Made by a program: the position numbers and the translations under genes. A DNA stretch of 64,000 nt from Myxococcota bacterium (GTDB lineage Bacteria > Myxococcota_A > UBA796): contig JAQXDW010000028.1 of the NCBI GenBank assembly GCA_029251165.1, positions 1 through 64,000 of the forward strand, given 5' to 3'. Shown here piece by piece: positions 1 through 64,000 of this stretch (within the stretch, counting starts at the first letter, position 1; each line of letters opens with the position of its first letter). The notes under the pieces are model-generated. The model worked only from the letters and a program-made list of their open reading frames with translations. It was not told where the DNA came from and made no database searches.

Positions 1-1
1 G

Positions 2-613
2 CAGCAGCGGGTCGCACTCATTCGTGCCCTCGCTCCCCGCCCCCACCTCCTGCTGCTCGATGAGCCGTTCGCCAACGTCGACGCCGAGCGCCGCGCCACC
101 CTCGGCGCTCGCCTCATCGACCTCATCCGCGCTGAAGGCGCTGCGGCGCTGCTGGTCACCCACGACCGCACCGACGCGCTGCAGCTCACCGATCGGGTCA
201 TCGCGCTGACGCCCGGCGAGCGCGGCGCAACCATCGCTCAGGACGACACCCCCGAGGTCCTCTACCGCCAGCCCGCCTCCCGCGCCGTCGCCCGACTCAC
301 CGGGCCGTGCTGGTTCCTCGACGGCACCGCCGAGGGCACCACCGCCACCACCCCCCTCGGCGTCCTCCCCTTGCACGCGCCCCGCTCTGGGCCGGTCACC
401 CTCATGGTTCGCCCCGAGCAGGCACACCTCACGACAGGCAGCGCCCACGCCATCCTCCGGCAGCGGTTCGTCGGTCGGGGCTGGGTGGCAGACTGTCAGA
501 CCCCAGTCGGCGTGGTGACCGTCGAGGCGACGCAGCGCACCGCAGCAGCGACGGGCCAGGTGGTGGTGAGCGGACCGGCCTGGGCGCTGCCCGGAGAGCG
601 ACGGCCAGACTGA
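2..613 (+). CDS. ABC transporter ATP-binding protein, C-terminal part (5' end outside window)
   Basis: The reading frame is open from the window edge, so the Walker A part is missing. What remains starts inside the signature region (QQRVALIRAL), followed by Walker B and D-loop LLLLDEPFANVD and the H-loop LLVTHDRTDA. After about 85 residues a TOBE-like tail begins (VTLMVRPEQA, GRGWVADCQTPVGVVTVEA). An ATPase core plus a C-terminal TOBE fold is typical of importers of the FbpC/PotA/CysA group, which power uptake of iron(III), polyamine, sulfate or sugar at the inner membrane. The substrate cannot be told because the partner permease and binding protein lie outside the window. It converges with the next gene. 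Confidence 0.85.
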   Translation, partial: QQRVALIRALAPRPHLLLLDEPFANVDAERRATLGARLIDLIRAEGAAALLVTHDRTDALQLTDRVIALTPGERGATIAQDDTPEVLYRQPASRAVARLTGPCWFLDGTAEGTTATTPLGVLPLHAPRSGPVTLMVRPEQAHLTTGSAHAILRQRFVGRGWVADCQTPVGVVTVEATQRTAAATGQVVVSGPAWALPGERRPD

Positions 614-650
614 GCCGTCGCCCTCACGAACACCGCACCCCGACGGGTGC

Positions 651-2813
651 TCAGATCGAGTAAAACCGCGCGCCAGAGGCGGCCATCTTCCGCAGCCCGT
701 CCGTCGGCGCAAACCGCTCACCGTGCGCGGCGGCGAGCACCTCGCAGCGGGCAACGAACTCCGCCGCACCGATCTGATCAATGAGGCTCAGCGGTCCGCC
801 GCTCCAAGCCGCGAAGCCCCACCCGAGGATGGCCCCGACGTCGACCTCCGCCGGGGTGGCGACGAGGCCCTGCTCATAGACCCGGCAGGCCTCCAGGGCC
901 TGGACATACAGCAGGCGGCGCTTCACCGTCTCCACGTCGGGCTGCGCGGCAGCCGGCGGGTAGAGCTCGGACAGCCCGCTCCACAGGCGCTTGCTGCGGC
1001 CCTCGTAGTCGTAGAAGCCCTTGTCGTTCGACTTGCCGTGGCGATCCTGCTTCGCCACGAGCTCCTCCAGCACGGGCTGGCTGGGGTTGTCCGGTGCGGC
1101 ATCGCCGAGGTCGGCCTTCGTCGCGAGGCCGACGGAGTACATGAGCTTCAGACCCACCGCATCGGCCAGCGCCAGAGGCGGCATCGGCATGCCAGTCGCC
1201 TTGCCGGCGTTCTCGATGAGGGCGGGAACCACCCCCTCCGTCAGCAGGCTCACGCCCTCGGTGACGTAGGTGCCGAAGACCCGCGAGGTGTAGAAGCCGC
1301 GAGAGTCCTTGCAGACGATGGGGGTCTTGCCGATGGCCTGCACGTAGTCCATGGACTTCGCCAGGGTCTCTGCGGAGGTCTGCTCTCCGGTGATGATCTC
1401 GACCAGCGGCATGCGCTCGACGGGCGAGAAGAAGTGCAGGCCGATGAAGTTGGCCGGTCGGGACGAGGCCTGCGCCAGCCCGGTGATCGGGAGGGTGGAG
1501 GTGTTGGAGCCGACGATGGCAGCTCCGGACACCGCCGCCTCGATCGACCGGGTCACCGTCGCCTTGATGTCGCGGTTCTCGAAGACAGCCTCCACGATGA
1601 GCTCGCAGCCATCGAGGTCGGCGTAGTCAGCGGTGGGCGTGATGCGGGCGAGCACCGCGTCCATCTGCGCCTGGGTCCGGCGGCCCTTCTTGACGCTCTT
1701 CGCGAGGCGGCTCGCCGAGTACGCCTTGCCCGTGTCGGCGCGAGCCTGATCGAGATCGAGCAGGACCACGTCGATGCCGCTCTTCGCGGTGCTGTAGGCG
1801 ATGCCAGCACCCATGAGGCCCGCACCGATGACGCCGATCTTCGTGGGCACGAGCTTGTCGACACCGGCCGGACGACCAGCGAGCTTGCCCACCTTCTGCA
1901 TGCTCAGGAAGAGGGTGTTCACCATCGCCCCGGAGCGCGGATCAAGCAGCAGGCTGATGAAGTAGCGCTTCTCGATCTGAAGCCCCTCGTCGAGGCTCAC
2001 CCGCAGCCCCTCGGCCACGCAGCTCATGATCGCCAGCGGTGCGGGGAAGTTGCCGTGGGTCTTGTCCATGAGCATGGCGGTGCCGACCATGAGCATCTGG
2101 CTGGTCTGCTTCTCCTCAATGCCGCCGCCCGGGACCACAAAGCCCCGGCCCCGGTTCTTGTCCCACGCCCGCTCCGCAGCGGGCCCCGTCGCCAGCCAGG
2201 CACGCGCGGCATCCAGGAGCCCTTCGGCAGGCACCACGGCATCCACGACCCCCATGGCGAGGGATTCCTGGGTTCCGAAGCGCTTGCCTTCCATGAGCCA
2301 GGGCAGAGACGGCTTCACCCCGATCATGCGCGGGAGGCGCTGGGTGCCGCCGGCACCGGGCAGGAGCCCCAGAGAGACCTCGGGCAGTCCGAGCTTCACG
2401 CGGGACTCGTCCGTGGCGATGCGGTGATGGCAGGCCAGGGCCAGCTCCAGACCGCCGCCCATCGCGGTGCCGTTGATGGCGGCCACCACGGGCTTGCCGC
2501 CGACCTCCAGCTTGCGGAGGACGTTGGTCAGCGCACCCACGCTCTCGTTGAGCGCCACCGGATCCTTGGGACCGAGCGCCATCTGCTTGACGCTCTCCAG
2601 ATCGGCTCCAGCGATGAAGTCCTTCTTGGCCGAGGTCACGATGATGCCCGTCACCGCCTCGTCGGCCAGGACAGCATCCAGGGCGGCGTCAAAGTCAGTG
2701 ATGGAGGCACGGTTGAAGACGTTCTGTGCGCGACCGGGCATGTCCCAGATCAGGGTCGCGACCCCGTCGCTGACTTCGACTCGCACGCACTTGTCGGTGT
2801 TCTGTTCGCTCAT
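651..2813 (-). CDS. fadB: Fatty-acid oxidation complex alpha subunit: enoyl-CoA hydratase / 3-hydroxyacyl-CoA dehydrogenase
   Basis: A 720-residue bifunctional beta-oxidation protein. The N-terminal crotonase domain shows the oxyanion-hole segments IAGADL (about 69) and GGGLELALACHH (about 120) and GLLPGAGGTQRLPR. The NAD-binding domain begins at GVIGAGLMGAG (about 328), and the dehydrogenase motif HFFSPVERMPLVEI is near 458. It hydrates trans-2-enoyl-CoA and oxidises the L-3-hydroxyacyl-CoA. An upstream in-frame ATG would lie inside the thiolase gene, so I chose the ATG beginning MSEQNTDK, two bases after the thiolase stop. Full family length. The pair recalls the two-gene trifunctional enzyme FadA-FadB of mycobacteria (recalled similarity). 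Expression should follow the operator in front of the thiolase gene. Confidence 0.92.
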   Translation of the reverse strand: MSEQNTDKCVRVEVSDGVATLIWDMPGRAQNVFNRASITDFDAALDAVLADEAVTGIIVTSAKKDFIAGADLESVKQMALGPKDPVALNESVGALTNVLRKLEVGGKPVVAAINGTAMGGGLELALACHHRIATDESRVKLGLPEVSLGLLPGAGGTQRLPRMIGVKPSLPWLMEGKRFGTQESLAMGVVDAVVPAEGLLDAARAWLATGPAAERAWDKNRGRGFVVPGGGIEEKQTSQMLMVGTAMLMDKTHGNFPAPLAIMSCVAEGLRVSLDEGLQIEKRYFISLLLDPRSGAMVNTLFLSMQKVGKLAGRPAGVDKLVPTKIGVIGAGLMGAGIAYSTAKSGIDVVLLDLDQARADTGKAYSASRLAKSVKKGRRTQAQMDAVLARITPTADYADLDGCELIVEAVFENRDIKATVTRSIEAAVSGAAIVGSNTSTLPITGLAQASSRPANFIGLHFFSPVERMPLVEIITGEQTSAETLAKSMDYVQAIGKTPIVCKDSRGFYTSRVFGTYVTEGVSLLTEGVVPALIENAGKATGMPMPPLALADAVGLKLMYSVGLATKADLGDAAPDNPSQPVLEELVAKQDRHGKSNDKGFYDYEGRSKRLWSGLSELYPPAAAQPDVETVKRRLLYVQALEACRVYEQGLVATPAEVDVGAILGWGFAAWSGGPLSLIDQIGAAEFVARCEVLAAAHGERFAPTDGLRKMAASGARFYSI

Positions 2814-2815
2814 GT

Positions 2816-4024
<1,209 letters not shown>

Positions 4025-4098
4025 GGGGTCTCCGGGAAGCGAACATGGGCACAGCCGCCGGGCAGGCGGCAGGAGGATCTGCCGATCGGGAGTCGAAG

Positions 4099-4112
4099 TA
4101 GAACACGTTTCA
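4099..4112. promoter_or_regulatory. KstR/PsrA-like TetR operator, site 1 (fadA-fadB)
   Basis: TAGAACACGTTTCA fits TNNAACNNGTTNNA and lies 75 bases upstream of the thiolase start. The same 14-base pattern occurs five more times in the window, always in front of lipid or steroid genes. The KstR consensus of actinobacteria has this form; the PsrA consensus (GAAAC-N2-GTTTC) also overlaps it. Confidence 0.7.
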
Positions 4113-4264
4113 GTTCGGTCTGCATGGCAAGCCCCACGCGGCATCGGGAAGCACCGCAATCTCCGCCTCCCCTGCCTTAAAGCAGACATCGCAGGTGCCG
4201 CCGTCGCAGCGGAGTTCCCGCCGCAGGGTCGCGCGAAGACCGGGCGATGTCGTCCGACCGAGCC

Positions 4265-5815
4265 TCAGGCGACCGATGGCGGGCTGAGCACCCCGTGATC
4301 GTCCACCCGGCTCAGCAGGATCAGCCGATCATCCGCCGCGATCAGGGGGTCCGCCATCGGCGAGAGCATCGCCTCACCGCCCCGCATCATGCCCAGCAAG
4401 ATCCCCTCCCCCTCCGCCATCAGCACTGCGCTGGCCGACGAGAACCGCTGCCCGACGAGATCACCGGGCAGTAAATTCTGGATGATGCTGCCGGCCCCGG
4501 CGTCAAACAGATCGGCAAAGACATCGGTCATTCCCGGACTGTGAATGGCCTGCGAGAGCATCGCTCCGGTGAACTCTCCGGCGATGATCACCTCATCGGC
4601 GCAGGCGTTCTCCGCATGGAACCGATTGTCCTCCAGCTGCAGCTCAGCGATGGTGTGGATGGCTGGGCGGAGCTGCTCGACAGCAAGCACGGTGAGGATG
4701 GTCCGGGCGTCGATGTCCTGGGGGGTTCCGGCGCGGTGATCGGCGAGGATGACGACGACATCCGCGTGCTTGACCCGTGCTGCGGCAAGCCCCGCCGCCG
4801 TGGTCGGGTCCTTGAAGACGTAGAAGACATGGGAGTGCTTGAGCTGCGAGATGTCGTCGTCGCTGGTGAGCACGACGACATGGGGCGAGTCGGGCTGCTG
4901 GATGAGGTCCTGGAGCAGCCGGAAGCCGCTCTCGTTCCAGCCGCAGATGACCACGTGGTGCTCCATCGCTGCGATCTCCATCTCATTGCCTTGGTTGTAC
5001 CGGGCACGCGCGATGAGGACTGAGGAGATGGAGGAGGTGAGCAGGGCGAAGAAGCTGAGGCCGATGAACATGATCACCGCTGCGACCATCTTGCCGCCGG
5101 GGGTGATCGGGTAGAGGTCGCCGTAGCCCACGGTGGTCAGGGTCACGACGCACCACCACAGCGCCTTGCCCAGCGAGTCGAAGCCCTCATTGGTGCCGCT
5201 CTCGAACACCATGATGCCGACCGTGCCGAACACCAGGGAGAAGAACAGGTACACCCCGATGATGGTGTTCTCCAGACGGTACTTCTGCCGCTCGGCAGCG
5301 ACCCGATCCAGCTGCGCCTCCAGCACGCTGCCCACCCGAATGATCCGCAGCATGCGCAGCAGCCGGAACAGCCGAACGGCACGACCCAGCCGGAAGATCC
5401 GCATGATCGGCAGCAGGGCGAACAGATCGATGATGTTCTGCCGGATGAAGTACCGCTTCCGGGGCGCCACCAGCAGCTTGAGCAGGTACTCGATGACAAA
5501 GCAGAGCGTGATGATCACGTCCGCCCAGAAGTACAGCCCCTTCGACCGCCCCATGAACATCCCGATCCAGCCGGCAGATGCCGTCTCCACTGTGGTGACC
5601 TCCGCGACGAGCAGACCGATGGAGAGGAGGATGAGCGCGAAGAGCATCAGCTCGGTGGTCGGGTGGTAGAGAAACGACAGCAGGCGTCGCCGCCACGGCG
5701 CGGTGCGGGCAAGGGCCTGGTAGTTGACGCCCATCTCCATGCGGACCTCACGATCCCGCATCTGCCGATCAGTCAGCTCCCCGGTCCGGGGGACGCGCTG
5801 CCTGCGTGAGCCCAT
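4265..5815 (-). CDS. Six-TM potassium channel with voltage-sensor-like S4 and cytoplasmic RCK domain
   Basis: A 516-residue inner-membrane protein. Hydrophobic segments start near residue 55. An arginine-rich S4-like helix lies at about 140-161 (RIFRLGRAVRLFRLLRMLRIIR). The pore helix and K+ selectivity filter TVGYGD are at 228-233, and the last TM segment is near 245-262. From about 287 a TrkA-N/RCK domain follows (VVICGWNESG) with a C-terminal RCK lobe. This is the layout of voltage-gated-like, ligand-gated K+ channels. The start codon sits 2 bases after the upstream RCK gene and has its GGAG inside that gene, so the two are translationally coupled. The Rossmann glycine motif is atypical (CGWNESG), so the nucleotide ligand is uncertain. 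Confidence 0.9.
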   Translation of the reverse strand: MGSRRQRVPRTGELTDRQMRDREVRMEMGVNYQALARTAPWRRRLLSFLYHPTTELMLFALILLSIGLLVAEVTTVETASAGWIGMFMGRSKGLYFWADVIITLCFVIEYLLKLLVAPRKRYFIRQNIIDLFALLPIMRIFRLGRAVRLFRLLRMLRIIRVGSVLEAQLDRVAAERQKYRLENTIIGVYLFFSLVFGTVGIMVFESGTNEGFDSLGKALWWCVVTLTTVGYGDLYPITPGGKMVAAVIMFIGLSFFALLTSSISSVLIARARYNQGNEMEIAAMEHHVVICGWNESGFRLLQDLIQQPDSPHVVVLTSDDDISQLKHSHVFYVFKDPTTAAGLAAARVKHADVVVILADHRAGTPQDIDARTILTVLAVEQLRPAIHTIAELQLEDNRFHAENACADEVIIAGEFTGAMLSQAIHSPGMTDVFADLFDAGAGSIIQNLLPGDLVGQRFSSASAVLMAEGEGILLGMMRGGEAMLSPMADPLIAADDRLILLSRVDDHGVLSPPSVA

Positions 5816-5817
5816 GG

Positions 5818-6486
5818 CTACTCCGGAATTCGCTGAAGGATGAGCACGCGGTCACTGGGCTCAAGCCGCACATCACCCGGCGGGCTGAGCGCGAGGACGT
5901 CGTCGCGACGGTAGCCGATGAGCACCCCCTCACCCTCGCCGTACAGCATCCGCGAGAGCACGGAGAATGCGATCCCCTCGCCGGCACTCCGCTCGACGAT
6001 CCGGCTGCCAGAGCCTGCGCGGAACAGGTCCGAGAACACCCCGGTCATGCCTGGGCTGCGGACCACCTGGGAGAGGATCCCGCCGATGTAGGCGTCCGCG
6101 ATCAGCACCTCATCAACCCCGGCATTGTAGGCGTGGAACATGTTGTCGTCGTTGAGCAGCTCGGCGATGGTGTGGATCGCCGGCTGCGCCCGCTCGATGG
6201 CGAGCACGGTGAGGATGGTCCGGGCGTCGGCATCCTGGGGCCGACGACCAGCGCGCTTGTCGGCCAGAACGACGGCAACCTCCACCGCGTCGATGCACGC
6301 CGCAGCCAGACCGGCAGCGGTCGAAGGATCTTCCTCAAAGACAACGACCATGTCGTGAGCATCATCCAGAAGAGGCGCGGGATCACTGACGATGGTGATG
6401 AAGAAGGGCGGGTCGCTGCGGAGGAGGTCATGCAGGAGGCGCGCCCCGTTGTCGTTCCACCCACAGATCGCGATGTGCGAAGGCAT
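5818..6486 (-). CDS. Stand-alone RCK (TrkA-N/TrkA-C) regulatory protein, paralogue of the channel's RCK domain
   Basis: 222 residues with no membrane segment. It aligns by eye along its whole length with the C-terminal half of the next gene's channel: IAICGWNDNG against VVICGWNESG, DARTILTVLA shared, PAIHTIAEL shared, and SPGMT shared. It therefore looks like a duplicated RCK module that lost the channel part. RCK domains assemble as octameric gating rings, so this protein could co-assemble with the channel's own RCK domains and set its gating (inference). It is the first gene of the pair and ends 2 bases before the channel ATG. The SD in front of its ATG is weak. Confidence 0.85.
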   Translation of the reverse strand: MPSHIAICGWNDNGARLLHDLLRSDPPFFITIVSDPAPLLDDAHDMVVVFEEDPSTAAGLAAACIDAVEVAVVLADKRAGRRPQDADARTILTVLAIERAQPAIHTIAELLNDDNMFHAYNAGVDEVLIADAYIGGILSQVVRSPGMTGVFSDLFRAGSGSRIVERSAGEGIAFSVLSRMLYGEGEGVLIGYRRDDVLALSPPGDVRLEPSDRVLILQRIPE

Positions 6487-6557
6487 CCCCTGTTGTACCC
6501 GACGTCAGCGCATGTGAACATCCTGGGCCAGCGTCGGCACGTGAAACAAACCGTCGT

Positions 6558-6573
6558 GCAACAATGCTGTTGC
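6558..6573. promoter_or_regulatory. Inverted repeat upstream of the RCK/channel operon
   Basis: GCAACA-atgc-TGTTGC has perfect 6-base arms and lies 72 bases upstream of the RCK start codon. The position suits an operator for the K+ channel operon, but it could equally be a small hairpin. No regulator is identified. Confidence 0.3.
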
Positions 6574-6716
6574 CCAATGTAAACCGCTGCCAGCCCACTT
6601 GAGCGAGGTACTCCTCGCCACAAACCACGACTGCGCGCGCGTGCTTCGATGATCTTTTTTTCTGATTTCGCCCGAGTCCGGGTATGAATCGCACAACAAC
6701 CGGAGATGGAGACCCC

Positions 6717-7286
6717 ATGCGACTGCTTCCTGTACTCGCCCTGTTTGCCTGCAACCCCAGCGAAAAGGTCGCGATCGGTGATGCCCCGGCCGCCAACGAT
6801 ACCGACAACAATGGGACGATCGACACTGCGGACACTTCGGACACCGAGGACACTTCGGACACCGAGGACACCGACACGACACCCTACCCGCTGACCTGGG
6901 TCGGTTCCCGCGTGATCAACTTCCCGGGCTACTGCGAGGAGGCGATCTACGAAGACGGCGAGGAGGTCACCAGGGACAGCGACTTCGCAGACCTGGTGGA
7001 TCTCTGCCCAGACTGCAACCACGTCTTCGAGGCCTCCACCGATACAAGCTCCATCTGCAACAACACGGTCGGTGTCTCCCCGACCATCTACCGGGGCATC
7101 ATCCTCAATGAGGAAGACGTAGAGGTGGTGCTGTTCAGCTTCAACAACGGCGACTGGGACATCTCCTTGGAGGCTGAGGGAGAGATCAACGGCACCACCC
7201 TCACCTACGAATACGAGTCCGTCTACAACTACTACGGCCAGAACTATGACTTCACCGCCGAGGGAGAGATCGAGCTGCAGGACTGA
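6717..7286 (+). CDS. Putative lipoprotein with Asp/Thr-rich linker
   Basis: 189 residues. A short signal ends in a lipobox (LALFAC), so the mature protein should be lipid-anchored on the outside of the inner membrane or at the outer membrane. Next comes a low-complexity linker of repeated DTSDTED units encoded by an 18-base tandem repeat, then an acidic globular domain with several cysteines (CEEAIYEDG, LCPDCN, SICNN) that I cannot assign. I chose the ATG preceded by GGAGATGGAGACCCC; an earlier in-frame ATG 33 bases upstream would spoil the signal peptide. Such surface lipoproteins with D/T linkers are common in myxobacteria-like genomes. Confidence 0.75.
   Translation: MRLLPVLALFACNPSEKVAIGDAPAANDTDNNGTIDTADTSDTEDTSDTEDTDTTPYPLTWVGSRVINFPGYCEEAIYEDGEEVTRDSDFADLVDLCPDCNHVFEASTDTSSICNNTVGVSPTIYRGIILNEEDVEVVLFSFNNGDWDISLEAEGEINGTTLTYEYESVYNYYGQNYDFTAEGEIELQD
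6831..6866 (+). repeat. Two 18-base tandem repeats encoding DTSDTE units
   Basis: The unit gacacttcggacaccgag occurs twice back to back and then continues partially. It encodes the linker of the lipoprotein. It is in frame, so copy number could vary without breaking the gene. Confidence 0.85.
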
Positions 7287-7330
7287 TCAGTTCACACTGA
7301 ACACCTTTTCAGACCGTCAGGCTCCAGGTA

Positions 7331-7350
7331 TACTGAACATGTAAACAGTA
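7331..7350. promoter_or_regulatory. LexA (SOS-box)-like palindrome
   Basis: The 20-base site has outer arms TACTG and CAGTA around a 10-base AT-rich core, i.e. CTG-N10-CAG, the spacing of the enterobacterial LexA box. It lies 15 bases upstream of the GTG start of the AAA ATPase gene, where a repressor would block initiation. Myxobacterial LexA sites described so far differ, so another dimeric repressor is possible. Confidence 0.4.
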
Positions 7351-7365
7351 CACCTGGAGATGACT

Positions 7366-8358
7366 GTGACCGATTCATCCGTCAGCCTGTTCCGCCCCTT
7401 CGAAGAGATCCGCGTCCCGCTCAAGCTCCTGGTCTACGGGGATCCGGGCACGGAGAAGACCCGCCGGGCGCTCCTGATGCCGCGACCGATCTACATGATC
7501 GACATGGAGAACGGCGCCTCCAGCTACGCCAACCTCGTCGACAAAGGGCAGGGCTTCTACCTCGCGACCAAGTCTCACGCGGAGCTGTCCGCTGCCCTCG
7601 ATGAGCTGATGTCGAGGCCACCTGGCACCGTCGGTACCCTCATCATCGATCCGATCACCGTGGTGTGGGAGTCCATCAAGGCAGGTCACATCGAGCGCAT
7701 GAGCCGCAAGAAGCGCGTCGCCCCTGAGAACGTCCGGTTCGATGTCGCCGCCTGGGGGCAGCTCAAGCGGGTCTACGGAGACCTGATGACCCGCATCCTC
7801 AACTCCCCGTTCCATGTCGTCATGGTTGCCCGAGGCAAGGAGAAGATCGACGAGCGCGGCAACAAGCTCGGCTACGGCTACGAGGGAGAGAAGTCCACCA
7901 CCTTCCTCGCAAACGTCGTGCTGGAGTGCCACGCACAGTACGACGTGGTCCTCAAAGACCGCACCGGCACCTTCAAGGAAGCCACCCGCCGTCCGAGGGT
8001 CGCCTACACCGACTTTCTTCCTCAGACCGGCACCGCCACCAACTGCATCGAGACGGACACCGAGGCCGCCGAGAAAGACGCCTACGAGCAGGACTGGCGA
8101 AAGTTCTGCACCACCCTGCGCGAGATGAGTCTGGACGTCCACACCGTCTCGGCGTGGTGCATCTCCAAGAATTGGAAGCGCCCGGTCGCCGCCAACCCCG
8201 GCGAGCGAGAGCGGCTGCTGCGCATCTTGCGGTCCGATGCCGCCCAGATGGAGCTGATGGTGTTCATCGGTGCAGACACCCCACCCCCGCGCCTCCGGGC
8301 CGGCGTCATGGAGCCCAAAGACCGTGAGCCAGCGGTGTTCATGAAGGCTGGCAGCTGA
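7366..8358 (+). CDS. Phage-type AAA/RecA-like ATPase (AAA_24-like) with degenerate Walker A
   Basis: 330 residues. The N-terminal P-loop region reads GDPGTEKT (about 25-32): it has the shape of GxxxxGKT, but the glycine before the lysine is Glu. Walker B is TLIIDPITVVWES. The order P-loop, IYMIDMENG, Walker B, and FHVVMVARGKEKIDERG resembles the ATP-binding proteins of phage recombination modules (Sak4/AAA_24). The GTG start has GGAG six bases upstream; the ATG six bases earlier overlaps that SD and is less likely. The gene stands alone among lipoprotein genes, so it is not part of a visible prophage. A LexA-like palindrome in front suggests a DNA-damage role (inference). Its stop directly abuts the convergent CotH gene. 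Confidence 0.75.
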   Translation: MTDSSVSLFRPFEEIRVPLKLLVYGDPGTEKTRRALLMPRPIYMIDMENGASSYANLVDKGQGFYLATKSHAELSAALDELMSRPPGTVGTLIIDPITVVWESIKAGHIERMSRKKRVAPENVRFDVAAWGQLKRVYGDLMTRILNSPFHVVMVARGKEKIDERGNKLGYGYEGEKSTTFLANVVLECHAQYDVVLKDRTGTFKEATRRPRVAYTDFLPQTGTATNCIETDTEAAEKDAYEQDWRKFCTTLREMSLDVHTVSAWCISKNWKRPVAANPGERERLLRILRSDAAQMELMVFIGADTPPPRLRAGVMEPKDREPAVFMKAGS

Positions 8359-11300
8359 TCAGGGCTCCATCAGACCGGCGTCGGTGAGCTGCTCGATGAG
8401 AATCTCCGTTCGATACGGGAAGAACGCCGTCAGCAGGCGCTCCCGCTCATCGCTCCACTCGACGTCTCGGGTGTAGGGCTCCTCCCGATCGGTGTCGCCC
8501 CAGCGCGCCGACTCCGCGACGACCGCCCGCTCGATCTGCTCTGCCCGCGCCTCCCAGCGGGCCGCGCAGGCTGCTGGCGTCAGGGCACCGTCAGCAGTGA
8601 GGTGCTCCGTCGCGCGCGCGCTGTACATCGCCCGGAAGTCTTCATTGCTCCGAAGCTCAGTGTATACCTGCGAGATCGAGCCATCAACATCGACATCGAT
8701 GTTGTAGTCATCGTCGGCGTCCCAGATGCTGTACTCCATGTCCCAGACAAGGAACCGGAACTGCTCCCCCGCCGCACGCCTGCGGATCCCACGCATGTTG
8801 TTGGACTGGTACTCCTCCGGGCCGTCTCGGTTGACCGTGTACTGGTGAATGAGCATGTAGTCGATGAGGTCTTCGAGGTTGAGGTACGCCTGGATCGCAG
8901 CCAGCCCCGCCCCATCGGACAGCCCCGCATCAGAGAGCGCCAGCATCTCCTCGTAGGCCACCAGATCCCCATCGATGGCTTCGTTCGTGGAGGTCCGACG
9001 GTTGATCGCGTCATACTCCTCGGGCTCTCCGCCCAGTCGCTCGGCAGCGAAGTCGGCATCAGGCCGCTCGACGGGCATGTACAGCCCCCAGTACAGGCCG
9101 TTGAGGTAGAGGTGGACGTAGGCGGCGTGGCCGTCAAGCTTGCCCATGTCTGCGGCGGTGTCTCGGGCGAAGGCATCGCGGATGTACTGCGCCTGCTCAG
9201 GATCCCGAAAGTCCTGCCAGCCGCGGCTGCCCTGAGACCGCAGGACGATGGAGTCAAACCGCTCGACCGGAGCATCTGCAAACAGCGGATACGATAGCTT
9301 TCCCGGTCCGTACTCTGAGCGAAATTCCAGACGCAAGGAGTGCTTGAGGGTGCTGGAGTGGTAGCGCCAGCCGTAGCCGTGCATGCGCAGCCCGCAGGTC
9401 GTCGCGAACCCGGTGCTGCCGTCGGGCTCGATCAGCTCTACCGATACCGACCGCTCCCAGTCGTCCCCCCGCTGTAGAGAGTGGATGTAGATCCCCGCGT
9501 CCGGCCCGAACAAGCCTTCGAAGTCCGTGACAATGGAGAGGGTCGGGATGTCCCGCAGCCCGGCGAGCAGGTCGGCGGTGTAGGCCGGATCCTCGACCAC
9601 CTCAGGGTCCATCTCGTAGTCTGCCGACACAGCCTCCTGGCTGAGACCGTCCCAGGTCGCCGGGAGGCCGTCGGGCAGGGCGGGCTGGCGGATGACGTCC
9701 GCGAGGAACAGGTAGGTGTGGGTCACGACCGGGCTGGGCAGCGCCCCCTCCTGGAAGACCATCGCCCGGAGCGGCGTGGTTGACTCAATCGTGAGGGTCA
9801 CTGGCCCCGTCGACTGCGCCCCGAGGAGCTCTCCAGGCGTGGAGCCGTCGGTGGTGTAGACGAGGGTCGTGCCGTCAGGCGGGGTCACGGTCAGGGAGAT
9901 CGGCGCCTCGTAGAAGCCGCGCTCGGCGCTGAACAGCGGTGTCTCCAGCGCCGCAAAGTAGCCGACTCCGTTGGGCGCACCCGGGGTGGGGGTGGTGAAC
10001 CAGGCGACCGCTCCGGTGGTGATCTCCTGGGCGAGCAGATCTACGCGGAGGAAGAAGTCTGGATCGTCGACAGACTGGTTGACCCCTTCAATCGAGAGGA
10101 TGGCCCCGTCTGCCAGCGCATCGGGCGGCAGGGCGAGCTCGACAGGCGCTCCCGACAGCCAGGCAGACGCGGTGTGGTCGCTCTCGACCGACAGCAGCAG
10201 CCGGCTCGGCGTCTCCTCGAGGGGCTCCAGCGGAATCCGAAGCGCGGCAGCATCCGACAGCCCAGCCATCTCAGCGGCGATGTCTGTGGCGATCCAGGCG
10301 TCATACGGTGCCGCCTCTGCCGCATAGACCGACACCTCCGCCAGCGACATCCACTCGCTGCTGCCCGCTCCGTTGACCGCCACCTTCTCCACCGAAACCG
10401 CCTGCCCCGCAGCCGACGGCTCGACGGCGACCGTGAGGGTGTCGCCAGGATCTACAGGCGAGTCGCCCTCGGCGGTGGGGTTGAGGACCTCAGAGGTCCA
10501 GGTCGCCGCTCCGTCCGCATCGAGCACCGAGACGGTGACGTTGTACAGCCGCTCCGGGCAGCAATCTCGCCGGTTCTCCAGCACCACCTCCGACACCCAC
10601 CGCTCTCCGTCCAGCGCGACCTCCCAGCGGGGCGTGAGGTCGCCGTCGCCGGTGTGGGAGAAGGTGTCGAGGCTGCCATCGACGGCCTGGAGGCCGGTGT
10701 AGCCGTAGCCATCGGAGGACTGGCTGGTCACCCGACCGGCAGCGACCTCATCGAGGGCGCTGTCCCCGACCACGAAGCCCACCGGCAGCACCACCGCTCT
10801 CCAGGCCGCGTCGTCGAAGTCATTGTCCTGCCAGTCATCCGCCGGAGACACCGACAGCTGCGCGACATCGCCGTCTGCAACCAGCACCGACTCGGCGACG
10901 GTCTGTGACCGCCCGAACGCCTGCCCTGCGGACAGGGGCGGCAGCACCAGCACATCGACCACTCCACCGCTGGGGTCCGTCAGGGTGAGGGTCTCGCCAC
11001 CCTCTGCGCGGAGCCGAAAGTCGGTGTGCAGCGGGCCGGCAGCATCATCGCGGTCCTTGCCCGAGGCAAACACCACCAGGAACCCTCCCGCCGCCAGGGT
11101 CGTGGACGGGAAGCGCCAGCCAGAGGACTTCGGATCGTCCGACAGCGACCAGCCCGACAGCGACACCGGCTCAGGACCGGGGTTGTACAGCTCCACCCAG
11201 TCGCTGTCTGCGCCGTCTTCGTCCGGCCACGCGCCGTCGCTGTCCGAGGAGACCTCAGTGAGCCTGACCGCGCCGTACTCGCCGGCGATGGTGTCGATGA

Positions 11301-11409
11301 CTTCGGGAGTAGCGGTGTCTCCAGAGTCCGGCGGAGCCGCCACCGGGAGCGCTCCCGGACGACAAGCAGTCAGTAGAAACCATGCAAACACCACGACACT
11401 GTACCGCAC
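8359..11409 (-). CDS. Large lipoprotein: lamin-tail, fucolectin-like, chitobiase-C and CotH kinase-like domains
   Basis: About 1016 residues. The GTG start gives a signal with lipobox FLLTAC. Domains in order: LTD/lamin-tail (VRLTEVSSDSD, DWVELYNPG, about 45-150); an F5/8-C or fucolectin-like domain (ASQSS-like SQSSDGYGYTGLQAVDG, WEVALDGE, ENRRDCCPERLYNV); a chitobiase/HexA C-terminal repeat (LVYTTDGSTP); then a CotH domain (LSIVTDFEGLFG, LRMHGYGWRY, YVHLYLNGLYWGLYMPVERPD). CotH proteins are atypical kinases that phosphorylate secreted proteins in spores (family knowledge); in myxobacteria-like genomes they occur as surface proteins of unknown substrate. Carbohydrate binding by the fucolectin part is likely. 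It is divergent from the SPINDLY gene with a 49-base gap, so the promoters must overlap. Confidence 0.85.
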   Translation of the reverse strand: MRYSVVVFAWFLLTACRPGALPVAAPPDSGDTATPEVIDTIAGEYGAVRLTEVSSDSDGAWPDEDGADSDWVELYNPGPEPVSLSGWSLSDDPKSSGWRFPSTTLAAGGFLVVFASGKDRDDAAGPLHTDFRLRAEGGETLTLTDPSGGVVDVLVLPPLSAGQAFGRSQTVAESVLVADGDVAQLSVSPADDWQDNDFDDAAWRAVVLPVGFVVGDSALDEVAAGRVTSQSSDGYGYTGLQAVDGSLDTFSHTGDGDLTPRWEVALDGERWVSEVVLENRRDCCPERLYNVTVSVLDADGAATWTSEVLNPTAEGDSPVDPGDTLTVAVEPSAAGQAVSVEKVAVNGAGSSEWMSLAEVSVYAAEAAPYDAWIATDIAAEMAGLSDAAALRIPLEPLEETPSRLLLSVESDHTASAWLSGAPVELALPPDALADGAILSIEGVNQSVDDPDFFLRVDLLAQEITTGAVAWFTTPTPGAPNGVGYFAALETPLFSAERGFYEAPISLTVTPPDGTTLVYTTDGSTPGELLGAQSTGPVTLTIESTTPLRAMVFQEGALPSPVVTHTYLFLADVIRQPALPDGLPATWDGLSQEAVSADYEMDPEVVEDPAYTADLLAGLRDIPTLSIVTDFEGLFGPDAGIYIHSLQRGDDWERSVSVELIEPDGSTGFATTCGLRMHGYGWRYHSSTLKHSLRLEFRSEYGPGKLSYPLFADAPVERFDSIVLRSQGSRGWQDFRDPEQAQYIRDAFARDTAADMGKLDGHAAYVHLYLNGLYWGLYMPVERPDADFAAERLGGEPEEYDAINRRTSTNEAIDGDLVAYEEMLALSDAGLSDGAGLAAIQAYLNLEDLIDYMLIHQYTVNRDGPEEYQSNNMRGIRRRAAGEQFRFLVWDMEYSIWDADDDYNIDVDVDGSISQVYTELRSNEDFRAMYSARATEHLTADGALTPAACAARWEARAEQIERAVVAESARWGDTDREEPYTRDVEWSDERERLLTAFFPYRTEILIEQLTDAGLMEP

Positions 11410-11458
11410 TTGCCCGCCTGCCCCTTCAGTTCCCCAAACCAGCAGTCGATTGAGGTCC

Positions 11459-13030
11459 ATGTCGCTCCAATCCTCCACGCCCTCCCATCTCCTCCGCCGA
11501 GCCCAGGAGGCCATCGCCGCTGATGCACTGGACGAGGCCGCCGCTGCCCTCCAGCAGATCCTCGATCGACAGTCCGACAACGCGATGATCGCTGCCGCGC
11601 TGGCCCGAATTCACCTCAAGCGAAGTGACATTGAGGCCCACGATGTGGCGATCGCAGCAGCAATCCGGCTCGCCCCCGATGCAGACCACCTCAAGCTGCG
11701 GGCAGCACTGGCCTGTCCGCCGATGATGTCGTCCGTCGCTGAGATCCAGCGCCTCCGAGGACGAACCATGGACCGACTCGCTGCGCTGGAGCGGGAGAGC
11801 CTCTCGATCCCACACCCCCTGCGTGACCTGCCGACGCTGACCTATCACTTCGTCTACCACGGACTCGATGACCGTCCGCTGCACGAGGCGGTGGGGCGCA
11901 TCCTCGCTGCGGCCAGCCCCGGCCTCCGCGCCGTCGCGCCACACACACTGCAGCCCCGACAGCCCGGCCCGATCCGCCTCGGCATCTTCTCCCCTCACCT
12001 CAAGGACCACACCATCGGCCAGCTGTTTCGCGGCACCATCGCCAAGCTCGACGATCGGTTCACCCGAGCCACGATCTTCTGTGAGGATCGGGTCGATGAC
12101 GCCGCCCTTCAGATCGCCCAGACCGCCGACGAGATCGCCCTCATTCCCCGGAGCCTCGCCACCGCACGCGCCAAGATCGCGGCCCTTCAGCTCGACGTCC
12201 TCCTCTTCCTCGACGTCGGCATGGACACCCTCACCCACTTCCTCGCCCACGCCCGGCTCGCCCATCGCCAGTGCACCACCTGGGGCCACCCGATCACGAC
12301 CGGTCTGTCCACGATCGATGCCTTTCTCTCCATGGACGATCTGGAGCCCGACGGCGGCGCCCCCTACTCCGAGCAGCTGATCACCCAGCCTGCGCCGCAC
12401 ATCTGCTTCACCCCTGACATTCCGCCATCCGCCACCCGTGCCGAATTGGGTCTGCCGGTGGGTCGGCTGTATGGCTGTCCCCAGGCACTCGCCAAGCTGC
12501 ACCCGGACTTCGACGACATCCTCATCGACATCCTCGATCGGGATCGGGCTGGAACCCTGGTGCTGCACGCCGGCAAGACCCAGCGCTGGAAGGCCGCGCT
12601 GCTGGCCCGGCTGGAGGCAAAGTCGCCGGGCATCGGTCGGCGGATCCACTGGCTGACCAACATGCCCCGGACCGCCTACATCCAGACCCTCGCCGCGCTC
12701 TCGGTGATGCTCGATCCGACGCCATTCGGCGGCGGAAACACCACCCTCGAGTCCCTCGCGGTGGGCACCCCGGTGGTGACCCTGCCCCCGCGATTCGCGC
12801 GCGGACGGATCGCCTATGCGCTGTGTCGGCGTCTGGGATGGACCGATGGCATCGCCTCCAGTCCCGCAGAGTATGCCGAGATTGCCGTTCGACTGGCCCA
12901 CGATCCCGGCCCGGCCTCCGCCACGATTCGCGCCCTCGCGCCACAGCTGTTCGACAACGACGAAGGTGTCCGCCAGCTCGGAGACCGGCTGGCGGCGCTC
13001 GCAGCCTCCCCGAGACACGGCGAGGCGTGA
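11459..13030 (+). CDS. SPINDLY/O-GlcNAc-transferase-like glycosyltransferase (GT41 type)
   Basis: 523 residues. The N-terminal 100 residues are helical and TPR-like (RAQEAIAADALDEAAAAL, ALARIHLKRSDIEAHDVAIA). The catalytic part carries the two signatures of the SPY/OGT family: TTWGHPITTGLSTIDAFLSM and LDPTPFGGGNTTLESL followed by AVGTPVVTLP. It should transfer a sugar (GlcNAc, fucose or another) from a nucleotide donor to protein Ser/Thr in the cytoplasm, or act on a bacterial glycan. The TPR part is much shorter than in plant or animal OGT, as is usual in bacteria. The start ATG has GAGG four bases upstream. No glycan cluster surrounds it; target unknown. Confidence 0.82.
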   Translation: MSLQSSTPSHLLRRAQEAIAADALDEAAAALQQILDRQSDNAMIAAALARIHLKRSDIEAHDVAIAAAIRLAPDADHLKLRAALACPPMMSSVAEIQRLRGRTMDRLAALERESLSIPHPLRDLPTLTYHFVYHGLDDRPLHEAVGRILAAASPGLRAVAPHTLQPRQPGPIRLGIFSPHLKDHTIGQLFRGTIAKLDDRFTRATIFCEDRVDDAALQIAQTADEIALIPRSLATARAKIAALQLDVLLFLDVGMDTLTHFLAHARLAHRQCTTWGHPITTGLSTIDAFLSMDDLEPDGGAPYSEQLITQPAPHICFTPDIPPSATRAELGLPVGRLYGCPQALAKLHPDFDDILIDILDRDRAGTLVLHAGKTQRWKAALLARLEAKSPGIGRRIHWLTNMPRTAYIQTLAALSVMLDPTPFGGGNTTLESLAVGTPVVTLPPRFARGRIAYALCRRLGWTDGIASSPAEYAEIAVRLAHDPGPASATIRALAPQLFDNDEGVRQLGDRLAALAASPRHGEA

Positions 13031-13054
13031 GGCTCGACCGCCCCATACGCGCGG

Positions 13055-14017
13055 CTACCGACCGTCCAGCCAGTCCGCCACCGCAGCCAGGTCCAAGGCA
13101 CTGGCGGCGTCCGCCCCGTGGAGGCTCCAGAGCCAGGCACCCCCGTACCCCTGCGCCTCGATGGCATCCAGGTTGTCCGCCAGCGCACCGTAGACGCTGG
13201 CGGTCCCCAGCTCGCCGACCACGCAGGCCGCAGCAGAGATCGTCCCAGCGTCGGTGATCTGAGCAGCGCCGTCGTAGCTGTGGACCTGGATGAGATCGAG
13301 GTCGCTGGTCACCCACAGCGCACGGGCATCGGCGATGCTGGCGCTGCCCACAGTCGCGGGATGGATCGTCTCAGCGTGGATCGCCGCAGCCGCCTCGTCG
13401 ACCAGCGCGACCATCGACGCCGCGCTCACCGAGTCCCCCAGCCAGCCGTCGCCCATCCCATCGATGGCCCACTCCGGCTCGTTGATGACCTCCCAGGCAC
13501 CGACCCCCGCCCGCTCTCCAAATTCGACCAGCAGCGGACGGAAGACCACCTCGATCAGCGCCGTGCGCCCGGCAGCGCTGTCGATGACCCCAGCGTGACC
13601 GCCGAGCTGCACCCGGTCGACCACCGTCGCTGGAGCCAGCCACCAGAAGTCCAGCAGCGACAGCACCAGGACCAGCCCGTGCGCTTCAGCAAGGGAGATC
13701 ACCGCGTCGAGGTCCTCCAGGACAGCCTCATCGAGGGCCACCGGCAGTCCATCCGCTCCAAACACGATGCCGGAGCGGCCATCGGTGAGCACAAACCAGC
13801 GCACCACCTCGACGCCCGCTGCCGAGATCGCCGCAAAGTCTGCCGCGATCGCTTCGGTGTGGTCTGCCGCGCCGCCGGTGCCCCAGGCGTTGTCGCCGAA
13901 GTCATTGCCGTAGCTGCGCCAGGGGTAGTTCACCCCGACGTGGAAGTCCTCCGGGAGTCCAGAGACCACATCGTCATCGAGGCCACCGCCCGAGCAGCCC
14001 AGGAGCATCAGGAGCAT
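13055..14017 (-). CDS. Lipoprotein with glycoside hydrolase family 5-like (beta/alpha)8 fold
   Basis: 320 residues. A very short signal ends in LLGC. The fold signs of clan A glycosidases are present: VEVVRWFVLTDG near strand 3, the acid/base motif WEVINEPEWAID (about 157-168) and a likely nucleophile in CVVGELGT near 270, plus LIQVHSY between them. Such enzymes cut beta-1,4-glucans or mannans; the exact substrate cannot be read here. The N-region has no positive charge, so the signal is unusual, and a longer start is not available before the next gene. It converges with the SPINDLY gene. Confidence 0.72.
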   Translation of the reverse strand: MLLMLLGCSGGGLDDDVVSGLPEDFHVGVNYPWRSYGNDFGDNAWGTGGAADHTEAIAADFAAISAAGVEVVRWFVLTDGRSGIVFGADGLPVALDEAVLEDLDAVISLAEAHGLVLVLSLLDFWWLAPATVVDRVQLGGHAGVIDSAAGRTALIEVVFRPLLVEFGERAGVGAWEVINEPEWAIDGMGDGWLGDSVSAASMVALVDEAAAAIHAETIHPATVGSASIADARALWVTSDLDLIQVHSYDGAAQITDAGTISAAACVVGELGTASVYGALADNLDAIEAQGYGGAWLWSLHGADAASALDLAAVADWLDGR

Positions 14018-14037
14018 GCCGACAGCGTACTCTCGAT

Positions 14038-14565
14038 TCAGCCGTCCGAGCCACGAATCTTGGACTCAACATCGAGCCCACCCACCAGGCCGACGTCCTC
14101 ACCTGCGATCCGTGTGCCGGGCGCGAGCACCGCGACGGTCACCCGGCTGGTGGCATGCCGAGTTCCCTCTCCCGAGGTGATGATCGCCTGCCAGGTCCGA
14201 TAGCTGCCCTGCTCTGACAGCGGCCGCGCCTCGATCTGAAGCGTGGTGCCTGGACGGGCACCACGGTGGAAGCGGGTGGTGTTCTCCACTCCGACGGCGT
14301 TGTCCCCAGAGGCCATCACCGCCATCGCCACACCCACCGAGCAGGTCGACTCCCCGAGGGTCGCGTAGACCCCGCCGTGGACAAGTCCGTAGGGCTGAAC
14401 ATGACGATCCGTGACCACCAGCGAGGCGCTCACCCGATCGTCTGCGACGTGAGAGAAGCGCATCCCGACCAGGGCGTCGAAGCCAAACAGGCTCTCTGAC
14501 ATCAGGGCGGCCCGCTGCTCAGGCGGCAGCGGGAGGAAGAGCTTGATGATCTGCTGGATGTCCAT
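14038..14565 (-). CDS. PaaI/YbgC-type hotdog thioesterase
   Basis: 175 residues. A single hotdog domain with the family motif VQPYGLVHGGVYATLGEST, where the HGG turn and the acidic residue on the long helix build the thioesterase site, and a second strand pair VENTTRFHRGARPG typical of PaaI proteins. It probably releases free acid from acyl- or aryl-CoA in the cytoplasm. It stands 20 bases upstream of the GH5-like gene on the same strand and could be co-transcribed with it, although functions do not obviously match. It might serve the CoA ester pathways encoded elsewhere in the window, but no shared operator is seen. Confidence 0.83.
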   Translation of the reverse strand: MDIQQIIKLFLPLPPEQRAALMSESLFGFDALVGMRFSHVADDRVSASLVVTDRHVQPYGLVHGGVYATLGESTCSVGVAMAVMASGDNAVGVENTTRFHRGARPGTTLQIEARPLSEQGSYRTWQAIITSGEGTRHATSRVTVAVLAPGTRIAGEDVGLVGGLDVESKIRGSDG

Positions 14566-14664
14566 GGCAGGGATCTATCGCCTCAGCCCCAGCATGACCG
14601 CCGCATCGAGTGCCCAGTAGATAACACCACAAAAATAGCTACAGATAGTAGCAAACCTCAAGCA

Positions 14665-14682
14665 TGTTCCCCGATTGGAACA
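14665..14682. promoter_or_regulatory. Inverted repeat in AT-rich divergent promoter region
   Basis: TGTTCC-ccgatt-GGAACA has perfect 6-base arms and lies in the 225-base AT-rich gap between the divergent thioesterase and LysM lipoprotein genes. It could be an operator for either. No regulator is known. Confidence 0.3.
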
Positions 14683-14790
14683 GACCAAAGATCTCCAATA
14701 AAAACCGTACCAAGTACCAAACAACAGCACGGAACGCCCCTTGCAGAAGAACCCATCGTCCCTGGGTACTGTCACCAAGAGGAAAGACCA

Positions 14791-15492
14791 ATGCGAAGCC
14801 TGCTCCCCCTGATCACCCTGCTCGTCGCCTGCTCCACCGAGCCCAACACCACCTTCGAGCCCCTCGCGGATCCTCCGGAGGTCACGGCCCCCTCTCCGGA
14901 CGTCGCCGCCTACACCGCTCCCGTCGAGGATGACCCCTTCGCGGCTGATCCCTTCGAGGCTGACCCCATCCCGATGCTCGCCTCGGCCGATGACGGCGCG
15001 CCTGCCGGGCTGTTCTCGACGCCTCCGGATGCTCCCGTCTCCAGCATCACCGTTCAGGACGGCGAGAGCCTCGCACTGCTCGCAGGGTGGAGCGGTGTGG
15101 TCGCCGAAGAGATCGCCTCCCTCAACGACCTCGACGTCAGCGATGCCCTCTACCCCGGCCAGGAGCTGATCCTCCCCACGGAGGCCGCCGGCAGCGTGGA
15201 GACGGAGCGGGTCGCGTTCACCGAGGTCCGCCTCAGCCGCTACCTCGATCGGCGCGGCGGGCTGGCCGGGATTCGGACCTATCGGGTCCAGACTGGCGAT
15301 ACCGCCTGGGGCATCGCCCGCCAGGAGCTGGGGGTCCCCACCTGGGTTCTCTCCCACTACAACGGCGGCGACTCCCTCGACCGCCTGAGCATCGGCCAGG
15401 AGCTGATCGCCCCGGTCCTCGGTGACGAGATCACCGCCGACGCCGAGGAGCTCACCGATGCATCCTCCGAGGCTGAGACTCTCGCAGAGTAG
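14791..15492 (+). CDS. LysM-domain lipoprotein
   Basis: 233 residues. Signal with lipobox LLVAC. An acidic, proline-rich linker includes the repeat DPFAADPFEADP, followed by two LysM-like modules: ITVQDGESLALLAGWSG...LYPGQELILP (about 88-130) and YRVQTGDTAWGIARQELG...LSIGQELIAP (about 168-210). LysM binds N-acetylglucosamine in peptidoglycan, so this is likely a cell-wall-associated envelope protein. No catalytic domain is present. AGAGGAAAGACCA precedes the ATG. The first LysM is a weaker match than the second. Confidence 0.85.
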   Translation: MRSLLPLITLLVACSTEPNTTFEPLADPPEVTAPSPDVAAYTAPVEDDPFAADPFEADPIPMLASADDGAPAGLFSTPPDAPVSSITVQDGESLALLAGWSGVVAEEIASLNDLDVSDALYPGQELILPTEAAGSVETERVAFTEVRLSRYLDRRGGLAGIRTYRVQTGDTAWGIARQELGVPTWVLSHYNGGDSLDRLSIGQELIAPVLGDEITADAEELTDASSEAETLAE

Positions 15493-15498
15493 GCGCGC

Positions 15499-15969
15499 TC
15501 AGTCTGTCGGACTGGCAAACGAGAAGACGCCATCAGGCCGGGCTATCGCAAGGTAGTCCGGCACCTTCATGATGATCGAGGTGGTGTGAGAGCCCGCCGA
15601 GAATGCGATCCGGGCGTTGTCGACGATGGACTGATCGACGTACAGCGGGAGATCGAAGATCGGCCTGCCCAGCGGCGGCACACACCCCGGCGTCAGCCCG
15701 GTCAGCGACAGCAGCTCGTCTCGGGTCGCAAACCGCAGCCGACGGGCCCCGAGCTGATGCCGGACATGTCGACCCTGGACGCTGCGGGCTGCGCTGATGA
15801 CGAACACCGAGAACACACCATCCGCCTTCATCACCAGCGACTTCCCCCCGATCGCCAGCGGAGTGCCGCGGATCTCAGCGGCATCACGAGCGGTCGAGAT
15901 CGGATCATGGACGAGGCGCTGGTGCGGAGCGTCCGCGAGCAGGGCTTCGATGCGCAGGAGGATGGACAT
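15499..15969 (-). CDS. YbaK/ProX-type aminoacyl-tRNA deacylase domain protein
   Basis: 156 residues. The fold of the INS/YbaK superfamily is visible: EIRGTPLAIGGKSLVMKADG with the conserved lysine of the active site, and LTGLTPGCVPPLG, the counterpart of the GxxxP loop, with a C-terminal VDNARIAFSAGS. These proteins hydrolyse mischarged tRNAs (Cys-tRNAPro, Ala-tRNAPro) as free-standing editing factors. Which error it corrects is not decided by sequence. I used the ATG of MSILLRIEAL; a longer frame of 11 residues exists without support. It is convergent with the LysM gene. Confidence 0.8.
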   Translation of the reverse strand: MSILLRIEALLADAPHQRLVHDPISTARDAAEIRGTPLAIGGKSLVMKADGVFSVFVISAARSVQGRHVRHQLGARRLRFATRDELLSLTGLTPGCVPPLGRPIFDLPLYVDQSIVDNARIAFSAGSHTTSIIMKVPDYLAIARPDGVFSFASPTD

Positions 15970-15995
15970 GACCGCGATGCTATCGCACCGGCTCG

Positions 15996-16025
15996 CTGAC
16001 AATCGTCAGTGAGTGTGCTACTCAC
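15996..16025. promoter_or_regulatory. Two adjacent palindromes upstream of acyl-CoA dehydrogenase/SDR operon
   Basis: CTGAC-aatc-GTCAG is followed directly by GTGAGT-gtgct-ACTCAC; the two share one G. They end 32 bases before the acyl-CoA dehydrogenase ATG, so they suit operators for that operon. They differ from the TNNAACNNGTTNNA sites of the other steroid genes. Confidence 0.45.
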
Positions 16026-16057
16026 AATTCAACCGATGCCCGTGGAGGTTGGTGGCC

Positions 16058-17230
16058 ATGGATCTGAACTTCAGCCCCGAAGACGAGCAATTTCGCGAAG
16101 CGGTCCGAGGCTGGCTCGAGGACGCCCTCTCCGGAGAGTTCGCTGCGCTGCGCGGGCGCGGCGGAGCTGGCGATCAGGGCGAGCTCATCGAGGAGCGCAA
16201 GGCATGGGAGAAGGCGCTTGGAGCGGCCGGCTGGCTGGGGCTGTCGTGGCCGAAGCAGTACGGCGGACGCGCCCTCCCGCTGACCCAGGAGGTCATCTTC
16301 AACGAGGAATACGCGCGCGCCAACGCGCCCGGTCGCCTCGGCCACATCGGAGAGACGCTGCTCGGACCGACCCTCTTCGCGTTCGGCACAGAGGCCCAGA
16401 AGGCGCGCTTCTTGCCGAAGATCCTCTCGGGAGAGGAGTACTGGTGCCAGGGCTACTCTGAGCCCGGCGCCGGCTCAGATCTCGCCAACGTGCAGTGCCG
16501 CGCGGTGCTCAAGGACGGGCAGTGGGAGATCACCGGTCAGAAGATCTGGACCTCGATGGCGGAGTGGTCGGAGTGGTGCTTCGCGCTGTGCCGCACCGAT
16601 CCGAACCTCCCCCGTCACAAGGGGATCTCCTACCTCCTGGTCCCGATGAACCAGCCCGGCATCACCATCCGACCCATCGAGCAGATCACCGGCGGCGCAG
16701 AGTTTGCTGAGGTCTTCTTTGAGGGTGCGAAGACCGCCGAGGCCAACGTGGTCGGTGGGGTCAATGGCGGCTGGAAGGTGGCGATGGGGACCCTCGCCTT
16801 TGAGCGCGGCGCCTCCACCCTCGCCCAGCAGCTCTCGTTCGCCAACGAGCTCGACGCGATCATCGCGCTGGCCAAGGAGAACGGCGCGGCGCAGGATCCC
16901 CTGATCCGACAGCGCATCGCCGACGCCTGGGCTGGCCTGCGCATCATGCGGCTCAACGCCCTGCGCATGCTGACCCAGATGGAGGGAGGCGTCCTGAGCC
17001 GCGAGGCGATGATCACCAAGCTGTACTGGGCGACCTGGCACCGCGACCTCGGCGAGCTGGCGATGGACGTGCTGGGGGATGACGGCATCCTGCAGGCCGG
17101 CGACGCACTCCATCCCCTCCAGCGGCTGTTCCTGTGGACCCGCTGCGACACCATCTACGCCGGCTCCAACCAGATCCAGCGCAACATCATCGCAGAGCGG
17201 GCCCTCGGTCTGCCGAGAGGACCACGATGA
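16058..17230 (+). CDS. Acyl-CoA dehydrogenase, IpdE1/FadE30-like
   Basis: 390 residues. A complete acyl-CoA dehydrogenase: N-terminal helical domain, FAD-binding stretch WCQGYSEPGAGSDLA (about 128-142), ITGQKIWTSMAEW, and the C-terminal helices ending with IYAGSNQIQRNIIAERALGLPR. It oxidises an acyl-CoA to the 2-enoyl-CoA with electrons passed to ETF. Its ATGA overlap with an IpdF-like SDR repeats the fadE30-ipdF neighbourhood of mycobacteria, where the pair works on the steroid C/D-ring remnant HIP-CoA (recalled). IpdE1 needs a partner (IpdE2) there; the partner may be elsewhere. Start: ATG after GGAGG. Confidence is high for the family, moderate for the steroid role. Confidence 0.85.
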   Translation: MDLNFSPEDEQFREAVRGWLEDALSGEFAALRGRGGAGDQGELIEERKAWEKALGAAGWLGLSWPKQYGGRALPLTQEVIFNEEYARANAPGRLGHIGETLLGPTLFAFGTEAQKARFLPKILSGEEYWCQGYSEPGAGSDLANVQCRAVLKDGQWEITGQKIWTSMAEWSEWCFALCRTDPNLPRHKGISYLLVPMNQPGITIRPIEQITGGAEFAEVFFEGAKTAEANVVGGVNGGWKVAMGTLAFERGASTLAQQLSFANELDAIIALAKENGAAQDPLIRQRIADAWAGLRIMRLNALRMLTQMEGGVLSREAMITKLYWATWHRDLGELAMDVLGDDGILQAGDALHPLQRLFLWTRCDTIYAGSNQIQRNIIAERALGLPRGPR

Positions 17231-18000
17231 AGCCAGCTTATCCACAGCCACGCGGACTCCTGAAGGGCCGAACCGTCGTCATCACAGCCGCAGCCGGGGC
17301 CGGCATCGGCTTCTCTGCCGCGAAGCGGTGCGTCGAGGAGGGCGCGCGCGTCGTGATCTCCGACATCCACGACAAGCGCCTCGCGCGGGCCGCAGACGCC
17401 CTCTCCGAGCTGGCGGGCTTCGCGGTCCCTGGCGTGCGCTGCAACGTCACGGTCCAGGAGGACGTCGACGCCCTCATGACTGCCGCCGTTGAGCACCTCG
17501 GCCACGTCGACATCCTCATCAACAACGCCGGGCTCGGCGGCACCGCCGATCTCGTCGAGATGACCGATGCAGCGTGGAGCCGGGTGATCGATGTGTCGCT
17601 GACCGGCACCATGCGCACCAACCGGGCCGCGCTGCAGCACATGATCCCCCGCAAGTCCGGCTGCATCGTCAACAATGCCTCGGTCCTCGGATGGAGAGCG
17701 CAGGCTGGACAGTCTCACTATGCCGCAGCAAAGGCCGGGGTGATGGCGCTGACCCGCTGCGCTGCGATCGAGGCGGCTCCCCACAACATCCGGATCAACG
17801 CGGTTGCACCCAGCCTCGCGATGCATCCATACCTCTACAAGGTCACCAGCCCCGAGCTGCTCAAGGAGCTGACCGATCAGGAGGCGTTCAAGCGGGCAGC
17901 AGAGCCCTGGGAGGTCGCAAACACCATGATCTTCTTGGCCTGCGACCTCAGCTCGTACATGACCGGTGAGGTTCTCTCGGTGAGCGCTCAGCGCGCTTAG
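17227..18000 (+). CDS. Short-chain dehydrogenase, IpdF-like (steroid C/D-ring degradation)
   Basis: 257 residues. The glycine loop reads TAAAGAGIG instead of the usual TGxxxGIG, the NAG motif is ILINNAGLGG, and the catalytic triad is in NNASVLGWRAQ...SHYAAAKAG (Ser, Tyr, Lys). The TAAAGxGIG loop and the ASVLGWRAQ and SHYAAAKAGVMALTRC stretches match what I recall of mycobacterial IpdF (Rv3559c), which oxidises the 5-hydroxyl of the HIP-CoA intermediate. The start ATG overlaps the stop of the acyl-CoA dehydrogenase (ATGA), so the two are coupled. Alternative: a general 3-oxoacyl reductase. Confidence 0.8.
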   Translation: MKPAYPQPRGLLKGRTVVITAAAGAGIGFSAAKRCVEEGARVVISDIHDKRLARAADALSELAGFAVPGVRCNVTVQEDVDALMTAAVEHLGHVDILINNAGLGGTADLVEMTDAAWSRVIDVSLTGTMRTNRAALQHMIPRKSGCIVNNASVLGWRAQAGQSHYAAAKAGVMALTRCAAIEAAPHNIRINAVAPSLAMHPYLYKVTSPELLKELTDQEAFKRAAEPWEVANTMIFLACDLSSYMTGEVLSVSAQRA

Positions 18001-18154
18001 GAGCGGCTCACCCTTTTGGACGCGCGCCCAGAGCACTATTGTTCGCGACTCCAATGTCTCGACCTGATCCGAATGGCTTCGCCTTCAAAAGGAAGTATGC
18101 TAATTATCGGCCACGGAATGGTCCTTGCCTAGACGACCGTAGCGGAGGCCCTTC

Positions 18155-19162
18155 ATGAACATCACCACCCTCATCCTCACCACCCTGATCGCCTGCGACG
18201 GCAAGGTTGATCACTCCGGAGAGGTGGGCAGCGGGAGCTACGACACCTGCTACGGCGAGCCGATGATCCCCAGCGACTTCAGCCTGACCGCCGATGTCGA
18301 CGCCAAGTCGACAGCGTCCCTGCTCCAGCAATACGGGCTGTCAGCAGCGGAGGAGCTGACCTGTGCGCAGCTCTGCGAGCACGTCGTGAACAACGAGCAA
18401 TACTCCTCTCTCAGCAGCATCGACACCTGCACCCACACCATCGGGGAGGACGACGGCGCTGCGACCGCTGCGGTGAGCTGCAGCGGCCAGAGCACATACT
18501 ACTGCGAGGGCCGCCGCCCGCTGGGACACGTCGAGGCCGACACTGCCGAAGCTGACCGATCTCTCGGAGGCTTCCTGGCCCACTGCGCCCACCTGGAGGC
18601 CGCCTCGGTGTCTGCCTTCGAGCAGCTCGCCCGACAGCTCACCGACCTGGGGGCACCAGCCTCGCTCGTCCGCCGCTGTCGCGAGGCCGCGCTCGAGGAA
18701 CAAGACCACGCCCAGGCGATGGACATGCTCGCCCGGCGACACGGCGGAGCCGTCGTGCCGGCTGTGCACAGCCTGGTCGCTGAAGACCTGGAGACCATCG
18801 CCACCCACAACGCCGTCGAGGGCTGCGTTGCGGAGACCTGGGCGGCGCTGTCGGCGTGCTGGAAGGGCCGACACGCCACAGACCCCGCCCTGCGCGCCGT
18901 CTACGCCCGAATCGCCGTCGACGAGCTGCGCCACGCCGGGCTCGCCTGGGACCTGCACACCTGGCTGCTCAGCCGCCTCGACGCCGACGCGCGCGCACGC
19001 ATCGAGGCCGCTCAGGCCACAGCCATCGCCGCCCTCCCGGACCTCGCTGCCCAGCAGGCACGCAGCACCCCCGATGCCCTCGGCATGCCCTCTGCCCCGC
19101 AGGCTGCCGCGATGGCGAAGCGGTTCCGCCAGGGACTCCTGCGCGAGCGCCGCGCGGCCTGA
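18155..19162 (+). CDS. Lipoprotein with ferritin-like di-iron domain
   Basis: 335 residues. Lipobox LTTLIAC; start ATG with GGAGG six bases upstream. A cysteine-containing N-terminal part (about 25-125) with CYGEP, CAQLCEH, CTHTIG and CSGQSTYYC is followed by a four-helix ferritin-like domain (about 135-270). The domain shows a full set of candidate metal ligands: Glu in HLEAASVSAFEQL, ExxH in LEEQDHAQ, Glu in VEGCVAETWAAL and ExxH in VDELRHAGLAWD. Such domains bind a di-iron centre and act as oxidases, oxygenases or iron stores. An exported, lipid-anchored ferritin-like protein is unusual; substrate unknown. No operon partner. Confidence 0.78.
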   Translation: MNITTLILTTLIACDGKVDHSGEVGSGSYDTCYGEPMIPSDFSLTADVDAKSTASLLQQYGLSAAEELTCAQLCEHVVNNEQYSSLSSIDTCTHTIGEDDGAATAAVSCSGQSTYYCEGRRPLGHVEADTAEADRSLGGFLAHCAHLEAASVSAFEQLARQLTDLGAPASLVRRCREAALEEQDHAQAMDMLARRHGGAVVPAVHSLVAEDLETIATHNAVEGCVAETWAALSACWKGRHATDPALRAVYARIAVDELRHAGLAWDLHTWLLSRLDADARARIEAAQATAIAALPDLAAQQARSTPDALGMPSAPQAAAMAKRFRQGLLRERRAA

Positions 19163-19272
19163 GGTGTCCGGGGCCTGTGCGCTGCCGCTCGCCCCACAAG
19201 AAGCAGATGCGGCATTCCTGAGCGCGGCAGTGTCCGGCTGCTCTCACGCTGTCCGCGCTCCTGCGTGCGCCC

Positions 19273-20100
19273 TCAGCAGAACCATCCCGCCGACGCCCAC
19301 TGCGCAAACCACGCCTGGATGTTCTCCACCACCAGCGCCTGCCCCTCCGCATCCAGCGTCTCCGCCAGCCCGGCGCACGCGGCCCCCAGCGGCTCACCCG
19401 CAGCCAGTCGGCACAGCAGCGCGTGCTGGTGTCTCCCCAGTCGGGTCGCGATCGTCCCCTCCGCACCCCGCCAGATCGCCCACCACGCGGTCCGCGCGGA
19501 CAGGGTGACCGCGATCGCATCGTCTGCATCCCGGCGGACCTGTGCCCGCCAGTCCACCAGATCCCAGTCCTCGACGACAAGAGACAGGTGGGGCTGGACG
19601 GTCAGCGGAGCGGTCAGCGCAGCGGCAGTCATCGCCATCGGCGGACGATGCGCGGCGTCGAAGGCTTGGATGTATGCATGCTCCAGCCGTGCACACTGCA
19701 CCCGCTGCGGATCTCCCCAGACCTGTGAGCCCTCCAGGAAGCCGACGAGGCGGTCGGAGAGGTGCCGGAGCCGGGGCGAGGTGGAGGGGTGGGCGGTGAG
19801 GTAGTCGATGACCATCGCGTTGAAGTCGGTGACCCCCAGCAGGTGCCGCAGCAGCGGATACTCCTCCTGCATCACGGTCAGCAGCCGAAACCAGTACTGC
19901 TGGTTGTAGCTGGACAGCCGCGCGGCACCGGGCTGCCCCCGGTCAGGGGTGATGCGTCCGGTCAGCGCCGGAGGGTATGCCCCGGTCTGCACCGCGTAGC
20001 CGCCGGCGGCATCGAGGATGCGCAGCGGGGTTCGCATCGCCTCGGAGAACTGCGCCTGCAGCTCCGAGAGCCCGGGCGGCGCCTCAGCAGCCACGGGCAT
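19273..20100 (-). CDS. MNIO partner protein (DUF2063/BufC-HvfC-like)
   Basis: About 275 residues. The N-terminal part GLSELQAQFSEAMRTP...RLSSYNQQYWFRLLTVMQEEYPLLRHLLG is the helical domain named DUF2063, which accompanies DUF692 enzymes; the rest is a mixed domain (RLEHAYIQAFDA, LVVEDWDLVDWRA). In bufferin and HvfABC systems this protein binds the precursor and presents it to the MNIO enzyme (established for relatives). The chosen ATG overlaps the DUF692 stop by 17 bases; an ATG 27 bases upstream has a better SD (TGAGGTGC) but reads further into the neighbour. Third gene of the operon. Confidence 0.75.
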   Translation of the reverse strand: MPVAAEAPPGLSELQAQFSEAMRTPLRILDAAGGYAVQTGAYPPALTGRITPDRGQPGAARLSSYNQQYWFRLLTVMQEEYPLLRHLLGVTDFNAMVIDYLTAHPSTSPRLRHLSDRLVGFLEGSQVWGDPQRVQCARLEHAYIQAFDAAHRPPMAMTAAALTAPLTVQPHLSLVVEDWDLVDWRAQVRRDADDAIAVTLSARTAWWAIWRGAEGTIATRLGRHQHALLCRLAAGEPLGAACAGLAETLDAEGQALVVENIQAWFAQWASAGWFC

Positions 20101-20947
20101 GCTCGCGAGCAAGAAGAGCCTGAGCATGCACCTCAGGAAACGGCGGAATCGATGCGTCCCACTCCAGCAGGGTCGGAATCCCCGGCCGCTGACGGCAGGC
20201 ATGCCGATACAGCGCCCAGACCGGGTCGCGCACTGGGGAGTCGTGGGTGTCCAGCAGCGAGCCGTCGGGCTGCTCAGAGGGACCGGCGAGGTGGATCTGC
20301 ATCACCCGCTCCCACGGCACGGCCGCGAGGTAGTCCATGGGATCGAAGTGATGGTTGACCGACGAGACGTAGACGTTGTTCAGATCCAGCACCATGCCGA
20401 CCCCCGCCTGCTCCACCACCGCTCGATAGAAGTCCCACTCCGTCATCGTTGAGTCTGCAAACGAGACGTACGACGAGAGGTTCTCCAGCGCGAGCGGTCG
20501 GCCGATGAAGTCCTGAACGATGCGGGCTTTCTCAGCAATGAACGATGCGATCTGAGGGGTGTAGGGCGTGGGCAGGAGGTCGTGGAGGTGCGCGCCGCCG
20601 GACTGACTCCAGCAGAGGTGATCCGAGAACCAGGGCGTGTCTGTGCGATCACACAGCGCCTTGAGTCGGCGGAGGTAGTCGAAGTCCAGGGGCTCCGCAG
20701 AGGCAATGCTCAGGGAGACGCCGTGCTGAACGACAGGGTATCGCGCGCAGATCCGCTCCAGGTTCTCCTGAGGCAGCCCGCCGTCGACCATGAAGTTCTC
20801 CGAGATGACCTCGAAGAAGTCCACCGCCGGCCAGTGCGTGAAGATGTGCGGAAGGTGGACGACCCGCAGGCCCACGCCGACAGCGTGAGCGAGCGGGCCA
20901 GCGTGTGCGGCACCCATCGGCAGTGGCTCAGTGGTCGTGGCCGTCAT
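20084..20947 (-). CDS. DUF692 multinuclear non-heme iron oxidase (BufB-like RiPP-modifying enzyme)
   Basis: About 287 residues, a TIM-barrel enzyme of the MNIO family. Conserved segments that carry iron ligands are all present: VDFFEVISENF, VQHGVSLSI, TPWFSDHLCWS, HLHDLLPTPYT, ALENLSSYVSF, VLDLNNVYVSSVNH, MQIHLAGPSEQ, DTHDSPV and LLEWDASIPPF. MNIOs oxidise cysteines of small precursor peptides, for example to 5-thiooxazoles in bufferins. It directly follows a Cys-rich precursor gene (20-base overlap with this start; an ATG 30 bases further in would begin after that stop). The gene order precursor-MNIO-DUF2063 is the bufABC/hvfABC order. Confidence 0.88.
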   Translation of the reverse strand: MTATTTEPLPMGAAHAGPLAHAVGVGLRVVHLPHIFTHWPAVDFFEVISENFMVDGGLPQENLERICARYPVVQHGVSLSIASAEPLDFDYLRRLKALCDRTDTPWFSDHLCWSQSGGAHLHDLLPTPYTPQIASFIAEKARIVQDFIGRPLALENLSSYVSFADSTMTEWDFYRAVVEQAGVGMVLDLNNVYVSSVNHHFDPMDYLAAVPWERVMQIHLAGPSEQPDGSLLDTHDSPVRDPVWALYRHACRQRPGIPTLLEWDASIPPFPEVHAQALLAREHARGC

Positions 20948-21341
20948 TCGCGGGGGCCTCTGGCGGAGCATCGCCGGCGTCGACCTTCGCCTTCAGCGCT
21001 GCGAAGGTCGCCTCGTCAACACCGCAGCCGCCGAGGCCCTTGCAGGCGTTGAGGCCCTTGCAGGCGTGGGGCTCACCGGCAGCGGCAGGATCGGTGCCGG
21101 CCTTCTCAGCGAGGTTAGCGAGCTGCGCTGCGCTGACCTTACAGCCGCCCAGCCCCTTGCAGGAGTTCAGGCCAGCGCAGCTGTGAACGTCAACGTACTG
21201 GGCAACCGCTGCGACCGGCTCGGCAGCGGGCTGCTCGACGGCAGGCTGCTCGACAGCGCGCTCTGTGGCGGCCTGATCGTCACATGCTGTCAGAGAGAGA
21301 CCAGTGATCAGTCCGGTGAGTGCAAGCTTTGCGAAATCCAT
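20928..21341 (-). CDS. Bufferin-type RiPP precursor, predicted lipoprotein with two CX5CX5C cores
   Basis: 137 residues. The N-terminal signal ends in LSLTAC (Cys20), a lipobox, so the mature product should be lipid-anchored. A repetitive AVEQPAVEQPAAEP spacer leads to two near-identical cores: CAGLNSCKGLGGC (Cys55, 61, 67) and CKGLNACKGLGGC (Cys94, 100, 106), each CX5CX5C. Precursors with CKGxNxCKGxGG cores beside DUF692 enzymes are bufferin-type copper-binding RiPPs (family knowledge). The tail is acidic and His-rich (NDGHDH). AGGAGGTTCCCC precedes the ATG, a strong SD. A leader made of a lipoprotein signal rather than a plain Sec signal is the odd feature. Confidence 0.8.
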   Translation of the reverse strand: MDFAKLALTGLITGLSLTACDDQAATERAVEQPAVEQPAAEPVAAVAQYVDVHSCAGLNSCKGLGGCKVSAAQLANLAEKAGTDPAAAGEPHACKGLNACKGLGGCGVDEATFAALKAKVDAGDAPPEAPANDGHDH

Positions 21342-21592
21342 GGGGAACCTCCTGGAGTACAGATGCCGATGAGCCTATCTCATATCCATCAATATCGGTT
21401 TTTTTTGCGGGGCGCGCCATACCCGCTCCTGTCGGGAGCATCCAGCGCCCTCCAGCAGCTCACGTGGAGCCTGAGGAGGCGCAACACCTGGCGGATTCCG
21501 TAAGACATAGGCAGTCTTCAGCAGGGTAAGGTTCTACAAAAACCGCAGCGTTCTCAGACACGTCAAGCGGTCCCCACCCATCGAGCCCCGCC

Positions 21593-23008
21593 ATGTTCTT
21601 CAAGCGATCCGCACGGCTGCCCGCCGAATTCCCGACAGCCACTCCAGACGAGCTCCGAGCTGAGCTGCGTCGACGCCTCGGCGGGGTGCAGCGACACCGG
21701 CTCCTCCAGGGCTTCCCGATGGCACCGATGATGGGTCCTGCTCCGCGCGCACCGATCATCCAGCCAGACGACCGGCAGCACCGCCCGATGCTCATCGGCG
21801 TGCTCCCGCACACGTTCTGCGTTCCCGCCGTGAAGGGCTGTGGGTTCTGCACCTTCCCCCACGACGCCCTCAAGAGCAGCCAGATGGTCCCGCTGGCCAC
21901 CAGCATTGCCCGGCGAATGGGCCTGCAGGCCCGCTCGTTTCAGCACCGCCGGATCGCAGGCATCTACCTCGGCGGCGGCACCGCCAACCTCACCCCCCTC
22001 CCAGCCCTCGGGATCATCCTCGGCGGGCTGATGGCCTTTCGCCCCCAAGAGACCGAGCTGACCCTGGAGGGCGTGCCCCGGTTCTTCACCGCCGAGCAGC
22101 TCGACCTGCTGACCGGAGCGGGGCTGGGGCGAGTCCGCATCAGCATGGGGGTGCAGACCTTCGATCCCGGCTGGCTGACGAAGATGGGTCGCCAGAACAT
22201 CGGCAGCCCTGAGCAGGTCGCGGCAGCCGTGGCGCTCGCACAGAAGCGCAGCGTAGGGACCTCAGTGGATCTCCTGCTCAACCTGCCCGGCCAGCCCCGG
22301 GCAGCGATGCTCTCAGACATCCAGCATGCCATCGATCTCGGGGTCGACCAGATCTGTCTGTACCACCTCGTTCTCCGCAGCGGCCTCCCCGTTCCCTGGG
22401 CGCAGGATCCCGCGATGCTCGACGCACTCCCCGACAACACGACCGCCCACGACAGCTGGCGGGCGGCACGCACGCTGCTGCTGTCCAGCGGCTTCGAGCA
22501 GCGCACCCTGACCAATTTTGAGCGCAGCACAGCGCCAGAGCAGTTCACCTACGAGCCCCACAGCTTCCGTCCGCACACCTGCGATGCCCTCGGCTTTGGG
22601 CCCGGCGCGATCTCCGGGATCAACTTCGGGACCCAGAGCCAGGCGCTCAAGTGGATCAACCATGCCAGCGTCGATGACTACCTCTCCAGCTCCAGCTTCA
22701 GCCACAGCATGGAGCGCATCTACGCCTACTCCCCATTTGAGGATGCCCTGATGCAGCTCACGCGCGGCCTCGCCATGCTGCACATTCCCACCGAAGAGGG
22801 CGCTCTGGCAGCGCAGATCGCAGTGTTCGAGCCCGAGCTGGCGGTGCTGGAAGAGGCCGGGCTGCTCTGTCGAGGTGCTGCAGCGCTCTCTCTCACCGAG
22901 CGCGGCATGTTCTTCGCAGACAGCGTCGCCGGCCTGCTCGCATGGCGGACCGTCCAGTATCGCAATGCTGCTGGGCGCAATGAGCCCGCACGGCATCCAA
23001 TGGGCTGA
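21593..23008 (+). CDS. HemN/HemW-like radical SAM protein with CX6CX2C cluster motif
   Basis: 471 residues. Radical SAM core: the iron-sulfur cysteines are FCVPAVKGCGFC (Cys76, 83, 86), spaced CX6CX2C instead of CX3CX2C; the SAM-binding IYLGGGTANLTP and the strand motifs VRISMGVQTFD and TSVDLLLNLPGQ match the coproporphyrinogen oxidase/HemW group. The C-terminal part has a winged-helix-like region (ALSLTERGMFFADSV). HemN makes protoporphyrinogen anaerobically and HemW delivers haem; other relatives open or methylate tetrapyrroles. With its altered cluster spacing this protein is neither with certainty. It is divergent from the bufferin operon, with no clear functional tie. Confidence 0.75.
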   Translation: MFFKRSARLPAEFPTATPDELRAELRRRLGGVQRHRLLQGFPMAPMMGPAPRAPIIQPDDRQHRPMLIGVLPHTFCVPAVKGCGFCTFPHDALKSSQMVPLATSIARRMGLQARSFQHRRIAGIYLGGGTANLTPLPALGIILGGLMAFRPQETELTLEGVPRFFTAEQLDLLTGAGLGRVRISMGVQTFDPGWLTKMGRQNIGSPEQVAAAVALAQKRSVGTSVDLLLNLPGQPRAAMLSDIQHAIDLGVDQICLYHLVLRSGLPVPWAQDPAMLDALPDNTTAHDSWRAARTLLLSSGFEQRTLTNFERSTAPEQFTYEPHSFRPHTCDALGFGPGAISGINFGTQSQALKWINHASVDDYLSSSSFSHSMERIYAYSPFEDALMQLTRGLAMLHIPTEEGALAAQIAVFEPELAVLEEAGLLCRGAAALSLTERGMFFADSVAGLLAWRTVQYRNAAGRNEPARHPMG

Positions 23009-23067
23009 GCGAAGCACTGCCAGAAAGACAACGACTGATTTGCTGGATCCTGTGCTATTAGGGCCAG

Positions 23068-23799
23068 ATGGATCGGACTTTTATTGTTGGAGATATTCAC
23101 GGCGACATCGACGCTCTGGAGACCCTCATGTCTCGCCTCCCAGAGCTGGACATCGGCGACACGCTGGTCTTTCTGGGGGACTACCTCGATCGTGGCCCAG
23201 CATCCGCAGAGGTTGTCGAGGCGATTCGGGTCCGGATCCCAGAGCAGGTGGATGCCAAGGTGGTCGCCCTGCGCGGCAACCACGAGGATGCCTGGCTACA
23301 GGTCATCGACGAAGGCTGGCCGGGCTTTGTCCTGCCCCCCAACAACGGCTGCCGTCAGTGCCTGCGCAGCTTCCGCCCTGAGATTGAGCCCAGAGAAGAG
23401 AACATCCTCCTGCTCACGGGCAGCTTCTTCCCGCCAGATGTCGTCCAGTGGATGCGCTCGCTGCCCTACTTCTACGAAGACAGCCAGGGCATCTACGTGC
23501 ACGCCGGGCTGTCTCGGATTGACGGACGCTGGCCGCACCCGAGCGAGGTGGAGAACCCCCGCGAGCTGCTGTGGGTCCGCTCGCAAGACTTCTTCGCGAA
23601 TTACGATGGCAAGCCGATTGTAGTCGGACACACCGTGACGCGAACGCTCCCGCCAGACCTGGACAAATTCACGCCAGAGGATCCCGACGACATGTTCTGG
23701 GCGGGCAAGGGGGCGTATGCGATTGACACCGGCGCTGGAAAGGGCGGCTTCCTGACCGCGCTGGAGCTGCCCGCAGGAAACGTCTACGAGTCTCGCTGA
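23068..23799 (+). CDS. PPP-family metallophosphoesterase (bacterial protein phosphatase / ApaH-like)
   Basis: 243 residues. All metal-binding blocks of the PPP family are present: FIVGDIHGDID (about 5-15), LVFLGDYLDRGP, ALRGNHEDAW, YVHAGLS and PIVVGHTVT. It should be a Mn2+/Fe-dependent cytoplasmic phosphatase acting on phosphoserine/threonine or on diadenosine tetraphosphate. It has about the length of PrpA/lambda phosphatase. It follows the radical SAM gene by 59 bases on the same strand, so co-transcription is possible. Confidence 0.87.
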   Translation: MDRTFIVGDIHGDIDALETLMSRLPELDIGDTLVFLGDYLDRGPASAEVVEAIRVRIPEQVDAKVVALRGNHEDAWLQVIDEGWPGFVLPPNNGCRQCLRSFRPEIEPREENILLLTGSFFPPDVVQWMRSLPYFYEDSQGIYVHAGLSRIDGRWPHPSEVENPRELLWVRSQDFFANYDGKPIVVGHTVTRTLPPDLDKFTPEDPDDMFWAGKGAYAIDTGAGKGGFLTALELPAGNVYESR

Positions 23800-23984
23800 G
23801 CCGCCGACGAGCGGAGGTGCTGCAGCGCTCGAAGACTCCAGCAGGAGGCGGGTGAGCCGTGAGCACAGCGCCCATTGTGACTGTGTAGAGTAGTAAACAG
23901 GGAAGCAGGCCCGAGAGGCGGGGTGGGGTACGACGGTGACCTCACGCGCTACACTCTCACCAACAGCAAGGTCGACCATCAATC

Positions 23985-25043
23985 ATGAGATCCATCACTC
24001 CCATCGCGGTGCTGCTTACCTGGCTTCTCTACGCCCTTGCACGGCTGGTGGCGCCCTCAGCAATGCTCGGGCTCCTCGAGCCCCTTGGGAGCATGGCGGC
24101 GCTCGTTGGGCTGCTCACCGGACCTGTCCTTGTCCTCGCAACCCTCGCCGCAGCCGGTGCTGCTAACCGTGAGAAGTCAAGGTTACACAATGTTACGGCC
24201 ACACTGAGTGCCGTCGGCATGCTCGTGGTTCTGTCTCCCCGACCGACCGACGTCGCCCCACCAGGTGGTGCACTGACCGTGATGAGCTGGAACGTTGGCC
24301 GGCTCGGCGGCATCCATGAGCGAGATGGCAAGGCCGACGCCGATGAGGCCAAGCGCACCATGACCGCCTGTCTCGCGAGCCAGCTATCGGTCACCCAGCC
24401 GGACGTGCTTGTGCTCACCGAGGTCAGCCGCTACGACGTCGAGAGCATCCTGGAGCCAGCACTGGGAAGCCTCAGCGAGCGCTGTGTTCACGCAGCACAC
24501 GACGCAGGCAAGCAGCTCTCAAGCGGAACCCTTGTCTGCAGCTGGAGCACGCTGCTGTCGATCGAATATCACGAGATAATAACGGTTACACAAGACATTC
24601 TTCCAGACCAACAGTATCCAATGGTGAAGATGTCTGGGCGTGGCGGAAGGCTCCAGGTTGCCGGACTCCACCTGCCGCCGCTTCATCGCTCACCAGATCG
24701 CTGGCCGGCGTGGGTCCGAGCCGGACTGGCGAGCGCGGCCCAGGAGGCGATGGTGACCTCCGCCACGACAGCCCGAGACATGACCTGGCCGTCTGTCCTT
24801 GCTGGTGACTTCAACCAGTCCCGGCATGCCTGGATCCACGCGCACCTCCGAAGAAGCCACGCCGACGCATGGGAGAGCAGCCAGCTCGGCCCCGGCGGTA
24901 CCCGGCTGGTCAGCGGGCTGCCGACGGCGCGCATTGACTACATCTACGCGGATCGCCAGCGGCTGTCAGTGGTCGACGCTGCGGTGAGCCGACGCGGCTG
25001 CTCCGACCACGATCCGATCATCGCAAAGATTCGGCAGAAGTAG
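23985..25043 (+). CDS. Membrane-anchored endonuclease/exonuclease/phosphatase (EEP) family hydrolase
   Basis: 352 residues. The N-terminal 75 residues hold two or three hydrophobic segments (VLLTWLLYALARLV, ALVGLLTGPVLVLATLAAAGA, VGMLVVLS). The EEP domain follows: TVMSWNVGRLGG, VLVLTEVSRYD (metal Glu), VAGLHLPPL, VLAGDFNQSRH, RIDYIYAD and CSDHDPII, the catalytic His-Asp. It is a Mg2+-dependent phosphodiesterase that could act on DNA, phospholipid or another phosphate ester; the catalytic domain probably faces the periplasm as in YafD-like proteins. No partner genes. Confidence 0.82.
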   Translation: MRSITPIAVLLTWLLYALARLVAPSAMLGLLEPLGSMAALVGLLTGPVLVLATLAAAGAANREKSRLHNVTATLSAVGMLVVLSPRPTDVAPPGGALTVMSWNVGRLGGIHERDGKADADEAKRTMTACLASQLSVTQPDVLVLTEVSRYDVESILEPALGSLSERCVHAAHDAGKQLSSGTLVCSWSTLLSIEYHEIITVTQDILPDQQYPMVKMSGRGGRLQVAGLHLPPLHRSPDRWPAWVRAGLASAAQEAMVTSATTARDMTWPSVLAGDFNQSRHAWIHAHLRRSHADAWESSQLGPGGTRLVSGLPTARIDYIYADRQRLSVVDAAVSRRGCSDHDPIIAKIRQK

Positions 25044-25118
25044 CGCTACAGCTGGCCAAGACGGGTCACCGGCTCGGTCGCATCCTGCGGACGACACCCG
25101 GCACCCCTCTCAGCGCCA

Positions 25119-25682
25119 TCAGATCCCCTCCATGGCTGCCCACAGCGTGCCGCTGGCAAACGCACGGACCGCGACCGCGACCGCAGCAGTCGCCGCCAGA
25201 GACTCGGCAATCGCCGCTGACCAATCTCCACTCATTGCACGCTTGTAACCCTCTCTTGCCGGCCAAACAGCCAGGTCACCATCGTCGGAGAGCGGATCGG
25301 GAGGCAGGGCATCGTAGTAGGGACGATGCTCAGTGGTTGGGCCGAGCAGAGTGCGCAGCCCGTGGGGGGTGAGCAGGGCCGCCTGGAGACGGTGGCAGGC
25401 ATGCTCTCGGCTCAGATCGCGCTGGTCGACATTCTCCAGCCCCCAGTCCCTCTTCGTCATCCCCCCCGGAGACTCCACGAGCGCATGGCACAGCTCATGG
25501 AGGATCATCTGCGCGAGAGAGTCGTCGGGGTCAAAGCCGCCTGGAGTCGAGATGGTCAGGGTGTCCACCCCGTCCCAGCTGGCGAACACCGCATCGGACC
25601 GCCGCACGGTCATGCCCAGGCGTTGCGCGCAGCACAGCCAGATCTGGTCGACTGGATCAACATAGGGAAGCGCTCGCGACAT
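25119..25682 (-). CDS. Hypothetical protein with zincin-like HExxH motif
   Basis: 187 residues. The only clear motif is ILHELCHALVE (about 61-71), the zinc-binding HExxH of metallopeptidases, followed by REHACHRL about 30 residues later, which may supply the third ligand. The C-terminal 40 residues are Ala/Val-rich (AAIAESLAATAAVAVAVRAF). No signal peptide. I do not recognise the family; it resembles small metallopeptidase-like proteins found singly in myxobacteria. It lies 24 bases upstream of nothing on the same strand and converges with the EEP gene. Confidence 0.6.
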   Translation of the reverse strand: MSRALPYVDPVDQIWLCCAQRLGMTVRRSDAVFASWDGVDTLTISTPGGFDPDDSLAQMILHELCHALVESPGGMTKRDWGLENVDQRDLSREHACHRLQAALLTPHGLRTLLGPTTEHRPYYDALPPDPLSDDGDLAVWPAREGYKRAMSGDWSAAIAESLAATAAVAVAVRAFASGTLWAAMEGI

Positions 25683-25706
25683 GCAGAGCTATAGCCAGCG
25701 CATGCC

Positions 25707-26099
25707 TCAGAAGCGAAACTGCATCGGATACAGGAAGTGGACTCCGCCGGGCATGTCATGCGCAGGAAACGAGGCGTAACGCATAGAATCTTCCACGCAT
25801 CCAATCACAGATTCGGGCAGTCTCTCTGCACTCTCGACGCTCACAGAGTCGACACGGCCATCACAGGCCACCACGATCTCAAGCTCCATCGCACCATCGA
25901 GCCGAGCCCCCTCCGGCACGCAGCCATGCAGGCTGGGGATGAAGGCATCCACGCTGTCGCGGATCTGATCGATGGAGAGCCCGTCAAAGACCGCGAACTC
26001 TGGATCGTCGGCAAACAGCGCCTGCACACATTCCTGGGGAGCAGGCAGGGTGAGCGCCGGCGGCTCAGCACGAAGAAGGGAAGAGAAGAGGAGGAGCAT
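25707..26099 (-). CDS. Small exported protein with AgmX/PglI C-terminal-like domain
   Basis: 130 residues. A hydrophobic N-terminus (MLLLFSSLLRAEP) suggests an export signal. The second half, LDGAMELEIVVACDGRVDSVSVES...LPESVIGCVEDSMRYASFPA, follows the TonB-like pattern of the AgmX/PglI C-terminal domain (strand, turn, LPxxVxxCV, xxxFP), known from myxobacterial gliding and envelope proteins. The two cysteines flanking the motif probably pair. It could be a periplasmic interaction module. The zincin-like gene lies 24 bases downstream on the same strand. Confidence 0.6.
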   Translation of the reverse strand: MLLLFSSLLRAEPPALTLPAPQECVQALFADDPEFAVFDGLSIDQIRDSVDAFIPSLHGCVPEGARLDGAMELEIVVACDGRVDSVSVESAERLPESVIGCVEDSMRYASFPAHDMPGGVHFLYPMQFRF

Positions 26100-26128
26100 G
26101 CGCCAGTGGTCGGATCACGCCCGACAGA

Positions 26129-26914
26129 TCAAGAGCCCCTCATTGCAGCCTGGACAGCGGTGAGAAATGCTGGTGCGGCCCCTCCACCGTGAAGAGTAAG
26201 ATCAACGCCGCTAATGTACGATGCCAGCGGTGACGAAAGGAACAGGGCGGCATCAGCGACATCATCTGGAACCCCGAGCCGGCCGAGCGGAACCGTTCCG
26301 GCCGCTGCGGCAATCCCGGCCGCGCTGCCATAGTGCATGTGGGCCTTCTCCGTGGCGATGAGTCCGGCGGTGATCGCACAGACCCGCACGCGGGGTGCCC
26401 ACTCCACCGCGAGGGTCGCGGTGAGGTTGATGAGACCAGCCTTGGCAGCACCATAGGCTGCTGTTCCAGGAGAGGGGCGGGTGCCAGAGACGCTGGTGAC
26501 GTTCAGGATGACCCCTCCCCCTTCCTGCTCCTGCATGACCGCATTGGCCTGCTGGGAGAGCAGGAGAGGGGCGGTGAGGTTGAGCTGGATGATCTTGTCG
26601 AGAAACCGGGGAGAGGCGTCTGCGGCGAGGGCGTACGGAGAGCCGCCCGCGTTGTTGATCAGCACATCGAGCCGACCGAGTCTCGCAGCAGCCCCCTGAA
26701 CAAGCCGCGCCACGCTCTCCGCGTCACGGACGTCCGCGACAATGTGCGCAGCGGAACGGCCCGCGTGCGCCGGGAGATCTTCCGGGACACTCCGGCTACA
26801 GATCATGACGTCTGCCCCTGCTGCCAGGAAGCGCTCCGCAAGCCGACGGCCGATGCCAGCGCTGCCGCCTGTGATGAGGACAGCACGGCCAGTGAAGTCG
26901 AGCGGGTTGTTCAT
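26129..26914 (-). CDS. Short-chain dehydrogenase/reductase, steroid-regulon SDR 1
   Basis: 261 residues. Classical SDR: TGGSAGIG glycine loop, VLINNAGG, catalytic Ser in NVTSVSG, YGAAKAG with Tyr and Lys, and a C-terminal GVDLTLHGGGAAPAFL. The substrate loop ITAGLIATEKAHMHYG recalls SDRs of actinobacterial steroid clusters (memory, not checked). It probably oxidises a hydroxyl of a steroid ring or of an acyl-CoA intermediate. Start ATG with GGAGG. It shares a 55-base divergent promoter region with the second SDR, and the centre of that region is a perfect-armed TNNAACNNGTTNNA operator. Confidence 0.83.
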   Translation of the reverse strand: MNNPLDFTGRAVLITGGSAGIGRRLAERFLAAGADVMICSRSVPEDLPAHAGRSAAHIVADVRDAESVARLVQGAAARLGRLDVLINNAGGSPYALAADASPRFLDKIIQLNLTAPLLLSQQANAVMQEQEGGGVILNVTSVSGTRPSPGTAAYGAAKAGLINLTATLAVEWAPRVRVCAITAGLIATEKAHMHYGSAAGIAAAAGTVPLGRLGVPDDVADAALFLSSPLASYISGVDLTLHGGGAAPAFLTAVQAAMRGS

Positions 26915-26929
26915 CGCGCCTCCAGAGAG

Positions 26930-26943
26930 TAGAACGTGTTCTA
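26930..26943. promoter_or_regulatory. KstR/PsrA-like TetR operator, site 2 (divergent SDR pair)
   Basis: TAGAACGTGTTCTA; the arms extend to AGTAGAAC and GTTCTACT with a 2-base spacer, the most symmetric copy in the window. It lies between two start codons 55 bases apart, so one dimer could control both genes. Confidence 0.78.
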
Positions 26944-26969
26944 CTTCCCACTATAGAGGAGAGGACATC

Positions 26970-27875
26970 ATGGGCATCTGCGAAGGTCGAGTGGTCATCG
27001 TGACCGGTGCAGGACGCGGCATCGGTCGAGAGCATGCGCTGGCGTTCGCCCGGGCCGGGGCGAAGGTCGTGGTCAATGACCTCGGGGTCAGCCGAGACGG
27101 TGCCGAGGCAGAGGGCACTCCCGCAGAGCAGGTCGCCGCAGAGATTCGGGCGATGGGCGGCGAAGCCATCGCAGATGGCGCGGACGTGGCGGACTTCGAG
27201 CAGACCGGACAGACCCTCGCCCGCACCCTCGATGCATTTGGTCGGGTGGATGTCGTGGTGAACAACGCCGGCTTCCTTCGGGACCGGATGTTTGTCTCCA
27301 CCGAGGAGTCCCAGTGGGACGCGGTCATCCGGGTCCACCTCAAGGGGCACTTCTGCCTCGCGCGGCACGTCGCGGCCCACTGGCGAGGCCGTGTAAAGGC
27401 CGGCGAGGCGGTCGATGCCCGGATCATCAACACCAGCTCTGGTGCAGGGCTCCTCGGCAGTGTCGCGCAGGGTGCCTACTCCGCAGCCAAGGGCGGCATC
27501 GCTGCGCTGACCCTGGTGCAGTCTGCAGAGCTTGGTCGCTACGGCATCACCGCCAACGCCATCGCGCCAGCAGCCCGAACCCGGATGACCGAGGGACTGT
27601 TCGGCGGCATGATGGACCGACCGGCGGATGGATTCGATGCCATGGATCCCGCCAACATCTCGCCCCTGGTGGTCTGGCTGGCCAGCAGCGCGTCGGCGGC
27701 CGTAACCGGTCGTGTGTTCGAGGTCGCGGGCGGTGAGATCAGCCTCGCGGACGGCTGGCGCAAGGGCGTCTCTGTGGACCGCGGCGCACGCTGGCAGCCT
27801 GAAGAGATCGGCGCGGCGGTGGATGATCTGCTCGCGCGCGCAGTGCCCCCGGCGAAGGTCTACGGCGCCCGCTGA
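26970..27875 (+). CDS. Short-chain dehydrogenase/reductase (Hsd4A/multifunctional-type), steroid-regulon SDR 2
   Basis: 301 residues. Begins MGICEGRVVIVTGAGRGIGREHALAFA; then VVVNNAGFLRDRM, NTSSGAGLLGS and AYSAAKGGIAALTL with the catalytic Ser-Tyr-Lys. The insert AKVVVNDLGVSRDGAEAEG after the second strand and the long C-terminus (ISLADGWRKG) are those of the hydroxyacyl-CoA dehydrogenase domain of peroxisomal multifunctional enzyme type 2 and of its actinobacterial relatives in sterol clusters. It should use NAD(P) to oxidise a 3-hydroxyacyl-CoA or a steroid alcohol. AGGAGAGGACATC gives a strong SD. Regulated from the shared operator site 2. Confidence 0.85.
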   Translation: MGICEGRVVIVTGAGRGIGREHALAFARAGAKVVVNDLGVSRDGAEAEGTPAEQVAAEIRAMGGEAIADGADVADFEQTGQTLARTLDAFGRVDVVVNNAGFLRDRMFVSTEESQWDAVIRVHLKGHFCLARHVAAHWRGRVKAGEAVDARIINTSSGAGLLGSVAQGAYSAAKGGIAALTLVQSAELGRYGITANAIAPAARTRMTEGLFGGMMDRPADGFDAMDPANISPLVVWLASSASAAVTGRVFEVAGGEISLADGWRKGVSVDRGARWQPEEIGAAVDDLLARAVPPAKVYGAR

Positions 27876-27967
27876 GCACGCATCGTGAGGTGCACCAACT
27901 GCTGAGATCCCGTTGTCGCCCTCGCGCCGTAACCGTGAGCGTTCTTCAGCCGCTTGAGTCCGCCCAC

Positions 27968-28029
27968 TTTGTCCGTAAATATAAGCACCATAAAACACTT
28001 AATTTATAGTGCTTATATTTACGGACAAA
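27968..28029. repeat. AT-rich 62-base hairpin with perfect 21-base arms
   Basis: The left arm starts TTTGTCCGTAAATATAAG and is matched base for base, in reverse complement, by the right arm; inside, ATAAA/TTTAT extend the stem around a short loop. It lies between convergent genes, but neither strand has a T-run after the stem, so it is not a standard intrinsic terminator. The base composition is far from the surrounding GC-rich DNA. No open frame. Confidence 0.85.
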
Positions 28030-28135
28030 AATACTCCAGCTTGAAATAACACTCTCTCATATCCAGCTTGAGCGGAGCCTGGAGCGGCCTCGCCCGAAGC
28101 TCACCCCAAGCAGCCAGCACCAAGTGGGTCCGGCC

Positions 28136-28852
28136 TCACACCGCTCGGAGGGCGAACACCTCGACATCCACCCCCGGTGAGCAGTGAACAAGCGGCGGCA
28201 GCCCGCTCGGCGCCGGGAGCCCAGCGGCGGAAACAATCCCCTCCGTGAGGTGGACAATGTTCGCAGCATGGGCGGGGTAGGGATCGTGGTGGACCTGCCC
28301 CTGGAGGAGCCTCCCGCCCCGATGGGCGTACAGCAGATACCGCTCCAGCAGGAAGTGCTCCAGGCTTCCCGGTACAGACACCCCCAGCTCCGATCCGATC
28401 TCATACTGGACCGCCAGCGCAGCGGTCGGATCGCTCCGACGCTCGGTGCGGTAGTCCACTCGCCTTCCCTCTCGGTGCGTCTGCATCGTGGCGTGATGGT
28501 AGGGCAGGCTCCAGCCGATCCGTGCGGCCTGAACCGCCAGCCACGAGGCGGCCTCCAGAGAGAAGAACCACACCCCCGGCCCCTGCCCTTCCAGGTGGAC
28601 GTAGGCGCGGAGGTTGGTCTCCAGGAAGCTCATCCCGAAGGGCAGCCACCACGGCCGCACCCCCTCCATCGTAAACGGGACCAGTCCGATGAAGGTCACC
28701 CCATCGTGGGTGTCGATGGTGAGCCGCTCGGGAATCAGCGGGCGGAGCAGCGCCGTTGGAATCGGCCAGTGGACAAACAGCAGATCACGCCATGACTGCC
28801 GGCCAGCAGCCCGGCCTTCCGGGCGGTGCGTAGGGGATATTCTGTCGATCAT
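28136..28852 (-). CDS. DUF2071 (YqjF) family protein
   Basis: 238 residues. The family pattern is clear: WRDLLFVHWPIPTALLRPLIP at the N-terminus, FIGLVPFTMEGVRPWWLP, ETNLRAYVHLEG, GVWFFSLEAASWLAV and SLEHFLLERYLLYA. YqjF/DUF2071 proteins have an acetoacetate-decarboxylase-like fold, and their reaction is unknown. The ATG of MIDRISPTHR is used; a TTG 21 bases upstream is possible. It lies next to the FadD3-like gene but is separated by a 107-base AT-richer gap with no operator, so a role in steroid metabolism is not supported. Confidence 0.8.
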   Translation of the reverse strand: MIDRISPTHRPEGRAAGRQSWRDLLFVHWPIPTALLRPLIPERLTIDTHDGVTFIGLVPFTMEGVRPWWLPFGMSFLETNLRAYVHLEGQGPGVWFFSLEAASWLAVQAARIGWSLPYHHATMQTHREGRRVDYRTERRSDPTAALAVQYEIGSELGVSVPGSLEHFLLERYLLYAHRGGRLLQGQVHHDPYPAHAANIVHLTEGIVSAAGLPAPSGLPPLVHCSPGVDVEVFALRAV

Positions 28853-28958
28853 GGCTTGAATCGTAACACACAACTATTGACTCGTTAAGCCAATTATCAA
28901 TGTTACAAACCAGAAACCACGGCCCCTCAGTTCGCCTGCTCAGTTCCTCCCCGGCCCT

Positions 28959-30563
28959 TCAGCCGTCCCCACCAGCCTCCGATGCGATCTGCTCCCGGAG
29001 CTTGAACTTCTGAACCTTCCCCACCGCGTTGCGCGGCAGCGCATTGAGGAATGCCACTCGGCGGGGGACCTTGAAATTCGCCATGCGCGCCCGACACCAC
29101 GCCACCAGCTCCGCCTCCGTGAGCGTCGCGCCGGGCGTGCGGACGACGAAGGCCATGCCGACCTCTCCCAGGCGAGCATCGGGAATTCCGATCACTGCGA
29201 CGTCCGCGACCTGCTCGTGCAGTCGGAGCCAATTGTCGAGCTCAGCGGGGTAGGCGTTGAAGCCACCGACGATGAACATGTCCTTCTTTCGGTCGGTGAT
29301 CTTGATGTAGCCGCGCGCATCGAGGGTTCCGATGTCGCCGGTGTGCAGCCAGCCGTCAGCATCGATGGTGGCGGCGGTCTCCTCGGGCTCGTCGAGGTAT
29401 CCCAGCATCACGTTGTAGCCGCGGATCACGATCTCTCCGGGGGTGCTCGGGGGCAGCACCGCACCTGAAGCATCGCGCACCGCGACCTCCACACCGGGGA
29501 TGGCGCGGCCAGAAGTCGTGGCGATGGTGGTGAGGTCATCGTCGAACCGACACATGGTCGCGATCGCCGTCGCCTCGGTCAGCCCGTAGCCGGTGATCAC
29601 GGTCTCAAAGCCGAGGACTGTGCGCATCTCCTCGATCAGCTGCACCGGAATCACCGCTGCACCCGTCACTGCAAGCCGGAGGGTGGAGAGGTCGTGGTCG
29701 ACGAGATCGACACGGGCAAGGAGGGTCTGATAGAGCGCCGGCGGCCCGGGCAGGACCGAGATCCGGTCGCGGGCAATGCGGGCGAGCACAGCATCGACAT
29801 CAAAGGTGGGCTGCGGGATCACGGTCGCCCCCATCATCAGCGCAGCCAGCCAGCCAGCCTTGTAGCCAAAGCCATGGAAGAACGGCGCGACAACAAGGTA
29901 GCGGTCGGTGCTGGAGAGCCCGACCACATCGCTCCAGTCTCGGAAGGCCCGGAGGGTCTGGGCATGGGTGGTCATCGCCCCCTTGGGGCGACCGGTGGTG
30001 CCGGAGGTAAACAGTATGTCGGAGAGGTCATCTGGTGAAACCCCTTCCCAGCGGGCCGACACCTCCTCCGCTGCGACCGCTTCACCAGACACACGGAGCG
30101 CCGCCAGGGACATGCAGCCTTCCGGCACCGCCCCCCGAAGAACCACGGTCAGCTTGAGGTCTGGCAGCGACTCTTCCGCCAGCATCGCCACGTAGTCGTG
30201 TCCCAAGAAGCCGCTGACGGTCAGCAGCGCCACCGCGCCGCTCTTCTGTAAGATCCAGGCGGCTTCCGGCCCCTTGTAGCGGGTGTTCAGCGGCACCAGA
30301 ACGGCTCCTGCCCCCTGGAGGCCCAGTGCACAGACCACCCACTCCCACAGGTTCGGCGCCCAGATCGCCACCCGCTCCCCCGGCGAGACTCCCTGCGCGA
30401 TGAGGCCAGCGGTGACCGCTCGGGCACGCTGGAGGAGCTGGGGGAAGGTGAGGATGGTGTCGTCATCCTCGATGGCGATGCCATCAGGGAACCGCTCAGC
30501 ACTTCGCTGCGCCAGCCGGGGCATGGTTCCAAACTCAAGATCACCGCGCCGTCCGTCCACCAT
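28959..30563 (-). CDS. fadD3: FadD3-like acyl-CoA ligase (HIP-CoA synthetase)
   Basis: 534 residues of the ANL superfamily. P-loop LFTSGTTGRPKGAM (about 184-197), VTGAAVIPVQLIEEM, TGYGLTEATAIATMCR, GWLHTGDIG and the C-terminal catalytic lysine in RNAVGKVQK. The stretches APFFHGFGYKAGWLAAL, ISVLPGPPALYQTLL and GLTEATAIATMC closely follow mycobacterial FadD3, which activates HIP, the propionate left after steroid rings A and B are removed (recalled comparison). It thus opens C/D-ring degradation, the pathway of the IpdE1/IpdF-like pair at 16-18 kb. The second ATG is used because GGAGG lies five bases before it. A KstR-like operator is 37 bases upstream. Confidence 0.85.
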   Translation of the reverse strand: MVDGRRGDLEFGTMPRLAQRSAERFPDGIAIEDDDTILTFPQLLQRARAVTAGLIAQGVSPGERVAIWAPNLWEWVVCALGLQGAGAVLVPLNTRYKGPEAAWILQKSGAVALLTVSGFLGHDYVAMLAEESLPDLKLTVVLRGAVPEGCMSLAALRVSGEAVAAEEVSARWEGVSPDDLSDILFTSGTTGRPKGAMTTHAQTLRAFRDWSDVVGLSSTDRYLVVAPFFHGFGYKAGWLAALMMGATVIPQPTFDVDAVLARIARDRISVLPGPPALYQTLLARVDLVDHDLSTLRLAVTGAAVIPVQLIEEMRTVLGFETVITGYGLTEATAIATMCRFDDDLTTIATTSGRAIPGVEVAVRDASGAVLPPSTPGEIVIRGYNVMLGYLDEPEETAATIDADGWLHTGDIGTLDARGYIKITDRKKDMFIVGGFNAYPAELDNWLRLHEQVADVAVIGIPDARLGEVGMAFVVRTPGATLTEAELVAWCRARMANFKVPRRVAFLNALPRNAVGKVQKFKLREQIASEAGGDG

Positions 30564-30599
30564 CATGGCCTCCAATCAGAGGCAGAGTATCGCAAAACG

Positions 30600-30613
30600 T
30601 AGAACGTGTTTCA
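30600..30613. promoter_or_regulatory. KstR/PsrA-like TetR operator, site 3 (fadD3)
   Basis: TAGAACGTGTTTCA lies 37 bases upstream of the FadD3-like start and overlaps the stop codon of the upstream gene. It therefore separates fadD3 from that gene as its own transcription unit. Confidence 0.72.
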
Positions 30614-31294
30614 GCGCACCGTTCGGCTCATCGAGCGGGCCATGGCGGTGAGGATCTCCGCCCGGAGGATCGCCCCTGGAGCCTCTCCTGCAAAGCAGGT
30701 CTGCTCCAGCCAGTCGGTAATTGCTGCCCGACGCTGCTCTGGAAGCGGCACCCGGCAGGCCTCGTGCATCCACTGAAGCGCCGCGATCAGGGTGCGCTGC
30801 CAGCCCGCTATACAGCCGGTCGCCTCAATCACCGCGTCGAGCACCCCCTCCATCCCACGGATGGAGATCGAGCCCGAGCGTCGTGCAGTGCGGATCTCGG
30901 TGAAGAGTCCCTGAAGCATGATGAGGTGCGCAGGGAGGCGCTCTGCTGCCATGAGGATCGCCGCCACCGAGCGTCCAGCCCGTGCCTCCCCCTCCCCGTC
31001 CGCCAGGAACTGCTCCAGGCTGAAGCCAGTCAGCGCGGTGTTGGCCACCGACAGCACCCCGCCATACCACGGCAGCACAGCGTGAAGCTGTCGCTCGACG
31101 AGGTCGAAGATCCGGCTCTCTCCAAGGATCTCTTCGACCTCTGGATCCCGCGCGAGCTCTCGCTCGATCAGCACAGTGAGCTGCCCGGTGAGGGAATCGC
31201 GCACCGGCGCTAGCGGCGCCTCCCGGAGGAGGCTCATCAGGACCGGCCAGGGATGGCTTCCTGCACCGACGCGCTGGTAGTCCTGTGCCCACAT
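30611..31294 (-). CDS. Hypothetical helical protein inside the steroid gene block
   Basis: 227 residues. No signal peptide, no TM segment and no motif I recognise. The sequence is mostly alpha-helical with amphipathic stretches (LTGQLTVLIERELARDP, SVAAILMAAERLPAHLIMLQGL, AGWQRTLIAALQWMHEACR). The pattern vaguely recalls the ligand-binding half of TetR proteins, but no helix-turn-helix is visible at the N-terminus. The ATG of MWAQDYQRVG is used; upstream residues of the frame look non-coding. It stands between fadD3 and the double acyl-CoA dehydrogenase on the same strand, which makes a role with them possible but unproven. Confidence 0.6.
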   Translation of the reverse strand: MWAQDYQRVGAGSHPWPVLMSLLREAPLAPVRDSLTGQLTVLIERELARDPEVEEILGESRIFDLVERQLHAVLPWYGGVLSVANTALTGFSLEQFLADGEGEARAGRSVAAILMAAERLPAHLIMLQGLFTEIRTARRSGSISIRGMEGVLDAVIEATGCIAGWQRTLIAALQWMHEACRVPLPEQRRAAITDWLEQTCFAGEAPGAILRAEILTAMARSMSRTVR

Positions 31295-31466
31295 GACTGA
31301 AGGGTAGCACCGTTGTCGCTTGGAGCGTGGTCTGGAGTGCCGGCTGGCTTCATTGCGGCGAGCCCGTTCTCCGGTCGTGAGCGAGGGGCACAGGCGGCTC
31401 CGAGCCACTTAGAGCAGTGAATGGAGCCGCAGCCGAGGACCTCGCGCGCGCAGAGAAGCTCAGGAC

Positions 31467-33764
31467 TCAATACCCCCGAAGCGCCGCCCAGCGATCACGG
31501 TGCCAGTCCGCCGTCCCGAAGGTCTCCGCAGCCACCCGTGCGCGCTTGAGGAACATCCCGGCGTCGTGCTCGTCGGTCATGCCGATGCCGCCATGCAGCT
31601 GGATGGCCTCCAGCGCGGTGTGCTCGAACACCTCACTGCACCGCACCTTCGCCATCGAGGCATGCGCGGCGAGGTGCGCCGGCTCGGTGTCGGCGATCCG
31701 GGCCGCCGCGCCGACCGCTGCCCGGCACAGCTCGATGTCGATGTACAGCCGAGCCGCCCGGTGCTGGAGCGCCTGGAAGCTGCCGATGGGCCGCTTGAAC
31801 TGCTGACGGGTCTTCAGGTAGCGCAGGGTCTCGGCAAAGATCGCCTGCATTCCACCCAGCATCTCTGCGCACAGCGCGATCGTCGCGCGATCCCGTGCGG
31901 CGGGCAGCCGCCTGGCATCGACGGGCTGTCCGACAGCACCGCTCAGCACCACCCGACCGCTGTCCCGGCCATCCAGCCGGCGCTCGGCGCGAACCGTGAC
32001 CCCCTCGGCAGCCGCATCCACCAGCACCAGCACCGGCGCGCCGTCCGCATCGATCGCGGTCACCAGAAACGCCGAGGCCGCCGCAGCATCGAGCACTGCG
32101 GACTTCTCACCGGTCAGGCTCAGCCCGCCGCTGGTCTCGACCGCAGCGGTCTCGTGGACGCCGCGTCGGGCGCGGGGCTCGTGGTCCGCCAGGGCGATGA
32201 CCCTGCCCTCCACAATGGCCGCGAGCTGCGCGGGATCGTGGCCGAACACTTCGGTCGAGAGAGCGACGGAGAGGATGGGGCTCGGGGTGAGGCGTGCGCC
32301 GAGGTGCTCGCAGACCAGGGCCAGCTCCGTCATCCCCAGGCCAAACCCGCCAGCGTCCTCTCCGACCAACAGCGCCGACCATCCCAGCTCGACCATCTGC
32401 GCCCACAGCGCCGGGTCGTGCGGCGTTGCGGCGTCTCGCATGGCGCGCGCGAGCGCGATCGGGGCGCTGCTGGCGAGGAAGTCGCGCGCAGCACCTTGGA
32501 TCATCTCCTGCTCTTCGGTCAGGAGGCTGGCGGCAGCCGGGGCACTTCCGGCGGGAGTGACCTTGCCGGAGGAGGACAGCCGGGGAAGTCCGAGGACAGT
32601 GGTGGCGATGATGTTGAGCTGCACCTCCGAGGTGCCGCCCTCGATGGTGTTTCCGCGAGAGCGCAGCCAGGTGCGCGCCAGCGCGTGGTCAGTGGGAGAA
32701 TCACTCTCCCAGTAGAGCCCCTCCAAGCCGAGGATGCGCTGCGCGAGGGTCCAGCGCTCCTGGTTCAGCTCGGTGCCGAACACCTTGACGATGCTTGTCT
32801 CCGGACCGGGGCTTCCGCCGCGCTGGAGGGTCTCCCGGATCCGAGCGAGGGTGAGCCGGCCGATCCGGCGGGTGATCTCATGGTCCGCCACTGCTGCCCG
32901 AAGGATCGGATCGGCCAGCTTGCCGGAGGCGTCGACACCGATGCGGTCGATGGCGTGGTCTCTCAGCGAGAAGCTGGCGAGGATCGTCGGCCGAGAGCCG
33001 CCGTTGATGATCGCCTCGCCGATCGAGTCGCGCTCGTGCCCGAGCAGCGCCCGGGCGACCTGCCAGCCGGCATTGATCTCGCCGACCACGTTGGCCACGG
33101 GCACCCGCACGTCGGTGAGGAAAGTCTCGCAGAACGGCGAGGAGCCGCTGATCAGCTCGATGGGACGGACCTCAATGCCGGGAGTGGAGATGTCGATGAG
33201 CAGGAACGTGATGCCGCTGTGCTTGGTCGGTGCGGTGCGCACGAGGCAGAAGATCCAGTCGGCCTTGTCCGCGAAGCTCGTCCAGATCTTCTGTCCGTTG
33301 ACCACGAAGTGATCGCCGTCCCGCTCCGCTCGGCACGCCAGGGCCGCCAGATCCGAGCCCGCGCCCGGCTCGGAGTACCCCTGGCACCAGCGGACCTTGC
33401 CCCGCGCGATGGCTGTGAGGTGCCTCAGCTTTTGCGCCTCGTTGCCATAATTGAGGATGATCGGCCCGATCATGGACAGCCCAAAGCCCACCAGCGGGCG
33501 GGGAATTCCGCGCTGGTTCAGCTCGGCGTTCAGGATCGCGCCCTGCTCACGGGTCAGCCCGCCGCCGCCATACGCGACCGGCCAGGTCGGCGCGGTCCAG
33601 CCCCTCTGGAGCGCAGCCTCAAACCACGCGATGTGGTCGGCAGAGGAGTAGCCGGAGTCCTGACCGCCCCAGTGCCCCTGGAACGGTGAGGTCGCCGTGC
33701 CCCACAGCGCGCGCGGCGCATGCGCCTCGATGAATGCCACCACCTCAGCCCGGAAGTCGCTCAT
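31467..33764 (-). CDS. Double-length acyl-CoA dehydrogenase, FadE34/ChsE3-like
   Basis: 765 residues: two acyl-CoA dehydrogenase units in one chain. The N-half (1-390) has WCQGYSEPGAGSDLA, VNGQKIWTSFADKADW and the C-terminal IEGGTSEVQLNIIATTVLGLPR that holds the usual catalytic Glu. The C-half (about 400-765) starts AARDFLASSAPIALARAM and ends IQLHGGIGMTDEHDAGMFLKRA. Double-length enzymes of this type, such as FadE34, dehydrogenate steroid side-chain acyl-CoAs; they mimic the alpha2beta2 FadE complexes with both subunits fused (family knowledge). It lies 13 bases after the KstD-like gene, the third gene of an operon that begins at operator site 4. Confidence 0.87.
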   Translation of the reverse strand: MSDFRAEVVAFIEAHAPRALWGTATSPFQGHWGGQDSGYSSADHIAWFEAALQRGWTAPTWPVAYGGGGLTREQGAILNAELNQRGIPRPLVGFGLSMIGPIILNYGNEAQKLRHLTAIARGKVRWCQGYSEPGAGSDLAALACRAERDGDHFVVNGQKIWTSFADKADWIFCLVRTAPTKHSGITFLLIDISTPGIEVRPIELISGSSPFCETFLTDVRVPVANVVGEINAGWQVARALLGHERDSIGEAIINGGSRPTILASFSLRDHAIDRIGVDASGKLADPILRAAVADHEITRRIGRLTLARIRETLQRGGSPGPETSIVKVFGTELNQERWTLAQRILGLEGLYWESDSPTDHALARTWLRSRGNTIEGGTSEVQLNIIATTVLGLPRLSSSGKVTPAGSAPAAASLLTEEQEMIQGAARDFLASSAPIALARAMRDAATPHDPALWAQMVELGWSALLVGEDAGGFGLGMTELALVCEHLGARLTPSPILSVALSTEVFGHDPAQLAAIVEGRVIALADHEPRARRGVHETAAVETSGGLSLTGEKSAVLDAAAASAFLVTAIDADGAPVLVLVDAAAEGVTVRAERRLDGRDSGRVVLSGAVGQPVDARRLPAARDRATIALCAEMLGGMQAIFAETLRYLKTRQQFKRPIGSFQALQHRAARLYIDIELCRAAVGAAARIADTEPAHLAAHASMAKVRCSEVFEHTALEAIQLHGGIGMTDEHDAGMFLKRARVAAETFGTADWHRDRWAALRGY

Positions 33765-33777
33765 GTCTGCTCTCTGT

Positions 33778-35448
33778 CTATGAATTGTCCGCTGCGGCCT
33801 CGGCAGCCAGGAAGCCAACCACCAGCGCCGGGCCGATGGTTCCCCCGGCGCCGGGGTAGGTCTTGCCCATGACCGGGGCGGCGCAGTTTCCGGCCGCGTA
33901 CAGGCCGGGGATCGGGGCATCGGCGGCATCGAGCACGCGGCCTCGGGTGTCGACCACCAGGCCGCCCTTGGTGCCGAGATCGCCAGGATAGACCCGGACG
34001 GCATAGAAAGGCGGGGTCTCTAGGCGACCGAGGCAGGGGTTGGGGGTGACCCGTGGATCGCCGTAGTAGCGATCCGACAGGCTCACGCCGCGACTGAAGT
34101 CCGTGTCGATGCCGGTGTCCGCCATGCCGTTGAACCGCTCGACGGTGCCCAGGAGGGCCTGAGCGGGCACCTCACAGGCCTCCGCGAGCCCAGCGAGGGT
34201 GTCCGACTTCTTGAGGAAGCCACGGATGAACTTCTTGCTGACCCGCTTGTCCGGCACGGCGTAGCCTGGCGCGAGCGGACCGACCGGGTAGTTGCGGCGG
34301 AAGGTGGCGTCGAAGACCAGCCATGCCGGTGCAGAGTCCGCAGCGTACATGCCCTCCACCACGTCGAGGTAGGGAGCGGCCTCGTTGGTGAAGCGCTGCC
34401 CGGAGTCGTTGACCATCATCGAGTGCGGCAGGTTCTTCTCCACCACGATCACCCAGGCCAGCTCCTGCCGGGGGATGCGAATGGTCGGGGTCCACCACGC
34501 CTTGTCCATGTGGACCAGCCGCCCCCCGGCAGACACGCCCATGCGGTGACCGTCGCCGAGGCTGCGGAGGTTGCCGGCGCTCCACTCATCGGTGATCGGA
34601 GCGGGCTGGTGCGCTTCTCGCATCGCCTTGTTGCGAGAGAAGCCGCCGGCCGACAGCAGCACACCCTTGCGGGCACCGATGCGCAGTGTCTCGCCGTCTT
34701 TCTCGGCGACGACGCCAACCACTCGACCATCCTCGACGATGAGATCCGTCACGGTAGTGGACAGGCTGAGCTCGACATTGCGGTCCTGCAGGGAGCGTCG
34801 CAGCCGGGCGATCAGGGCATTTCCAGCCGTCAGCCGGGGATCCCGCCCCCACTTCCGGCGGGCCAGGAGGCTGAGGCCCGCCGACAGCAGGCGCTTGACC
34901 AGCAGCAGCTTGCTCTGCCAGGTGTTCGCCAGGAGCGTGTGGGCCTCGCGCGCGGTGAGTCCGAAGATGCCCATGACCTGCGACTGGGGATGTGGTGGGC
35001 GAATGCGGCGGAATTCCTCGCCGAGCTCGCGCCCATCAAACGGGGTGCACTCCATCGAGCGCCCCCCCGGCTTGCCGCCCGCGACCTCCGGGTAGTAGTC
35101 GCAGTATTTCTCCAGCGCCTCGAACCGGACCGCAGTCTTCTCCTCCAGGTACTCCACCATCCGGCGAGACTCGGTGACGTAGCCCCGGAGAATCTCATCG
35201 GGGGTGGAGTCGCCGACGATGTTGCGCAGGTAGGTCAGGGCGTCTTCGGGGCTGTCAGTGACCCCCCGGCCGGCCATGTGCGGGTTGTTCGGTACCCAGC
35301 AGACCCCACCAGACATCGCGGTAGAGCCGCCGTAGCAATCGGTGGCCTCTAAGAGAAGCGCCTCGAGTCCGAGGTCTGCGGCGCGGAGGCCAGCGGCCAT
35401 TGCTGCAGCACCGCTGCCGATGGCGATGAAGTCGACAGTGCGGTCCAT
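33778..35448 (-). CDS. kstD: 3-Ketosteroid delta-1-dehydrogenase (KstD-like flavoprotein)
   Basis: 556 residues. FAD-binding AIGSGAAAMAAGLRAADLG and CYGGSTAMSGGVCWVP near the N-terminus match KstD. Near the C-terminus come PPFYAVRVYPGDLGTKGG, the segment with the active-site Tyr-x3-Gly of KstD, and GLYAAGNCAAPVMGKTYPGAGGTIGPA. It should introduce the 1,2-double bond into ring A of 3-ketosteroids, which with 9-alpha-hydroxylation opens ring B. A delta-4-(5-alpha) dehydrogenase of the same family is the main alternative. The ATG overlaps the stop of the upstream enoyl-CoA hydratase gene by one base (TAATG). No signal peptide. Confidence 0.85.
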   Translation of the reverse strand: MDRTVDFIAIGSGAAAMAAGLRAADLGLEALLLEATDCYGGSTAMSGGVCWVPNNPHMAGRGVTDSPEDALTYLRNIVGDSTPDEILRGYVTESRRMVEYLEEKTAVRFEALEKYCDYYPEVAGGKPGGRSMECTPFDGRELGEEFRRIRPPHPQSQVMGIFGLTAREAHTLLANTWQSKLLLVKRLLSAGLSLLARRKWGRDPRLTAGNALIARLRRSLQDRNVELSLSTTVTDLIVEDGRVVGVVAEKDGETLRIGARKGVLLSAGGFSRNKAMREAHQPAPITDEWSAGNLRSLGDGHRMGVSAGGRLVHMDKAWWTPTIRIPRQELAWVIVVEKNLPHSMMVNDSGQRFTNEAAPYLDVVEGMYAADSAPAWLVFDATFRRNYPVGPLAPGYAVPDKRVSKKFIRGFLKKSDTLAGLAEACEVPAQALLGTVERFNGMADTGIDTDFSRGVSLSDRYYGDPRVTPNPCLGRLETPPFYAVRVYPGDLGTKGGLVVDTRGRVLDAADAPIPGLYAAGNCAAPVMGKTYPGAGGTIGPALVVGFLAAEAAADNS

Positions 35449-36242
35449 TACTTCCCCTTGAACACCGGCTTGCGCTTCTCGGCGAAGGCGCGCGCGCCCT
35501 CCCGGGCATCTTCAGACTTGAACACCGGCCAGCCCAGCTTCAGCTCGTGGGCCAGCCCGTCCGCCTCAGTCATCTCGGCAGTCTCGACGATGGACTTCTT
35601 GATCGCCTGGACCGCCAGCGGGCCATTCCCGGCGATGATCTTCGCCAGACGCTTCGCCTCGCTGAGGGCCTCTCCAGCATTCACCACCCGACCAATGAGC
35701 CCCATCTCCAGAGCCTCCTGGGCAGAGAACCGCTCGCCGAGCAGCAAGACCTCCATCGCCTTTGTGAACGACACCTGGCGCTGGAGCCGCACCGTGGAGC
35801 CCCCCAGCGGGAACAGCCCGAGCCTCGCCTCGGTCAGCCCGAACTGCGCGCTGCGACCGGCGACCCGGATGTCAGTGGCCTGGAGGATCTCGGTCCCGCC
35901 AGCCAGGGCGAACCCCTCCACCGCCGCGATGATCGGCTTGGTGACGCGATGCCCCCGCAGCATCGCCTTCCAGTGCAGCTCCGGATCGGCCTTGAACCGA
36001 TTCTTCCAGGGGTCTTCTTCGTTGTCCTGGTGCATCATCTTGAGGTCTGAGCCCGCACAGAAGCTGCTGCCGGCACCAGTGAGGATGCAGACGAAGATCT
36101 CGGGATCGTCGTTGACCTGCTCCCAGGCATCCGCGAGGCGCGCCATCATCTCCAGCGACCAGGCGTTCCTCGCCTCAGGGCGGTTCATGGTGATGGTGAG
36201 GATGGATCCGTCGCGGTCGAGCAGCAGGTGGGGTTCAGCCAA
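35448..36242 (-). CDS. Enoyl-CoA hydratase/isomerase (crotonase family)
   Basis: 264 residues. Crotonase motifs: LTITMNRPEARNAWS, the oxyanion-hole FCAGSDLKMM and FALAGGTEILQATDIRVA, then GLFPLGGSTVRLQRQV. The residue that aligns with the first catalytic Glu is in GTEILQ, while the second site reads LGLFPLGGS without the usual Glu, so isomerase or atypical hydratase activity is possible. Start: TTG seven bases after GAGG; the next upstream candidate (GTG) is inside operator site 4 and would put the operator in the coding part. First gene of the operon with kstD-like and fadE34-like genes. Confidence 0.83.
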   Translation of the reverse strand: MAEPHLLLDRDGSILTITMNRPEARNAWSLEMMARLADAWEQVNDDPEIFVCILTGAGSSFCAGSDLKMMHQDNEEDPWKNRFKADPELHWKAMLRGHRVTKPIIAAVEGFALAGGTEILQATDIRVAGRSAQFGLTEARLGLFPLGGSTVRLQRQVSFTKAMEVLLLGERFSAQEALEMGLIGRVVNAGEALSEAKRLAKIIAGNGPLAVQAIKKSIVETAEMTEADGLAHELKLGWPVFKSEDAREGARAFAEKRKPVFKGK

Positions 36243-36270
36243 GGCAAATCCTCTGGTTTCAGGTGGGAAG

Positions 36271-36284
36271 TAGAACACGTTTCA
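36271..36284. promoter_or_regulatory. KstR/PsrA-like TetR operator, site 4 (enoyl-CoA hydratase-kstD-fadE34 operon)
   Basis: TAGAACACGTTTCA lies 29 bases upstream of the TTG start of the hydratase gene. Together with site 5, centred 35 bases away, it lies between two divergent steroid transcription units, which would place two repressor dimers on nearby faces. Confidence 0.75.
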
Positions 36285-36305
36285 CAACCGGTGGACAACC
36301 GAAAA

Positions 36306-36319
36306 TGAAACGTGTTCTA
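36306..36319. promoter_or_regulatory. KstR/PsrA-like TetR operator, site 5 (Rieske oxygenase)
   Basis: TGAAACGTGTTCTA, the reverse complement of the site 4 sequence, lies 29 bases upstream of the oxygenase ATG. Both divergent units therefore have the same site at the same distance from the start codon. Confidence 0.75.
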
Positions 36320-36347
36320 CTCTGGGGCAATCGTGAGGAGAGCAAGC

Positions 36348-37283
36348 ATGAGCGATCGATTCCCGTTTCCTATTCCCAACGGCTGGTTTCAGGTGGAGTG
36401 GTCTCATGAGCTGAAGGCCGGAGACGTCAAGCCGCTGAAGTACTTCGGCAAGGACCTCGTGCTGTTTCGCGATGAAGACGGCGCTGCACACCTCCTCGAC
36501 GCCTTCTGTCCGCACCTCGGGGCTCACCTCGGCCACGGCGGAACGGTGGACGGTAAGAACATCGTCTGCCCGTTCCATGCTTGGAAATTCAACGGAAGCG
36601 GTACCTGCTCGGCGATCCCATATGCCGACAAGATCCCGAAGCAGGCAAAGCTGAAGGCATGGACCATCGTCGAGCGCAACGGAATGATTGTTGCTTGGCA
36701 TCACGGCGACGGAGCACCGCCGCAGTGGGAGGTGCCGACGTTTCCTGAGCTTGGCGATTCGGACTGGAGCGATCCAGACCATCGGATGTGGACGGTCGGA
36801 ACCTGCAACCAAGAGATGGCAGAGAACGCTGTGGACACCGCGCACTTCTTCTACCTGCACGGCACCGCAGAGATGCCGAAGTCCGAGGCGAAGATCATCG
36901 ACCAGCACACCCTCCATGTTGTGGCGCAGACGGTGATGGCCACCAAGCACGGTCCGGTCCCCGGTCAGATCGACGTGTACGAGTACGGCTTCGGAATCAA
37001 CACGACGCGCTTCACCGGCCTCGTCGAGACGTTCCTGATGTCGAGCAACACGCCGATCGATGAGAACTCGTGCGATCTGCGGTTCACGTTTGTGGTGAAG
37101 AAGTTCGGAAACAACGACATCACGCGCGGGATCGGTCGGGCATATGTGAAGGAGATTGCCCGGCAGCTGGAGCAGGACATCCCGGTCTGGGAGAACAAGA
37201 GGTACCTGCCGCGGCCGGTTCTGGTGGCGGAAGACGGGCCGATCGGGCTGTTCCGAACGTGGGCAAAGGGGCAGTACTCCTGA
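36348..37283 (+). CDS. KshA-like Rieske non-haem iron oxygenase (steroid hydroxylase)
   Basis: 311 residues. Rieske cluster ligands Cys54-x-His56 (FCPHLGAHLG) and Cys74-x2-His77 (VCPFHAWKFNGSG); mononuclear iron site NAVDTAHFFYLHG with His166 and His171. The run CPFHAWKFNGSGTCSAIPYADKIP and the ERNGMIVAWH strand are typical of KshA, the oxygenase of 3-ketosteroid 9-alpha-hydroxylase, and of related sterol desaturases/hydroxylases. It is shorter than KshA (about 380), and no reductase KshB is in the window, so electrons must come from elsewhere. GAGGAG precedes the ATG. Regulated from operator site 5, divergent to kstD. Position of hydroxylation is uncertain. Confidence 0.83.
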   Translation: MSDRFPFPIPNGWFQVEWSHELKAGDVKPLKYFGKDLVLFRDEDGAAHLLDAFCPHLGAHLGHGGTVDGKNIVCPFHAWKFNGSGTCSAIPYADKIPKQAKLKAWTIVERNGMIVAWHHGDGAPPQWEVPTFPELGDSDWSDPDHRMWTVGTCNQEMAENAVDTAHFFYLHGTAEMPKSEAKIIDQHTLHVVAQTVMATKHGPVPGQIDVYEYGFGINTTRFTGLVETFLMSSNTPIDENSCDLRFTFVVKKFGNNDITRGIGRAYVKEIARQLEQDIPVWENKRYLPRPVLVAEDGPIGLFRTWAKGQYS

Positions 37284-37380
37284 GCGGCTCCCCATTCGAC
37301 ACCCGACGTCGCTCCCTGGTGGGCTGCCGAGGAGGCGTGTAGAGGCCGGCGTACCCCGGCTGGAAGAGACCAGCAGCCCG

Positions 37381-38907
37381 CTACATCAGGCGCTTCAGCG
37401 GTGTCTTCCAGATCCACTGGATCGCCTTCTTCAGGTGCCCCTCCTTCTCGTTGGTGTACGGGTACCAGACGAACTCTTCCTTCTGACCAAACCGATCCGC
37501 GATCACCGGCTTGGCATGGCAGAATCCCCGCAGCCCAATCTCTCCGTTCACCCGTCCGACGCCGCTGTGCTTCACCCCACCAAACGGCAGCTCCAGCGCC
37601 CCGTACGTGATCGATGAGTCGTTGATGATCACCGCGCCGGCCTCCAGGCGCTCGGCCAGCCGCTCCCCCTTCGCGCGGTCCTTCGTCCACAGCGTGGCGC
37701 CGAGGCCGAACCGGGTGTCGTTCGCCATCGCGATCGCCTCATCCTCATCGGCGACCACCATCACCGGCAGGATCGGCCCGAACGTCTCCTCGGTCATCAC
37801 CTTCATCTCATGGGTCACCCCCACCAGCAGCGTCGGCTGGAAGAAGTGCTCGCCGACCGCGCTCCGACCGCCCCCGACCAGCGCCTTCGCGCCCCTCGCG
37901 ACGGCATCGTTGACGTGGTCCTCGACGATCTCAAGCTGCCGGGTCGAGATGAACGGACCGATGTCGTACTCCCCCTCATGCCCGACCTTCAGCGCCGCGA
38001 CCTTCTCCGTGAGCTTGCCGATGAATTCTTCTGCGACCGCCTCCACCACGTAGATGCGCTCGGTCGAGGAGCAGAACTGGCCGCCGTTCATCATGCCGCC
38101 GAACACCGCCCCGCCGACCGCGCGGTCGATGTCTGCGTCGGCACAGACCACCATCGGATCCTTACCGCCGAGCTCCAGGGTGCAGGGGATGAGGTTGTGA
38201 CCACACGCCGCGCCGACCTTGCGGCCGGTGGCCACGCTGCCGGTGAACGAGATCTTGTCGACCCCCGAGTCGATCAGCGCCGCGCCGGTCTCGCCATCCC
38301 CGAGGAGGATCTGGACCAGACCATCCGGCAGCCCAGCCTCGGCGAACAACTCGCCGACCAAGACGCCAGAGTCCGGGGTGACCTCTGAGGGCTTGATGAG
38401 GACGGCGTTGCCGGCCATTAGCGCCTGGACGGTGGGGTTGAGCGAGAGGATGAACGGACCGTTCCAGGGGGTGATGACCCCGACAACGCCCAGCGGAGTG
38501 AAGGTGAGCTTCGCCCGCTTCATGCGGAGGAGGTGGAGCCCGACCGCGCGCGGACGCAGCATGCGCTCAGCCCGACGGGAGTAGAAGTTCAGCGAGTCGC
38601 AGGCGGCGAAGATCTCCATCATCGTCGTCTCCATCCGGCTGCGACCGGTCTCGGCGACGATGCGATCGATGAAGGCTTCCTGCTTCTCGATCAGGATCGC
38701 GAGGGCGCGCTGGAGGATGGCGGTGCGCTCAGGGAATGAAGTCTTCGCCCAGGCTGCCTGCGCTGTCCGCGCACGCTCCATCGCAACAGCGACGTCCGCA
38801 GCAGTGGTGACGTCGAACTCCTTGAGCACCCGGTGGCTGACCGGACAGCGGGTTCTGAGGCGGCGGTGGCCGCTCACGGACGGTTCAACGGACTCGACGA
38901 ATGCCAC
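37381..38907 (-). CDS. NAD(P)-dependent aldehyde dehydrogenase of the steroid regulon
   Basis: 508 residues. Catalytic residues are visible: Asn149 in TPWNG, Glu245 in TLELGGKDP, Cys279 in GGQFCSST, and EETFGPILPV. It oxidises an aldehyde to the acid with NAD(P). The GTG start follows CAGGAGTCTGACC, a good SD. In steroid catabolism such an enzyme would convert a side-chain aldehyde to the acid before CoA activation (inference). It begins about 40 bases from operator site 6. The C-terminal 60 residues (EEFVWYPYTNEKEGHLKKAIQWIW) are longer than in many ALDHs and match the acyl-substrate ALDH group. Confidence 0.88.
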   Translation of the reverse strand: MAFVESVEPSVSGHRRLRTRCPVSHRVLKEFDVTTAADVAVAMERARTAQAAWAKTSFPERTAILQRALAILIEKQEAFIDRIVAETGRSRMETTMMEIFAACDSLNFYSRRAERMLRPRAVGLHLLRMKRAKLTFTPLGVVGVITPWNGPFILSLNPTVQALMAGNAVLIKPSEVTPDSGVLVGELFAEAGLPDGLVQILLGDGETGAALIDSGVDKISFTGSVATGRKVGAACGHNLIPCTLELGGKDPMVVCADADIDRAVGGAVFGGMMNGGQFCSSTERIYVVEAVAEEFIGKLTEKVAALKVGHEGEYDIGPFISTRQLEIVEDHVNDAVARGAKALVGGGRSAVGEHFFQPTLLVGVTHEMKVMTEETFGPILPVMVVADEDEAIAMANDTRFGLGATLWTKDRAKGERLAERLEAGAVIINDSSITYGALELPFGGVKHSGVGRVNGEIGLRGFCHAKPVIADRFGQKEEFVWYPYTNEKEGHLKKAIQWIWKTPLKRLM

Positions 38908-38947
38908 GGTCAGACTCCTGGGGCTGCCCCCGAGCTTATCGCGAAAC

Positions 38948-38961
38948 TGAAACGTGTTTCA
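38948..38961. promoter_or_regulatory. KstR/PsrA-like TetR operator, site 6 (aldehyde dehydrogenase)
   Basis: TGAAACGTGTTTCA, extended by C/G to 7-base arms around a 2-base centre. It lies 41 bases upstream of the dehydrogenase GTG. The divergent SRPBCC gene begins 152 bases to the other side, so shared control is possible. Confidence 0.75.
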
Positions 38962-39112
38962 GTTTTTGCACACCGGCAGCGCGCCCAGGGCCGCACAGCC
39001 GACAGGAGACGGCTCCGTCTGCTCCGCCGGCCGCGCATGCAGCGGCGTGAAAGTGGACTGTGCTGCCATCGGGACTGGTTGGCTATAGAGTGGTCCACCA
39101 AGGAGAGCCTCC

Positions 39113-39661
39113 ATGACCCCATTGCTGCTTGTGCTGACCGCCTCCGCTGGCTGGACCATCTCCACGGCGAGCAGCGGGTGTACGTTCTACGTCGGCGATC
39201 GTCAGGGCGACTACGCCCCGGTTCGCGCAGAGTGCGACTGGAGCATCGCTCCGGACACCCTTCATGCCATCATCGGAGACCTCACCGCACACAAGACGTA
39301 CTTCAGCTCCGTCTCCGTCAGCGAGAAGGTCGGCGACGGCCGCTATCGGCAGGTCCACGTCGCCTCGGGAATCAGCGACCGCGAGCTGATCGTGGACATG
39401 GGCAGCGATCCAATCCCCAGCGGCATCCGCTACTGGTGGAAGAAGTCCGCCGACCAGACCGGCGCCTCTGGGAGCAACGTCGAGCCCAACCACAACGAGG
39501 GCAAGTGGGAGATCACGGCGGGTGAGGACGGCGGCTCGCACGTGGTCTATGAGCTGTTCTACGATCCCGCGGGCTCCGTGCCCGGCTTCATGGTCCGCTG
39601 GTTTCAGACCGCCGGTGTCGAGCTTCTGGTGACCGAGCTGAAGACGAAGGCTGGTGCCTGA
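39113..39661 (+). CDS. Exported START/SRPBCC-like lipid-binding domain protein
   Basis: 182 residues. An N-terminal hydrophobic stretch (MTPLLLVLTASAGWTI) is a signal peptide. The remainder looks like a single START/SRPBCC helix-grip domain: CDWSIAPDTLHAIIGDLTAHKTYFSSV, YRQVHVASGI, DRELIVDMG, and the long C-terminal helix GFMVRWFQTAGVELLVTELKTKAG. Such domains hold a hydrophobic ligand in a cavity. Location outside the inner membrane and next to a sterol-gene promoter make a lipid or sterol-binding role attractive, but that is inference. CAAGGAGAGCCTCC precedes the ATG. Confidence 0.68.
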   Translation: MTPLLLVLTASAGWTISTASSGCTFYVGDRQGDYAPVRAECDWSIAPDTLHAIIGDLTAHKTYFSSVSVSEKVGDGRYRQVHVASGISDRELIVDMGSDPIPSGIRYWWKKSADQTGASGSNVEPNHNEGKWEITAGEDGGSHVVYELFYDPAGSVPGFMVRWFQTAGVELLVTELKTKAGA

Positions 39662-39668
39662 GCCCGGC

Positions 39669-41030
39669 CTACTTCCGCACGAACCGGGCGACCGCCTCGG
39701 TGTGGGGGGTCTGCGCGAACAGATCCACGCTCCACAGCGCCTCCAGCACCCAGCCGCCGGCCTCTAAGATCACGCGGTCCCGCCCCAGCGAGCCGGGGTT
39801 GCAGGCGACATAGACCAGCGCCTCGGCTTCCTGCGCTGCCAGGAACCGGGCGGCAGCGGGGTGCAGCCCGACACGGGGCGGATCGACGACGATCCACCGG
39901 GGTCCGTCGACCGCGAGCGTGGGGAGAATCGCCTCGACCTTCCCGGCATGCCACTCCCCATCGATGCCGTTTCGCGCAGCGTTCTCCTTCGCACACACGA
40001 TGGAGGCCGGGTTCAGCTCGGCGCCGATGATCCGATCGAACCGATCCGCGAGGGCCATCCCGATCGCACCGACCCCGCAGTACAGGTCCAGCAGCGTCCC
40101 GCCGCCCGTGGGGGCGAGGGCCTCAGCGATGGTGTCGAACAAGAGCACGGCCCCGGCGGTGTTCACCTGGAAGAAGCCATCATATGGAATCCGGAAGGCG
40201 ATGCCGGAGAGCGTGATGTCCAGCCAGGGCTGGCCATAGAGCACCTCGCGCAGATCGCCCTCAGCGACGTCGGAGAGCCGATCGGTCACCACCCACAGCA
40301 CCCCGACCACGTCCGGCAGCGCGCTGATCTTCTCCCCGAGCCCACGGACCTGATCGGGATCGGCGCTGGAGGTGGTGACCAGGGTCACCAGGACCCCCTC
40401 CCCCTTCCGAATGACCACGTGCCGCCAGACCCCGGTGTGATCCTGGGTGTTCCAGGGCGGACCGGGCATGTTGTCGCGGACAACGGAGAGCACCGCGTTC
40501 ATCTCGGGCTCTGCCAGGTGACAGGCCGACAGCGGCACGATCCGGGAGAACCAGCCGGGGGGATGAAAGCCGAGGAAGCTGCCGGGCTTCTTGAGCTCTG
40601 GATCATCCTTGAGGGCTTCCGGCACGTACTGGTGTGGACCGAACGACAGCTCGATCTTGTTGCGGTAGTGGTAGCCGGCATCGGCGCTGCGCACGGAATG
40701 GACCGTCACGCCGTCCAGCTCGCCGACTGACCGGGAGACAAGGGCGCTCTTGTGGTGGCGCTGGTCGGCGACAGGCATGCGCTGGAACTGGCAGCCGCCG
40801 CAGAGGCCAAACGCCGGGCACTGCGGAGTCGTGGCGTCCGGGGCAAGGGCAGTGGTCGCGAAGATGCGTGCCTTGCCCTTGCGACCGGGCCAGGCCTGCA
40901 CCGTCTCGCCGACCGCCGCCCCCCGCACGATCCATCGCTTGCCGTCGGCATCGATGCCGCTGCTTCCCTTGAGTTCGAGCTGATCAACCACCAGCTCGAC
41001 TGGCTTTCGCGTCTTCTTCCGTCTGGACAT
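39669..41030 (-). CDS. TrmA/RumA-family 23S rRNA (uracil-C5)-methyltransferase with Fe-S cluster
   Basis: 453 residues. N-terminal TRAM-like domain (VELVVDQLELKGSSGI), Fe4S4 cysteines CPAFGLCGGCQ (CX5CX2C) with a fourth Cys in SACHLAEPE. Then come the class I methyltransferase motif LLDLYCGVGAIGMALA, VVDPPRVGLHP, the catalytic Cys in VYVACNPGSLGRD and the general base FAQTPHTEAVA. It makes m5U in 23S rRNA (positions 747 or 1939 in E. coli terms) with SAM; which one cannot be told. Full length. It is convergent with the SRPBCC gene and probably monocistronic. Confidence 0.9.
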   Translation of the reverse strand: MSRRKKTRKPVELVVDQLELKGSSGIDADGKRWIVRGAAVGETVQAWPGRKGKARIFATTALAPDATTPQCPAFGLCGGCQFQRMPVADQRHHKSALVSRSVGELDGVTVHSVRSADAGYHYRNKIELSFGPHQYVPEALKDDPELKKPGSFLGFHPPGWFSRIVPLSACHLAEPEMNAVLSVVRDNMPGPPWNTQDHTGVWRHVVIRKGEGVLVTLVTTSSADPDQVRGLGEKISALPDVVGVLWVVTDRLSDVAEGDLREVLYGQPWLDITLSGIAFRIPYDGFFQVNTAGAVLLFDTIAEALAPTGGGTLLDLYCGVGAIGMALADRFDRIIGAELNPASIVCAKENAARNGIDGEWHAGKVEAILPTLAVDGPRWIVVDPPRVGLHPAAARFLAAQEAEALVYVACNPGSLGRDRVILEAGGWVLEALWSVDLFAQTPHTEAVARFVRK

Positions 41031-41193
41031 GGCCGGGGCTTATCTCGTCTTCTTTTTTCTGCCGGATCATCTCCGGGATCCGGCCCAATCATGACCGGTC
41101 ATCTTCCAGAATCTTGAGGGCGAGACGGCCACCGGTCTCAGACCGCTCCGATGGCCTCCTTACAGAAAGGATGCACGGCAGCGTTCTCGCATG

Positions 41194-41233
41194 CGACCCC
41201 GCCCGGCCTGCTGTTCCTGGCCGGACGGGGTCG
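41194..41233 (-). terminator. GC-rich stem-loop after pckA
   Basis: 15-base arms with one mismatch (CGACCCCG...CGGGGTCG outside, CGGCC/GGCCG inside) around a 10-base loop, 27 bases beyond the pckA stop. The stem is very stable, but no T-run follows, so it may act with Rho or mainly protect the 3' end. Confidence 0.55.
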
Positions 41234-41259
41234 GTGCTGGAGTCAGCGTCGTGCTGGAG

Positions 41260-43011
41260 TCAGCTGCAGATGGCGCTGATGATCGAGCTGTCGACCGCGT
41301 ACTTCTCCAGGAAGGCACGGCGCTCGGACTTCATGCTCGTCACCCACTGCCGGTACTCAGCGGTGCGGCCAGACGCTGCGTAGTACTGAGCCGGTGAGAG
41401 GACCGCGAGGGGAACCTTCTCGATGAGCGCAGCGTTGTCGGGGTGCTCGACATCGACGACGTCGTAGCCAAAGTCCGGATCCTGCTTCCAGACGATCTCG
41501 CCCTTCAGCATCGCCTCCAGCATCGCGCTGGAGTGACGGATCTTGACCTTGAAGCCGACCCCTTCCTTGACGCTGCGGGCATCACCGCCGACGAAGCCGG
41601 TGTTCATCATCCACATGTCGACGTGCGGCATGGTGGCTGCAAGCTCGGAGAAGCGCTTTGCCTGGAGGCCGAACTGCAGCGGGAAGAAGGGCTGGGTGAA
41701 CGGAGAGCGGGTCTTGCCGACCTCCTTGCCAGCAGCCGAGGTCTTGGTGGTCTCGCCGAGCATGAAGAAGCCGGCGGCCTGAGCGGGAGAGGTGAACCGG
41801 ATGATGCCTGGCGTGCAGGCGTCGGCGCCCTCGTCGCGGTTGAGGATGCCCATGTTGTGGACTTCGGGGATGTTGTGGAGGTCCGCAGCGTCCTTGATGG
41901 AGGACATCGGGATGATCGAGCGACCGTTTCCGCTCCACTTCACGAACTCCCAGCCATCCTTGAGCACACCGCTGTCATCGGAGACATCGGCGATGGACAG
42001 GTCACCAGAGATGTAGCGGTCGACGTTCTCGGCCGGCGCGCCGGTGGTGATGAGCACCTCGCGGACCCGAGCGACCTCTGCCGGGCTCAGCTCGGACTTG
42101 AAGAAGTCGTAGGTGCCGTCTGCGTTGAGGTAGCTGTTCTCGACCCAGGCATCCGACGACAGGGTGCCGCGGTAGATGACCGGCTCGGTCTTCTCGGTCA
42201 GCCCATAGGTCTTGGCAAAGCAGCCGTTCTCGGTGATCGAGAGCTCGCCGCCGGGCCAGATGGCGACCATGTCGTCCTGGATGGGCTGGGTGACCTCGCC
42301 CTGCTTGGAGAAGGTCGTGGTGGTCTTGCCGGTGCCAGAGAGTCCCATGATGGTCATGGTCGAGCGCACACCGTCGATCTGGACGGACTTGGCACCGGCA
42401 TGCAGCACCAGGCCGCCCTGCGCGAAGGCGTACTCGTTGAGCATGCGCAGCGCCGCCTTCTTGGACTCACCGAAGTAGTCCGGGCCGATGATGTAGGTGG
42501 TGTATGTGTTGAGGTCCACCAGGATGGCCTGACCACCTGGCATGTCATCCAGCTTGAGATCCGGGGTGTAGACCACGCGGAAGGTCGGCTTGAAGGCTTC
42601 TCCCTCGGCGAGGACCTCAGAGGTGGGGAAGCGGAGGATGGACTGCATCCCCGCGATGTTGGCGCCCTCCAGGGTGTACAGCCACTGCACACCGACGGCA
42701 CGCTTGCCGAGTCCCAGGAAGCCCTGGACCTCGATCAGCTGCCCCTTCTCCTTGATGTAGGCCGCCTGCCGCTCGATGAGCTCTGCGGCCTTTGCCAGAT
42801 CGATGAGGCTGTGGGAGTAGCGACTGGCGGTCTCCGGGGCATCGATGATGTAGGTGAACTTCGCCATCCGGGCCTTGTTCCGGCTGACCTTGTTCAGGTT
42901 GCCGCAGGCACTCTGAAAGACCAACGGGGTGTGCTCCGTTGTCAGGGACCGGAGGGTCTCCTGGTTGGGATTGGTCAGGTATTCGACTGGGTAGGGATGA
43001 AGATTGTTCAT
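41260..43011 (-). CDS. pckA: Phosphoenolpyruvate carboxykinase (ATP)
   Basis: 583 residues. Kinase-1a P-loop GLSGTGKTTTT, kinase-2 region QDDMVAIWPGGE, the PEPCK-specific IIGPDYFGESKKAALRMLNEYA and the adenine-binding RSPFTQPFFP. It converts oxaloacetate and ATP to PEP, CO2 and ADP, the first committed step of gluconeogenesis; it fits a diet of lipids and sterols that yield acetyl-, propionyl- and succinyl-CoA. The ATG of MNNLHPYPVEYL is used, with GGGGG upstream. The protein is about 40 residues longer than E. coli PckA, mainly at the N-terminus, as in many non-enteric forms. Confidence 0.95.
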   Translation of the reverse strand: MNNLHPYPVEYLTNPNQETLRSLTTEHTPLVFQSACGNLNKVSRNKARMAKFTYIIDAPETASRYSHSLIDLAKAAELIERQAAYIKEKGQLIEVQGFLGLGKRAVGVQWLYTLEGANIAGMQSILRFPTSEVLAEGEAFKPTFRVVYTPDLKLDDMPGGQAILVDLNTYTTYIIGPDYFGESKKAALRMLNEYAFAQGGLVLHAGAKSVQIDGVRSTMTIMGLSGTGKTTTTFSKQGEVTQPIQDDMVAIWPGGELSITENGCFAKTYGLTEKTEPVIYRGTLSSDAWVENSYLNADGTYDFFKSELSPAEVARVREVLITTGAPAENVDRYISGDLSIADVSDDSGVLKDGWEFVKWSGNGRSIIPMSSIKDAADLHNIPEVHNMGILNRDEGADACTPGIIRFTSPAQAAGFFMLGETTKTSAAGKEVGKTRSPFTQPFFPLQFGLQAKRFSELAATMPHVDMWMMNTGFVGGDARSVKEGVGFKVKIRHSSAMLEAMLKGEIVWKQDPDFGYDVVDVEHPDNAALIEKVPLAVLSPAQYYAASGRTAEYRQWVTSMKSERRAFLEKYAVDSSIISAICS

Positions 43012-43216
43012 GGCGGCCCCCTGGGGATGAAAAGGTCGCAACACTAACCGGTCTTTCTCCGATGCGGGCCAGATTGAAGGGAGCGACACCACCAGAGTCT
43101 TCATTCAAAGCTTCAATCGACTGCTTTGGCGCTTGTGTCCGTTGCGTGTCAGCGGGAAGCTGCAGCGAGCGGTCGGCTCACGAGCCCGCGCGGTGACGGA
43201 ACTCAACCGAGGCGCG

Positions 43217-44671
43217 TCACGATCTCCAGAAGCCCGGATAGAACAACACCAGCGTCGAGAACATCTCCAGCCGGCCCACCAGCATGTTTCCAGACAGGAA
43301 CAGCTTGGTGAAGTCAGAGAACTGGGAAAAGTTCTCGGTCGGTCCGATGTCTCCCCAGCCCGGACCGATGTTCATCAGCGTCGCGACGATGCTGGAGAGC
43401 GCGGTGACGAGGTCGACGTCCTCGGCGAGGGTGACCACGAACCCGCCGCTGAGGATCATGAAGATGTTGACGATGAAGTATGCAAGAGCAAGGTGAACAA
43501 CCCCGAGGTCTACCCGTCGCCCATTGAGCCGGATGGAGACAATCGAGAGCGGCTGGAAATACTGCCGCCGGATCTCCTGCACCATGAACTTGATGATCAG
43601 GACGTAGTGGACGACCTTGATGCCGCTGGTCGTGGAGCCGGCACAGGCACCGATGAAGCAGGAGAACACCAAGAGCATCTGCGCCGACTGGGGCCACAGC
43701 TCGTAGTCGGCCGTGGCGAAGCCGGTCGTTGTCAGCAAGGAGAGCACCTGAAAGACAGCGTACTGGACCGACTTTAACGCTGGATAGGTACCATTCCACC
43801 ATAGGATCACCGCGACACTACCGCACAGCAGTCCGGTGATGGAGAGGTACCACCGCAGCTCGGTGTTGGCATGGATGGTCTTCCAGTCCCGCTGCCACAG
43901 TGAGAAGAACAGCAGGAAGGTCACGCCGCCGAGAAACATGAACAGGGAGATCACCGCATCAAACCACAGGCTGTCGTAGTGTCCGATGCTGTCGTTGTAG
44001 GGAGAGTATCCTGAGGTCGATACGGTCCCGAAGGTGTGGCAGAGGCTGTCGAACAGCGGCATTCCTCCGGCCATCAGCAGCACCACCTGGGCGGCGTTGA
44101 GGGCGAGGTAGATGAGCCAGAGGGTGCGGATGGCGTCGCGGTTGCGGGGGAGGAAGCGCTCCCGGGTCACGACCTGCCCAGGGCTGGACTCTGCGCGGAA
44201 CAGCCGGAGACCACCGAGACCATGCGGCAGGACGGTGACGGCGAGGGTGACAAAGCCCATGCCGCCGATGAGGTGCGTCTCGCTGCGCCACAGCAGCAGC
44301 CCCTGAGGCAGCACCTCGATGTCGTTGAGGATGGTCGAGCCGGTCGTGGTGTAGCCGGACATCATCTCAAAGAAGGCGTCGACTGGCGAGGGGATGGCGC
44401 CATACACGATGAACGGGATCGCAGAGACTGCGGAGACGAAGATCCAGCCGAGGGTCGCGACCACGAAGGCATCACGGGCGGACAGCTCGCCTGGATTCCG
44501 CAGCCTCCACCGCAGTGGACCGCCGCAGCCAGCAGCAATCAAGGCACCGAGGGCGAGGGCGAGGGCGTCGCCTTCTCCGGTGCTCAGCGCCCAGCCCAGC
44601 GGCAGCAGCATTCCCACAGCCGTTGCCAGCAGGAGCGCACCGATCAGCGACGAGATCGCGCGCCAATTCAC
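43217..44671 (-). CDS. trkH: Trk potassium uptake membrane subunit TrkH
   Basis: 484 residues, strongly hydrophobic. The four pore-loop repeats are visible: MMSGYTTTGSTIL, TFGTVSTSGYSPY, LLTTTGFATADYE and LMNIGPGWGDIGPT, each with the selectivity-filter glycine. IGGMGFV and GACAGSTTSGIKVVHYV are family signatures. It forms the K+-translocating dimer in the inner membrane and is gated by TrkA. The ATG overlaps the trkA stop (ATGA), so the two are coupled. Confidence 0.96.
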   Translation of the reverse strand: MNWRAISSLIGALLLATAVGMLLPLGWALSTGEGDALALALGALIAAGCGGPLRWRLRNPGELSARDAFVVATLGWIFVSAVSAIPFIVYGAIPSPVDAFFEMMSGYTTTGSTILNDIEVLPQGLLLWRSETHLIGGMGFVTLAVTVLPHGLGGLRLFRAESSPGQVVTRERFLPRNRDAIRTLWLIYLALNAAQVVLLMAGGMPLFDSLCHTFGTVSTSGYSPYNDSIGHYDSLWFDAVISLFMFLGGVTFLLFFSLWQRDWKTIHANTELRWYLSITGLLCGSVAVILWWNGTYPALKSVQYAVFQVLSLLTTTGFATADYELWPQSAQMLLVFSCFIGACAGSTTSGIKVVHYVLIIKFMVQEIRRQYFQPLSIVSIRLNGRRVDLGVVHLALAYFIVNIFMILSGGFVVTLAEDVDLVTALSSIVATLMNIGPGWGDIGPTENFSQFSDFTKLFLSGNMLVGRLEMFSTLVLFYPGFWRS

Positions 44672-46047
44672 TTCAGGAACAGCTGCTGGAGGTCGCGGAG
44701 GTGCGGGGAGGTGCAGATGCAGACCACCCGCTCACCTGCTGCAATGCGGGTCTCGCCGGTCGCGACCCACCAGCGTCCATCACGAAACACCGCGCCGATC
44801 ATGAGCTGGCCCTGGAGCAGGCCCAGATCCGCCAGGCGCGCCTTCGTGATCGGCGACTCTTTGTCCGCCAGAAGCTCGACCACTTCGGCATCACAGCCAT
44901 GAAGGTGAGCCACAGACAGGACGTGTCCGCGGCGGATGTAGCGAAGGATCCGGTTGCCCGCGAGGACCTTGGCGCTCACGGCAATGTCCGCTCCCATCGC
45001 GGTCGCCAGGGTGACGTACTCCTGACGGTTGACGCAGACAATGGACTTGCTGACCTGCCCTCCCGCAGAGCGGGTCGCGATGATGTGCTTGGCGAGCACC
45101 GCGCTCATGATGTTCGTCTCGTTGTCGCCGGTCGCGGTGATGATGGTGTCCATCCGAAGCAGCCCGGCGTTGAGCAGGGTCTCTCCGTTGGAGCCGTCGC
45201 CGTTGAGGCACTGGGTGCGCTTGAGCTTGTAGGACAGCTCCTCAGCACGCACCTCGTCTCGCTCCAGCAGCCGCACAGGGTATCGCTCCTCCAGCAGCTC
45301 TGCAGTGCGGGTGCCGATGTTGCCTCCGCCGACGATCAGCAGCCGCTGTCGTACCGAATCCTTGATGCCCGCCAGCCGCATGATCCGAGGAATGTCCGCC
45401 CGGGTGGTCATCAGGTAGACGTGATCGTCGGGCCGGATGACGAAGGCCCCGTTGGGTATGAGGGTCTCGATTCCACGGGCTACACAGACAATTCGGAGCT
45501 GGAGCGACTTGTCCTCGGCGATGTCCTGGACGCGCTTGTTTGCCAGCAGCCCGCCGCTGCTGATGTGGGTGGCGACCACTTGCAGCGAGCCGTCTCCGAT
45601 GTCGAGCACGACATTGCCCGATCGCATCATCAGCAGCCGCGCGATCTCCTGGGCCGCCAGCTCTGCGGGACGAATGACCAGATCGATCTTGAGGTCCTCT
45701 GCAGAGATCGGGGCATCTTCTTCCCAGATCCGCATCGAGCGGACCCGAGCGATCTTCTGGGGGATGCCGTAGGTGTCCGCGATGCGCGCGGCGAGAATGT
45801 TGACCGCATCGTCGTCGGTGACCGCGATGAGGTAGTCCATGTCGCGCGCCCGGACCGCCTCCCAGCAGTTGAAGTCCAGGGCGTCCCCGCGAACCAGGCG
45901 GGCGTCCAGCTCAGACTCTGCAGCCTGAATCAGCTCGCGATCCGTCTCGATGACGGTGACAGAGTGGCCGTCAAAAGAAAGCCGTCGAGCCAGGTATCGA
46001 CCGACGCCTCCCAGACCGAGCAGCAGAATGTTCTCCGAGCGCTTCAT
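44668..46047 (-). CDS. trkA: Trk potassium uptake regulatory protein TrkA
   Basis: 459 residues: two tandem RCK units. The first has LLLGLGGVGRYLARRL and VIETDRELI, the second LLIVGGGNIGTRTAELLEE and LLERDEVRAEEL, both with GxGxxG for NAD(H)/ATP; the C-lobes are LQVVATHISSGG and VVELLADKESPI. TrkA rings sit beneath TrkH and open it on nucleotide binding. The ATG of MKRSENILLLG is used. It is the first gene of the trkA-trkH operon. Two direct repeats ATGCTGTGG spaced 22 bases lie 32-62 bases upstream. Confidence 0.95.
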   Translation of the reverse strand: MKRSENILLLGLGGVGRYLARRLSFDGHSVTVIETDRELIQAAESELDARLVRGDALDFNCWEAVRARDMDYLIAVTDDDAVNILAARIADTYGIPQKIARVRSMRIWEEDAPISAEDLKIDLVIRPAELAAQEIARLLMMRSGNVVLDIGDGSLQVVATHISSGGLLANKRVQDIAEDKSLQLRIVCVARGIETLIPNGAFVIRPDDHVYLMTTRADIPRIMRLAGIKDSVRQRLLIVGGGNIGTRTAELLEERYPVRLLERDEVRAEELSYKLKRTQCLNGDGSNGETLLNAGLLRMDTIITATGDNETNIMSAVLAKHIIATRSAGGQVSKSIVCVNRQEYVTLATAMGADIAVSAKVLAGNRILRYIRRGHVLSVAHLHGCDAEVVELLADKESPITKARLADLGLLQGQLMIGAVFRDGRWWVATGETRIAAGERVVCICTSPHLRDLQQLFLK

Positions 46048-46374
46048 GAAACTCGCTCCCTCTGCAAGAGGCCACAAGATGCTGTGGTGTGAGGGTCAAT
46101 ATGCTGTGGGGTGCGGTGTGTGCCAGATCAGGCCCCGTTGTGCGGAGAACTCCAGACTCCTGCAAGAGCCCTCCCCCACCTCCAATCACCGGCATCACGT
46201 GTCCACACAGCCCCCGCAGGAAACATGGCGGCAGGAGGCGTCTGACCGCTCGACTGGGGCCGTGTCATTCCCTGAGCAGAACCGACAGCGCGACTCCCGG
46301 CAATCCATGATATCGATCCCCTTCATTCCCCCTGGAGGTGCTGCATTCGCTGGCTCAAGCGATGGCTGCTGAGG
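46048..46374. other. 327-base divergent intergenic region trkA / PBP
   Basis: It holds the direct repeats ATGCTGTGG at 46079-46087 and 46101-46109, a 22-base period that would put two binding sites on one DNA face near the trkA promoter. GGAGG at 46334-46338 is six bases before an in-frame ATT of the PBP gene. I see no gene, RNA or terminator here. Confidence 0.5.
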
Positions 46375-48741
46375 ATGCTCAAGCTCCTGTGGCTGAGTGC
46401 GCTGTTCGGCATCGCTGCAGCGGGCACCGCGTCGGTGTTCTTGTGGCCAAAGTGGCTCATCCTTCAGGCCGAGACCATCGAGATGGCCGAGCTGCACCGC
46501 AGCTACACCATCGCGCATCCCGGCTGGAGCTTCCCGGCGACGGTCTACTCTGACGCCTTCGACCTCGATCGCTCACCGGAGATGGTCGCGCTTCATGCCG
46601 AGGCCCGAGGCTATGAAGCGGCCTGTCCACCGACCGAGCCTGGCCAGTATTGTCCCGATGATGGCGCGGTGGTCCCTCGAGGTGGTGTGTTCGCTGAGGG
46701 GCCACAGCCCGCTGGGACCACTGGCTGGAGCCGTCCCCTCGCCCTCGAGCCGGTCCGGCTGGGCATGCTGCTGGGGCCCGATGCGGAGGTTCGCTGGCAC
46801 CTCCCGCTGTCCGAGGCCCCCGACAGCCTCATCGCTGCCATCATCGCCGCCGAGGATGAGGCATTCCGCACCCACCCCGGCGTCGACTTCATGGGCCTCG
46901 CCCGCGCGATCTGGATCAACTCGCAGGGCGGCTCGTACTCGCAGGGCGCCTCGACCCTGACCATGCAGGTCGTGCGCAACCTCAACCAGCAGAGAGAGAA
47001 GACCATCACGCGGAAGGTTCGCGAGATCGGTGCTGCGCTGGCGCTGGATGCGCACCTGGGCAAGGACGGGGTGCTCCAGATGTACCTCGACGCACCCTAC
47101 CTCGGTCAGGCCGGCAGCCTGTCGATCTGCGGCTTCCGTGCCGCGTCGCTGTACTACTGGGGCAAGGACGTCGACGAGCTGACCCTCGCCCAGCAAGCCA
47201 CCCTCGCCGCCATCCTGCCCGCGCCGGGTCGCTTCGCCCCCGACCGCAACCCGGAGCTCACCCAGAGTCGGCGGGACATGGTGCTGCGTCGGATGGCGGA
47301 TGCCGGCTGGGATGTCACCGCAGCCCTCGACGAGCCCATCACCACCGACCTCCAGGAGCCGATCCCCGAGCCGAGGCACCCCGCCTACCTCCAGGCCGCA
47401 CGCGTGGCCGCAGAGCAGGCCCTGCCGGAGAGCGTGCTGTACGGTGCCGGGCTGTCGGTCTTCACCGCGCTCGACCTCGTCGCACAGGAGACCACCGAGT
47501 CACTGCTCGTGGAGAAGAGCGCCTACCTCAGCAAGATCATCCCCCGTCGAGAGGCCCCCCTGGAGGTCGCCGGGGTGCTCATCAAGCCCCAGACCGGCAA
47601 CCTCGTGGCGGTCTACGGCGGCACTCAGCTCACCGCGACCGACTTCTCGCGGGCCACCCAGGCCCGACGCCAGCCCGGCTCCAGCTTCAAGCCGCTGGTC
47701 TACGCCATGGCGTTCTCTCAGCTCGATGACAGTGGCCTGCCCGCCTGGCGTCCCCACCACACCGTCAAGAACAACCGCCGGGTCTTCCCGAACACCGACG
47801 GCTGGACCCCCCGCAACATCAGCGGCGACTACTCCGCCATCACCACCCTCGCTCAGGGCCTCGCCTGGAGCCAGAACATCGCCGCGGCCTCGCTGCTGGA
47901 GGAGCTTGGCGGCCCCCGGGCGCTGATCGACTTCGCGACGACGCTCGGCTACGAGACCCGCCACTTCCCAGAAGAGATGGGCCTTTCGCTGGGCCAGGGC
48001 GAGGTCACGCCGCTGGAGCAGGCCCGGTTCGTCGCCGCCGTGATCAACGGCGGCCACAAGGTCTCCGGCTCTCCGCTGGTTCTGATCAAGGACGTCGGCG
48101 ACACGCTCCGCTGGCGCAGCCCCGCCATCGAGGAGCGGGTGATGACCGCAGAGTCCGCCGCGCTGACGCTGGGCCTCATGCGCCTCGTCATCATCAACGG
48201 CACCGGCGGAGCCTCTCGGGGTGGTGGTGGGTTTGCTGGCTATCAGGGGCCGGCAATCGGCAAGACCGGCACCACGGACATGGAGAAAGACCTCTGGTTC
48301 ATTGGCGGCTCTCCCCTCTTTGCCTCCGCCCTGTGGCTTGGCTACGACCAGCCCGAGCGCATCGGCGGCTCCGCCAGCGATCTCGCGAGCCCGCTGTGGG
48401 GATGGTGGATGAAGTCACTGCACGACCCACGCGAGGTCCCTGAGCACTTCGAGATGTCCGTCGAGCTGACCGGTCGCGGGGTCTGCACCCTCTCGGGGCG
48501 CTACAGCAACGGATCCTGCCGAACCATCGGCGCCCCCTTTCTCCCCGACGACAAGCCCGAGGGCGCATGCAGCATCCTCCACCCGCCGCCGGATCCTGAG
48601 AAGAAGAAGTACGAGGGGCTCTGGAAGCGTCGCCAGCGTGAGGCCGAAGAGCGGGAGGCCGACCGGCTCGCAGCAGAGCAGCAGGAGCAGGACGGTGCTG
48701 AGGCGGCACCAGAGGCCCCGGCGCCTGCCGACCGCGAGTAG
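46375..48741 (+). CDS. Class A penicillin-binding protein (bifunctional transglycosylase/transpeptidase)
   Basis: 788 residues from the first ATG. One N-terminal membrane anchor (LLWLSALFGIAAAGTASVFLW), then a GT51 domain: IAAEDEAFRTHPGVD and SQGASTLTMQVVRN, with catalytic Glu in EDEAF. The transpeptidase domain has SxxK in QPGSSFKPLVY, SxN in LAWSQNIAAA and KTG in IGKTGTT. It polymerises and cross-links peptidoglycan in the periplasm. The C-terminal tail is charged and coil-like. The insert between anchor and GT51 (about 45-125) is longer than usual. The only good SD (GGAGG) is six bases before an in-frame ATT 30 bases upstream, giving IRWLKRWLLR, a typical basic N-terminus, so the true start may be that rare codon. 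Confidence 0.92.
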   Translation: MLKLLWLSALFGIAAAGTASVFLWPKWLILQAETIEMAELHRSYTIAHPGWSFPATVYSDAFDLDRSPEMVALHAEARGYEAACPPTEPGQYCPDDGAVVPRGGVFAEGPQPAGTTGWSRPLALEPVRLGMLLGPDAEVRWHLPLSEAPDSLIAAIIAAEDEAFRTHPGVDFMGLARAIWINSQGGSYSQGASTLTMQVVRNLNQQREKTITRKVREIGAALALDAHLGKDGVLQMYLDAPYLGQAGSLSICGFRAASLYYWGKDVDELTLAQQATLAAILPAPGRFAPDRNPELTQSRRDMVLRRMADAGWDVTAALDEPITTDLQEPIPEPRHPAYLQAARVAAEQALPESVLYGAGLSVFTALDLVAQETTESLLVEKSAYLSKIIPRREAPLEVAGVLIKPQTGNLVAVYGGTQLTATDFSRATQARRQPGSSFKPLVYAMAFSQLDDSGLPAWRPHHTVKNNRRVFPNTDGWTPRNISGDYSAITTLAQGLAWSQNIAAASLLEELGGPRALIDFATTLGYETRHFPEEMGLSLGQGEVTPLEQARFVAAVINGGHKVSGSPLVLIKDVGDTLRWRSPAIEERVMTAESAALTLGLMRLVIINGTGGASRGGGGFAGYQGPAIGKTGTTDMEKDLWFIGGSPLFASALWLGYDQPERIGGSASDLASPLWGWWMKSLHDPREVPEHFEMSVELTGRGVCTLSGRYSNGSCRTIGAPFLPDDKPEGACSILHPPPDPEKKKYEGLWKRRQREAEEREADRLAAEQQEQDGAEAAPEAPAPADRE

Positions 48742-48742
48742 C

Positions 48743-50239
48743 TCAGTCGCAGCCCCGCACCACCGCCACGGACTCCTGAGCATCCCGCCCAAACCCCCAC
48801 GGGGCATAGGCGGGGATCGGCGGCTGCCCGGCGATGAGGAAGGCGTGGAGGTTGGCGGCACCCTGTGCGGTGTGGATCCGAGGACCGGGCCAGGCATCGG
48901 GGATGGTGAAGTCTGCGATGGGCTCGGTGCAAGATGGGGCCGGCTCCTGGGGCCAGGCGACCGCTGAGCGCGCCAGGAGAACACCAGACGGAACGGAGGC
49001 GTCCTCGTCGAGGGCCTGCCAGCCCGCAGCCTCCAGGTGGTGCTGCCAGCCCCAGTGTCCGACAAACAGGCCGGTGCCCATGGCGATGACCCGGTCTGCC
49101 GCCTGGCGCTGAGCGCGGGCCAGCTCCAGATCATCGAGGGCCAGGAGCAGCGACAGCGCCGGGGTGGTGACCACCGCGATCCGAACCAGCCGGGCGGGGG
49201 CATCTCGGAGCAGGAGCAAGACCGCCGGGGCAAAGAACGGCAGCCAGTAGCGGGCGGCAGTGAACCGCAGCTTGAGCAGGAAGACGAGCCCGCCGACCAG
49301 CCAGCAGGCCAGCCACACCGACCGCACATCCTCCCGACGCAGCGCAGCAGCGAGTACCGCACCCCCGGCACCGACTGCGATCACCGTCCCGATCAGCGGC
49401 AGGCCCGACTGTCCCATCGCGCCCCCTGCCACAGCCCCGAGGACAAAGCCCGCTCCAGCACGGATCGGCCATCTCCAGCACAGCACCGGCAGGGCCGCCG
49501 CACCGCCCAGCGCACCGAGCGCAGCAACCAGCTTGGCAGACACCTCACCGGGCGTGTCTGAGACCCCCTGAAAGCCGACCATCGCCAGAAGGTGCGGCTG
49601 CCCGTAGGCGTGGAGGTCGTGCAGGGTCAGCAGCCCAATCGGCACGACAGCAGCCAGTCCGCAGCGGAGCGCACTGCGGGTGTCTCGGTGCAGCAGCGGC
49701 CAGGCCACTGCCAGCGGGATGAGGGCGACCCCGCTGTAGCGAAACAGCGCGGCACACCCCGCCAGCAGTGCCCACGGCCAGCGACGCCCAGGGCGGGCCG
49801 TCACCAGCCCACCGAGACCTGCCAGGGTGCAGGCCAGCAGCGGAAGATCAGGCATCAGCGACTGCGACGCCAGCACCGCGATCGGAGCACCACACAGCAG
49901 CACCGCGCCAGCCTCGCCGCGCCCCGTCAGCGCGAGAGAGAGCCGATAAGCCCCCCACACCGCTGGCGGCAGCCACAGCAGCATCCACAGGTGCATCACC
50001 CACACCGGCGCATCCAGCACTGGCGCCAGCCACCAGGCAATGCCCGGCGGGTTGGAGAGCACGTCGAAGGCCCGCTCGGTCGTGCCCTGCCAGTTGATGC
50101 GCACCGCGTGGGGGCGCCAGAAGTCCTGACGAGCCCCCTGCGCCAGCGCGAGGAAGTTGGCGTCATCGAGGTGGACGGGCTTGCCGAGGAACGGCAGCGT
50201 CATGACTGCGATCAGCGAAAGGAGTACACCCTTCCTCAC
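48743..50239 (-). CDS. Polytopic membrane glycosyltransferase (GT39/GT83-like)
   Basis: 498 residues with about ten TM segments. The first loop HLDDANFLALAQGARQ resembles the catalytic-acid loop of PMT/ArnT enzymes (DDAxF, DE/DD after TM1), and ALFRYSGVALIPLAVAWPLL and TAARYWLPFFAPAVLLLL are typical of this fold. It would transfer a sugar from a polyprenyl-phosphate donor to protein or lipid on the periplasmic side. The GTG start overlaps the stop of the upstream coiled-coil gene (GTGA); an ATG 36 bases upstream is possible. Cysteines at the C-terminal end (SCTEP, VRGCD). Acceptor unknown. Confidence 0.75.
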   Translation of the reverse strand: MRKGVLLSLIAVMTLPFLGKPVHLDDANFLALAQGARQDFWRPHAVRINWQGTTERAFDVLSNPPGIAWWLAPVLDAPVWVMHLWMLLWLPPAVWGAYRLSLALTGRGEAGAVLLCGAPIAVLASQSLMPDLPLLACTLAGLGGLVTARPGRRWPWALLAGCAALFRYSGVALIPLAVAWPLLHRDTRSALRCGLAAVVPIGLLTLHDLHAYGQPHLLAMVGFQGVSDTPGEVSAKLVAALGALGGAAALPVLCWRWPIRAGAGFVLGAVAGGAMGQSGLPLIGTVIAVGAGGAVLAAALRREDVRSVWLACWLVGGLVFLLKLRFTAARYWLPFFAPAVLLLLRDAPARLVRIAVVTTPALSLLLALDDLELARAQRQAADRVIAMGTGLFVGHWGWQHHLEAAGWQALDEDASVPSGVLLARSAVAWPQEPAPSCTEPIADFTIPDAWPGPRIHTAQGAANLHAFLIAGQPPIPAYAPWGFGRDAQESVAVVRGCD

Positions 50240-51762
50240 GACTCGACGAGCATGTCCACGGCGCTCTCCGCCCACTCGATGCTCGGGTGATGCGCCCAGT
50301 GGGTCGCCATGATCCGAATGCGATCGCTGGGTGACTCGATCCGCTGGGCAGCCTCGCGCAGCTTCTCAATGCTCTTCTTGAGCGCCTTGTTCTCCCACAG
50401 CAGCGCGCCGATGTAGACCCGGGTGCTCTTGAATTCCAGGGACGCGCTGTCGTGGTCGATACCAGACAGCGCGGTGTCGATCCGCTTGAGGGCCGAGACG
50501 ATGTCCTTCTCCGCCTGCGCCAGCACCAGCTGATGCTCGGCATCCGCCAGCTCGCGCGCCGTGGCCTCAGAGACCTCGGCGTTGCCCCCCTCTCCGCTGG
50601 CAGCTTCCTGCTCGGTCTTCGCGGCCGCCAGCCGAGCCTGCGCGGCCTCGATCTGCTTCGCGAGGGCTTCCTCACGCGCCGACTCCAAGGCCTCGGACTG
50701 CTGGGTGGCTTTTTCCTCTGTGGCGATGGCGATCTCGTTGAGCTTCGCAGTGCGCACCTTCAGCACGGCCTCCTTCGCCTCTTCACGCACGATCTCCTTC
50801 TGCAGGTCGAACTTCGCGCGCCCTCCGGCCCTCTTGAGGGCCTCGCGGAGATCATGGAGGTGCTTGGTGCTCTTCTCGAGCGCATCCAGGGATGCCGCCG
50901 CTTCCTCCCGGTGCAGTACAGCCTGCGCGCTGATGGAGATGGTGGTGGCTTCCAGCTCGTGGGCCCTCGACTCGCTCTCCAGCCAGCCTTCCTGACAGGT
51001 GTCGGCGGCTTCCCATCGCGCCTCGACCTGCTGGGGGGTGACCACCGGCTTCGGCTTCGGCTTCGCCTCTGGAGCCGGCTTCTCTCGACGGGGCTTCGGA
51101 CGCACGCGGCGGGTCCTCAGCTTCTTGTCCGGCTGGTCAGGCTGGGCCGCTGTGGACTTAGATGTGGCGGCAGCCTGTCGGGCTTTCTCTGCGCGCTTCT
51201 CGGCCCTGCGGTGCTTCAGCTCCTCGCGCTTGAGCTTGCGCTGGGCGTTCTGCTGCTCCTTGCGCTCCCGGACCACTGCGGCGAGCCGCTTCTTCTCCGT
51301 AGCGGCCTCTCGGGCGGTGCGCTCCTTGTCCTTCGGAGTGATGATGGTGATCCGATCTTCACCGCCTGAGGTCATCATCCCGGTGGCCTTCTTGATCGCC
51401 TTGCGGATGTCACGACCGAACTTCAGCTTGTTCGCCTCGTTGATGTTTTTCTTGATGTAGAGGATGAGGAAGCCGGGCTTGGGACACTCGAACGTTCCGT
51501 TGAGGATCTCTCCAAACCGGGTGATGCCGCCCTGAAAGATGCCGCGATCGACGGGTCCCTGAGGCTCCAGGATGAGAATCGGCCCCCCCACCGTCGCGTT
51601 CTTGCGCGCAAAGAAGAAATTTCCCTTTGTGCCAGCCCTTCGCACGCTCTGGTCGAATGGGATCATCAGCCGCTTCTTCTGAGCCTTCTCCTCAGAGGTC
51701 AGAGAGCGGGACTTGTCGAAGACGATCTTGACGTCAACATCGCTGCGGAAGAAGCTGGGCAT
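50236..51762 (-). CDS. Large coiled-coil protein of unknown function
   Basis: 508 residues. The N-terminal 145 residues look globular (VKIVFDKSRSLTSEEKAQKK, GPILILEPQGPVDRGIF, TFECPKPGFLILYIKKN). Then a charged coiled coil (TAREAATEKKRLAAVVRER...) and a basic Lys/Pro/Arg linker (RTRRVRPKPRREKPAPEAKP), then another long helical region (about 270-450) and a short globular end (ATHWAHHPSIEWAESAVDML). No signal peptide, no TM segment and no family that I recognise. It overlaps the start of the glycosyltransferase gene, so the two are co-translated. The KP-rich linker could bind nucleic acid or peptidoglycan (inference). Confidence 0.7.
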   Translation of the reverse strand: MPSFFRSDVDVKIVFDKSRSLTSEEKAQKKRLMIPFDQSVRRAGTKGNFFFARKNATVGGPILILEPQGPVDRGIFQGGITRFGEILNGTFECPKPGFLILYIKKNINEANKLKFGRDIRKAIKKATGMMTSGGEDRITIITPKDKERTAREAATEKKRLAAVVRERKEQQNAQRKLKREELKHRRAEKRAEKARQAAATSKSTAAQPDQPDKKLRTRRVRPKPRREKPAPEAKPKPKPVVTPQQVEARWEAADTCQEGWLESESRAHELEATTISISAQAVLHREEAAASLDALEKSTKHLHDLREALKRAGGRAKFDLQKEIVREEAKEAVLKVRTAKLNEIAIATEEKATQQSEALESAREEALAKQIEAAQARLAAAKTEQEAASGEGGNAEVSEATARELADAEHQLVLAQAEKDIVSALKRIDTALSGIDHDSASLEFKSTRVYIGALLWENKALKKSIEKLREAAQRIESPSDRIRIMATHWAHHPSIEWAESAVDMLVES

Positions 51763-51820
51763 AACTGCATCCTATATCGAGCCAACCAGGATATACCCTC
51801 GGCTTGCATGGAGGGCACCG

Positions 51821-52684
51821 ATGCGGTTCCGGTTGGGCTGCGCAGTATGGGGATTTCAGGGCTGGCGAGGAGCCTTCTTCCCTGCCGACGCTCCGCAGCA
51901 CAGCATGCTGGGCCTGTACAGCCGTCGGATGATGGCGGTGGAGGGCAACTCGGTGTTCTACGGGATTCCTTCCTCAGAGGTCCTCTCGAAGTGGTGCGCG
52001 CAGACCCCCGAAAGCTTCCGGTTCTGTCCCAAGATCCCAAAGGTCATCAGCCACGAGGGCGACCTGACACCAGAGATTCCACAGGCGCAGCGGTTCTTTG
52101 ACCACATGCACCGTGGCCTCGGCGCCCGACTTGGCCCCATCTTCCTCCAGCTCCCCCCCGGCTACAGCCCCCACCTCGGTCCAGATCTCGCCCGGTTCCT
52201 GAACGCCTGGCGTCGTCACACCGCCCATCCCCTGCTCGTCGAGGTCCGGCATCCACGCTGGTACACCGACGGCCCCGCCGCCCGGCTGGACACCCTGCTC
52301 GACCGCCTCTCGCTGGGGCGGGTGGTCCTGGACACTCGAGCGATCTACTCTGGAAGCGACGATCCCCAGGCAGACAATCCCCGCAAGAAGCCAAAGCTGC
52401 CGCTGCATGCGGTCGCGGTGGGAAGCCTGGCGATGGTGCGCTTCATCAGCCACCCAGATCCGGATCGAAACCGCCATCTGCTCCATCAGTGGGCCACCAC
52501 CATCCATCGCTGGCTCACCGCTGGCACAGAGGTCTATTTCTTCATGCACTGCCCAAGAGAAGAATTCTCCCCGGCGAACGCTCGCATGCTCCAGCGGATG
52601 CTGGAGGAGCAGGGCGCTCCCGTCTCCCCGCTGCCGTGGGACAGCCTGCCGCCAGAGCCCCATCAGGTGGGGATGTTTCGATGA
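51821..52684 (+). CDS. DUF72 family protein
   Basis: 287 residues. The DUF72 pattern is present: RLGCAVWGFQGWRGAFFP at the start, YSRRMMAVEGNSVFYGIPS, FCPKIPKVISH, RLGPIFLQLPPGYSP, LLVEVRHPRWY and MVRFISHP. These proteins have a TIM-barrel fold related to UVDE/xylose isomerase; their role is unknown. Start ATG with GGAGGGCACCG. It is coupled by ATGA to the next methyltransferase gene, so the two likely act together. Confidence 0.82.
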   Translation: MRFRLGCAVWGFQGWRGAFFPADAPQHSMLGLYSRRMMAVEGNSVFYGIPSSEVLSKWCAQTPESFRFCPKIPKVISHEGDLTPEIPQAQRFFDHMHRGLGARLGPIFLQLPPGYSPHLGPDLARFLNAWRRHTAHPLLVEVRHPRWYTDGPAARLDTLLDRLSLGRVVLDTRAIYSGSDDPQADNPRKKPKLPLHAVAVGSLAMVRFISHPDPDRNRHLLHQWATTIHRWLTAGTEVYFFMHCPREEFSPANARMLQRMLEEQGAPVSPLPWDSLPPEPHQVGMFR

Positions 52685-53724
52685 GCGCGCTGACATCAAG
52701 AGAAGACGGCCGAGACAACGCCGCCACCGAGGTCCTCATCGATGCCCTGCCCCCGATCGAGCCCGGCGGCTCGGTGCTGGTCATCGATGACCGCACCGGC
52801 ACCGTCGGACGAGAGCTGACCGGACGCAGCCTGAGTGTGACGTCCTGGTCCCGGCTCGCGCGCGGCAGCCGTGCTGGCCTGGCATGGCCAGAAGAAGGGG
52901 CCTACGACGCCGCAACCCTCCGTCTTCCCCGAAGCAAAGAAGCACTGGAGCTGGCCCTGCACGCGGCGGCATGCCGGCTGCGTCCGGGCGCACCGCTGTG
53001 GATCTATGGCGCGAACGACGAGGGCATCAAGTCCGCCCACAAGCGGATCTCTCCGCTGCTCGGCCCGGTCAACGTGCTCGATGCTCGCCGCCACTGTCGG
53101 GTCATCGAGGCCACGCGTCCGGAGTCCGCCGATGGGCTGAGCACCAGCCTCGAAGCCTTCAAGCGCACCCTCACCCTCACCCTGCCCGACGGCGAGCGCG
53201 ACGTGGTCAGCTACCCCGGCGTGTTCGCCAAGGGCCGCCTGGATCCCGGCACAGCGATGCTGCTTGGCGCGCTGCCGCCCCTCGAGGACGGCGCCCGGGT
53301 GCTCGACTTCGCCTGCGGTGCCGGCATCATCGCCGGGTTTGTCGCACGCAAGCATCCCGAGGTGGCGCTGTGGATGACCGATGCCGATGCCATTGCGCTG
53401 GCTGCTGCCGTCGAGAATGCTCCCACGGCGACCGCGCTGTGTGGTGACCGCTGGGGAAGCATCCAGGGCAGCCGGCAGTTCGATCGCATCCTCTCCAACC
53501 CTCCGATTCATGAGGGCAAGGGGCGGACCTATGATGTGCTGAACGAGCTCATCTCGGGGGCGCCGGCTCGGCTGCGCCCCGGCGGGCAGCTCTGGCTCGT
53601 TGTCCAGCGGCAGATTCCAGCGGACAAGGTAATGGAGGAGACCTTCCGGAAGGTCTCCCTGGCCGCAGAGAATACCCGGTTCCGGGTCTGGTGTGGACAG
53701 GGTCGGAAGCGACAGCAGCGCTGA
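52681..53724 (+). CDS. RsmC/RlmG-type methyltransferase
   Basis: 347 residues. Duplicated Rossmann-like architecture: an N-terminal pseudo-methyltransferase half (GGSVLVIDDRTGTVGREL, YDAATLRLPRSKEALELAL, GAPLWIYGANDEGIKS) and a C-terminal catalytic half with VLDFACGAGIIAGFVA (motif I) and the N6/N2-methylase motif ILSNPPIHEGKG. This is the layout of the rRNA guanine-N2 methyltransferases RsmC and RlmG, which use SAM. NPPIH replaces the usual NPPFH. Its start overlaps the DUF72 stop. Substrate 16S or 23S rRNA is inferred. Confidence 0.83.
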   Translation: MSALTSREDGRDNAATEVLIDALPPIEPGGSVLVIDDRTGTVGRELTGRSLSVTSWSRLARGSRAGLAWPEEGAYDAATLRLPRSKEALELALHAAACRLRPGAPLWIYGANDEGIKSAHKRISPLLGPVNVLDARRHCRVIEATRPESADGLSTSLEAFKRTLTLTLPDGERDVVSYPGVFAKGRLDPGTAMLLGALPPLEDGARVLDFACGAGIIAGFVARKHPEVALWMTDADAIALAAAVENAPTATALCGDRWGSIQGSRQFDRILSNPPIHEGKGRTYDVLNELISGAPARLRPGGQLWLVVQRQIPADKVMEETFRKVSLAAENTRFRVWCGQGRKRQQR

Positions 53725-53805
53725 CCACGACGGCATCCGGTGGTGACTCAGGATGCTCCTGTGGAGCGTCGCTTGTGAGACACCGCTGCCACCGCACCAG
53801 GGCCC

Positions 53806-55656
53806 TCAGCGGGAGGCGCTCCACTGGAACGCCTTGCCCTTGCGGCCCCTCTTGTAGGTTCCCGACAGGGTGCTGCCGGAGAGGCGTCCCTGGAAGCTGA
53901 GGCCCTCGGCGGTGCTGGTGACCTGGAAGACCCCGGTCACCGGGTCGAAGGTTCCGCTGGCGATGATCGTGCGCTGGGTGTTGCCGAGCAGGAACGAGTA
54001 CTCAGCGCGGATGCTGCCGTCGGTGTCGGTGATGCGCAGCTGGAGAGGTCGCTGGTCGGCGATGCCGCTCCACAGCCCCGACAGGTCGACGCTGGAAGCC
54101 TCTGGAGCGGGCTCGGCCTCGGGGTCGGCCTCGCCGTCAAGCGCTGCGACCGCCGCGGACTCCGAGCCCAGATCATCGCTGGCGGGATCGGCGGTGACCT
54201 CAGGATCAGCGGGAAGCTCCGGTTCGGCGGTGGCCTCGGGATCGGCGATGGCCTCGGGATCGGCGGGAAGCTCCAGCTCGGCGGTGGCCTCGGAATCGAC
54301 GGGAAGCTCCGGCTCGGCCGGATCGGCGGGAACCTCAGGATCAGCCGCCTCCGCGCTGCCCTCTGCCGCTGCGCTGGCGTCGTTCTCGGCGGCTTCCGCC
54401 GCTGCGCCGGCCTCCGCCTCATCCAGTGCGACCACCACATCGACCGGCGGACGCTCTGCCTCTGGAGAGGGCACCGGGACAATGACGACCTCTGTCGGTG
54501 GGATCACTGACGGGGCCTGGACCACTGCCGCTTGTTGGTTGAGGTACCAGACCACGCCGCCGCTGATCAACCCGACCAGCAGGAGCGCAGCGAGAACGAG
54601 CGGAGCGACCACCAGCGCCTTGAGGCCGCTCTCCGTCGTGCTGGTCGTACTGGTCGTACTGGTCGTGCTGTGGATGCTGCCGGACTGCGTGTTGAACGAT
54701 GGGAGACCGGAGTCGGTCAGCGGCAGGAGGGTTGGGTCGGTGGAGGCTTGGGTCTGTGGCGACGGGATGAGATCAAGAGAGAAGTTGCTGGAGAGCTGCT
54801 GGCGATCCACCAGCGCCAGCAGCCGGGGATGCTCGGCGAACAGCGCACGGGCGAGGCTTCGGCAGTCGGGGAACCGCTCGTCGCGCTCTCGGGACATCGC
54901 GGTCTGGACCGCATCGCTGAGGTACTCCGGACAGTCTGGACTCCGCTCGCGGAGGGTGGGCGGCGTAAAGTCGATGGACTCTCGGGCGCTGGTGGCGTCG
55001 ATGACCTCCGGGAACGCACGCTCTCCGGAGAGAACCTCGTAGAGCATCACCCCCAGCGCGTAGATGTCGGCGCGCTGATCGACGGCCCCTGAATCGAGCA
55101 CCTGCTCCGGAGCGAGGTAGCCGGGACTGCCCATCAGCGAGCCAATGGCGGTGGCATTTCGGGCCATGTCCTCGACGACAACCTTGGCGATTCCAAAGTC
55201 CGCGACCTTGGGCAGCAGCCCGCCCGACATCCGCGCGAGCAAGACATTGGCCGGCTTGAGATCGCGGTGCAGCACTCCGGCATCGTGGGCCGCAGTGATC
55301 GCAGCGATGACCGGGGCAATCAGGGAGAGGGCATCGTCGGTTGGCAGGGCACCGCGCTGGCGGAGGTAGTGCTCCATGGTCGGACCGTCGATGTACTCCA
55401 TCAGCAGACCGCAGCGGCCATCGTGCCGGACCACATCGGTGACCGCGACGACATTGGGGTGGCGGATCTGTGCCTGGATCCGCCCCTCGAGGAGGATGCG
55501 CTCGATGAGGCTCTGGCGACGCCAGACGAGGAGCTTCAGGGCGTGAACGCTGTTGAGCTCCCGGTGACGCACCCGAAACACTTCTGCGAGCCCGCCCTGT
55601 CCCAAACGCGCCTCGACGATGTAGCGCTCGTCGATGATCTCGCCAGGCTTCAACAC
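53806..55656 (-). CDS. Receptor-type Ser/Thr protein kinase (Pkn family)
   Basis: 616 residues. Kinase domain 1-270: glycine loop RLGQGGLAEVF, Lys41 in HALKLL, HRDLKPAN (130-137), DFG at 153-155, GYLAPEQV and DIYALGVMLYEV. A Ser/Thr-rich juxtamembrane stretch (STTSTTSTTSTTESG) leads to one TM helix at about 348-372. The outer part has a long Ala/Glu/Pro repeat region (units like DPEATAEPELPA) and a C-terminal beta domain (SGLWSGIADQRPLQLRITDTDG...FQGRLSGSTLSGTYK) of the kind that measures lipids or small ligands. The start is GTG. Such kinases signal from outside to the cytoplasm in myxobacteria. Ligand unknown. Confidence 0.88.
   Translation of the reverse strand: MLKPGEIIDERYIVEARLGQGGLAEVFRVRHRELNSVHALKLLVWRRQSLIERILLEGRIQAQIRHPNVVAVTDVVRHDGRCGLLMEYIDGPTMEHYLRQRGALPTDDALSLIAPVIAAITAAHDAGVLHRDLKPANVLLARMSGGLLPKVADFGIAKVVVEDMARNATAIGSLMGSPGYLAPEQVLDSGAVDQRADIYALGVMLYEVLSGERAFPEVIDATSARESIDFTPPTLRERSPDCPEYLSDAVQTAMSRERDERFPDCRSLARALFAEHPRLLALVDRQQLSSNFSLDLIPSPQTQASTDPTLLPLTDSGLPSFNTQSGSIHSTTSTTSTTSTTESGLKALVVAPLVLAALLLVGLISGGVVWYLNQQAAVVQAPSVIPPTEVVIVPVPSPEAERPPVDVVVALDEAEAGAAAEAAENDASAAAEGSAEAADPEVPADPAEPELPVDSEATAELELPADPEAIADPEATAEPELPADPEVTADPASDDLGSESAAVAALDGEADPEAEPAPEASSVDLSGLWSGIADQRPLQLRITDTDGSIRAEYSFLLGNTQRTIIASGTFDPVTGVFQVTSTAEGLSFQGRLSGSTLSGTYKRGRKGKAFQWSASR
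54190..54340 (-). repeat. Imperfect tandem repeats in the kinase linker
   Basis: In-frame units that encode ADPEATAEPELP-like blocks recur about six times. They form the extracellular stalk of the receptor kinase and may vary in number. Confidence 0.7.
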
Positions 55657-55663
55657 AGCGTGC

Positions 55664-56596
55664 TCAGCCTCCCGCTGGCTGGTTGATGCTCAGGCCGATC
55701 GAGACCAGCGTGACATCAGTGGGGTTGTTCATCGCCGCGATGGTTCTCAAGGCGCCGAAGGTGAAGGCGAGGTTGTCGGGGCTGTCGGATGTGACCGTTC
55801 GCACAATCACTGACCCGCCGACCTGCACATTGTAGACACGAAGCGCGGAGAACCGATCGGTGTCGGTGAGGTCCAGCTCATACCAATCCAGTCCACCCGG
55901 ACGCCACAACCCGCTAACCATCGGGCCTACAGCCAGCCACGCCGAGGGCGCCCACAGGATCCCAGCATCTCCAAACACCTCGCCGCCGGGCACGGCCTCA
56001 GGCGCGCCTGGGTAGGCATCGGTGTTGGCGAACCGGTATCGGTAGCCCCCCTGGAGCATCGCGCTGCTGTAGCCGCTGCCGGTTCCAATGCTGCGTCCAA
56101 TGGCAGCGGTCGGCCCGATGTCGAAGGTGCCCTCGCCGATGTTGGTGATCCGCTCCCGATCGGGTGCCGTGAACATGCCGTACCGGGCCTCTCCCCCGAG
56201 CGAGAGGCTCACCGGACTGCCATACAGCTCGTCGAGGAGCAGCCCCTTGCCGGAGACCGAGATGATTCCGATGCCCTGCGTGGTCCGGCAGGCTCCCATC
56301 CCCAGCGCACCGCACAGCTCATGATCGGTGCGGTTGGCCTGGACCCGGTACCACGGCACAGCGACCGTCAGATCCATCCGAGGGCGGACGCCATAGGTGA
56401 AGAGCCCCTTGGCCCCAAACGTGCTCAGCCCCTCGCCGACATCGATGACCTCCGTGGTGTTCGCGGAGGTCTCAATGGACAGCTTCGTGAGCCGCTGGGA
56501 CTCCAGAGCAAAGAAGGCATCTCGGCTACCAGAGCCGATGACCCAAGGACCGGAGCCAGCATTCGCAAGCCCCATAGTAAGGAATCCAATCAGCAC
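55664..56596 (-). CDS. Predicted outer-membrane beta-barrel protein
   Basis: About 310 residues. A signal peptide (LIGFLTMGLANA) precedes alternating hydrophobic/polar strands with aromatic ends (FTYGVRPRMDLTVAVPWYRVQ, SAMLQGGYRYRFAN, APSAWLAVGPMVSGLWR, TLVSIGLSINQ), the pattern of a beta-barrel of 10-12 strands. Two Cys (CGALGMGACR) lie in a loop. The GTG start gives GGAGGG at a good distance and overlaps the upstream stop (TAGTG); a TTG six bases earlier is possible. It is the second gene of a pair, and the receptor kinase gene follows 7 bases downstream on the same strand. Function unknown. Confidence 0.68.
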   Translation of the reverse strand: MLIGFLTMGLANAGSGPWVIGSGSRDAFFALESQRLTKLSIETSANTTEVIDVGEGLSTFGAKGLFTYGVRPRMDLTVAVPWYRVQANRTDHELCGALGMGACRTTQGIGIISVSGKGLLLDELYGSPVSLSLGGEARYGMFTAPDRERITNIGEGTFDIGPTAAIGRSIGTGSGYSSAMLQGGYRYRFANTDAYPGAPEAVPGGEVFGDAGILWAPSAWLAVGPMVSGLWRPGGLDWYELDLTDTDRFSALRVYNVQVGGSVIVRTVTSDSPDNLAFTFGALRTIAAMNNPTDVTLVSIGLSINQPAGG

Positions 56597-58689
56597 TACC
56601 AACCCTCCACGGCAATCCCGATGGTCATACCGGACTCCTCACTGTCGATAACTGCCGGGGCAGAAGCGAGGCGTACGGTCGGGAGCCGCTGCGCACGTGG
56701 GAGCCACTCCGAGCCATAGCGCTGCTCCATGCCAATGCCAACTGCAACGCCCGCAACACTGCCGATCAGGGCACCGGTGGTGATGGACTGGGGATCGGGG
56801 ACAAACAGCGCGGTCCCGAGCGAGCCAATGACCGCGCCGCCGACACCGCCGAGCTGCGGCAGGACCGTGGCGCGGGGGCTAAGTCCGACGCGGTCGGTCT
56901 GTGAGATCGCCGCGGCAGCCATGAAGACGTTGCTGGTCCCGGTGATCACGAGGACGAGATCCTCTGCCTCTCCCTCCAGTCCAATCGCCACCGGAATGAG
57001 CCCGCCGTAGAACATGCCCCAGCCCGCTGCCGAGGCGACCAGGAGGGGCTCAGCGGGGGAGAGGTCGACGTACTGACTGGCGAGTCCCAGCCCTGACAGG
57101 CTCGCACCAGTGGCGGTCAGGATGAGACCGCCGCCGCGATCAAAGCCGGTCTTCTCAGAGAGCACATAGGAGAGCGCGCTGGCTTCCGCAGTGATCAGGG
57201 TGCTGCCGACCGCGACGAAGCTGGCGTCTCCCGTAGTGAACGCACCGTCGCCATACAGCACACCGCCCGCTGCCAGGCCGCCGAGGCCGCCGATGAGCGC
57301 GCCGGCTGCGACCTGATTGTCGTCGGGTGCGTCGAGCAGCAGCAAGGGGACGCCGAGGCCGAGGAAGTTGCCTGCGACAAACCCATAGTCTGCCGCCAGG
57401 ATCCGGTCGGCGGGGATCGGCACGGACTGGCTGACGGCGCTGGCCGCGAGCATGGAGACCGGGATGGCGGTCTGGATGATGCCATCGGGCTCATCGTTCT
57501 TCAGCACAAGCGGCGCGACCCCGCCGAGCCAGCCACCGACCACGCCGGCGCTGGAGATGAGGACGCGATCGTCTCGATCGAGGCTGAAGGCGTCTCGAAG
57601 GAACAGGGCGCTCGCGCCGCCGAGGCTCTGACCGACCATGCCAGCCCCGACCTGCTGCTTGTCCGTGCCGGCTGCCCACCGCGCGGCACCGGAGAAGGCC
57701 ATGTAGCCCAGCGACATCGCCCCGACCGTCTCGGTGATGTCTTCCACGGTGGGGTCAAGCCGACTCATCGCCGCCAGGCCGACCCCTGAGCCGAGCGCGC
57801 TGCCGAGGGTTGTGAGGTAGAGGGGCTGATCGACCTCGGTGAGGAAGACCGTCTGGGCACCGTAGATCATGCCGATGCCGGTCGCGGTGCTGTACTGAAG
57901 CGCCTGCTCGATGGTGAGGTTGTTCGAGCGCGCGTAGACCACGCCGACCCCGGTGCCGATCATCAGGCCGCCGAAGGCACCGATGCTCGGGCCCGCGTCG
58001 GTCTGCCCGAGCTGACCCACGGTGGCGAGCATCAGCGAGCCCGTCACCCCGCTGGTCAGCGCGAACACGCTCGCGCCCGCAATGCTATCGGGAGCCGCCT
58101 CCAGCTGAACGCCGCCCTGGGCCGCCAGGAACTCGGCGTGGTTCGCCGCCAGCTGCGCGGCAGCAGCAGACGTGATGACCTCAGGCTCGCTGCGGCTGCC
58201 GGCGAGGGCCATGAGGATCTCCGGCGTGCCCGGGACACGCACAGCATCGAGGGCGATCAGGGCGTCGAGACGGACCGCCTCGGGCTGGCGGGGCTCCAGG
58301 AGATCGACGACCATCTGGTGGATGCGCACATCTCCAGGGAACGATGAGGCTGCCGAGAGCAGCGCACGCTTGAGCACCACATGCTCGCGCCCTGCAGCCA
58401 GGACGAAGAAGGGCACCGCGCGGGGATCCTGAAGCTCAGCGAGCAGCCCAACAGCAGCGAGCTTGTCGGCCTCTGCTGCGGTGGCATCGGTGAGGCTCGA
58501 GACGGCGGAGATCAAGTCATCGAGTCTCGCTGCTGCTGCCGCATGCCCAGCGCTCTCTTCGCGGGCAGCAGCCAGCTCCGCCTGAAGGCGGGCAAGCGCG
58601 GGCTCTGGAGCAGCGGCCTCGGCAGGAGGCTCCTGGGCGACAGCCACAGGAGCAGACAGGGCGAGTGCAGTCACAAAAACACTTCTCAT
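56596..58689 (-). CDS. Exported protein: HEAT-like region plus long Gly/Ala-rich hairpin array
   Basis: 697 residues. Signal peptide SVFVTALALSAPVAVAQ. Residues 20-90 are a coiled coil; 90-210 look like HEAT/PBS repeats (LAELQDPRAVPFFVLAAG, AVRLDALIALDAVRVPGTPEI). From about 215 to 660 come roughly twenty hydrophobic Gly/Ala-rich segments, each 15-20 residues, joined by short polar loops (SIGAFGGLMIGTGVGVVYA, VGAMSLGYMAFSGAARWA, ALIGGLGGLAAGGVLYGD), a glycine-zipper-like array. I recognise no family. It could be a multi-spanning outer- or inner-membrane protein in an export complex with the barrel encoded next. Start ATG of MRSVFVTAL. Confidence 0.7.
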   Translation of the reverse strand: MRSVFVTALALSAPVAVAQEPPAEAAAPEPALARLQAELAAAREESAGHAAAAARLDDLISAVSSLTDATAAEADKLAAVGLLAELQDPRAVPFFVLAAGREHVVLKRALLSAASSFPGDVRIHQMVVDLLEPRQPEAVRLDALIALDAVRVPGTPEILMALAGSRSEPEVITSAAAAQLAANHAEFLAAQGGVQLEAAPDSIAGASVFALTSGVTGSLMLATVGQLGQTDAGPSIGAFGGLMIGTGVGVVYARSNNLTIEQALQYSTATGIGMIYGAQTVFLTEVDQPLYLTTLGSALGSGVGLAAMSRLDPTVEDITETVGAMSLGYMAFSGAARWAAGTDKQQVGAGMVGQSLGGASALFLRDAFSLDRDDRVLISSAGVVGGWLGGVAPLVLKNDEPDGIIQTAIPVSMLAASAVSQSVPIPADRILAADYGFVAGNFLGLGVPLLLLDAPDDNQVAAGALIGGLGGLAAGGVLYGDGAFTTGDASFVAVGSTLITAEASALSYVLSEKTGFDRGGGLILTATGASLSGLGLASQYVDLSPAEPLLVASAAGWGMFYGGLIPVAIGLEGEAEDLVLVITGTSNVFMAAAAISQTDRVGLSPRATVLPQLGGVGGAVIGSLGTALFVPDPQSITTGALIGSVAGVAVGIGMEQRYGSEWLPRAQRLPTVRLASAPAVIDSEESGMTIGIAVEGW

Positions 58690-59036
58690 TGGAACCACCG
58701 CCCCCTTCTCAAGCGGCATCTGCGCGGAGGCTCCCCCTCAACAGTGCCACAAGGTGTGTATCTCAAATACAACATTTAACGTATCAAGACATCAAACTCA
58801 CATCCCATAAATTCGAGACCTCTGGGCACCAATTCAGGGAGCGTTCGCAGTCCCCTTCGGCACGGAGCCTCAGCCAGCTCTCGGGCCCCGGTGCCCCGTG
58901 CCGCATCGCACCAGAACCCGCTGTCGGCTCCAGACTGCGATCCTCAGCCCAGCGGACAGCCGACCGCGCTGGACGTTATTCGTGCTCGCAAGGGCTTCCA
59001 GCAGAGATCTGCGAGCAACGCCCTGAGGAGAACCCC
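58690..59036. other. 347-base divergent intergenic region
   Basis: It has an AT-rich 70-base part (58750-58820: atctcaaatac, aacatttaacgtatc) suited to promoters for the divergent exported-protein and small membrane-protein genes. The rest is GC-rich without hairpins or conserved motifs I can name. Confidence 0.4.
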
Positions 59037-59507
59037 ATGTCCGAGATTTCCGCTGAGAGCACCACGGCACCCCAGCCACCCGTCGCGCTCGGGAAGGTAA
59101 AGTCGACGTACATGGCCGTCGGCCTCCTGCTCGGCCTGCTCAGCGGCGGCGCGGGTGCACTCTGGGTCTACATAGATGCCTCCAGCACGATCGCAGCGAT
59201 GGAGCGCGCCGCTGCCATCGCGCATGAGCGAGACAGCGCGCTGCAGGCCCGCGCCGCGGTCGCTGCGGCAGAGACCGCGCTGGAGTCACAGGACGTCGAC
59301 AGCGCACGCAAGCACCTCGACGTCGCCAGGCTCAAGCTGTCCGAGACCAGCAGCACCGGCAGCCACCTCGACGCCGGGGTTATGGCGACCATCAGCGAGC
59401 GCCTGGCGGCGGTGAGCCTCTCCGCTGCCAAGGAGATCGAGCGCGCCGACACGGTCCTCGATGAGATCGGTCTCGCGCTGGACCGAGAGCTGATCCGCTC
59501 GAACTGA
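59037..59507 (+). CDS. Small bitopic membrane protein with periplasmic coiled coil
   Basis: 156 residues. The N-terminal 20 residues are polar, TM at about 26-46 (MAVGLLLGLLSGGAGALWVYI), and the rest is a helical Ala/Glu-rich coiled coil (AAMERAAAIAHERDSALQARA, DSARKHLDVARLKLSETS, LAAVSLSAAKEIERADTVLDEI). TGAGGAGAACCCC gives a strong SD. I do not recognise the family. It lies beside the exported HEAT/glycine-zipper gene, divergently, and could be part of the same envelope system (inference only). Confidence 0.65.
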   Translation: MSEISAESTTAPQPPVALGKVKSTYMAVGLLLGLLSGGAGALWVYIDASSTIAAMERAAAIAHERDSALQARAAVAAAETALESQDVDSARKHLDVARLKLSETSSTGSHLDAGVMATISERLAAVSLSAAKEIERADTVLDEIGLALDRELIRSN

Positions 59508-59518
59508 GCCGCGCGCCG

Positions 59519-61018
59519 CTACTTGCGAAGTTCTCTGCGGTAGACGTCTGCGCGCCCTCCGCCGCCGGACAGCAGCACCTCCAGCGGCGGGATCGCATAG
59601 ACGCTGATGCGGTCGTCGAGCATGTCGGAGTAGGCCAGGAAGCCACCATCGTCAGAGACGTCCAGCGCGGTCGGCTGGTTTCCCGCGACGATCGCATCGA
59701 GCAGCTCACCGGTCAGGGCGTCAAACACCAGCACCGAGCCCCACCTCGGCCCCGGCTTGTAGTAGGACTCCCGGTTGTTCGCCCCCCGACAGGACACGAA
59801 CAGCAGCCGCCCATCAGGGGTGAGGTCGATGGTGTTGGGGTTGGCGTCGGTGCGGGCAAGGGTGGTGGCCTGCCAGGTCTTCATGTCGAGCAGCCAGATG
59901 ATGCCCTTGCGCATGTCGGAGATGTACATGCGCTCTCGCTCCGCATCGGCGACCACGTGCCGCAGCACCGCGCCGCCGGAGAACAGCGGCTCCTGACGGC
60001 CAGTCTCGATGTTGATCCGGACCAGCTCTCCGCTGCCAAAAGAGACGACGTACAGCCACTCTCCAGACGGATCCATCCACAGCCCGCGGGGGGTGTCGAC
60101 GGTGTCCATCTCTCGGAGGACCTCCCCGGTGGTCAGATCCAGCTCGGTGATGTCGCTGCTGACCCAGTTGGAGACGTACAGCCGATCCCCTGCCGGGTTG
60201 AGGGCCATGATCTTGCTCCAGGTGGCCTTCGTGCGGAGCTGTCGCAGCAGCTGACCGGAGCCCCGATCGATCTCATAGACGCTGGCGGTCTCCATCTGGC
60301 TGGCGAAGACCCGCTCGCCGTCGTGGGAGTAGATGATCTCGACCGCGCCGTGCTTGCCGAGGGTGAGGCGGTGGAGGCGCTCACCGGTTGCAGCATCGTA
60401 GCCATCAACCGAGGGAGGACCGCCGAGAAAGGAGGCCCAGATCTGGCTGCCGTCGGGCGAGAAGCGCAGACCCTTGGGGTGGTGTCCGCTGCGGAACTCC
60501 AGGACTTTCTGGAGCAGCTGCCCCTCTCGGTCCATCCAGTACGCCGCAGCGTGATCGGCGTCGATGAACGCCTCGACGGTGCGGGTCTGGAGGCGCTCAC
60601 CAGACAGGGTGAGGCGCGTCGGGCCGGCGAGCACCTCGCCGGCGTAGTCACCGGTTCCCGAGATGGTCTGCCCGTCTGCGCTCTGGAGGCTCCAGGCGGT
60701 GCGCGGAGGCTGCACGGTGAAGGAGAGGGCCTGCGGCTGCGGCTCCAGCGTGAACGACAGCGCGGTCGGCTCCGCACCCGGCTCCAGCGGCGGCAGGCTG
60801 ACCACGGAGGACTGCATCGCGAAGCCCCGGCGGGCGATGCTGAGGGGGTAGTCGCCCGGCGACAGGATCAGGGTTTCGCCGCTGAGGCGCTGACCGCCGA
60901 GGACCACCGCAGCATCCGCAGGGGTCACGGAGACGGTCAGGCGCGCCTCTGGCGGCGGCGACGGAGGCGCCAGTGGAGCGGAAGGAGCAGGGGTGCAGCT
61001 CAAGAGGAATGGCAGCAT
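59519..61018 (-). CDS. Lipoprotein with PEGA-like domain and YncE/YVTN beta-propeller
   Basis: 499 residues. Short signal with lipobox FLLSC. Residues 25-90 form a PEGA-like beta domain (LTVSVTPADAAVVLGGQRLSG...LSPGDYPLSIARRGF). From about 160 a seven-bladed propeller follows with repeats such as FSPDGSQIWASFLGG, SHDGERVFASQME, NPAGDRLYVSNWVSSDI, DPSGEWLYVVSFGSGEL and TPDGRLLFVSCRGANN. It is a surface binding protein; such propellers often bind peptides, glycans or nucleic acid. The n-region lacks positive charge, but stops in frame just upstream fix the start. Function unknown. Confidence 0.8.
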   Translation of the reverse strand: MLPFLLSCTPAPSAPLAPPSPPPEARLTVSVTPADAAVVLGGQRLSGETLILSPGDYPLSIARRGFAMQSSVVSLPPLEPGAEPTALSFTLEPQPQALSFTVQPPRTAWSLQSADGQTISGTGDYAGEVLAGPTRLTLSGERLQTRTVEAFIDADHAAAYWMDREGQLLQKVLEFRSGHHPKGLRFSPDGSQIWASFLGGPPSVDGYDAATGERLHRLTLGKHGAVEIIYSHDGERVFASQMETASVYEIDRGSGQLLRQLRTKATWSKIMALNPAGDRLYVSNWVSSDITELDLTTGEVLREMDTVDTPRGLWMDPSGEWLYVVSFGSGELVRINIETGRQEPLFSGGAVLRHVVADAERERMYISDMRKGIIWLLDMKTWQATTLARTDANPNTIDLTPDGRLLFVSCRGANNRESYYKPGPRWGSVLVFDALTGELLDAIVAGNQPTALDVSDDGGFLAYSDMLDDRISVYAIPPLEVLLSGGGGRADVYRRELRK

Positions 61019-61551
61019 CTACAGGACTTATTTTTTTCTGGCGCTCTGGTCGACCTTCCCTGCCACGAACCCGCTCCGATACGATCGCCCCAGTGTCCGA
61101 TGCCCGCCTCCGCTGGCTACACGATGGTCTCCGCCCCGACGACATCGCAGGACTCCCGATCGGCACCCCCTCGCGGGCTGAAGGCCGAGGGGCCCCCCGC
61201 AGTCCCCCTCGCCGGCCAGCCCGTTCCCTGACGACATGCGCTGGCGCGGCTGCGTCCGCCCGAGCTTGTCGGCGGTGAGGCGCGGTGTGCAGCGGTCAGC
61301 ATGCAGTAGATGGTCGGTCGGAGCCTTCAGCGTCTGCTCTCGACCAGCGCTGAGTCGGCCGCGCTGGGGGGCTGCTGGATTCGCAGGATGCCCATGACGG
61401 TGCCAGCGCTGGGCGAGCTGGAGTGCTGGCCACACGCAGGCGTCGGCTCGACGCTCGGAGAGCGTCCCGCCGGCGCTGTTCAGCGAGACGGTGTGGACCA
61501 TCGACACGCTCCACCAGCAGCATGCAGTGCGGTCGCGTTAAATCGTCCCCC
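61019..61551. other. 533-base region before mnmG without a convincing gene
   Basis: A T8-containing stretch at 61030 belongs to the lipoprotein promoter on the minus strand. Several GC-rich frames of 80-160 codons are open, but none has a good SD, a family motif or a continuous codon bias. A plus-strand frame near 61095-61180 (SDARLRWLHDGLRPDDIAG) resembles the start of a helix-turn-helix and may be the relic of a decayed gene. mnmG has no strong SD in front of its ATG. Confidence 0.35.
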
Positions 61552-63387
<1,836 letters not shown>

Positions 63388-63399
63388 CACACGAGAGGG

Positions 63400-63431
63400 G
63401 AAAAAAGAAGGCGAGCACCATGGTGCTCGCC
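63400..63431 (-). terminator. Intrinsic terminator for leftward transcription from the micro-ORF region
   Basis: A perfect 22-base palindrome (GGCGAGCACC...GGTGCTCGCC) at 63410-63431 is followed on the minus strand by TTCTTTTTT. This is a textbook Rho-independent terminator, and its T-run shows that it stops transcripts coming from the right, not mnmG transcripts. Confidence 0.85.
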
Positions 63432-63637
63432 TGGAGTGGCCGTGCGATGGAGCTGGGCTCTCAGCCGTTGCGAGAGGCGTCCAGGTCTCCAAGACTGCAA
63501 AGCCCGGGGTATGGTTACTGTCGAGAGTGCTTTGACCGACCCTTATTCCGTATAAACGGTAGTGGCCCACAGTGGTCATTTATGACGAGTAGTCACTTGA
63601 CGTGTGCGACCCTTGTTGGGGGGTCCGAGTCGGCGGT

Positions 63638-63682
63638 TTAAGACTCTGACAGGTGTCTCAATCGGGGTGGATCATCTTCCAT
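63638..63682 (-). CDS. Micro-ORF B, 14 codons, MEDDPPR...
   Basis: Reads MEDDPPRLRHLSES and then TAA. AAGGAGG lies ten bases before the ATG. The ATG is in the loop of a hairpin CTTCC-tgagat-GGAAG. The first six codons encode the same residues as micro-ORF A (MEDDPP) but with different third bases (GAT-GAT-CCA-CCC against GAC-GAC-CCG-CCG), which suggests that the peptide, not only the RNA, is kept. Too small for family assignment. Translation is unproven. Confidence 0.45.
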   Translation of the reverse strand: MEDDPPRLRHLSES

Positions 63683-63836
63683 CTCAGGAAGACCTCCTTG
63701 ACTGAAGTTAGAAGCTTTGGAAGCACTAAACGGTCATTTTAACATCTATCATCGATAGCGTCGGTTACCGTCGAGAGACTCTGCGCGCAGATGTTTCCAT
63801 TAACAAGGCAGTTGAGTATGTAAAGAACAGCGACGC

Positions 63837-63884
63837 TTAAAGTAGCTGTGTCCCTTCAAAATGCTTCGGCGGGTCGTCTTCCAT
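63837..63884 (-). CDS. Micro-ORF A, 15 codons, MEDDPPK...
   Basis: Reads MEDDPPKHFEGTQLL and then TAA. AAAAGGAGG lies seven bases before the ATG, the best SD spacing of any ORF in the region. The ATG is in the loop of CTTCC-aaat-GGAAG. It is the upstream copy of a tandem pair (micro-ORF B starts 202 bases further along the transcript). The peptide is acidic and not hydrophobic, unlike type I toxins. It could be a leader peptide, a secreted signal or a translated part of a regulatory RNA. Confidence 0.45.
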   Translation of the reverse strand: MEDDPPKHFEGTQLL

Positions 63885-64000
63885 TTGGAAGCCTCCTTTT
63901 GGCTGCATTGTCTACAATTGTTGTAGCACAACTGTTGATTTCAAAACCACTTTTTTTTGATTTTTTCGTCCCGCCTTTCAACATAGACGATAAGCCCACC

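Follow-up and report, generated by a model that had tools for sequence, protein, structure and literature searches.

The minus strand downstream of mnmG in this Myxococcota genome carries two tandem units, A and B, each made up of a strong SD, a start-codon hairpin, a micro-ORF beginning MEDDPP, and a 15-nt box, and an intrinsic terminator closes the pair. Our leading reading, held tentatively and at rather less than even confidence, is that the minus strand from ~63915 to 63404 gives rise to a stand-alone, lineage-specific small transcript with two translated micro-ORFs, in which unit B would couple translation to the opening of an RNA domain. Such a transcript would possibly be a dual-function small RNA. 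The window that we analyzed comprises bases 1 to 64000 of a 94.65-kb contig that belongs to a draft genome of 8.0 Mb (~91% complete, with 7.75% contamination).

Genomic setting

The gene mnmG (GIDA) ends at position 63387 and is convergent with the minus-strand micro-ORF unit. To the right of position 64,000 is a gene for a PLP-dependent enzyme of the PALP family, which starts at ~64006 and has a few bases in common with rsmG (GidB). The 600 bases that separate mnmG from the PALP gene have a G+C content of 42 to 56%, versus ~70% in the surroundings. In many relatives, including all three of the same-family genomes compared, rsmG directly follows mnmG, and the micro-ORF motif was absent from all of the relatives' stretches downstream of mnmG that were examined. 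Judged from these gene orders, the AT-rich region, which together with the PALP gene separates mnmG from rsmG, is specific to this genome.

The intervening PALP-family gene spans contig bases ~64006 to 65540 (L003:3007-4541). Similarly AT-rich stretches occur elsewhere, with about 10 others in the ~410 kb of this genome that was sampled. Examples with 44 to 47% G+C or less (genome, ~65%) are L104:1623-2251, L107:3405-4176, L116:3962-5361, L117:398-1568, and L122:2055-3144, and at least some of them carry ORFs of their own. A short tandem repeat around GTGCTCTCGACGACR (L117:247-321) adjoins one of these stretches. A replication origin near mnmG was also considered; DnaA boxes were sought by eye only, and none was convincing.

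Micro-ORFs and their initiation modules

An earlier sequence-only reading had described two minus-strand ORFs of 15 and 14 codons that share MEDDPP and follow strong SDs, and both points hold. Micro-ORF A (63884-63837) encodes MEDDPPKHFEGTQLL before its stop codon, and micro-ORF B (63682-63638) encodes MEDDPPRLRHLSES; the tails after the common MEDDPP are unrelated. The SD of A is AAAAGGAGG, 7 nt from the ATG, and that of B is CAAGGAGG, 10 nt from the ATG, with AAGGAGG in each. Initiation module A (63868-63899, minus strand) thus consists of AAAGGAGG, the hairpin CTTCC-AAAT-GGAAG, the ATG, and the MEDDPP codons, and module B (63666-63700, minus strand) of CAAGGAGG, the hairpin CTTCC-TGAGAT-GGAAG, the ATG, and the MEDDPP codons. 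The 5-bp CTTCC/GGAAG hairpin is present in both copies as described, and the placement of the ATG in its loop needs a small correction: most of the codon, but not all of it, lies in the loop, since its G begins the 3′ arm. In ~410 kb of this genome, 248 GGAGG-ATG starts were counted, and 7 have such a hairpin, 2 of them being copies A and B.

Taken alone, hairpin A has a predicted energy of −4.6 kcal/mol and hairpin B one of −5.4 kcal/mol, or −8.7 kcal/mol when extended. In the predicted folds, copy A has a weak start hairpin, with the SD partly to largely free, and in copy B the hairpin extends so that the SD is at least partly buried. The translational control proposed from the hairpin is only an inference, as burial of the SD is confined to copy B.

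Codons 1 to 6 differ between the copies at four positions, all of them silent third positions, in agreement with the peptide-level conservation that had been noticed. A simple count gives a P value of 0.002 to 0.006, a figure that overstates the case, since the silent changes were the reason for selecting the finding. Codon usage values of the ORFs (0.26 and 0.28 for A and B) are far from the 0.67 to 0.76 of the neighboring genes, and the ORFs are therefore unlike well-adapted coding genes. Such low values fit young or foreign sequence, or sequence that may not be selected for yield, and do not by themselves exclude translation.

Box, terminator, and promoter-like site

A repeated element after each ORF, also reported from the sequence, was recovered as a 15-nt box of the form CTCTCGAC[G/A]GTAACC, also written CTCTCGACRGTAACC, with one difference between the copies. 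Box A (CTCTCGACGGTAACC; 63777-63763, minus strand) lies 59 nt 3′ of its stop codon, and box B (CTCTCGACAGTAACC; 63527-63513, minus strand) lies 110 nt 3′ of its own. The exact box has only two sites in the 8.0-Mb genome, both at this locus, and a whole-genome search of its complement gave no further exact site. Each box contains a TAA that is in frame with the ATG of its unit, with internal stops between, a one-in-three coincidence.

The terminator that had been read as the end of the unit is well formed, with a 10-bp stem (63433-63410) followed by TCTTTTTT (63404-63433 overall, minus strand; −18.3 kcal/mol). It is found on the minus strand only, immediately ahead of the point where the convergent mnmG ends. 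This strand-specific terminator, with its T-run, is the strongest hint that the minus strand may be transcribed. Upstream of unit A, a promoter-like site (63917-63944, minus strand) reads TTGAAA-16-AACAAT, a weak consensus match at 9 of 12 positions. Inside this putative promoter is a small perfect dyad, GTTGT-GCT-ACAAC (63918-63936, minus strand), which is operator-like.

Relationship of the two units

Aligned locally, units A and B reach a best score of 21, beyond anything seen in 1,000 dinucleotide shuffles (mean, 10.4; maximum, 17). For the part after the ORF, which is essentially the box, the A/B score was reached in 8 of 1,000 shuffles; upstream of the SDs, the likeness is not significant (262 of 1,000 shuffles reach the score), and the middles of the units show no similarity in any frame pair. 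An SD combined with MEDDPP is found at two places within 0.2 kb at this locus and at a single place in the 378 other genomes of the phylum, where the match (genome G196) is antisense to a real gene. These comparisons uphold the local duplication that had been surmised and indicate that units A and B are diverged tandem copies. The exact matches between the units are only 8 to 9 nt long and a repeat search gives no direct repeat family at the locus, as might be expected if two unrelated stretches resembled each other by chance, but we regard such a coincidence as extremely unlikely given the shuffle test, the two collinear conserved elements in each unit, and the rarity of SD plus MEDDPP across 379 genomes. 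Origin of the units from a decayed longer gene was rejected on the same comparison of the middles.

The duplicated sequence could instead be a relic, that is, what is left of two copies of a small gene, acquired or de novo, that is no longer selected, within the AT-rich insertion that lies between mnmG and the PALP gene. The insertion is specific to this genome and AT-rich, the codons of the ORFs look foreign, no relatives were found, and the box TAA is in frame with each ATG behind internal stops. However, conservation of the start region and box beside an unalignable middle is unlike neutral decay, the two middles lack similarity in every frame pair, and the terminator is intact. We consider a relic unlikely, albeit a close rival of the stand-alone micro-ORF transcript.

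RNA folding of the units

Unit B is predicted, from its one sequence, to form a multi-helix RNA domain (63517-63653, minus strand) with a z score of −3.78, versus −1.31 on the plus strand, and its minimum-energy structure on the minus strand equals the centroid structure. In tiled windows, the z score peaks in unit B (−3.7); since the minima were −3.5 among 100 random windows and −3.3 among 24 AT-island windows, this fold is unusual rather than extreme. The helix predicted to close the domain forms between box B and the end of ORF B, which is also the best predicted duplex partner of box B within the transcript. Unit A (z score, 0.23) has no fold better than those of its shuffles, and pairing of the box with the ORF end is not its best option, which weakens the claim of one RNA mechanism for both units.

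The good fold of unit B on the minus strand, together with the poor codon usage and unrelated tails of the ORFs, would also suit a regulatory element that acts as RNA only. Its SD-like GGAGG, hairpin, and box would then be binding sites for a protein, the ribosome, or another RNA, and MEDDPP would be incidental. Against this stand the exclusively third-position divergence of the six shared codons, the failure of unit A to fold better than shuffles, and the lack of an Rfam match. This reading, too, competes closely with that of a stand-alone micro-ORF transcript, and we judge it to have a minority chance of being correct.

The plus strand might alternatively be the functional one, giving an RNA whose CCTCC (anti-SD) motifs beside hairpins would base-pair with SDs in target mRNAs, as the hairpin and CCTCCTT are found in the reverse complement of both copies. 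This is very improbable, because plus-strand folding does not exceed that of shuffles across the region and is only weak in unit B, and it is the minus strand that has the good terminator and shows the silent changes.

Search for relatives

For homology searches, we built a covariance model (R1) of the initiation module from both copies, with one T removed from copy B because MAFFT misplaced the short module; the altered sequence served as a search model only. R1 retrieves its two source copies (A at 46 bits and B at 42 bits) and no homologue over the order and phylum (379 genomes), where the best outside matches, at 24 to 26 bits, are at chance level; the further MEDDPP/hairpin copies that the sequence-only reading proposed to look for did not appear. 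No homologue was found by blastn in 57 relatives or by pattern scans of ~85,000 GTDB species and IMG/VR, blastn against phages and plasmids returned nothing, and a structure model of unit B had no match in 38 relatives. Rfam gave no match to the region and its surroundings at E values up to 5 and none above the gathering score, and at E values up to 10 there were three far subthreshold matches. In the genome set searched, this genome is the sole representative of its genus, some collections may omit near records, and metagenome contigs were outside the scope of these searches.

Translated matches in GTDB and IMG/VR were mostly inside long ORFs, fell in the wrong frame of ordinary genes, or were very short ORFs without further resemblance. 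One that we followed was internal to an 800-amino-acid ORF, apparently a phage RNA polymerase, and another lay within a recA-like phage gene but in a different frame. The examined matches outside this locus looked like chance. The "undescribed system" inferred earlier was not demonstrated, and a wider, conserved system found no support in any collection searched. With no relative found in any other genome searched, any function assigned to the locus is conjecture.

Comparison with known systems and proposed mechanism

SgrS/SgrT (PMC4021124) and VcdRP (PMC8672173) are dual-function bacterial small RNAs with one small ORF of 29 or more codons. The locus resembles them as a short, predicted stand-alone unit with SD-led small ORFs, an intrinsic terminator, and structured RNA; it differs in having two tandem ORFs of 14 to 15 codons and no relatives, and in being known from sequence alone.

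Attenuator leader peptides are encoded by a very short ORF whose translation selects between RNA pairings near the stop codon. The very short ORFs here could likewise decide pairings near the stop codon, but unlike attenuators they have no same-strand gene before the terminator and hence no cis target. Attenuation in cis is disfavored because only the terminator (63433-63404) and then the convergent mnmG follow. Ldr and Ibs/Sib are tandem type I toxin-antitoxin repeats with hydrophobic membrane peptides. They share with this locus the local duplication of small-ORF units, whereas MEDDPPKHFEGTQLL and MEDDPPRLRHLSES are shorter, acidic at the start, and not hydrophobic, and no antisense RNA gene was identified. 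CsrA/RsmA-binding RNAs carry GGA motifs within and next to a start-site hairpin, as do the modules described here. A CsrA-binding RNA (CsrA sponge) is nevertheless disfavored because no CsrA was found: PF02599 finds nothing in this ~91% complete genome, and the controls were positive.

Under the stand-alone micro-ORF reading, a small transcript would have grown by tandem duplication, and each unit would comprise a micro-ORF (MEDDPP plus an unrelated tail) translated from a strong SD and then a box. Ribosomes would load at both SDs. In unit B, the start hairpin would extend over the SD and the ORF end would pair with the box, so that translation up to the stop codon might unfold the RNA domain and release the box, acting as a switch. 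Since no gene precedes the terminator, any action would be in trans, with the locus serving as a dual-function small RNA. The sequence itself establishes the duplication, the SD/start/box anatomy, and the terminator; transcription, translation, the switch, and any target are inferences. We consider it improbable that the locus represents a novel class of tandem riboregulator whose paralogous micro-ORFs, with their start codons in hairpins, would sense translation and thereby open or close the RNA box downstream.

Without a homologue, the locus is one among many orphan small loci. Should the transcript prove real, this would be an orphan small-ORF/small-RNA locus from a lineage that has been little studied, with two copies that provide a natural internal comparison of what selection keeps, namely, the start, six codons, and the box.
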